A stretch of 34,220 nucleotides of DNA, from contig JAFCCJ010000006.1 of the NCBI GenBank assembly GCA_017610305.1, forward strand, positions 1 to 34,220. Reading direction: 5' to 3'. The stretch's first letter is position 1, and each line of letters opens with the position of its first letter. Below, one piece after another: positions 1-34,220 of the stretch. The notes under the pieces are model-generated. The model was not told the DNA's origin and made no database searches. It worked only from the letters and a program-made list of their open reading frames with translations. The stretch comes from Candidatus Iainarchaeum sp. GTDB lineage: Archaea; Iainarchaeota; Iainarchaeia; Iainarchaeales; JAFCCJ01. A program made the position numbers and the translations under genes.

Positions 1-1669
1 GCCCTCCGCCAGTAGGCTTCACTATCACAAAATACATCAGGTTTCCTACACAGCCAGTGCCGCAAGGTCCTAGGTTTACGGTTCCTGCAGGGAAATCCTT
101 CTCGTAGATTATGCTTGAAGTAACGATTTCGGAATCAAGCATTAAATTTGATAAGCTGAACTGGTCAGTTACCCACGAAGGGGGAATATTGCCCTTGCCC
201 CAAGAATCAGCCCAGTTAACAATGTAAACTGTTGATGGCTGGCCTATGTCAAAGTGCAGGTCAAGCGAGCTGTTTTCTTTATCATTCATTTTGGTTTGTA
301 TCAGTGTCTGGCCATTAAGCTCAGGCGACAAATCAGTGATGGTTATTGTCTTGTCAATGTAAGGGTTCTCACCGACAACCGCTGTCGCAATGCCATAAGT
401 GGAGGGGGAGAGGTTTGATACAATTCCTGACGGGCAGATTAAATCAGAACCGTCGCAGTCCTCATCGATTGTATTGTCGCAGATTTCTGATTGCGGCATT
501 ACTGCTGTGCAGTTTTGCCAGCTTCTTCCTACGCATGTTTCTGTTCCAAAAGTGCAAATTCCCACATCAGTTGTTCCGCAGCTTTGGGTGTCACCGTCAT
601 TGCATTCAGGGCACGCCAAATCAGAACCGTCGCAGTCCTCATCTATCCCATTGCCACAGATTTCGGCGGTAGGGAAAACTATTTGATTGCAGTTTCCCCA
701 TTCCTCATTTGAGCAGATTTCCTCCCCTAAGGAGCATGCTCCACTCAAACCCGTTCCGCAGTCTCTTGTGTCTCCATCAGTGCAGGGCTGTTCATCAAAA
801 CAGCCGACCCAGTGGTCATTGCGGACTTCAATTGCTGCAACATCCCAGCCTTCGTTTAGGGTTTCCTGGTCATAGGTGGCCAAGTAAAGGGCTTGATGAT
901 TTTCGTTTGTCCATCCCCAACCACCAGCATACAAATCGTCTAACCATTTGCGGTATAATCCCCCTTGATCATCGTTAATGCAATAGTACTTATCTGTAAC
1001 ATCAACTCCATCTAACCTTATATACCACCGTTCCTTGGTTTCATCCAGCTTTTGTATATGTATTTCATAACAATACCATCTTTCTGTTTCCATTTCCTTA
1101 TTTAAGACAAATTTGGCATCTCCATAATCCTCTATCCTGAGAGTATATTCAGTGTCTAATCCGGGGATTTCCCCCGACGGATAGCCACCAAAATTCAAAA
1201 GATGGTGAGCGCCTGCTCGCGGATATTTCGTATCTGCAAACCAGTGGGTACCCTCATGAAGGTTTCCAGGTTGGGCCCACTCATCACTAACTCTAAAATA
1301 AACCCTGTAATAAAGATTTTCAGGGTCTTCAAATACAAATCCTCCCACCGCCGAATACCAATCAATCCAGTATGGGTTTCCAGGCTTGCCGCCCCCTCCC
1401 ACAGTAAGCATGTTCAGGAAATTATTTCCCCCAGGACCTCCAACTTCAACATAGGGATTCTGCAATAGTCCCCCGCTCCCAATGTCATTTATCCACTTTC
1501 CGCCATCTGAACATGCCTCTCCAATCTTATTTTCACAACTCCCAAGCGCAGTATTCCAGCTTGAGAAAAATAAGCAGTGGGAATCAGCAGCGCACGCAGC
1601 ATCGCCCTGGGCATAGACAGAAATGGTTAGAGCTATCAGGAAAAAACAGAGTAAAATTGCTTTTTTCAT
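1..1669 (-). CDS. Secreted protein with LamG/polysaccharide-lyase-like N-terminal region and two MopE-type Cys-rich metal-binding repeats; 3' end runs off the window
   Basis: My reverse-strand translation is open from ATG at 1669 to the window edge: MKKAILLCFFLIALTISVYAQGDAACAADSHC... (signal peptide), then two repeats such as CNDGDTQSCGTTDVGICTFGTETCVGRSWQNC...SEICDNTIDEDCDGSDL. Missing from the ORF track because it is truncated. Confidence 0.8.
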   Translation of the reverse strand, partial: MKKAILLCFFLIALTISVYAQGDAACAADSHCLFFSSWNTALGSCENKIGEACSDGGKWINDIGSGGLLQNPYVEVGGPGGNNFLNMLTVGGGGKPGNPYWIDWYSAVGGFVFEDPENLYYRVYFRVSDEWAQPGNLHEGTHWFADTKYPRAGAHHLLNFGGYPSGEIPGLDTEYTLRIEDYGDAKFVLNKEMETERWYCYEIHIQKLDETKERWYIRLDGVDVTDKYYCINDDQGGLYRKWLDDLYAGGWGWTNENHQALYLATYDQETLNEGWDVAAIEVRNDHWVGCFDEQPCTDGDTRDCGTGLSGACSLGEEICSNEEWGNCNQIVFPTAEICGNGIDEDCDGSDLACPECNDGDTQSCGTTDVGICTFGTETCVGRSWQNCTAVMPQSEICDNTIDEDCDGSDLICPSGIVSNLSPSTYGIATAVVGENPYIDKTITITDLSPELNGQTLIQTKMNDKENSSLDLHFDIGQPSTVYIVNWADSWGKGNIPPSWVTDQFSLSNLMLDSEIVTSSIIYEKDFPAGTVNLGPCGTGCVGNLMYFVIVKPTGGG

Positions 1670-1698
1670 GGGGAATAATAAGCATTAACTCCTATTTA

Positions 1699-2943
1699 TT
1701 ATTTTTTATTGGCCAAAACCAGTTCATTCGCTTTTTCCAGTTCGTTCTCGGCAAGGAGTTCAAAAAACCTGCGGGAATCAAATGCATCCTTGAAATCGGT
1801 CTCTTTAAGGTTTTTTTCCAGCAGCTCAAGGCCCATCTCAGCAACTGATTTTTTGGATTTTTGCATTTCCCTCAGCTCGGAAATTCTTTTCTTGAAACCT
1901 TCAGCGGCAAATTCGCGGGAGATTGAGAAAATCGCCTTTCCTTTATGCTCTGCAAGAATTTCATTGAAGGGAATATCTCCAACGCAGTAGCCCTTTGCGA
2001 GTTTTCCTGTGAGCTTTAGGCGGATTATTGGAGGGAGTTCCAATTCATTTTCCAAATCATCGGAAATTGCTTTTTTCACCATTTCTAAAACCTGTTCTGA
2101 ATTCTCGCCATCGAATTTTATTTTGTGGTAGAAAAGTTTTCGCTGCTTTGGAAGCGGGTGGAATTTTAAATCATCTGTTTTTGAATCGAACAAATAAATT
2201 CCTTTTGAATTTTCTGATTCTATTTTTTTGGATTGCGTGATTATTGTTGAGCCAGGCATTATGAATTTGCTTTCGCCCAACTTCTGCTCATTTCTCCAGT
2301 GGAGATGCCCATCAATAATGAGATCAAAACCTTTCGGCAAATCATCAAGCGAAAGTGTGGAAATCATATCATCATTAAACGGGAGAAACTCATTCAATGA
2401 TTGGTGGAAAATAAAAATATTTTTCGCATCAGGAACCGGTTCAGCTTTCAGGAGCTGTAACACTTCCAGCGCCTTTTTTTCAGGAACCCCGCCCATTCCC
2501 TGCACCGCGATTTTTTCATCGGATTTTTCGAAAATTAATTTTGATGCATGCACATTCAGCAGCAAATCCGCCCTCTCCAAAACTTCCAGAATGTTTTTGT
2601 GGTCCTTTCCCCTGAATTCATGTGTGCCGGGGATTGCAACAACAGGGATTCCTGAAACATAAATTTCCTTTTCCTCCCCGCCCCTTAGAATCTTTTTCAA
2701 ATCAATATTTTTTGAGGGGATTCCCTTTGGAATCAACAGGATTTCAATCGCATTGTACAAAACATCTTGCGGGGGGATTGATTCATCAAACAGGTCCCCC
2801 GGAACTATAATCATTTCCGCGCCATTCTCCAGAGCGATTTCAAATGCCTGCCTTGCATTTTCAAAACTTTCGCCTTTCCTTTCCCCCTTCTCACCAAAAC
2901 CGAAATGGAAGTCAGACATTATCGCAATTTTCACTTCACTCAC
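1699..2943 (-). CDS. Mre11/SbcD-like metallophosphoesterase (DNA repair exonuclease family)
   Basis: Motifs IAIMSDFHFG, VPGDLFDES, IPGTHEF, FHQSLNEF and IIDGHLHW follow the calcineurin-like phosphoesterase motif order. Confidence 0.8.
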   Translation of the reverse strand: MSEVKIAIMSDFHFGFGEKGERKGESFENARQAFEIALENGAEMIIVPGDLFDESIPPQDVLYNAIEILLIPKGIPSKNIDLKKILRGGEEKEIYVSGIPVVAIPGTHEFRGKDHKNILEVLERADLLLNVHASKLIFEKSDEKIAVQGMGGVPEKKALEVLQLLKAEPVPDAKNIFIFHQSLNEFLPFNDDMISTLSLDDLPKGFDLIIDGHLHWRNEQKLGESKFIMPGSTIITQSKKIESENSKGIYLFDSKTDDLKFHPLPKQRKLFYHKIKFDGENSEQVLEMVKKAISDDLENELELPPIIRLKLTGKLAKGYCVGDIPFNEILAEHKGKAIFSISREFAAEGFKKRISELREMQKSKKSVAEMGLELLEKNLKETDFKDAFDSRRFFELLAENELEKANELVLANKK

Positions 2944-3592
2944 CCAACGAAATTATTTTCTCCGCATTTAATTCTTCGAGAGATTCCACAACCAAATCCG
3001 CCTTTGAGAAATCCACATCTTTTGAAAATTTTCCAGGGACTGCAATCACTCTCATCCCCGCATTCTTTGCCGATTCCACACCTAACAGAGTGTCCTCCAC
3101 AGCAACACACTCTTTTGGGTCAATTCCTAATTTTTCTGCGGTTTTGAGGTAAACGGCGGGGGAAGGCTTATGTTCAGTAACATCATGAATATCCACCATC
3201 ACAGAAAACTTATCTGTGAGATTGAATTTGTCGGTAATTAAATGAATATTCCTTCTCGAGTTGGCTGAAGCAATTGCAAGGATAATTCCTTTTTCCTCAA
3301 GGGAATTGATTAATTCTTCCACTCCGGGATTTAATGGGAGATTTTCCGAAACTTTTTTCCTCGCAAGATTCTGGGTGTTCTGCCAGAACTCATCATAATC
3401 TATATCCAGCCCGTACTTTTTCTTAAGTATTTCATACTTCTTGCTGAAGGTTTTGCCGACCAAGTTTTCATAATCCTCCTGCGTTAATTCAACATTCCTT
3501 TTCTTCATGAATTCGCCAATACTTCCTAACCATGCTGAGGGGGTGTCTGCGATAACCCCGTCGAAATCGAAAATAACTGCCTTAATCGCCAT
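2936..3592 (-). CDS. HAD-superfamily hydrolase, beta-phosphoglucomutase-like
   Basis: FDFDGVIADTPSAW (motif I), IASANSRRN (motif II), KPSPAVYLKTAEKLG and AVEDTLLGVESAKNAGM (motif III). Confidence 0.85.
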   Translation of the reverse strand: MAIKAVIFDFDGVIADTPSAWLGSIGEFMKKRNVELTQEDYENLVGKTFSKKYEILKKKYGLDIDYDEFWQNTQNLARKKVSENLPLNPGVEELINSLEEKGIILAIASANSRRNIHLITDKFNLTDKFSVMVDIHDVTEHKPSPAVYLKTAEKLGIDPKECVAVEDTLLGVESAKNAGMRVIAVPGKFSKDVDFSKADLVVESLEELNAEKIISLGE

Positions 3593-4469
3593 AAATCATC
3601 GCCTTCTTTTCCTCGAACAGTTCCTTCGGATAAAAAATAAGCGGCCGGAAAATTGGAAGCTCTGCACCAATTCTTTTTAGATCCTCACTCAGTTTGATTT
3701 CCCCTGAAACAAGTGCCTGCACATTTATGTCGGGTTTCTCAACCAGCTGGCGCAGTTTTTGCAACGGAGTGAAAAGGAAACTCCGATAAGAATTCCATCT
3801 AACCAATTTTTCAACTTCTTTTTCAATTTCCTTGGATTCTTTCTCAACAACTGGAAAAATATTACAGCCTCTTCGCATCATCAAAAAGGCGGCAATCAAA
3901 TCATCCTTTTTCCCAGTAAACAGCATTGCAACATTCCCTTCAACCCCCAAAGGCAGCCCTTTGGGCCCCTCAATTTCCTCCAAATAAATAAACACGTCCC
4001 TTCCCCTAATTTCAACATTAACTTCCTTATCCGGTTTTGTCAGGTTAACTTTCAAACCGGGAAATTCTTTCATAATTTCAGAGCCCAGTTTTTCCGCCAG
4101 TTCCTGATTGGTTAACTCCTTATTGTCTACAACTCTTGGCCTTACCGCAAAGCTATCGCCCTCTTCCAGAAATCCCTTGCAGGCTTCGATTCCCTTTTCA
4201 AGGATTTTTTTCGTGTTGGTACCATGGACGGATTCTGCCTTTGCAAAGGAATGTATTCCAAAAACAAGGGGCAAAAGGGAATGAATTTCATCCAGATTTT
4301 TTATTTTTTCAGGATAGAGGTAAAGCCTTCCCCCTTTCTTAACTATTCTGCTGCCTGCAACACCATTTGCGCGGAAAACCGATTTCATGTTTGAGACCAA
4401 TTTGTCCATGAAATATTTTCTCACAAAATGGCTTTTCAGTGAGATTTCCGAGGCAGTTTTAACCAACAT
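3582..4469 (-). CDS. ThiI-like THUMP-domain protein with degenerate PP-loop; start trimmed to ATG at 4469
   Basis: MLVKTASEISLKSHFVRKYFMDKLVSNMK... resembles the ThiI N-terminus, followed by a THUMP-like region and GLPLGVEGNVAMLFTGKKDDLIAAFLMMRRGC at the PP-loop position. The longer 341-aa ORF start would run through the putative leader ORF on the opposite strand. Confidence 0.65.
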   Translation of the reverse strand: MLVKTASEISLKSHFVRKYFMDKLVSNMKSVFRANGVAGSRIVKKGGRLYLYPEKIKNLDEIHSLLPLVFGIHSFAKAESVHGTNTKKILEKGIEACKGFLEEGDSFAVRPRVVDNKELTNQELAEKLGSEIMKEFPGLKVNLTKPDKEVNVEIRGRDVFIYLEEIEGPKGLPLGVEGNVAMLFTGKKDDLIAAFLMMRRGCNIFPVVEKESKEIEKEVEKLVRWNSYRSFLFTPLQKLRQLVEKPDINVQALVSGEIKLSEDLKRIGAELPIFRPLIFYPKELFEEKKAMIYGD

Positions 4470-4493
4470 GCAATTTGGGGAAAGCATAAACAA

Positions 4494-4501
4494 TTTTAAA
4501 T
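4494..4501 (+). promoter_or_regulatory. Candidate archaeal TATA box (TTTTAAAT) for the leader ORF-cysK-cysE transcript
   Basis: A TSS about 26 nt from the box centre would fall near 4524, about 8 nt before the leader ATG at 4532. A second AT-rich box, TTTAAATA (4512-4519), could serve the divergent ThiI-like gene. Confidence 0.4.
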
Positions 4502-4531
4502 GCATAAGTGGTTTAAATATTACTGAGTTAA

Positions 4532-4594
4532 ATGAGCGGTCAAGACAACAAGAAGAAATGCACCTGTAAGTGCTGTTGCTGCTGTTGTTGTTAG
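4532..4594 (+). CDS. Poly-cysteine leader peptide MSGQDNKKKCTCKCCCCCCC upstream of cysK
   Basis: Codons read directly: ATG AGC GGT CAA GAC AAC AAG AAG AAA TGC ACC TGT AAG TGC TGT TGC TGC TGT TGT TGT TAG. 9 of 20 residues are Cys, and it lies 66 nt upstream of cysteine synthase. Too short for the ORF track. Confidence 0.75.
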   Translation: MSGQDNKKKCTCKCCCCCCC

Positions 4595-4596
4595 AG

Positions 4597-4654
4597 ACCT
4601 CTCTCAAAAACTCATATAATCGATTTTTTGGGGGATTAAAAACACTAGAGAGGT
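4597..4654 (+). promoter_or_regulatory. Putative SD-sequestering stem-loop (translational attenuator) of cysK
   Basis: ACCTCTCT (4597-4604) is the exact reverse complement of AGAGAGGT (4647-4654). The right arm overlaps the SD GAGGTGA (4650-4656), 4 nt before the cysK ATG. Flanking TAG (4592-4594) and CTA (4657-4659) can pair across a 2x2 internal loop. Confidence 0.65.
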
Positions 4655-4660
4655 GACTAG

Positions 4661-5581
4661 ATGCGGTATGGAAACGTTATAGAGACCATAGGGAATACTC
4701 CTATTGTGAAACTGAACAAACTCGCAGGGGAAAACGATGCGGATATTTACGCAAAACTGGAGATGTTCAACCCGGGAGGGAGTGTAAAGGACAGAATCTG
4801 CATAAGTATGATTGAGGATGCCGAAAATAAGGGGCTGATTAAAGAGGAAACGGTTATTGTTGAACCTACCTCAGGAAATACAGGAGTGGGGCTTGCAATG
4901 GTATGTGCCGCAAAGGGCTACAATCTGAAACTGGTTATGCCTGAGCAGTTCAGTATTGAAAGGAGAAAGATAATGAAGGCACTTGGAGCTGAGCTGGCGT
5001 TAAGCCCGAAGGCAGGTGGAATTCCGGGAGCGGTGAAAATGGCTGAGGAACTGGTTGCAGAAAATTCAAATTATTTAATGTTGCAGCAATTCAAAAATCC
5101 AGCAAATCCTGAGATTCACAGGAAAACAACTGCTGAGGAAATACTAAATGATGTTCCTGATTTGGATGCGTTTGTGGGTGGTGTTGGAACCGGAGGGACT
5201 GTGACTGGTGTTGGTGAGGTTCTCAAAGCAAAAAATGAAAATATAAAAATTGTTGCCGTTGAACCAACTGATTCTCCTATTCTCTCAGGAGGGAATCCGG
5301 GGCCTCACAAAATCCAGGGAATTGGTGCGGGATTTGTTCCTAGTGTGATGAACCAAAAAATAGTGGATGAAGTTGTTAAAGTGAGCAATGATGAGTCGAT
5401 AGAGACCGCAAGAAAACTGGCTAAAAAGGAGGGAATTTTTGCGGGGATAAGCAGTGGTGCGGCGGCATTTGCCGCACTTAAAATTGCGAAGGATTTAGGC
5501 CAAGGAAAAACGGTTGTTGTCGTATTGCCTGATACCGGCGAGAGGTATTTGACAACTGAATTATGGGGGGGGGTAAAATGA
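4661..5581 (+). CDS. cysK: Cysteine synthase (O-acetylserine sulfhydrylase), PLP-dependent
   Basis: ETIGNTPIVKLNKL, NPGGSVKDRI (PLP lysine), EPTSGNTGVGLAMV and ISSGAAAFAALKIA are CysK motifs. Strong SD GAGGTGA upstream. Confidence 0.95.
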   Translation: MRYGNVIETIGNTPIVKLNKLAGENDADIYAKLEMFNPGGSVKDRICISMIEDAENKGLIKEETVIVEPTSGNTGVGLAMVCAAKGYNLKLVMPEQFSIERRKIMKALGAELALSPKAGGIPGAVKMAEELVAENSNYLMLQQFKNPANPEIHRKTTAEEILNDVPDLDAFVGGVGTGGTVTGVGEVLKAKNENIKIVAVEPTDSPILSGGNPGPHKIQGIGAGFVPSVMNQKIVDEVVKVSNDESIETARKLAKKEGIFAGISSGAAAFAALKIAKDLGQGKTVVVVLPDTGERYLTTELWGGVK

Positions 5582-6156
5582 GTTTGCTAAAAACAATAAA
5601 GGCAGATATTAAAACTTTCAGGGAGAATGACCCCGCGGTAAAAAGTACCTTTGAGATTTTGCTGTGCTACCATACATTCCACGCAATTCTCATTCACAGG
5701 CTTATTCACCCGCTACACAAGATCAATATTCCAATACTCCCAAGGTTTATTTCAATGGTGAACCGGTTTTTTACCGGGGTGGAGATTCACCCTGGAGCGC
5801 AGATTGGGGATGGGTTTTTCATTGACCATGGGACAGGGACGGTGATAGGGGAGACTGTGGAGATAGGAGAGAACTGTGTTATGTTCCAGCATGTTACTTT
5901 AGGGGGGACAGGAAAGCATATCGGGAAAAGGCACCCTACGGTGGGAAATAATGTTCTCATGGGAGTTGGCTCAACACTTTTAGGGCCGATTAATGTTGGG
6001 GACAATGCAAAAATCGGTGCAAACACATTCATAATTATGAAGGATGTTCCCGCAAATGCGACAGTTGTTGGTGTGCCGGGAAAAGTGATAAAAATCAATG
6101 GACGGAAATCAGTGAAGGAACTCAAAAAAACCGTCGTGCCAAATGGTTTTAAATGA
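5578..6156 (+). CDS. cysE: Serine O-acetyltransferase
   Basis: MSLLKTIKADIKTFRENDPAVKSTFE..., EIHPGAQIGDGFFIDHGTGTVIGET and hexapeptide repeats. The ATGA overlap with the cysK stop supports a start at 5578 rather than 5563. Confidence 0.93.
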   Translation: MSLLKTIKADIKTFRENDPAVKSTFEILLCYHTFHAILIHRLIHPLHKINIPILPRFISMVNRFFTGVEIHPGAQIGDGFFIDHGTGTVIGETVEIGENCVMFQHVTLGGTGKHIGKRHPTVGNNVLMGVGSTLLGPINVGDNAKIGANTFIIMKDVPANATVVGVPGKVIKINGRKSVKELKKTVVPNGFK

Positions 6157-6249
6157 TTTCATAGGAAAATCTTTAAGTCTCTAGCGAGGCCAAAAGGCCG
6201 AGAATGTTCCTCCGAATGGGGGACGTCGTGTAAACGGAGATAATCGTTT

Positions 6250-6321
6250 GCTGAGGTGGCAGAGAGGCTATGCATCCGCCTGCAGAGCGGAAGATCGGGG
6301 GTTCAAATCCCTCTCTCAGCT
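6250..6321 (+). tRNA. tRNA-Cys (anticodon GCA)
   Basis: Acceptor GCTGAGG/TCTCAGC, anticodon arm TCCGC-CTGCAGA-GCGGA, T arm GGGGG-TTCAAAT-CCCTC, discriminator U (typical of tRNA-Cys). CCA is not encoded. Confidence 0.93.
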
Positions 6322-6376
6322 TTATCCGAAAAAAGGAATACTTATAATTTAATTAACTTAGTGAGAATTTGATTTA

Positions 6377-7318
6377 ATGAAAGAATCCGCAATTTCTATA
6401 AAGGGCCTTGTGAAAAATTACGGGAAACTTAAGGCAGTAAATAACATCTCATTGGAAATTGGGGATGGCGAATTCTTCGGTTATTTGGGGCCTAATGGTG
6501 CGGGAAAAACCACCACAATAAACGCGATTGTTGGTTTGCTGAATTATGATAAAGGAAGTGTAAAAGTTTTCGGGAATGATGTGGTTAAGGATTACATTCA
6601 GGCAAGGAAATTGATTGGTTTTTCCCAGCAGGAACTTATGTTTGACCCTTTCCTTTCGGTCAGGGATATCCTTCTCTACCAGGGAGGTTACTTCGAGATG
6701 AAGGGCGAGGAGCTGGAAAGAAGGGTCGAGAAATTAATGAAGGATTTTGGGATAAAGAAAAATGAGAATGACACTTTCCGCAGATTATCTGGAGGAATGA
6801 AAAGAAGGCTGCAGATTGCAAAGGCCTTGGTTCATGAGCCCAGAATCCTTATTCTCGATGAGCCAAGTGCGGGTGTTGATGTTGAACTCAGGCATAATTT
6901 ATGGAGGTATCTTTCCAGGATTCATAAGGAGGGAAAAACAATTCTCCTGACAACACATTACATTGAGGAAGCGGAAAAGTTGTGCGAAAGGATTGGCGTA
7001 ATTAACAAGGGTAAAATTGTTGCCTTGGACAAGAAGGAGCATATGCTGAAGGAGTTAAGTGAGCAGCTGATAAAAATTGACCTCAAGGAAAAAATAAACA
7101 AACTTCCAAAAAGCCTGGGCAAATACAAGTGTGACCTTAATTTAAAAAAGGGCAGAATAACAATAAAATGCAAAAATGCGCAAAGCCAAGTTGCGGGAAT
7201 TTTGAGGGATTTGGACAAGGAGGGGCTGGAAGTAATTAATCTGGATATTGTGAAGGACAATCTTGAGAGCATTTACATAAAACTTACAGGGGAGAGAAAT
7301 GAACTTAACGGGCTTTAG
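6377..7318 (+). CDS. ABC transporter ATP-binding protein (ABC-2/DrrA type)
   Basis: Walker A GPNGAGKTT, signature LSGGMKRRLQIAKAL, Walker B ILILDEPSAGVD, switch TTHY. Confidence 0.93.
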   Translation: MKESAISIKGLVKNYGKLKAVNNISLEIGDGEFFGYLGPNGAGKTTTINAIVGLLNYDKGSVKVFGNDVVKDYIQARKLIGFSQQELMFDPFLSVRDILLYQGGYFEMKGEELERRVEKLMKDFGIKKNENDTFRRLSGGMKRRLQIAKALVHEPRILILDEPSAGVDVELRHNLWRYLSRIHKEGKTILLTTHYIEEAEKLCERIGVINKGKIVALDKKEHMLKELSEQLIKIDLKEKINKLPKSLGKYKCDLNLKKGRITIKCKNAQSQVAGILRDLDKEGLEVINLDIVKDNLESIYIKLTGERNELNGL

Positions 7319-8060
7319 GGCACTGACCATTAGGGAAGTGAAAAGGTTTATGCGCATTCCTGCGCAAACCATACTCCCGCCAATAATTTCCTCCGCATTG
7401 TTTATCCTCATTTTTGGTTCTTTTATCGGGGGAAATGTGGGGGAAGTGGAAGGGGTTCCATACATCCTTTTCTTTGTTCCTGGGCTGGTTATGCTAAATG
7501 TCATCACAAGCAGCTATTCTAATTCCGCATTTTCACTTTTCATTATGCGCTTTCTTAATCACATAAGTGATATTCTCACTGCGCCACTTTCTTACCTTGA
7601 AATTGTGCTTGCATTTGTAATCGGCGCAGTAATAAGGGGCATGATTGTGGGAATTCTCATATTTGCGGTTTCCGCATTTTTTGTTGAACTGACTTTCCAC
7701 AACATTTTCTTAACGGCATTTTTCATTATAATAACCTCGGTAATTTTTTCCTCAATTGGATTGATTGTTGGGCTGTGGGCGAGAGAATTTGAGCATCTGG
7801 AACTTTTTACCACATTCCTTATCACTCCTCTCGTATTTCTGGGCGGGGTCTTTCATTCGGTTGAAATGCTCCCCGAATTCCTAAAAGGAATAACTTACCT
7901 CAACCCTTTCTTTTACCTCATCAATGGATTAAGATATTCAGTTATTGGCACAAGCGAAACCAGTCTTTTACTGAGCTTTGGATTTCCAGTATTTCTTGCC
8001 CTGTTTTTCTTTGGCTTGACAGTTTACCTTTTCAGGGAAGGCTACAATCTGAGAACCTGA
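7299..8060 (+). CDS. ABC-2 type transporter permease
   Basis: Hydrophobic, about 6 predicted TM segments; overlaps the 3' end of the ATPase gene; ABC-2 style LSYLEIVLAFVIGAVIRG and LNPFFYLINGLRYSV. Confidence 0.88.
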   Translation: MNLTGFRALTIREVKRFMRIPAQTILPPIISSALFILIFGSFIGGNVGEVEGVPYILFFVPGLVMLNVITSSYSNSAFSLFIMRFLNHISDILTAPLSYLEIVLAFVIGAVIRGMIVGILIFAVSAFFVELTFHNIFLTAFFIIITSVIFSSIGLIVGLWAREFEHLELFTTFLITPLVFLGGVFHSVEMLPEFLKGITYLNPFFYLINGLRYSVIGTSETSLLLSFGFPVFLALFFFGLTVYLFREGYNLRT

Positions 8061-8097
8061 TTAATTAGGGTTAAATACTCCTAAGCACCTAATTTAT

Positions 8098-8745
8098 TTG
8101 ATTAGAATGGCTCCTGGGAGAAGAAGGCCTGTAAGGCGAAAGAAAACGCCGCCAGTAAAGCAAAGGAGAAATCCGCCTGCAAAGGTAATTCCTTTTCCAC
8201 AACCCCATAAGGAGCATGGTTTCGGCGATAGACTGCGCCATGCTATAGGGGAAGCATTTCCAAACTTATTTGGGAGAGGTGAGAAAGGGCCGACACCAGT
8301 TGAAAAAAGATATTTCCCCCACCAACTACCAGAAAACAGGGAACTGATACTCGGTTTGCAGAATTTAAAATTCAAGATGAAGCTTGCCAAGGAGGATTTA
8401 AGGAGGCCGGAATATGAACATCTTGGCAGTAACCTCGAACTTTTGGCCCTGAGGGAAGAATTGGTCAGGTTGATTATGAGTGGCAAAATAAAAAGCCATG
8501 GGCAAATAAAGGAAATTTGGGAGCAATTAATCAAAAATAAGGTCGAGCAAGGGCAAATTGATCCAAATACTGCTCAAAATCTTTCAGCAATTATTGAGGA
8601 AAAGGGACTTTTTACAAGGCAAGAATCTGCAAAACTGAAGCTATTCTTTGGACAATTCCACCGAGAAGCAAATATAAGCAGGATTGATATTCCTCCTGGG
8701 CAAATTAGCAGTGGTGCTAATCAATCCGAGAAAAGGGCCGCATAA
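8098..8745 (+). CDS. Hypothetical protein with basic N-terminus
   Basis: 216-codon ORF on the transcription-consistent strand between assigned genes; no recognised domain. Start uncertain. Confidence 0.6.
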   Translation: MIRMAPGRRRPVRRKKTPPVKQRRNPPAKVIPFPQPHKEHGFGDRLRHAIGEAFPNLFGRGEKGPTPVEKRYFPHQLPENRELILGLQNLKFKMKLAKEDLRRPEYEHLGSNLELLALREELVRLIMSGKIKSHGQIKEIWEQLIKNKVEQGQIDPNTAQNLSAIIEEKGLFTRQESAKLKLFFGQFHREANISRIDIPPGQISSGANQSEKRAA

Positions 8746-8778
8746 GCTTTAAAAACCATTGCAGGGGTTAAATTATCC

Positions 8779-8813
8779 TAGGAATTAGCTAATTTTTATT
8801 AAATTAATTCCTA
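8779..8813 (+). promoter_or_regulatory. Inverted repeat in the L10e upstream region
   Basis: TAGGAATTA (8779-8787) and TAATTCCTA (8805-8813) are perfect 9-nt reverse complements with a 17-nt spacer, just upstream of the SD GGTGAT (8820-8825) and ATG 8830. Confidence 0.5.
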
Positions 8814-8829
8814 TTTATTGGTGATTTAT

Positions 8830-9564
8830 ATGGGTTTAAGGCCAGGGCATTGCTATAGGAGTCTGAAGGACAGGCCATGGACAAGGGTAGCTGTAAAAGT
8901 GCACAGGCGTAACTATATTGGGGCCACCCCTGGAATTAAGACAAGGCAGTGGAATATGGGTAACGGCGATAAGGAATTTTCCCATATCCTGGATTTGGTT
9001 GTTGATGAAGGGGTTCAAATTAGGGACAATTCCATTGAATCCAGCAGAATTGCGATTAACAGGTATTTGGTCAAGCATTTGGGCAAGGACGGTTTCTTCT
9101 TTAAAATAAGGACATTCCCCCACCAGATTTTAAGAGAAAATAAACAGGCACAGGGGGCACATGCAGACAGGATTCAGAAAGGAATGAGCCATCCTTTTGG
9201 AAAGCCTGTGGGAAGAGCTATTAGGGTCAGGCCAGGGCAGAAAATGATTAGTTTATTGGTTGATGAAAAAGATGTTAAGATTGGAAAAGAAGCATTGCTA
9301 AAGGCGAAATCAAGGATTACCTGTAAGGTGCATGTTTTGATTCATACTGATGTTGAATCCATCGGCACAAGGCCCACTAAAATGATAATTGAGGTTAAGA
9401 CAGAGGCTGAAGATAAGGCTGATGTCAAGGACGCGGCTGAAAGCGAGAAGGCAGAGGGCGAAGAGAAGAAGGAAGGCGCTGAAGGGGAAAAGAAGGAAGA
9501 TAGTAAAGAAGGCGAAAAGAAGGAAGACGCTAAATCCGGCGAAAAGAAAGAAGAAAAGAAATAA
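8830..9564 (+). CDS. rpl10e: Large ribosomal subunit protein L10e (L16 family) with long charged C-terminal tail
   Basis: MGLRPGHCYRSLKDRPWTR..., TFPHQILRENKQAQGAHADRIQKGMSHPFGKPVGRAIRVRPGQK is L10e-like. Start trimmed to ATG 8830, downstream of GGTGAT. Confidence 0.93.
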   Translation: MGLRPGHCYRSLKDRPWTRVAVKVHRRNYIGATPGIKTRQWNMGNGDKEFSHILDLVVDEGVQIRDNSIESSRIAINRYLVKHLGKDGFFFKIRTFPHQILRENKQAQGAHADRIQKGMSHPFGKPVGRAIRVRPGQKMISLLVDEKDVKIGKEALLKAKSRITCKVHVLIHTDVESIGTRPTKMIIEVKTEAEDKADVKDAAESEKAEGEEKKEGAEGEKKEDSKEGEKKEDAKSGEKKEEKK

Positions 9565-9652
9565 TTTCCAAACTAATTCTGGCAAATTGATTTGCATAAT
9601 TTAACGGTTAGCTTATTAAATAACCTTGACCTTCTTTTTAACGGTGTTCTAG

Positions 9653-12211
9653 TTGTTTGATGAAGAGCCTATAAAATGGTTTAAGGAAGTGAAAATTGAG
9701 GATATCCCTACAGTGGGGGGGAAAGGCGCCTCTTTGGGGGAGATGACCAGGGCGAATTTCCCGATTCCCGGGGGATTTATGGTCACTTCCACCACATATT
9801 TCAAATTTATAAGGGAAAAGAAGATTGAGCAGAAAATCCTGAATCTTGTTGATCCCCTTGATGTTGAAGACACTGAAAAACTGGATTTGGTTACCGAGCA
9901 GGTTAGAAATATTATTCTGGAAACCCCTATGAGTGAGGAATTGGGGGTAGAAATCCAGAAAGCTTACATTAAAATGGGGGAAAGGAAATTAGGCTTAAGG
10001 GGATTGACCTCCAGCGAGAATACATATGTTGCTGTGAGGTCTAGTGCCACTGCCGAGGATTTGCCTGAGGCAAGTTTTGCCGGGCAGCAGGATACTTATC
10101 TCAATGTGCTGGGAAAGAAAGAGGTTGTTGATGCGGTGAAGAGGTGCTGGGCATCACTATTTACTTCGCGTGCTGTTTACTACAGAAAGAAGCAGGGCTT
10201 TCCAACAAAACAGGTCGGGATTGCGGTTGTTGTCCAAAAAATGGTGAACAGTGATGTAAGCGGAATAATGTTTACGGTGCACCCTTCAGGAGATGAGACC
10301 AAACTGCTTATTGAGGCCGGTTTTGGCCTGGGGGAGAGTGTTGTTAGTGGGGCAATCACACCAGACAGTTATGTTCTGGAAAAGGGAACCGCTAAACTTG
10401 TTGAGAAGAATATCAACCAACAGACATGGAAACTTGTAAGGTCGGGAAAGAGCAACAAAAAAGTTGACCTCACCCCTGCACAGGGCAAGAAGCAGAAACT
10501 GGCAGATAAATTTATTGTCGATTTGGCAAGGGTTGGGAAGCAGATTGAAAACCATTACAAGAAGCCAATGGATATTGAATGGGCGTTGGAGGGCAGGGAG
10601 ATGTACATTGTCCAGGCAAGGCCTATTACAACCCTGAAAAATATGAAAAAGGCAAAGGGGGAAGTTGAGGGTAAGGAAATTATGTCAGGCATTGCCGCTT
10701 CCCGGGGAGTTGTTGTAGGAACTGTGAAGGTTATTCCAACCGCAAAGGATAAGAAATTGGCAGAGCCCGGAGATATAATAGTCACGACTATGACCTCCCC
10801 TGATTGGGTGCCGATTATGGAAAAGAGCGCCGGAATTATCACTAATGAGGGGGGCAATACCTGCCATGCTGCAATTGTCAGCAGGGAGCTTGGAATTCCA
10901 TGTATTGTCGGAACAGGCAATGCGACAGAAATACTTAAAACAGGGATGAAAGTTACACTGGACGGGTTCCATGGAAAGGTTTATGAGGGAGAGGCAAAGG
11001 TAAAGGCCCCTGAAGAAATGAAAGAGGTTGAGATTGTAACTGAGGGGGAAGTGGAAAGGGTAGATGATGCGATTGACAGGAAGATTGAAAAGGAAAAGAA
11101 GTTTTTGGGGAGTGAAGAGCAGAGAAAAATAATTGCGGAGGAGAGGGCAAAAAGGCTCGCGATGGCCACCTCGGAAATTGATGTTATTGAGGAACCTGTT
11201 AAAATGACTGAGAACCATAAAAAGGAGGAAGTTGAGGAACTGCAGGGGATTGAGGAACTGCAGGAAGATGTTGATAAAGCAAGTGGGGATGAGAAGAAGG
11301 AATTGCTTATTGATTTATTGGAATCCATTGCGCCAAAGGTAAAGGTGAATGTTGCCCTGCCTGAAGCCGCGGAAAAGGCATCCAAAACAGATGCTGCCGG
11401 GGTTGGACTGTTGAGGGCAGAGCATATGATAACTGCATCAGGAATGCATCCTGCGGAATTCATAAGGCAGGGGAAGAAGGATGAGTTGGTTAAGGCAGTT
11501 AAGGAAGGGATAAAAAAGGTTGCTTCTCTATTTAAGGGAAAGCCTGTATGGTTCAGGACATTTGATGCAAGGAGTGATGAGTTCAGGGCGCTTAAAGGCG
11601 GGGAAAAGGAGCCTGAGGAAGACAACCCGATGCTAGGATGGCACGGAATCAGGAGAGATTTGGATGAGACTGAGCTGTTAAAGGCGCAGTTTGAAGCGAT
11701 TAAGGAATTGGTTAATGAGGGGTTTGATAATTTGGGAGTAATGCTGCCATTTGTGATTTCTGAAAAGGAAGTGAGGGAGGCAAAGCAGATTGCAAAGGAG
11801 GTTGGGCTGGAACCTGGAAAGGATATTGAGTTCGGGGTAATGATAGAAACTCCTGCCGCCTGCTGGATAACTGATAAGCTGGTTAGGGAAGGGATTGATT
11901 TTGTTTCTTTCGGAACAAATGATTTGACGCAATTGACCTTGGGAATTGACCGGAATAATGGGAGAATTCAGAAACACTTTTCAGAATTGCATCCCGCAAT
12001 ATTGCGGCAAATTAAGGAAGTTGTAAGAAGATGCAGGTTTGCTGGGGTGGAAACCTCCATCTGCGGCCAGGCAGCCTCAAACCCTGAAATGGTGAAGCAT
12101 TTGGTTGCATATGGCATTGATTCCATTTCCGCAAATATCGATGCCGTTAAGCAGATAAAACAGGTTGTGCTTTTGGAGCAAAAAAGGCTTTTGCTGGAAA
12201 AAAAGAGATAA
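9653..12211 (+). CDS. ppsA: Phosphoenolpyruvate synthase (TTG start)
   Basis: VGGKGASLGEM, VRSSATAEDLPEASFAGQQDTYLNV, GGNTCHAAIVSRELGIPCIVG (phospho-His site) and FGTNDLTQLTLGIDRN. Confidence 0.95.
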   Translation: MFDEEPIKWFKEVKIEDIPTVGGKGASLGEMTRANFPIPGGFMVTSTTYFKFIREKKIEQKILNLVDPLDVEDTEKLDLVTEQVRNIILETPMSEELGVEIQKAYIKMGERKLGLRGLTSSENTYVAVRSSATAEDLPEASFAGQQDTYLNVLGKKEVVDAVKRCWASLFTSRAVYYRKKQGFPTKQVGIAVVVQKMVNSDVSGIMFTVHPSGDETKLLIEAGFGLGESVVSGAITPDSYVLEKGTAKLVEKNINQQTWKLVRSGKSNKKVDLTPAQGKKQKLADKFIVDLARVGKQIENHYKKPMDIEWALEGREMYIVQARPITTLKNMKKAKGEVEGKEIMSGIAASRGVVVGTVKVIPTAKDKKLAEPGDIIVTTMTSPDWVPIMEKSAGIITNEGGNTCHAAIVSRELGIPCIVGTGNATEILKTGMKVTLDGFHGKVYEGEAKVKAPEEMKEVEIVTEGEVERVDDAIDRKIEKEKKFLGSEEQRKIIAEERAKRLAMATSEIDVIEEPVKMTENHKKEEVEELQGIEELQEDVDKASGDEKKELLIDLLESIAPKVKVNVALPEAAEKASKTDAAGVGLLRAEHMITASGMHPAEFIRQGKKDELVKAVKEGIKKVASLFKGKPVWFRTFDARSDEFRALKGGEKEPEEDNPMLGWHGIRRDLDETELLKAQFEAIKELVNEGFDNLGVMLPFVISEKEVREAKQIAKEVGLEPGKDIEFGVMIETPAACWITDKLVREGIDFVSFGTNDLTQLTLGIDRNNGRIQKHFSELHPAILRQIKEVVRRCRFAGVETSICGQAASNPEMVKHLVAYGIDSISANIDAVKQIKQVVLLEQKRLLLEKKR

Positions 12212-12248
12212 TGGCAATTTTTTAATGTGTTTCCTGCACAATTTATCA

Positions 12249-13244
12249 ATGATAAAAATTGAATTAAGCAGGGCTGTCAAGGAAATCGCAAAAAGAAAGC
12301 CAAAACTGGTTGTTGTCCAGATTCCTGAAGGGCTGAAAACAAGGACTAATGAGATTATTGAAAAAATTGAGGCATCTGGTTCAGAGTGCATTGTTTTGAT
12401 GGACCCCTGTTTCGGCGCCTGTGATTTGGCAAGTGACAAAGCTGAAAAATTGGGTGCGGATTTGCTTGTTCATTTCGGGCACAGCAAAATGTATGAGGGT
12501 AAGAACACCCTGTTCTTTCCATTGTTTTACTCTATTGATAGCGGGAAAATGGTTGCGCAGATTGGGCGGCTTGAGGAAGAATTGGATAAAAGAAATCTGA
12601 AGAATATATGCCTTGCCTCGACAATCCAATTCAGGGACCATCTGAAATTTATCAGGGAGTCTTTGGGCAAAAAATTTAAGGCCCATATAGGAAAAGGGAG
12701 CAGCAGAATTGCGGAAGAGGGGCAGGTTTTGGGATGCAACTATTCCTCATTCCGGAATGTCAATGCAGAATGCGATGCCGTTGTTTTTATCGGCGATGGT
12801 TTGTTTCATCCATTGGGGTTCACCTTTTTAACTGAAAAGCCGATTTTTCATTTCAACCCATTGGGGGGAACCATCAGGGAATTTGAGGATGAGAGGGAAA
12901 TGTTCCTGAGGAAAAGGCATGGTGCGATTGCATCTGTGCAAAATGCGAAGTCCTTTGCCATTCTCGTGAGCACAAAATCCGGGCAGATGTTTAAGGAAAG
13001 GGCATTTGAGCTGAGAAAATTGATTGAATCAAAAGGGAAGAAGGCGATAATCCTCGCAATGGATTACATAATGCCTGAATATCTTTTGGGTGTGGAGGCA
13101 GATGCCTATGTGAACACAGCCTGCCCAAGGATTGTGATTGATGATTACAGTTCATTCAAAAAACCGATTTTAAACCCAACAGAACTGGAAATAGTCCTGG
13201 GGGTAAAAAAATGGGAAGAATTTAAGTTGGATGAACTGGATTAG
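12249..13244 (+). CDS. dph2: Diphthamide biosynthesis enzyme Dph2 (archaeal Dph1/Dph2 family)
   Basis: VVQIPEGLKTR, MDPCFGACDLA, LGCNYSS and NTACPRIVIDDY carry the three Dph2 cluster cysteines. Confidence 0.9.
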   Translation: MIKIELSRAVKEIAKRKPKLVVVQIPEGLKTRTNEIIEKIEASGSECIVLMDPCFGACDLASDKAEKLGADLLVHFGHSKMYEGKNTLFFPLFYSIDSGKMVAQIGRLEEELDKRNLKNICLASTIQFRDHLKFIRESLGKKFKAHIGKGSSRIAEEGQVLGCNYSSFRNVNAECDAVVFIGDGLFHPLGFTFLTEKPIFHFNPLGGTIREFEDEREMFLRKRHGAIASVQNAKSFAILVSTKSGQMFKERAFELRKLIESKGKKAIILAMDYIMPEYLLGVEADAYVNTACPRIVIDDYSSFKKPILNPTELEIVLGVKKWEEFKLDELD

Positions 13245-13648
13245 CGGCCTCGGCGGAGGCGCAGACCCCGGGAGTTTGTTGTTTTCTTTGTTTTCTTTTT
13301 TGTTTTTTTCTTTTTTGCGACTTTTTGTTGTTTTTCCTTTTTTTTAGCCCGTTTTGTTTCCGCTTCGTTTGCAGCATCGAGAGAGTCCATTCTCAAGTCA
13401 TGAAAGTTTGCTTCCATCGCAGCTCTATTAAGACCAAACTTTTCAAGAAATTTATTAGAAACTGTGAAATACTCCGTTGGAGAGCGTAATCGAAAAACAG
13501 TGAAATGTTCCCTATCACGTCTAATAAGTTCTTGAAATCTTTGTATTGCGGGATTATTAAGATCGGTTCGGCCTGACTGTTTAATTGCTTTCCAGATTAT
13601 TTCCGCATCCGCTGGTTTCAAACCACCAATATAAAATATATCAGACAT
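13241..13648 (-). CDS. Hypothetical protein with Lys-rich C-terminal tail
   Basis: ORF abutting UMP kinase on the same strand; tail KRAKKKEKQQKVAKKKKTKKKTKKTTNSRGLRLRRGR. Convergent 4-nt overlap with dph2. Confidence 0.6.
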   Translation of the reverse strand: MSDIFYIGGLKPADAEIIWKAIKQSGRTDLNNPAIQRFQELIRRDREHFTVFRLRSPTEYFTVSNKFLEKFGLNRAAMEANFHDLRMDSLDAANEAETKRAKKKEKQQKVAKKKKTKKKTKKTTNSRGLRLRRGR

Positions 13649-13654
13649 TTTCCC

Positions 13655-14473
13655 TCACTCATTTGCATCCTCTACAACAGTTCCCTTGAATTCCCCGCCG
13701 CGGACTGCCGCCTCGAAATTGTCCAGATCTGTCCCGTCCATTACCATTCCCTTTAGTTTGCTCCTTTTCAGGATAAGGCAACAGGGCAAGTCAAGAACAA
13801 GGTTCTGCGCAGGCTTGCTTTCCCCCAATTTCATCAGGGAAATGAGTTCATTATAGGGAATTTCCTCATAGAATTTTGCATGGGGGTGTTTCTTTGGGTC
13901 CATTGAGTAAATGCCATCCACATTTGTAAGGTTTATGAAAATTCCGTCCAGTGCCTCCGCAATTAATGCCGCAACGGCATCTGTTGTTATGCCTGGATGG
14001 AGCCCCCCAAAAACAGGGATTTTCCCGGCATCAAGAATTGCCCTTGCCTGGTTTACTTCGGTAAGGACTGCCTTGTGCGCGTTGTTGATTACTGGTAAAA
14101 GCAATGAGGCATTTGCCCTTGTAATTCTAATTCCCAATTCATCCAGCTGGAAATTGTTCGCCCCCAGGGATTTTGCGGCGGCGACATAATTCCTGCATAC
14201 CTTTCCCCCACCAACAACCAAAACAATCCTATATCCTTCATCGGCAAGTTTGTTTACTGATTCTGAAAATTTTGCAATCATCGAGTAATCTGGCTTTTGG
14301 TCAATGAGAATTGACCCCCCCACCGAAATCACATAAGTTGTTGAGGGTTTTGAAGGCGCGGAATAACCATAACTGGGAGAGGCCTCTTCATCTGGTTCAG
14401 GCCCCCTTTCCCTTTCTTCGTCGGTTTTCTGCTCCTCATAGGCCTCTGAAAACATATCAAATATAGAACTCAA
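13655..14473 (-). CDS. pyrH: UMP kinase, archaeal type, with acidic N-terminal extension
   Basis: YVISVGGSILI, VLVVGGGKVCRNYVAAAKSLG and NLTNVDGIYSMDPKKHPHAKFYEEI (amino acid kinase fold). Confidence 0.88.
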   Translation of the reverse strand: MSSIFDMFSEAYEEQKTDEERERGPEPDEEASPSYGYSAPSKPSTTYVISVGGSILIDQKPDYSMIAKFSESVNKLADEGYRIVLVVGGGKVCRNYVAAAKSLGANNFQLDELGIRITRANASLLLPVINNAHKAVLTEVNQARAILDAGKIPVFGGLHPGITTDAVAALIAEALDGIFINLTNVDGIYSMDPKKHPHAKFYEEIPYNELISLMKLGESKPAQNLVLDLPCCLILKRSKLKGMVMDGTDLDNFEAAVRGGEFKGTVVEDANE

Positions 14474-14535
14474 GCCATCATCTCCAACAATATATAAATG
14501 ATTACCATATTAAAATATTACGCGAGGGTCTTGGA

Positions 14536-15771
14536 ATGCATTTAGACGAAATTAACCATTCAGAAAGGGTTCTGTTCAAGAAAAAGCTGGAAAAACTTGG
14601 CAAACACAAGGGAAAGGGAACAGAACTTATCACGGTTTACATACCCTTCGGAACAGACCGGGGTTCTGTTATGGGGCAATTGACTGAGGAAATTAGCCAG
14701 AGTTCAAACATTAAGAGCCCCGCAACAAGAAAAAATGTGCAGGGGGCCCTGAGAAAAATAATTAATTTTCTAAAGCAGATTAACTTTAAGATTCCGAAAA
14801 AGGGAATTGTTGTTTTTGCGGGAAATGTTTCTGAGGTTGAGGGAAGAAATGACCTTAGGCTTTTCACAATTCGGCCGGTAAATGATTTGAAAACGAAATT
14901 ATACTGGTGCGATTCCAAGTTCCACCTTGATCCATTAAAGGAGATGACAAAACCTTCCGAAATTTACGGGCTTGTCACAATCGACAAAAATGAGGCGGCA
15001 ATTGCCTCGCTTGTCGGAAAGAAGTATGAGATTCTGGGAAAATTCACTTCAGGGGTTGCGGGAAAGACAAGGGCCGGGGGGCAGAGCGCAAAAAGGTTTG
15101 AGCATTTAAGGGAGGAGGCGGCACAGGACTTTTACAAAAGGATAAGTGAAAAATTAAATTTGGCGTTTCTTCCGTACGGGGATAAGTTAAAGGGAATAAT
15201 TGTTGGCGGGCCGGGAATAACAAAAAACTATTTTTTGAACAGGGATTTAATTGACCATAGGCTGAAGAGCAAAATAATCTCAACTGTCGATACATCATAT
15301 ACTGATGAATCCGGAATTAGGGAAATTGTGCAAAGGAGCGAGGAAGTTTTGAGGGACACTGACCTTATGAAAGAAAGGGCAGCAGTAAACGGTTTTTTGG
15401 AGGAGGTCGCAAAGGACTCACTTGCGGCATATGGTGAGAAAGAGGTTAATGAGGCACTTAAACTCGGGAAAGTTAAGGAGCTTATGCTCTCTGAAGGGCT
15501 GGACTGGAAGGTTATAAAATTCCAGTGCAATAACTGCGGCCTGCAGGAGGAGAAAATAGTTAAGGACGTCAACTACGCTGCAGGGAGAGAAAAATGCGAA
15601 AAATGCAGGGGCCAGACAGAGCTGCTTGAGGAAGTTGATTATCTTGATTTTATGCTTGAAAAGGTCGGCGAGACCGGGGCAGAACTGAAAATAATTTCAA
15701 CAGACACCCCTGAAGGGGAACAGTTCCTTAAGGGCTTTGGCGGGATAGGGGCAATTCTTAGATATAAATAA
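14536..15771 (+). CDS. prf1: Peptide chain release factor aRF1
   Basis: NIKS motif (SSNIKSPATRKNVQGAL) and GGQ motif (GKTRAGGQSAKRF); Cys-rich C-terminal zinc-binding region. Confidence 0.95.
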   Translation: MHLDEINHSERVLFKKKLEKLGKHKGKGTELITVYIPFGTDRGSVMGQLTEEISQSSNIKSPATRKNVQGALRKIINFLKQINFKIPKKGIVVFAGNVSEVEGRNDLRLFTIRPVNDLKTKLYWCDSKFHLDPLKEMTKPSEIYGLVTIDKNEAAIASLVGKKYEILGKFTSGVAGKTRAGGQSAKRFEHLREEAAQDFYKRISEKLNLAFLPYGDKLKGIIVGGPGITKNYFLNRDLIDHRLKSKIISTVDTSYTDESGIREIVQRSEEVLRDTDLMKERAAVNGFLEEVAKDSLAAYGEKEVNEALKLGKVKELMLSEGLDWKVIKFQCNNCGLQEEKIVKDVNYAAGREKCEKCRGQTELLEEVDYLDFMLEKVGETGAELKIISTDTPEGEQFLKGFGGIGAILRYK

Positions 15772-15788
15772 TCTTTCACTGATTCAAA

Positions 15789-17036
15789 ATGTCATCGATA
15801 AACCACTACTCAACAGAAACTCCAGGGATTGGGGGGGAAATAAAGAGGAGGATTGCCGACTTTAAGGTTAAGGAAATCACGCCTGAGGGGGAGGCCTGCG
15901 AGATAAGGGCCTTCAGCGATGCAGAAAAAATAAGTGTGGAAAAGGAATGGCCTGTCCTGGATCCCGATAAGGAGCAGGTGATTCTCACAATGGAAAAATT
16001 CAATGTCGACACCTATGAGGCGGTGAGAAGAATAACAAGGTTTTTGCGGACAAGCAAGAAAAGAATTGGTTTTGCGGGTATGAAGGACAAGCGGGCAATT
16101 ACCGCACAAAAAATTTCCATTTACAAACCTGACTGGAATCTCTTGAAAAAATATGATTCCAGATATATTGATTTGAGGGATGCGAAATGGAGCGATGAAC
16201 GAATGGAGCTGGGAAAACTAAAGGGGAATGAGTTTGAAATTACTGTGAGAAATATTGACTTGGAAACGAAAGAGGTTGAGAAGAGGATTAAGGGCTGCTT
16301 TAAGGAAATGAAAGGTGGAATTGCCAACTACTTTGGGGAGCAAAGATTTGGGGGCGCAAGAAACATTACCCATTTGGTTGGAAAAGAACTGCTTAATGGA
16401 AATTTCCGGGAGGGAGTTATGCTTTACCTTACATCAACCTTTCCCGGGGAGCAGGAGGATATCCGAGATGCGAGGATGGGCCTTGCAAAGAGCGGAGATT
16501 TCTCAAAAGCGGTTAAGGAGTTTCCCAAAAAGTTTCGTTACGAACGCGCAATACTTGACCATCTTTCAAAATCGGAAAATGATTTTGTCGGTGCGCTGGG
16601 GAAGCTTCCAAAATCACTTTGCTATATGTTTGTTCATGCATATCAGTCCTTTCTCTTTAACAAGATTATAAACAAGAGAATTGAGGCAGGTTTTGGTTTG
16701 GGGAAAATTGAGGAGGATGTTCTTGAGGGCGGCGTTCCCACGGCACCGCTTATAGGGCTTGAGACCAAATTCTCAGAGGGGAGATTGGGAAAAATTGAAA
16801 GAATGGTACTTGAGGAGGATGACATTGAACTTAAAAATTTTGAGGTTAAAAAGATGAGCATATTGAGTTCAAAGGGGGGGCGAAAAAAGATTGTCCTGCT
16901 CCTGGAAAAACTAAAATTGCTAAAAGTCGAGGATGATGATTTGAACGAGGGAAAGAGAAAGGCGACTGTTTCATTTGCTTTGGATAAGTGGAATTATGCC
17001 ACAACTGTTCTTCGGGAGCTGATGAAAAGTGGCTGA
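15789..17036 (+). CDS. truD: tRNA pseudouridine(13) synthase TruD
   Basis: IGFAGMKDKRAITAQKISI and NYFGEQRFGGARNITHLVGKELL are TruD signatures. Confidence 0.93.
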   Translation: MSSINHYSTETPGIGGEIKRRIADFKVKEITPEGEACEIRAFSDAEKISVEKEWPVLDPDKEQVILTMEKFNVDTYEAVRRITRFLRTSKKRIGFAGMKDKRAITAQKISIYKPDWNLLKKYDSRYIDLRDAKWSDERMELGKLKGNEFEITVRNIDLETKEVEKRIKGCFKEMKGGIANYFGEQRFGGARNITHLVGKELLNGNFREGVMLYLTSTFPGEQEDIRDARMGLAKSGDFSKAVKEFPKKFRYERAILDHLSKSENDFVGALGKLPKSLCYMFVHAYQSFLFNKIINKRIEAGFGLGKIEEDVLEGGVPTAPLIGLETKFSEGRLGKIERMVLEEDDIELKNFEVKKMSILSSKGGRKKIVLLLEKLKLLKVEDDDLNEGKRKATVSFALDKWNYATTVLRELMKSG

Positions 17037-17760
17037 GGCAAAGGTTTTGGTTGGCTGCCCAATTACATCATATAAGGAACAGGTTATTGACCAGTATCTT
17101 GAAGGTTACAATGCGCTAAGCTTTAAAAACAAGGACCTGCTTTTGTTTGACAATTCCCCTGATGAAAAGATGTTCAACAGGATTAGTAAGATTAAGGGAA
17201 TCACCGTTGAGAAAAGCAGGCACACGAAAAATGTAAGGGAAATGATAACAAGGGACAGGAATGAATTGCGTAAGAGAACTCTGGAGGGAGGGTACGATTA
17301 TTTCTTTTCCCTTGAGCAGGATGTTATTCCTCCGGTTAATGCCATTGAGAAGCTTATTTCAAACAGGAAAAGAGTTTGTAATGGTTTGTATTTCAACTTC
17401 TTCAGCTCCAGGAACATGGGGGAGAATGCAATTGAACTGGTTGCAACTTTTTCCACATGGCTTGATCCTGAAATGAGGGAACTGCGCCTTACAAGGATGC
17501 TGAAATTCGAGGATGTTTTCCCAAGCAGGCTTATTGAAATATATTCCGGGGGGATAGGCGCGACCCTTATTGAGAAGGAAGTTCTGGAAAAAATAAAATT
17601 CAGGTATGATGAGAAGGTTGAATCCTTTGAGGATGTTTTCTTCTACCAGGATTGCTATGAAAAGGGAATTGAAGTATGGCTTGATTCCTCAATTGTTGCA
17701 AATCACCTGTTGAGCAAATGGCCGGATGAGGTTAAAGAAGGGTTGTGGAAAAATGTCTGA
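17029..17760 (+). CDS. Putative glycosyltransferase-like protein, paralog A (GTG start)
   Basis: VLVGCPITSYKEQVIDQYLEGYNALSFKNKDLLLFDNS and FFSLEQDVIPPVNAIEKL; similar to the ORF at 19227..19964. Confidence 0.6.
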   Translation: MAEAKVLVGCPITSYKEQVIDQYLEGYNALSFKNKDLLLFDNSPDEKMFNRISKIKGITVEKSRHTKNVREMITRDRNELRKRTLEGGYDYFFSLEQDVIPPVNAIEKLISNRKRVCNGLYFNFFSSRNMGENAIELVATFSTWLDPEMRELRLTRMLKFEDVFPSRLIEIYSGGIGATLIEKEVLEKIKFRYDEKVESFEDVFFYQDCYEKGIEVWLDSSIVANHLLSKWPDEVKEGLWKNV

Positions 17761-18463
17761 AAGGGTTTTGATCGGGGTGCCAATTAACCTTGGCACAATG
17801 TTTGGTGTTCCGAGTTTGATAAGGGCGCTGAAGGGGCAGGACTGGAAAGACAGGGATATAATTTTCATTGACCGCGCAAGGGAAGAGAGATTTATCGATG
17901 CATGTAAAAATGTAAAAGATATTGAGTGGATAAAGAGTGAGTTTCTCGGGAATGAACGGGAAGCGATAACTAGGGACCGGAATGAATTACGGAAAATTGC
18001 GCTTGAAAAAAAATTCGATTACCTTATGCTGATTGAGCAGGAAATTCTTCCCCCTGAGAATTTTTTAAGCAGGGCTGTCGGGGAAAGGAAGGATGTTTTC
18101 GGTGGAATTTTCTTTCCCTCAATTATACAGAAACCAAATGACCCTGAAAAGCCGATAATTAAAAACAGGGTTACAAATCTCTCAAGATTTGAAAAAACAA
18201 AGGGCGGTGATGTCAATGTAGGGGGCCTGACTCTGAAAGATGTTCTTCCAAGCAAGGCATTTGAGATTGATATGATGACATTAAATATTGCCCTGATTTC
18301 CAGAAAAGTACTGGAAAAGGTCGAATTCAAAACCCAGGGAAATCCACTTTCAGAAGACCTTATTTTTGCCACAGACTGTAAAAAAGAGGGGTTCTGCCTG
18401 TTTTCTGACAGCTCTATTGTTTGTGGCTTCCGCCAAGGGCTGGTTGTGACAATCCTCGATTGA
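17753..18463 (+). CDS. Putative glycosyltransferase-like protein, paralog B
   Basis: MSERVLIGVPINLG... and LMLIEQEILPPENFLSRAVGERKDVFGGIFFP; same architecture as paralogs A and C. The ATG overlaps the stop of the previous gene. Confidence 0.55.
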   Translation: MSERVLIGVPINLGTMFGVPSLIRALKGQDWKDRDIIFIDRAREERFIDACKNVKDIEWIKSEFLGNEREAITRDRNELRKIALEKKFDYLMLIEQEILPPENFLSRAVGERKDVFGGIFFPSIIQKPNDPEKPIIKNRVTNLSRFEKTKGGDVNVGGLTLKDVLPSKAFEIDMMTLNIALISRKVLEKVEFKTQGNPLSEDLIFATDCKKEGFCLFSDSSIVCGFRQGLVVTILD

Positions 18464-18556
18464 ATAGTACAAAAGCAGTAATTTTGGCATTTAAGGCCTT
18501 AATTCTGCAAAAAATGCCCTTTAAAATGTGATAAATTGCCCCTTAAGGTGGTTTTT

Positions 18557-19189
18557 TTATACGCTTATTCTGCCCATAATCTCGTTTATTTTGGCAATAA
18601 TCTCCTCAGAATCGCTATACATTGTTTGTAAAACCACAAACGAGACCCTCGATACCTCATCAAAGCTGTTTGGCTTTAGAGTAATTTTGTTATTTTCCAG
18701 AATTGCCTCCGAAATCTCAAGAGTCTCATCCGGAATCTCAATAAGAATAATCACTTTATCCAGATTTAGCATATTTTGGCATTCCTCGATTCCAATCTCC
18801 TCATTAACCATGACATCCCCCTCATTGGTCTGGCAGTAAAGAAGGTTATTCTCAGGATCGACAACCCTTCCAAGGGTAATAACATCCTTACCATTTGCAA
18901 TCAGTATGGAATTAAAGAGTACAAGTGAATTGGTCATAACTGCATTTGCCGGGCCTTGTTCATAAAATGCCGGGGAAATTATGAATTCCTTTTCATTCTT
19001 CAATAAGCTTAGGTATTCCCCTGGAATTTTGTTGTTGGACGCAAATTTGATATTCTGCTCAACTATTTCAAATTCATAAGATTTGTTCATGTCCTGGAAA
19101 ATTATATATGCGAATAAAAGAATGAGTAAAATAACTGCCGCACTTACAACAATCTGCTGGTTTTTGTTCATAAGATTCTTCAGATGCAA
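18557..19189 (-). CDS. Hypothetical membrane-anchored protein (single N-terminal TM)
   Basis: NQQIVVSAAVILLILLFAYIIFQDM is TM-like, followed by about 170 aa of presumably extracytoplasmic sequence. Confidence 0.65.
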   Translation of the reverse strand: MHLKNLMNKNQQIVVSAAVILLILLFAYIIFQDMNKSYEFEIVEQNIKFASNNKIPGEYLSLLKNEKEFIISPAFYEQGPANAVMTNSLVLFNSILIANGKDVITLGRVVDPENNLLYCQTNEGDVMVNEEIGIEECQNMLNLDKVIILIEIPDETLEISEAILENNKITLKPNSFDEVSRVSFVVLQTMYSDSEEIIAKINEIMGRISV

Positions 19190-19226
19190 AAGGATTAAAA
19201 AAGAAATTAATTTTTTAGGCTAAATC

Positions 19227-19964
19227 TTACTGGTTGGACTGAATCTTCTTTTCCGTCACCCATGGCTTGTATAGGTGCTTGCAAAGCATGCCGGTGTCAA
19301 GGCTTATTGAATATCCTTTTCCTAATGCATCTGTGCAGAACCACCAGTCATCAAATGCATTGTTTCCCTCAACAAACCTGAATTCTATTTCCCTTAAAAC
19401 CTCATTTTTTATAAGCATGCAGCCTATTCCTGTCGCCCTTAGGTTTTCTATAACCCTGCTCGGGGCAAGGTCGGCAATGCCAAGGGTGGTTGTTTTTTCA
19501 GCCAACCTATCCTCTTCACTGCGATAAAAATACGCAAGTATAACAAGGGAATTCAGTTCAGGAACCAGGTTGAAATAAGTCCCTGAAATTACTTTCTGGT
19601 TTCTTTCAAGCAATCGTTGAATAAAATCTTTGGGGGGGATAACATCCTGCTCAAGAGAGAGAAAGAAATCATAATTTTTCTTGAGGGCCAAATCCCTTAT
19701 CAGGTTCCTTCCATCAACTATTCTTTTTTTGGGCTCTGAAGAATTATGCCCCTGTTTTAGAATATTAAATTCTCCATCCATCTCACTGTTCCATTTCTCA
19801 GCAATTCCTTTCAGCTTCCTGAAATAACCGCCCTTCTTGGAATTGTCCACAAGGCATATATCAAAATTTTTGTAGCTAAGGGAATATAGCCCCTCAATGT
19901 ATTCCTCGAGGCAGTATTCTTTCCCATCATATGTCGGGCAACCAACCAGAATTTTAGGTTCCAT
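19227..19964 (-). CDS. Putative glycosyltransferase-like protein, paralog C
   Basis: ILVGCPTYDGKEYCLEEYIEGLYSLSYKNFDICLVDNS and FFLSLEQDVIPPKDFIQRLLERNQKVISGTYFNL. Confidence 0.65.
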   Translation of the reverse strand: MEPKILVGCPTYDGKEYCLEEYIEGLYSLSYKNFDICLVDNSKKGGYFRKLKGIAEKWNSEMDGEFNILKQGHNSSEPKKRIVDGRNLIRDLALKKNYDFFLSLEQDVIPPKDFIQRLLERNQKVISGTYFNLVPELNSLVILAYFYRSEEDRLAEKTTTLGIADLAPSRVIENLRATGIGCMLIKNEVLREIEFRFVEGNNAFDDWWFCTDALGKGYSISLDTGMLCKHLYKPWVTEKKIQSNQ

Positions 19965-20038
19965 AAATTATATTTGCGGGGAAACTATTTTTAAGTTAAA
20001 AAATGCCGGTTACAGCAAAGATAAGGATTTTTGGGGTT

Positions 20039-20077
20039 TTTAAAAAAAAAGAAAAAGAATAGGTCTTGCGACCTATT
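20039..20077 (-). terminator. Hairpin plus poly-U terminator of the S-layer gene
   Basis: On the minus strand: AATAGGTC-GCAA-GACCTATT, an 8-bp perfect stem with GNRA-type loop (20058-20077), followed by TCTTTTTCTTTTTTTTTA. Begins about 10 nt after the stop. Confidence 0.75.
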
Positions 20078-20086
20078 TCAGAACAT

Positions 20087-23035
20087 TTACAGGTTGTCGA
20101 TTGCGTTAATGAGGTCCTGTGCTGCTCTCTGGGTGTCGCCGGCATTATATCCTGCGATGACTATGTCCCCAGATGCATCAACCTCAGCAACGGTGTCGCC
20201 TGCGGCAGTTAATCTGTCTGCCAAACCGCTGACTCCTGCAGCTACGCTGTTGACTATAGGTCCACCGACAATGATTTTCTTGCCTGTGACGTTGTCAACA
20301 TCCAGATGTACCAGTGTTGAAACTGATGCTGGAGCTTCGTAGGTAGTTGGAGTTGCGCTACAAGATCCTGCGTCTCCGTCTCCACCACTGCAGCTTGCTG
20401 TATAATTAACAGCCTCTATCAGAATGGTGGTTCCGGCCGAAGTTATTCCTGTCTCGCCTTCAGCTACTGACAATGACTCTCCGCTTGACTCGGTCTCGTA
20501 CTCGGTTCCAAGGACATAGATTAAAGTCTCTTCCTTGTTCTCCGGAATACTCAACTTTGCACCTGCGTCGCTGTCAAGCAACCATGCCTTGGTTCCCTTA
20601 CCAGTATAACCTGACTGCAAGTAGCTTGAGGTTGTTCCTGATCTTAGGTTCCATGATAGGTTGGTTGACGTGAAGGAAACATCTTCTCCGAAATAGCTCA
20701 AATTGCTATTTGGGAATGGTCCAATGAGTCCTCCGTCATCGTTGTCTATGAAGACATTGAAGTCGCCGGTACTAACTTCGTCGTCAATCCTGAAGCCTGA
20801 CACAAAGTAGGCATTTGGATCGGTGAATAAGTCAGCCGAGTTGAAGTCACTGTCTTTTGGTATGAAGCAAGTGTAGTCAAGTACTTCATCCTCTGTGTAT
20901 GTCCCGTCATCTAGGGGCATAGCGGTTCCCCAGTACTCGATTGCCTTGCTGTTCTGGATTACACTGCCCTCATCAGAACCAATTATGTCGCCATCCAGCA
21001 TCAGGAAGAATGAACTTGCGGCATTTGTATCGTTCGGGTACATGAATGCATAATATACACTCCTGTCACCGTTTCCCACAAGATCTACGTTGTCCGCTGT
21101 GTTGTGGTCCTGCACGACGTTCTGGCTGAAGAATAGCTTACCTTCAGCCTCATCCGCTGTTTCACCTGACATGTTGTACAACAAGGTTCCTGTACTGTTG
21201 TTCTGCCTGAACTCTGCATAACCTGGAACAGTTACATAGATTGTAGTTCCTGCGGAGGTACCACCAGTAACGATATAGTTGACGTCCTCGATAACAACAA
21301 AGTTATCTGCTCCGCCTACAATGTTATAGTCGTTTCCGGCTGTCCCACCAACTAGGCCGATGTTAACATCGTTAGTTGCCGCGTAGTTGACATCAGTCCA
21401 GATATTGCCGTTGATATAGTCTCCCTCGGCAATGGTTATGTTCAGGTCTGTACTTGCGCCACTTCCGTCATCGATTTTATACCAAATTGTTTTGGTGTCG
21501 AATAGGAATGACCCTCCAGTTAGACCGTTGTTTGAGAGCTTTAGGTAGAACGGGATATTGTGTTCTGTGTCATCAGCACCCCTGAAGGAAAATCCACCTG
21601 CTTCTGCGGACGGATCAAGTCCTGTTATGTTCTTACCAAACTCAAGAGTGGTTTTCTCCTGACTACCTTCGAAACCTGCATACTCTACAGTGGCGTATCC
21701 TTTACCCAAAGTACCTTCAGCCAAAGCCTGACCGAATACGGCTGTTACGCCTTCGTTTCCGGTTAAGGACTGTCCGGCAATTGTCGGGTATAGAGGTCCG
21801 TTTCCTGTAGATGTATTGTTCCAGGTATCTCTGGAGTTTTGAACCCTTATTTTGTACAGGTTGTTTGTGTCGTTTGCTGTTAGGGTAACACTGTAGTCAT
21901 AGATTCCTGTAGTGTCTGTTGAGTCATATGGATAGCCGCTGCCATCATACAGCTCGACAGTATCAGTTCCCTTGGTTATTTCAACATAACCCTGGGCACT
22001 TGTCGCACCTACTGCAATTGTATCGATATACAAGTTGCTCTGCAATGCGTAGTCATCGTTTGAATCAACGAATGTGTCTTTCAGATTGGATGTGGATGCT
22101 ACGGTCTGTGTATCGATCTTTGTGCCGCTTGAATCATACAGCTCAAATGTTGCTGTGTAACTTGTTACGGCTGCACCTGATTGCACAATCTGTACGAGCT
22201 TGGCGGTTACGTCCTGCCCGTCGTAGAGCCCTGCACCGATCAAACCGGTGATGGTCTCTCCCTCGTTGTATGACTCCTTTGCACTGGTCTTGACCAATTT
22301 AATGTATTTTGTACCGGTCAAGGTTGCGTTGCTCAGGCTATACTGCTCACCGAACAGGATTACTTTGACTGCGTCAGTTGATCCTGAGTCTTCGTAGGTA
22401 GTATCTCCTAAGTCGATTCCTGCTGAGCCCAATACGACTTCCCAGTAGAACTTGCCGCCGTTAATGAAGGCAACAACGTCCTTTATACTTGAAGATGTAT
22501 CGAACTTTGCGTCGACCTCAACACCAATTTTCTCCTGAATTGTAGGAGTTGTATTGGCACCGGCAACTTTCTGTGTCAACGACTGATTATACAGATGCGG
22601 TAATTGCGCGTCTGTCAGTGCGTTTGTGTCATTATCTGCGTTTATTTCTATCTGGCCCGCCTTGGAGTTCAAATCAAATTTATATTGCTTTGAACCTGCA
22701 CCATAGCTAACGGTTCCACCTATAGTTAAGTCCACGCTAAGATCGCTTACTGAAGCGTCTGAGCCTCCGCCCTCTCCTGGAGTTCCGGAAACTGAGACTG
22801 TTTTAGTCATAGTAGCTTTCTCTGCAATCTTTGCAGCAATGTTTCCTGCCCAAACACCGTCGCTGACCTGTGCGTCAGATCCAACAACAATGCTTACGTT
22901 GGGGGAACCACTTGCTCCATAGATATCAGACTTTTGTAGGCTTAATGCCGCTGAAACCATTGGCGCTAAGGCTGTGCCCACTAGTGCTGCTCCAATTCCT
23001 ACAGCTGCTAGCTTTTTTATGCTCAAACCTTTCAT
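20087..23035 (-). CDS. S-layer protein (Methanococcales-type S-layer family likely)
   Basis: MKGLSIKKLAAVGIGAALVGTALAPMVSA signal, SPNVSIVVGSDAQVSDGVWAGNIAAKIAEKA, and C-terminal KIIVGGPIVNSVAAGVSGLADRLTAAGDTVAEVDASGDIVIAGYNAGDTQRAAQDLI. SD GAGGTGA is 8 nt upstream of ATG 23035; the ORF-track GTG start lies inside that SD. Confidence 0.82.
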   Translation of the reverse strand: MKGLSIKKLAAVGIGAALVGTALAPMVSAALSLQKSDIYGASGSPNVSIVVGSDAQVSDGVWAGNIAAKIAEKATMTKTVSVSGTPGEGGGSDASVSDLSVDLTIGGTVSYGAGSKQYKFDLNSKAGQIEINADNDTNALTDAQLPHLYNQSLTQKVAGANTTPTIQEKIGVEVDAKFDTSSSIKDVVAFINGGKFYWEVVLGSAGIDLGDTTYEDSGSTDAVKVILFGEQYSLSNATLTGTKYIKLVKTSAKESYNEGETITGLIGAGLYDGQDVTAKLVQIVQSGAAVTSYTATFELYDSSGTKIDTQTVASTSNLKDTFVDSNDDYALQSNLYIDTIAVGATSAQGYVEITKGTDTVELYDGSGYPYDSTDTTGIYDYSVTLTANDTNNLYKIRVQNSRDTWNNTSTGNGPLYPTIAGQSLTGNEGVTAVFGQALAEGTLGKGYATVEYAGFEGSQEKTTLEFGKNITGLDPSAEAGGFSFRGADDTEHNIPFYLKLSNNGLTGGSFLFDTKTIWYKIDDGSGASTDLNITIAEGDYINGNIWTDVNYAATNDVNIGLVGGTAGNDYNIVGGADNFVVIEDVNYIVTGGTSAGTTIYVTVPGYAEFRQNNSTGTLLYNMSGETADEAEGKLFFSQNVVQDHNTADNVDLVGNGDRSVYYAFMYPNDTNAASSFFLMLDGDIIGSDEGSVIQNSKAIEYWGTAMPLDDGTYTEDEVLDYTCFIPKDSDFNSADLFTDPNAYFVSGFRIDDEVSTGDFNVFIDNDDGGLIGPFPNSNLSYFGEDVSFTSTNLSWNLRSGTTSSYLQSGYTGKGTKAWLLDSDAGAKLSIPENKEETLIYVLGTEYETESSGESLSVAEGETGITSAGTTILIEAVNYTASCSGGDGDAGSCSATPTTYEAPASVSTLVHLDVDNVTGKKIIVGGPIVNSVAAGVSGLADRLTAAGDTVAEVDASGDIVIAGYNAGDTQRAAQDLINAIDNL

Positions 23036-23154
23036 ATTTTGTTTCACCTCACAAATTATCTTATGAAAATTTCGCCCATAAATATCTATCGGTTCAAACT
23101 CACAAAGTCCGAGACAGAGATATCTAAAGGCTTCTAATAATCTAACACACGCTC

Positions 23155-23172
23155 CTTTAAATACCTTTCGGT
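23155..23172 (-). promoter_or_regulatory. Candidate BRE/TATA promoter of the S-layer gene
   Basis: Minus strand reads CCGAAAGGTATTTAAAGG; implied 5' UTR of roughly 100 nt. Confidence 0.5.
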
Positions 23173-23192
23173 TACCGCAGATGCCATATTAT

Positions 23193-23225
23193 GCCTTAAA
23201 TCGCCAATTAGAGGCAAATTAAGGC
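23193..23225. promoter_or_regulatory. 33-nt dyad upstream of the S-layer promoter
   Basis: GCCTTAA(23193-23199) and TTAAGGC(23219-23225) with nested GCC/GGC. Confidence 0.4.
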
Positions 23226-23365
23226 TTTTGTTGAATCCAATTCCGGCAATCTGCGAACACTAATAAGGTATCTGCTAAAGCAGCGTTAGATTACATATCG
23301 TTTATAGAATTGAGACCATTCCTTTTTAATTATTAAGGCAATCGACTGATTATTAAACTCTTTCC

Positions 23366-24001
23366 TTAGCCAAATAGGCTTTTATTGAAGTTTTCAAGTT
23401 CCTCAAGGTTCATTTTGCTTGCGATGTAATTGTTGTAGTTGTGGATCATGTCTGCCATGTCAACCAAGCCATCCTGCAACTCACTCGCGGTTAATTCAAG
23501 CTTTTCCGGGGAAATTATTTCTATTGTGCTTGGGCCATAGAAGAAAAGCAGCCTTGCAAGTGCACGAAAGTCCTTTACCGACAAATTGATTTCCAGATAG
23601 GTTGCATAATCCCCGTCCCGCTTTATCACAGGCGCGAAATAAATGTCATAGAGCCTGAACTCCTTTTCCTTTTCAATCATTCCCTTTATTTCCCCCATCT
23701 TCTTTTTCAGGAGGGTGTCCTCAATTGCCTGGGCCTCGATTATTATCTTCAGGCGCAGTTTGAACTTATCCTCAGACGCGTTTTCCTTCCTCATCTTTAC
23801 AGCTGTCGCTATTTCCTCCTTTAAGGAGTATTTGGAGGGGTATCCTCCTTGAGTAATAACCTTCAATTTCAGCATTTCCTTGATTTCCTTCTGTAGCTTG
23901 TCATAGGGGATACTGAGCTGTTTATTCAGTTCATCTATGGTTTTTGGCTCATGAAGCAAAACCAAGGCTATCTTCTTCTGGTCTTCAGTATACTGAGGCA
24001 T
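23366..24001 (-). CDS. Winged-HTH-like putative transcriptional regulator
   Basis: MPQYTEDQKKIALVLLHEPKTIDELNKQLSIPYDKLQKEIKEMLKLKVITQ reads as an N-terminal HTH; remainder has no recognised domain. Confidence 0.6.
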   Translation of the reverse strand: MPQYTEDQKKIALVLLHEPKTIDELNKQLSIPYDKLQKEIKEMLKLKVITQGGYPSKYSLKEEIATAVKMRKENASEDKFKLRLKIIIEAQAIEDTLLKKKMGEIKGMIEKEKEFRLYDIYFAPVIKRDGDYATYLEINLSVKDFRALARLLFFYGPSTIEIISPEKLELTASELQDGLVDMADMIHNYNNYIASKMNLEELENFNKSLFG

Positions 24002-24138
24002 AGTAAGGTTTTGGGGAATAAAGAATATAAATGATGGGTTTGGGGCTGGAATTTTAGTAAACTATAATAACTACTATATACTACACTACTAATAATATAT
24101 ATTAATTAAAATAATTAAAAGAAATATATACGGGTGAA

Positions 24139-24456
24139 ATGATGCTTGGGATTTTGCTGCAGGCCGGGGAAATGCCGCTTGATCCGGGAATTGAATTGCC
24201 ATTTGTTGGTGACCCTTTGCTTCTGGTTGGGGGGGTAATTCTCCTTGTTATTGCGGTTTTAATCCTCATTAAACTCAAGGACCTTATTGTAAAGGTTATA
24301 ATTAATTCAGTTTTAGGGGTAATTGTCTGGGGAATTGTTGTTTTTGTCCTCAAAATTCAGCTGGATTTCTGGATAAGTTTACTGCTTTCCGCGCTTTTCG
24401 GCTTGGCGGGAATTGGGGTATTGTTGGTGCTTTTTTTCCTTGGGATTACTATATGA
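24139..24456 (+). CDS. BofA-like small integral membrane protein
   Basis: Three hydrophobic segments; VKVIINSVLGVIVW resembles the pro-sigmaK processing inhibitor BofA family. Confidence 0.55.
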   Translation: MMLGILLQAGEMPLDPGIELPFVGDPLLLVGGVILLVIAVLILIKLKDLIVKVIINSVLGVIVWGIVVFVLKIQLDFWISLLLSALFGLAGIGVLLVLFFLGITI

Positions 24457-25447
24457 AATTATTTTCCGCCCCGCATTTGGAGCAGTTTTTCCCCTTTAAA
24501 CCCACCAAATCAATGTCATAGCCTTTACGTTTCACAATTAGTTTTCCGCATTTTTTGCATTTTGTGTCTTCCTCCCCGCCTAAATTCCCTTCATAAACAT
24601 AGTGGACTCCAATTTCCTCTGCAATTTTTTTCGCTGCAGCTATTTTTGAGGCATCTGTTGGGGGAAGGTAATCCATCTTGTTCATAGGGAAAAAGCGGGT
24701 GAAATGCAGGGGCATATCGGGATTTATTGATTTAATGAATTCGGCAACTTTCCTGAAATCATCCTCGGAATCGTTGTAGCCGGGGATTATCAGATTGGTT
24801 ACCTCAACATGAACTCCCTTTTCATTGAAATATTTTATGTTTTCCTTAACCACATCAATTCTTATTTCCCCACAGACCTCGCTATAGAATTTGTCATTGC
24901 CCTTTAGGTCAATGTTGATCCCATCCAGATAGGGGATTATTGCGTCAGCCACTTCCTTTGTCATGTAACCATTGCTGACCCAAACATTGTACAGCTTTTT
25001 TTCTTTTGCAATCTTCATTGTGTCAAGGGCATATTCAACAAAAATCGTGGGTTCTGTGTAAGTGTAGGCGATTCCATCAGCATTATTTTCAAGGGAATTC
25101 TCAACAATCTGTTCAGGGGAAGTTTCATTACTGGATTCAATTACCTCCTCAGTAAACTGCTGCGAGATATGGTAGTTCTGGCAATGAAGGCAGGAGAAAT
25201 TGCAGCCATATGTACTTACCCCTGCGCAATGGGAGCCAGGGCGGAAGTGAAACAGGGGCTTTTTCTCAATAGGGTCGATTGTAAGTGTTAAGGTTTTTCC
25301 ATAAACCAAACTCATCAATTTCCCGGAAACATTTTTCCTGACCCTGCACTTTCCAACATCACCTGGTTTAATTGCACAATGGCGGTTGCACGCATTGCAC
25401 TGGACAATGTCATTTGCAAGCGGTTTCCAGAATTTAGCCTCTTTCAT
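24449..25447 (-). CDS. amrS: AmmeMemoRadiSam-type radical SAM enzyme with C-terminal zinc-ribbon-like extension
   Basis: VQCNACNRHCAIKPGDVGKCRVRKN, STYGCNFSCLHCQNYHISQ (CxxxCxxC) and a CKKCG...CSKCG tail. Start trimmed to MKEAKFWKPL. Confidence 0.82.
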   Translation of the reverse strand: MKEAKFWKPLANDIVQCNACNRHCAIKPGDVGKCRVRKNVSGKLMSLVYGKTLTLTIDPIEKKPLFHFRPGSHCAGVSTYGCNFSCLHCQNYHISQQFTEEVIESSNETSPEQIVENSLENNADGIAYTYTEPTIFVEYALDTMKIAKEKKLYNVWVSNGYMTKEVADAIIPYLDGINIDLKGNDKFYSEVCGEIRIDVVKENIKYFNEKGVHVEVTNLIIPGYNDSEDDFRKVAEFIKSINPDMPLHFTRFFPMNKMDYLPPTDASKIAAAKKIAEEIGVHYVYEGNLGGEEDTKCKKCGKLIVKRKGYDIDLVGLKGKNCSKCGAENNFI

Positions 25448-25448
25448 T

Positions 25449-26147
25449 TTATCCCTTCTGGTTTTTTCTATTATTGTCCCTATTTTCCCTTCGTAACCTA
25501 TACCATTCTTTAAAAACATCAATGACTTTTGGTTCATTTGGATATTCTGGGTCCAAATTATCAACGAGTATATTATGTGCTATGTCCTCTCTTTTTTCTA
25601 AATCCATATTCACTGCTTTTTTATCTCCAATATCTGAAAGTTTTCTGCGCACAATTGTGTCAAATTGGTCGGCTATTCTCACCAGGCCATTGAAAAACCT
25701 GTCAACATTGGCAGGAACATTTTTGGGGTATCCTTTTCCACTATCTTTGGGCCCTGCATGATGATAGTGGCCGGCATCCCGGACCAATTTTGGCGCACCG
25801 TCAAATATGTCTTTAGTTCTTCCTTTTGAAACATGCATTTTTTTCAAAATATTCAATTGCCTTGCCACCGTCCCGACATAAGGATTAAGCAAAAATGGGG
25901 ATTTGAGCTTTCCCAAATCATGGGCATCTCCAGCGAGATGTGATTCATCTAAATTATAGAAGGGCTGTTTTCGATTAGGCATTTTATTACTGAGATCACA
26001 CATCTGCCTTACGGTATTTGCAACCCTCTCCAGGTGCCAGTTTGTTTCCGGGCTTTTTCTTTTCATCAAAAGATGGGCGTCATGTAATCTTTCAGTCATT
26101 AAATGGCTCTCAGAATTATGGTGATCCCGATTTTTATGCTTAGGCAT
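25449..26147 (-). CDS. HD-domain protein
   Basis: Pattern H..R...V..., AGDAHDLGK, DAGHYHHAGPKDSGKGYP and RIADQFDTIVRRK. Adjacent to and upstream of the radical SAM gene. Confidence 0.65.
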   Translation of the reverse strand: MPKHKNRDHHNSESHLMTERLHDAHLLMKRKSPETNWHLERVANTVRQMCDLSNKMPNRKQPFYNLDESHLAGDAHDLGKLKSPFLLNPYVGTVARQLNILKKMHVSKGRTKDIFDGAPKLVRDAGHYHHAGPKDSGKGYPKNVPANVDRFFNGLVRIADQFDTIVRRKLSDIGDKKAVNMDLEKREDIAHNILVDNLDPEYPNEPKVIDVFKEWYRLRRENRDNNRKNQKG

Positions 26148-26190
26148 AATCAATTAATATTCTTTTATCAATTAAAACTTATGGGGTTTA

Positions 26191-27456
26191 ATGAAAGAAT
26201 TCAATGCTGATCTGCATTTACACGGGCCTTATTCAACAGGGGTGAGCAAAAACATGCTTCTTCCTATAATTTCAGAGCAGGCGCATTTGAAGGGGCTTGG
26301 GCTTATGCATACCTCAGATATCCTGCAGGGAACATGGTTTGAGCATGTTAAGCAAAATCTGATTGAGGAGAGCAATGGGATTTTTATTGAGAAGGAATAC
26401 AAAACCCCTTTTATTGTGGGAACTGAGGTGCAGTGCAATAAGCGGGTGCATCATGTGATTTTCCTTCCTGATTTGGAGAGTGCACTTGAACTTAAGGGGA
26501 AAATGAAGGGGGCGGCAATTTTCGATTCATGGGGCTGTGGTAGGCCGGTTATAAGATTAAGCGCTGAGGAGATTGCAAAAAAGGTGGAGGAGGTCGGGGG
26601 AATGATTGGGCCTGCGCATGCCTTTACACCTTATTTTTCGGTTTATGCACATTTCAATTCACTGAAGGAATTGTATGGGGAAATGCAGGAGAAAATTAGT
26701 TTTATTGAACTGGGTTTGAGCGCCGATTCCTATTTTGCGGATTTGATTGAGGAAAATCATCAGTATTCATTCCTAACCAATTCAGATGCCCACTCCCCCT
26801 GGCCGCACAGGATTGGAAGGGAATTCAACAGGATGAAATTAAAGGAGCCCTCTTTTGCGGAACTTAAAAAAGCATTGGAGGATAGGAGTGGGGAAAGGAT
26901 TACACTGAATGTTGGGCTTAATCCGCAGGAGGGAAAGTATCATTTAACTGCTTGCAATTCCTGCTATGTGAAATACACCTATGATGAGGCTGAGAAATTG
27001 GGCTGGAGTTGTTCCAAGTGTAAGGGCGCAATAAAGAAGGGGGTGAGGGAGAGGATAATTGAACTGGCGGATTTTGAGGAGGAAACCCATCCCAAATTCA
27101 GGCCACCTTACCTGCACTCACTCCCGCTTGCGGAAATTATCCAGGTTGCGTTGGATATGAAGATGATTAACTCAGTAAAGGTCCAGTCATTGTGGAAGGA
27201 TTATGTTGAGCGGTTTGGAAATGAGATAAAGGTATTGGTGGATGCCAAAGTTTCTGAATTGAAGGAATTGAATCCTGCTGTTGGGAAGAAGATTGAATCA
27301 TTTCGCAAGGGATTTGTTGTTTACTCTCCCGGCGGAGGGGGGAATTACGGGACCCCTTTCATCTGCGATTCAAAGGAGGAATTGCAGAAGAAAAAAATAG
27401 AAATTGAAAAGGAAATTAAGGGTGGATTGGGACAGAAAACTTTGGGCGAGTTTTGA
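26191..27456 (+). CDS. PHP-domain protein, endonuclease Q-like
   Basis: FNADLHLHGPYS, SDILQGTWFEH, GTEVQCNKRVHHVIFLPD, NSDAHSPWPHRIGREFN and CNSCYVKYTYDEAEKLGWSCSKCKGAIKKGV match the EndoQ layout. Confidence 0.7.
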   Translation: MKEFNADLHLHGPYSTGVSKNMLLPIISEQAHLKGLGLMHTSDILQGTWFEHVKQNLIEESNGIFIEKEYKTPFIVGTEVQCNKRVHHVIFLPDLESALELKGKMKGAAIFDSWGCGRPVIRLSAEEIAKKVEEVGGMIGPAHAFTPYFSVYAHFNSLKELYGEMQEKISFIELGLSADSYFADLIEENHQYSFLTNSDAHSPWPHRIGREFNRMKLKEPSFAELKKALEDRSGERITLNVGLNPQEGKYHLTACNSCYVKYTYDEAEKLGWSCSKCKGAIKKGVRERIIELADFEEETHPKFRPPYLHSLPLAEIIQVALDMKMINSVKVQSLWKDYVERFGNEIKVLVDAKVSELKELNPAVGKKIESFRKGFVVYSPGGGGNYGTPFICDSKEELQKKKIEIEKEIKGGLGQKTLGEF

Positions 27457-28230
27457 TTATCTTACGTAACTCAGCCCATCCGCAGGCTTGTCATCAGGTT
27501 CCTCAAACTGCTTGCTTAATTGGGTGAAGGCCTTCTCGATTTCCTTTGCCTCTTTCTTAATTTTTCCCATATCCAGTTTGAAGCCATAGCGTTTGGTGAG
27601 CATTTCAAGGAGTTTTTTTGCCGAGCCATGGTCGCCGTAAATGAGCTTTGCATTGGTTTCCCCCATTAAACAACTGCCGTCAATTCCTTTCTGCGAGCCA
27701 ATGCCCAAAATCAGGCCTGCTGCCCCGCTAATCAGGCCTTCAGGCCGGTCATTGATTGCGCCATGCCCTTTCCACACATCCAGGTATTTTTTGGAGGTTG
27801 AGGCAACCACAATCTTTGGCTCCTCTATCAATCTTTTGTCCCCTACATTAATTCCTGCAAGGGTATTAATCTCTTTCAGGCCCCTTTGCTTCAGGGAATC
27901 CACAATCGCATTTGCAAATTCATAGTGCTCCTGCATTGCCCCCATCCTCACATCCAATGAAGGCTGGACAGGGCCTGCCAGAAAAAGGAAATCCTGGTCA
28001 TTGAAGGAGTAATAATAAATCTCATCCTTTATCAGGCCAATAATTCCCTTCTTAGTATGGACGCTTGGCGGGAATGAATCAGAAACTACCTCGGCAACTT
28101 TTTCGCACTTGAATTCCTTAAGCATATAATCAACCGCAATCTTCCCGACCAAACCAATTCCAGGCAGGCCTGTGAAAAGTATTGCATTATTGAATTTCAT
28201 TTCTTTCATAAAATTTACATCTGTCGTCAT
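27457..28230 (-). CDS. PAC2-family proteasome assembly chaperone
   Basis: NAILFTGLPGIGLVGKIAVDYM, DSFPPSVH and SGAAGLILGIGSQKGIDGSCLMGET. Confidence 0.88.
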   Translation of the reverse strand: MTTDVNFMKEMKFNNAILFTGLPGIGLVGKIAVDYMLKEFKCEKVAEVVSDSFPPSVHTKKGIIGLIKDEIYYYSFNDQDFLFLAGPVQPSLDVRMGAMQEHYEFANAIVDSLKQRGLKEINTLAGINVGDKRLIEEPKIVVASTSKKYLDVWKGHGAINDRPEGLISGAAGLILGIGSQKGIDGSCLMGETNAKLIYGDHGSAKKLLEMLTKRYGFKLDMGKIKKEAKEIEKAFTQLSKQFEEPDDKPADGLSYVR

Positions 28231-28239
28231 CTCAATCAC

Positions 28240-29010
28240 CTAATTCAATCTTGTGAATTCCCCTTCTCCGCCTGAAGATTTCATTGCCTCAATTGTGGTT
28301 TCGGCAACGCCTTTAATCACCCTTTCAGCAACCTTGTAGTCAAATGATTTCACATTAATCATGAACTTCCCTGAACCTGAATAATACATCTCAAGATCGG
28401 CATCCTTTGTGGAATCCATTCCAGCCTTGAGTGCATCCTTAATCAATTCTATCCCGTTTGGTGCCGGGGAAGAAAGTGAAATAACGCCCTTCACCAATTT
28501 AACAGGAATCTCAATATTCTTTTCAACCATCTCTTTCAACAGCTTCAGCCACTTCTTGTCAACGCCCTTTGTGGCATCATCCTCATTAAGCAACATCGCC
28601 TGAAAGGCATCATAAAGCGTATCATAATTCTCAAGCAATGGCTCGGCAATCTCCTTCCATACATCCTCAAATTTTGCCTTATGCTGCTTTGCAAATGCCT
28701 CAAGAAGTTTCTGGGTTCTTTTGCTCTGTTTCCACTGCTCTATCCTGTTTCTCTGCGCACCGGAAGAGACCTTGTTAAATGAGAGGTCAATTTGGTTTTT
28801 TGAGGTATCAATGCGCATCACTTTTGCTGCACGTATCTGGTTTTCCTTAACAAAATTCCTTATGTTCTTTATCCAGCTGGAGGCTACTTGAGAGATATGC
28901 ACAAATCCCTGCTGGTCACCATATTCAGAAAGCTCGACAAAAACCCCGTAATTGAGCACTTTAATCACGCGGCAAACCACAATCTCGCTTTCTTCGGGCA
29001 GATCCATCAT
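28240..29010 (-). CDS. Translation initiation factor aIF2 subunit alpha
   Basis: N-terminal S1 domain MDLPEESEIVVCRVIKVLNYGVFVELSEYGDQQGFVHISQVASSWIKNIRNFVKENQ. Confidence 0.93.
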   Translation of the reverse strand: MMDLPEESEIVVCRVIKVLNYGVFVELSEYGDQQGFVHISQVASSWIKNIRNFVKENQIRAAKVMRIDTSKNQIDLSFNKVSSGAQRNRIEQWKQSKRTQKLLEAFAKQHKAKFEDVWKEIAEPLLENYDTLYDAFQAMLLNEDDATKGVDKKWLKLLKEMVEKNIEIPVKLVKGVISLSSPAPNGIELIKDALKAGMDSTKDADLEMYYSGSGKFMINVKSFDYKVAERVIKGVAETTIEAMKSSGGEGEFTRLN

Positions 29011-29018
29011 AAAATCAC

Positions 29019-29213
29019 CTAACCATAATTCTCCAAAACTTTTGTTTTGAGCTTGATTTTTGACGCACCAGTATCAGCAAGCTCATGATTGCATACAAGG
29101 CACTTAACTTTGGTTGTTGCCGCTGAAAAAATCACCTGCTCATTTCCGCAGCTGCTGCATTTTACCCTCAAAAATTTGTTCTTTGGCCGCGGTACAAGTC
29201 CTTCATTACCCAT
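29019..29213 (-). CDS. rps27e: Small ribosomal subunit protein S27e
   Basis: FLRVKCSSCGNEQVIFSAATTKVKCLVCNHELADTGASKIKL. Confidence 0.93.
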   Translation of the reverse strand: MGNEGLVPRPKNKFLRVKCSSCGNEQVIFSAATTKVKCLVCNHELADTGASKIKLKTKVLENYG

Positions 29214-29221
29214 TTAATCAC

Positions 29222-29785
29222 CTAAATTTTACACAACTTTCTGGAACTGAGGAGTTTTGCAATTTTGTATGGAATTTCTACCTCGTCACCTTTTGAAAAG
29301 GGGCCATACTCCTTCATATCAGTTCCGATAAAAGAGGGTATGTCTGAAATAATCTCCACTAAAAGAATATTTAAATCTTTGGTAGGTTTTTTCTTTTTCG
29401 CGTTTTTCTCGCTTACAAACAGGCCATTGATGAGTTTATTGTGTTTTTGCAGGTTTGAGAGGATTTCATTAAAAAGTGTTTTTTCCTGCGAAGCCATATG
29501 CTCCTCAGATGCTTCCTCGGTTCGGTTAGCAATCAATGCCCTGCTCAGTATCTTTTTCTCCCTCATTGAGAAAATTTCCTCAACCATTCTTTTCAAATTG
29601 GTGAACTGCCTTGCCCTGTCAACAGAAAAATTCTTCAGGGAATTCATATACTCTTCCTTTTCCTCAGTAATGAATGAATTAAGGTCATTATAGAAGCTGT
29701 GTTCCACTTCCACTAACCTAGCTGTGCTTCTCTCCAGGCGGTGAATTCTCCTTATTTCGTCATAAGATAAATCCATTTTTCTCAA
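29222..29785 (-). CDS. GINS complex protein (Gins51-like)
   Basis: MDLSYDEIRRIHRLERSTARLVEVEHSFYNDLNSFI... with C-terminal DIPSFIGTDMKEYGPFSKGDEVEIPYKIAKLLSSRKLCKI; ATGA overlap with priS. Confidence 0.75.
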   Translation of the reverse strand: MRKMDLSYDEIRRIHRLERSTARLVEVEHSFYNDLNSFITEEKEEYMNSLKNFSVDRARQFTNLKRMVEEIFSMREKKILSRALIANRTEEASEEHMASQEKTLFNEILSNLQKHNKLINGLFVSEKNAKKKKPTKDLNILLVEIISDIPSFIGTDMKEYGPFSKGDEVEIPYKIAKLLSSRKLCKI

Positions 29786-30996
29786 CCCAATTCCGCAGAA
29801 TTCCTCGCAATAAGATATGCCGCAACGAATTCCGGCAATTCAACATTTTCATGGTCATAAGGCCCCCAGCCTTTTTTGCCAAGATAAAATCTTGGGGTCT
29901 TATATGTTTTAATCTTAACGCTTTCCCTGCCAAATGCAATTGTTTCATCCAAAGGATTGAATTTTTTCAGGGAATCAAGGGAAATCTCCCTCGCAAGCAG
30001 GCCTGTCCCCCCATGTATTGTTTCAGGCACCCTCACAATTTTATATATGTCTATCGAGGTCTGCCTGTCAACATCTATCCTAAGGTCGTCAACAAATGAA
30101 TTGAGAAGAGATTCCCAAAACTCCTGGCCACGCTTGCCTGGAAATGCTATCAGGCGACCGCTGTTAAAAGATTCGGTTATCTTTTTTTTATCCGCAATTA
30201 TCTTTTTCGCCGCGGCATAGCTTGTTCCCGTTCTTTTGACCATTTCCGCCTCATCGGCATTCTCAAAAAAATCAACCAAACTTGACATTATCTTTTCACC
30301 CCATCCAAGAAGATTTCCCGGTTTTGGGCAGGAGGTAATTTTTTTGTCCAGGCGAAATCCGAGCAATTCAAGGCTGATTTCATTTGCCGTTAAATAATCA
30401 AGGAGTTCGATTCTTGCGGAGGCGGAAAGATTTCTTATCCCTTCACTTCTAATGTGGACATGGTATCCCTTGCTCCCTGAAAAGTTGAGGTAAATCCCAT
30501 CATTCATGCGAAAATCATCATCAAGGACTTTTAGCAAACGAAAAACCTGCTGCTTTGCGGCGTCCAGGCATTTTTCACAAACCCATTCTTCCACCTGCAC
30601 CCTCAGGCCGCATTTCGGGCATAGTTCAATATTTCCTTTCCCATATTCCCCGCACTTGCACTTCCAGGAATCATGTTCCCCCTTGCAATCGGTTCTCAAA
30701 TCATCTGCATCAAATTCATAAATAAGGTCCGCGCCCTCGAGATTTTTTGTGGGCATCGGCCTTCGTTCAGGGAACTCGTAAAATGCGGTGGAGTAGGAGA
30801 TGTAAAACGGGGATTCCTTTTTCAGGAAGCTGTTGAAGTCGGCGGGGGAATTGAATGCGATGTGCCTTGCAGTAATTTTCTTCCCATAATCACCAATTCC
30901 AAATTCCCTTTTGTGCACATCCGCCGGAGCAGGGGTGTTGTTTTCTACATAATATTTCCTTATTTTTCCCTTCAAGAAATTGAATTCAGCCTGCAT
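29782..30996 (-). CDS. priS: DNA primase small subunit PriS
   Basis: YEFDADDLRTDC, CPKCG zinc motif, YLNFSGSKGYHVHIRSEGIRNLS and VDRQTSIDIYKIVRVPETIHGGTGL. Confidence 0.93.
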   Translation of the reverse strand: MQAEFNFLKGKIRKYYVENNTPAPADVHKREFGIGDYGKKITARHIAFNSPADFNSFLKKESPFYISYSTAFYEFPERRPMPTKNLEGADLIYEFDADDLRTDCKGEHDSWKCKCGEYGKGNIELCPKCGLRVQVEEWVCEKCLDAAKQQVFRLLKVLDDDFRMNDGIYLNFSGSKGYHVHIRSEGIRNLSASARIELLDYLTANEISLELLGFRLDKKITSCPKPGNLLGWGEKIMSSLVDFFENADEAEMVKRTGTSYAAAKKIIADKKKITESFNSGRLIAFPGKRGQEFWESLLNSFVDDLRIDVDRQTSIDIYKIVRVPETIHGGTGLLAREISLDSLKKFNPLDETIAFGRESVKIKTYKTPRFYLGKKGWGPYDHENVELPEFVAAYLIARNSAELG

Positions 30997-31103
30997 AAAG
31001 AAACAAAAGCCACTAAATCTTCTTAAACAAATCTAAAAAAAAGAAAAAAAAGAGAAATAGATTCCGATCATAAAAATTTATTTTATTGTTTAGGTCCTGG
31101 AAT

Positions 31104-31424
31104 CTACCTTCTCTTCCTTTTTGTCTTTCTCTTTGTTTTCTTCTTTGCCGGCGCTTTTCGCTTTGCCTTTCTTTTTGGCGCTGCTTTCTTTTTCGCTGAC
31201 CTTCTTTTCTTCTTTGCCGGTGACTTTCGCTTAGCTTTTCGCTTCACCGTTTTCTTCTTCTTTGCCGGTGACTTTCGCTTAGCTTTTCGCTTCACCGTTT
31301 TCTTCTTTGTCTTTCTTTTTATTGTCTTTCGCTTTGTTGTCTTCTTTCTTGTTGTTTTCTTCTTCGTTGTTTTCTTTCTTGTTGTCTTTCGCTTTGTTGT
31401 TTTCTTTTTTCTCTTTACAGCCAT
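31104..31424 (-). CDS. Extremely basic Lys/Arg/Thr-rich protein, histone H1 tail-like
   Basis: 106 aa, almost entirely K, R and T with APAKKK/SPAKKK motifs; MAVKR start preceded by an SD-like GGAGGTGAAAAGTAA. Confidence 0.7.
   Translation of the reverse strand: MAVKRKKKTTKRKTTRKKTTKKKTTRKKTTKRKTIKRKTKKKTVKRKAKRKSPAKKKKTVKRKAKRKSPAKKKRRSAKKKAAPKRKAKRKAPAKKKTKRKTKRKRR
31211..31306. repeat. Two tandem copies of a 48-nt unit within the Lys-rich gene
   Basis: tctttgccggtgactttcgcttagcttttcgcttcaccgttttcttc occurs twice at 48-nt offset (GCCGGTG at 31216 and 31264). Confidence 0.8.
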
Positions 31425-31638
31425 TTACTTTTCACCTCCGTTTATTTTTAATTTTATATAAAAATTTAACTAGAAAATGTAAAACGTTATATTTAAATTT
31501 ATCATTTGCGGATTTTTCGCAAAATTTAAAATTTTCGGTAATTTTTTTTAAAATTTTTTACCAAAACTTTTTTTACGGGATTTTCCAGAAAATATTCCGC
31601 AAAAAATTATTAAATATAAGAAGCCACAATATATTCTC

Positions 31639-34220
31639 ATGCACGAGAAAGCCGCGCAGGAATTCTGCCGCCTTGGAATCACGAAAACATTTGAGGAATT
31701 GGACTCTTCACTAAATGGCCTGTCGGAAGGGGAGGCGCAGAAAAGGGCCAAAGAATTTGGCCTGAACAAATTACCTGAGGCGAAAAGGTTTTCGGCGCTG
31801 AAACTTTTTCTTGCGCAGTTCAAAAGCCTTTTTGTGATAATACTAATCCTCGCACTGGTTCTCCTTCTCATTATGGGCGGGGCGGAACACACAATTGATG
31901 CGATTCTGATTGCGGCAATTGTTCTGATAATTGCGGTACTTGGTTTCTGGCAGGAGTTTAAAGCTGAGAAAGCTATGGAGGCACTTAAAAAAATGGTTCC
32001 TGCAACTGCGACTGTTTTAAGGAATGGGAAGAAATCAAAAATCAATGCGGAAAATTTGGTTCCTGGAGATATTGTTTTCCTTGAAACAGGAGATAAGGTT
32101 CCTGCGGACTTGAGATTGATTGAGGCTTTCAACCTGAAGATTGATGAGGCGCTGCTTACTGGTGAGAGTGAACCTGTCATGAAAGATGTTGGGGAACTTA
32201 AGGGGAAGAAAGCGATTTCCGAAATGAAAAATATTGCATTTTCCAACACTCCGGTGGTTTATGGGCGGGGAATGGGTGTGGTGATAGCAACAGGGACGCA
32301 AACAGAGTTTGGGAATATTGCGGGGCTGATACAGGAAATTAAGCAGGAGGAAACTCCCCTTAAAAAAAGGCTTGAGGTTCTTGCAAAGCAGATTGCTATT
32401 GCGATAACTGTTGTTGTTTTGCTGATTGTTGCGCTCGAGGTTTTCTGGGGGATTAAGGAATTGTCAGAAACAATGCTGCGTGCGGTTGCGCTTTGGGTTG
32501 CCGCAGTTCCTGAGGGGTTGCCCGCGGTTGTTACAATTACGCTTGCGCTTGGAGTGAAGAAGATGGCCGCAAAAAAGGCGATAGTGAAAAGGATGCCCTC
32601 TGTTGAATCTTTAGGGTCAACAACGGTAATCTGCACCGATAAAACCGGAACCCTTACAAGAAATGAGATGGTTGTGGAGAGAATTTTTGCAGATAATAAA
32701 ACATATGCCATCACAGGGGAGGGCTATTTGCCTGAGGGTGATTTCCTTTTCAATGGCAGGGAAATTGATATTGAGAATGAATCCGCGCTAAATAAGGTTT
32801 TGGAAATTGGGCTGAACTGCAATGATGCCTTGTTGGGTGAGGGGGGAGGCATATTTGGTGACCCCACAGAGGCGGCAATTGTTGTTGCAGCGGCAAAGGC
32901 CAAGAAATTTACAAAGCTAAGGAGGCTTGATGAGATTCCATTTGATTCCGGGAGAAAAATGATGACAACCATTCATTCAATTAAGGACGGGAAAACCGCC
33001 TACCTAAAGGGAGCTCCTGAAAGCATTCTTACCCTTTCCTCAAAGATTTTTGAAAATGGCGAAATTAAGGATTTGAATGCGAAAAGGAAGGGGGAATTAT
33101 TGAAAATAAGTGAGGAGTTTGCATCAGATGCCTATAGAATGCTTGGGTTTGCATTCAAGGAAATTAAGGGCGATGAAGAAATTGAATCTGATCTGATTTT
33201 TGTTGGCTTTGTGGCGATGAGGGACCCCCCAAGAAAGGAAATAAAAAACGCAGTTGCCATCTGCAAAAAGGCAGGCATCACAATAAAAATAATCACCGGC
33301 GACAATCCAATAACTGCAAGGGCAATTGGGGAACAGGTTGGGTTGGAAGGCAAGGCAATTACAGGAATGGAACTTGATAATCTAAGTGGTGCGGAGTTTT
33401 CAAAGGCTGTGAAAGAGCACACGATTTTCTCAAGGGTCAATCCTGACCACAAATTCAGAATCGTTGAGGAGCTAAAGAAGCAGGGGGAAATAGTAAGCGT
33501 TACAGGTGACGGGGTTAATGATGCCCCTGCACTGAAAAAGGCTGATGTTGGAATCGCAATGGGAATCAAGGGCACAGATGTTACAAAAGAGGCCGCAGAC
33601 ATGATTTTGGAGGATGATAACTTCGCAACAATTGTCGGCGCCATCAGGGAAGGCAGGAAAATTTACGAAAATATTAAGAATTTCATAAAGTATCTGCTGG
33701 CGGCGAATTTTGGCGAGGTTTTGCTGATAGCAATTGCGGTCTTTGCAAGGATGCCAACCCCGCTTTTGGCATTTCATATTCTCTGGATAAATGTTGCGAC
33801 CGATTCTTTGCCGGCACTTGCGCTCGGGGTTGAGGCCGCAGAGAAGGACACCATGAAAAGGCCTCCAAGAAACCCGAAAGCAAAAATCCTGAAACCAATC
33901 ATCACATTTGTCATGATTGCGGGAGTTATTGCGGCCCTAATTTCGATAGGGGCATTTATTTACGGCTCATCATTTGACGGGGCCGGGCTTCTTGAAGAGA
34001 ACCTTCCAAGCAAGGCAAGGACAATGGCATTTACAACTCTTGTTTTGTTTGAACTTATTTTTGTATTCGCATGCAGGAGTGAGATTAAACTGCCCCACCA
34101 GATAAATCCATTCTCCAATAAGGCACTTATTTTCGCAGTTATTATTTCGTTAGCACTTCAGGTTGTGGTGGTGAATGTTTTGCCAGGGATTACGTTTAAT
34201 TCTATTGACCTTAACTTTTT
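31639..34220 (+). CDS. P-type cation-transporting ATPase (Ca2+/P2-like); 3' end runs off the window
   Basis: My translation MHEKAAQEFCRLGITKTFEEL... has LLTGESEPV, VPEGLPAVVT, ICTDKTGTLTRNEM, GDPTEAAI, VTGDGVNDAPALKKADVGIAMG and WINVATDSLPALALG. Missing from the ORF track because it is truncated. Confidence 0.93.
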   Translation, partial: MHEKAAQEFCRLGITKTFEELDSSLNGLSEGEAQKRAKEFGLNKLPEAKRFSALKLFLAQFKSLFVIILILALVLLLIMGGAEHTIDAILIAAIVLIIAVLGFWQEFKAEKAMEALKKMVPATATVLRNGKKSKINAENLVPGDIVFLETGDKVPADLRLIEAFNLKIDEALLTGESEPVMKDVGELKGKKAISEMKNIAFSNTPVVYGRGMGVVIATGTQTEFGNIAGLIQEIKQEETPLKKRLEVLAKQIAIAITVVVLLIVALEVFWGIKELSETMLRAVALWVAAVPEGLPAVVTITLALGVKKMAAKKAIVKRMPSVESLGSTTVICTDKTGTLTRNEMVVERIFADNKTYAITGEGYLPEGDFLFNGREIDIENESALNKVLEIGLNCNDALLGEGGGIFGDPTEAAIVVAAAKAKKFTKLRRLDEIPFDSGRKMMTTIHSIKDGKTAYLKGAPESILTLSSKIFENGEIKDLNAKRKGELLKISEEFASDAYRMLGFAFKEIKGDEEIESDLIFVGFVAMRDPPRKEIKNAVAICKKAGITIKIITGDNPITARAIGEQVGLEGKAITGMELDNLSGAEFSKAVKEHTIFSRVNPDHKFRIVEELKKQGEIVSVTGDGVNDAPALKKADVGIAMGIKGTDVTKEAADMILEDDNFATIVGAIREGRKIYENIKNFIKYLLAANFGEVLLIAIAVFARMPTPLLAFHILWINVATDSLPALALGVEAAEKDTMKRPPRNPKAKILKPIITFVMIAGVIAALISIGAFIYGSSFDGAGLLEENLPSKARTMAFTTLVLFELIFVFACRSEIKLPHQINPFSNKALIFAVIISLALQVVVVNVLPGITFNSIDLNF

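Follow-up and report, generated by a model that had tools for sequence, protein, structure and literature searches.

Sensing of an amino acid through translation of a leader peptide is textbook bacterial regulation, as in the trpL, hisL, ilv, and leu leaders. For cysteine, leader peptides containing a run of cysteine codons have been predicted in Actinobacteria (PMC1262725) and detected in mycobacteria by ribosome profiling (PMC4633059), and mycobacterial polycysteine, leaderless small ORFs (sORFs) are summarized in later papers as cysteine-responsive attenuators (Canestrari et al., 2020, doi 10.1111/mmi.14498, as cited in PMC9094748 and PMC9031893). These sORFs are the nearest known system to the archaeal locus described here. 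The initial annotation of this locus had pointed to Cys-rich upstream ORFs of actinobacteria, a precedent that is correct according to PMC1262725, PMC4633059, and PMC9094748, and knew of no established archaeal example, in agreement with the literature that we searched (open papers only), where no archaeal amino-acid leader peptide was found.

The leader ORF and its gene cluster

The window, i.e., the whole 34,220-nt stretch of Candidatus Iainarchaeum sp. DNA that was analyzed, encodes an archaeal eRF1 and an S-layer protein by Pfam, consistent with an archaeon. Its cysteine cluster runs in the order divergent thiI-like gene, leader, cysK, cysE, and tRNA-Cys(GCA) (Table 1). Translation of positions 4532-4594 (+) gave a 20-codon ORF with nine Cys codons, the final seven contiguous and followed by TAG, and a 66-nt spacer (4595-4660) separates it from the cysK ATG at 4661 on the same strand. 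All of this had been read correctly in the initial annotation, as had the mixture of TGC and TGT within the run, which the codons at 4571-4591 bear out. A run of six TGY codons occurs at one other site in the whole 1.24-Mb genome, out of frame within another ORF. A leader on the same genome's cysS was looked for and none was found, nor was any Rfam riboswitch or T-box upstream of cysK, tRNA-Cys alone having reached threshold in the window. The start codon of the thiI-like gene is uncertain (4487 or 4472). Its product is a short form in which THUMP is present and the match to the ThiI domain covers only ~55 residues; a divergent thiI-like neighbor is also found at L002 and L004, and the short gene adjoins the Cys operon in relatives too.

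Table 1. Features of the cysteine gene cluster, with positions in the window.
Feature	Position	Strand	Basis or remark
thiI-like gene (ThiI ferredoxin-like + THUMP + start of ThiI domain)	3582..4487	-	Pfam PF22025, PF02926, PF02568
TATA-like box TTTTAAAT, preferred leader promoter element	4494..4501	+	Centre ~35 nt before leader ATG
Second TATA-like box TTTAAATA	4512..4519		28 nt from thiI-like ATG 4487
Leader ORF MSGQDNKKKCTCKCCCCCCC, then stop	4532..4594	+	Translation; recurrence in relatives
Seven successive Cys codons TGC TGT TGC TGC TGT TGT TGT, presumed sensor	4571..4591	+	Translation
ACCTCTCT, candidate anti-Shine-Dalgarno	4597..4604	+	Eight Watson-Crick pairs with 4647-4654, over the cysK Shine-Dalgarno
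Competing 11-bp hairpin UCUCUCAAAAA/UUUUUGGGGGA	4600..4636	+	Folding
ATATAAT, possible separate cysK promoter bypassing the leader	4614..4620	+	Consensus match only
cysK Shine-Dalgarno GAGGTGA	4650..4656	+	Sequence; strong
cysK, O-acetylserine sulfhydrylase	4661..5581	+	PF00291; in frame from Shine-Dalgarno and ATG, no frameshift
cysE, serine O-acetyltransferase (SATase/hexapeptide)	5578..6156	+	PF06426 + PF00132
tRNA-Cys, anticodon GCA	6250..6321	+	ARAGORN; Rfam RF00005

Recurrence of cysteine-run ORFs in related archaea

Comparison of the region upstream of cysK in relatives had been set as a test beforehand, and its outcome was strongly positive, Cys-run upstream ORFs recurring with divergent bodies. 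The survey covered 61 cysK loci, some of them weak homologues (36-38% identity), of which 18 belong to the window's phylum and 43 to a second phylum, that of a Nanoarchaeota archaeon (G093) whose cysK, found in a genome scan, was the point of entry. The order of the window was represented by 81 species genomes and the phylum by 93, all in families other than that of the window genome. An ATG-initiated ORF of 4-40 codons lying ≤400 nt upstream was counted when three identical residues in a row occurred among its last six. By this criterion, Cys-run ORFs preceded cysK at 17 of the 61 loci, where dinucleotide shuffles led us to expect 0.1; among the 19 other residues, Q, M, V, and L gave one locus each and the rest none. 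The Cys matches obtained with control genes (n = 288) were internal ATGs of cysK together with two cysE genes 5' of cysK, and bacterial-type cysK loci had a Cys-run ORF in 0 of 72 cases. Taken together, these results indicate that the pattern is specific to cysK and to these archaea. About half of the surveyed cysK loci have no Cys-run leader, and a looser count, which admitted weaker Cys endings and leaders of cysE-cysK and cysS-cysK operons, reached 26 of 58 CysK rows.

Apart from cysK, the genes found downstream of Cys-run ORFs are cysE, cysS, and tRNA-Cys. A scan of 380 second-phylum genomes for ORFs ending in CCCCC and a stop found intergenic examples before cysS-cysK (L338), cysE-cysK (L339), and a tRNA-cysE stretch (L337), the other intergenic ones being without an identifiable downstream target. 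Since ORFs ending in CCCC and a stop were nearly all out of frame within genes when the 81 genomes of the order were scanned, the pattern is uninformative without its position. In L236 and L267 the tRNA-Cys gene separates the leader from cysK; at four loci (the window, L002, L004, and L005) it is found 3' of cysK. On a CysK tree the window groups with L229-L233 in a clade with support of 95/95, five of whose six members have the leader; over the tree as a whole, presence and absence of the leader switch at least 10 times.

Leader peptides of relatives include MNKVKAEKKCNCCCCH, MKTNNARPCNCCCCCYC, MTRQQLINSISCCCC, MRSKLTKKAHSCCC, MQYNICCCC, and MKPNQCCCC, with further divergent bodies in MNSATTNECCCCC and MATKVMKKNKKSDSCCC. 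They are very variable in length, charge, and the spacing of their Cys residues, of which some contain just two to four. Since the bodies differ, the Cys run is the part that is kept. We conclude that the ORF at 4532-4594 is a real, previously unannotated cysteine leader ORF, conserved in kind.

Several neighboring arrangements were also recorded. Upstream of a single cysK, L058/L229 carries two tandem Cys-run leader ORFs (3666-3909 of L058). In L337 (G333:C13, 590-2057), the leader MSNTHCCCCC, closed by a stop, is followed by a LAGLIDADG-type ORF, which overlaps a tRNA-like gene, and then by cysE; a metA-like ORF lies upstream, and the sequence after the leader is almost identical to that of L241. 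An intergenic ORF with a CCCC tail (MASSTKAKSGAKKKASHSHKEGCCCC, then stop) was seen in L208 (G012) ~300 nt before an EF-1alpha-like gene, with no Cys gene behind it, and in Flavobacterium luminosum (L076, 2812-2901) a Cys-rich short ORF, MMMINLLNNKCNCCCKKCCMSAPTVYYHI, lies ~1.1 kb upstream of cysK.

Archaeal TATA boxes lie ~26 nt upstream of the transcription start site (TSS). When 26 loci were aligned on the leader ATG, 92% had an all-A/T hexamer centred at -26, and a TATA-like box was centred between -30 and -23 in 22 of the 26, versus 6% of other nearby ATGs, the loci being related so that a binomial P overstates their independence. In relatives the position of the box peaks at -26/-27, and the archaeal TATA-TSS distance predicts leaderless translation for most of them. 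The window departs from this pattern, with boxes centred at -35 and -16.5 of the leader ATG as against -27 in relatives. Since the second box, TTTAAATA, fits the divergent thiI-like gene, the first, TTTTAAAT, was assigned to the leader, which would place its TSS near 4524 and give a 5' untranslated region of ~8 nt; TTTAAATA, were it used on the plus strand, would place the TSS past the leader ATG. This tentative assignment, at an atypical spacing, is the main weakness for the window locus.

Proposed mechanism, read-out, and alternative explanations

The leader very probably lets the ribosome sense a shortage of cysteine and adjust cysteine synthesis, as judged from sequence comparison. The cysteine sensor proposed in the initial annotation is supported by the occurrence of Cys-run upstream ORFs before cysK, cysE, cysS, and tRNA-Cys, where the transcript is predicted to begin, and we regard a sensing role of the Cys-run leader as well supported. 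More specifically, the sequence at 4532-4594 is likely to be a leader peptide ORF that acts in cis, responds to Cys-tRNA, and raises cysteine synthase when cysteine is scarce. A cysK-cysE-(tRNA-Cys) transcript would begin at this ORF or no more than ~8 nt before it, and ribosomes starting on it would read nine Cys codons, seven of them contiguous before the stop. With plentiful Cys-tRNA, ribosomes would pass these codons and terminate; with scarce Cys-tRNA they would pause there, and the position of the paused ribosome would alter events in the 66 nt before cysK so that more cysteine synthase is made. Translation of the leader, pausing, and the direction of control (low cysteine giving more CysK) are steps that we infer.

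A pause could be read out in several ways. In the window, ACCTCTCT begins 3 nt past the leader stop and is complementary to AGAGAGGT (P = 0.0004 versus shuffles, first 14 nt after the stop), yet this 8-bp helix over the cysK Shine-Dalgarno (SD) formed inconsistently in folding models. A hairpin of window-like layout appeared in L002 and L004 when the stop codon was included in the fold. Over 19 loci, pairing of the SD/AUG with the region after the stop was 0.32 versus 0.24 in shuffles (p = 0.005). In constrained folding of 18 loci, mean SD accessibility was 0.44 without a ribosome and 0.45-0.47 when one occupied the Cys codons, and with a ribosome modeled at the first Cys codon of the window the SD-closing helix was favored (0.76), the sign being opposite to that expected. 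These models gave no consistent support to a simple unmasking of the SD by a ribosome held up on the run. Since the stall models are inconsistent and ambiguous in sign, we claim the sensor and do not claim a particular read-out; control of cysK translation initiation has, in our estimate, slightly less than an even chance, premature termination of transcription or polarity in the leader a somewhat smaller one, and mRNA stability or other routes share what is left.

In many relatives a conserved motif, TTCT..CATTG, comes directly after the leader stop (TTCT in 21 of 29 versus 7.3 expected), a feature of the second phylum that the window lacks. Whole or partial TTCT..CATTG(G) occurs in the first 25 nt after the stop in L003, L229, L230, L236, L238, L241, L242, L244, L255, L262, and L337, among others. 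Pairing of this motif with the cysK start codon was visible by eye at some loci and was rejected as a general explanation; the motif is also present before tRNA genes. Its presence where a tRNA is next favors control at the level of transcription or of RNA stability in the second phylum.

Of the explanations that compete with this reading, the one nearest to it keeps the Cys-tRNA-sensing leader and makes the read-out purely transcriptional, a finished leader allowing termination at a U-rich sequence and a paused ribosome preventing it. The two loci with tRNA-Cys between leader and cysK speak for it, since a switch at the cysK SD would leave that tRNA uncontrolled, as do the TTCT..CATTG motif of L236, found in part in L241, and a T6 tract at 4624-4629 in the window. 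However, no terminator-like site was found on the plus strand, T5 runs within 25 nt past the leader stop were not enriched (4 of 29 versus 6.1 expected), and the window has the 8-nt anti-SD match; we hold this version possible but doubtful. It is improbable that cysK instead uses a promoter of its own, the ATATAAT of Table 1, with the Cys ORF a non-functional relic here and functional in relatives. That element is a good match, its spacing would suit transcription starting near 4643, ahead of the SD at 4650, and the TATA position before the window leader is atypical; however, TATAAT-like 6-mers are common in AT-rich DNA, and seven intact Cys codons and a stop persist in a lineage whose CysK shares no more than ~60-64% identity with the database relatives found.

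The remaining alternatives concern the ORF itself. The initial annotation had also considered a metal-binding microprotein, and a small Cys peptide that binds metals or takes part in redox chemistry in trans would suit a product with Cys at nine of 20 residues, Lys/Cys-rich tails being able to bind metals in general. The comparison speaks against this idea and makes it very improbable: relatives keep the Cys run only, body and Cys spacing are not conserved, and the ORF lies directly before Cys genes at a predicted transcript start. A chance ORF made by slippage of a TGY repeat has in its favor that TGY runs are found elsewhere, for the most part within genes and out of frame, but as a general explanation it is refuted by the 17-versus-0.1 result of the survey and by the confinement of control-gene matches to Cys genes, and its probability for the window ORF is negligible. 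The preferred reading, a leader in cis that senses Cys-tRNA, is the one compared with known systems below.

Possible cysteine-codon frameshifts and comparison with known systems

Eight cysK genes of relatives apparently need a +1 frameshift, three in the window's phylum (L003, L008, and L011) and five in the second (L239, L243, L244, L247, and L262). In these eight, the frame opened by SD and ATG stops after 9-25 codons and the cysK frame (289-322 aa) is the +1 frame, without an SD-preceded start of its own; stub ORFs that end soon past a Cys codon are exemplified by MKQGGYPCNTRT and MNKGDSRCK, each followed by a stop. In 8 of 8 the shift can be placed at the codon before TGC or TGT, which is CGG, CGC, CCG, CCC, or GCG, and several shift sites consist of GGTGRT, three bases, the slip codon, and the Cys codon. 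Eight concordant cases make other start codons or sequencing errors hard to sustain as the explanation, though possible for single cases. In L005, L219, L248, and L261 a small wHTH gene takes the place of the leader 200-260 nt upstream of cysK and would be reached from a short ORF (MAARSERLCQGQ, then stop, and others) through a +1 shift at CTT_TGC in the first three and CCC_TGC in L261. In L254, where the leader upstream of cysK is MTAKGNKLQVGENALTYFSKSLCCCKCC (closed by a stop), shifting +1 at its CTT_TGT would lead stop-free into CysK (319 aa). The window cysK is in frame and requires no shift.

We lean toward the view that DPANN-type archaea may control cysteine genes by ribosomal reading of Cys codons in at least two ways, by leaderless Cys-run leaders and by programmed +1 frameshifts exactly at Cys codons in cysK or in a small wHTH regulator before it. 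In the latter route, the SD-initiated frame would end soon past the Cys codon, and only ribosomes slipping there when Cys-tRNA is scarce would make the protein. The prfB (RF2) gene is controlled by an autoregulatory +1 frameshift with UGA as the slow codon. The cysK and wHTH genes of relatives share with it an SD-like GGTGRT, a 3-nt spacer, a slip codon (CGG, CCG, CTT, and others), a slow codon, and the +1 frame, whereas here a Cys codon stands where prfB has UGA, and the shifts are archaeal, predicted only, and absent from the window cysK. If true, this would amount to a frameshift of the prfB kind with an amino acid as its signal, and in cysK a route by which a biosynthetic gene could sense its own product. 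Of programmed frameshifts known in archaea, a single (-1) case is listed by a 2021 review.

The leader itself shows these traits of the attenuator class: it is a same-strand upstream ORF with a run of end-product codons and with pathway-tied conservation beyond chance. With the classical attenuators (trpL, hisL, ilv, and leu) it shares a leader ORF rich in end-product codons 5' of a biosynthetic operon, but the intrinsic terminator/antiterminator pair of those systems was not found for the archaeal leader. Archaeal transcription terminates differently from bacterial transcription. Translational attenuation of the ermC type offers another likeness in the possible sequestration of the SD just past the leader stop (window, L002, and L004); it differs in that the signal here would be uncharged tRNA-Cys and not a drug, and our models support such a switch inconsistently. 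For archaea, where regulation is usually credited to transcription factors, the leader would provide a concrete cis-element.

The closest likeness is to the mycobacterial polycysteine sORFs, which are also short ORFs with a Cys run, the presumed sensor, near the stop, upstream of genes for cysteine or sulfur metabolism. Those sORFs start leaderless, as most of the archaeal relatives are predicted to do from their TATA boxes; the window boxes lie at -35 and -16.5. The archaeal ORFs differ in archaeal TATA placement, in the genes that follow (cysK, cysE, cysS, and tRNA-Cys), and in the TTCT..CATTG motif downstream, a feature of one archaeal phylum; the mycobacterial sORFs have been tested experimentally, and the archaeal ones are known here from sequence. 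Both are too short for sequence similarity to be claimed. Recurrence in two archaeal phyla with the Cys run alone kept suggests independent evolution more than once, and the archaeal leaders are probably independent in origin from the mycobacterial sORFs.
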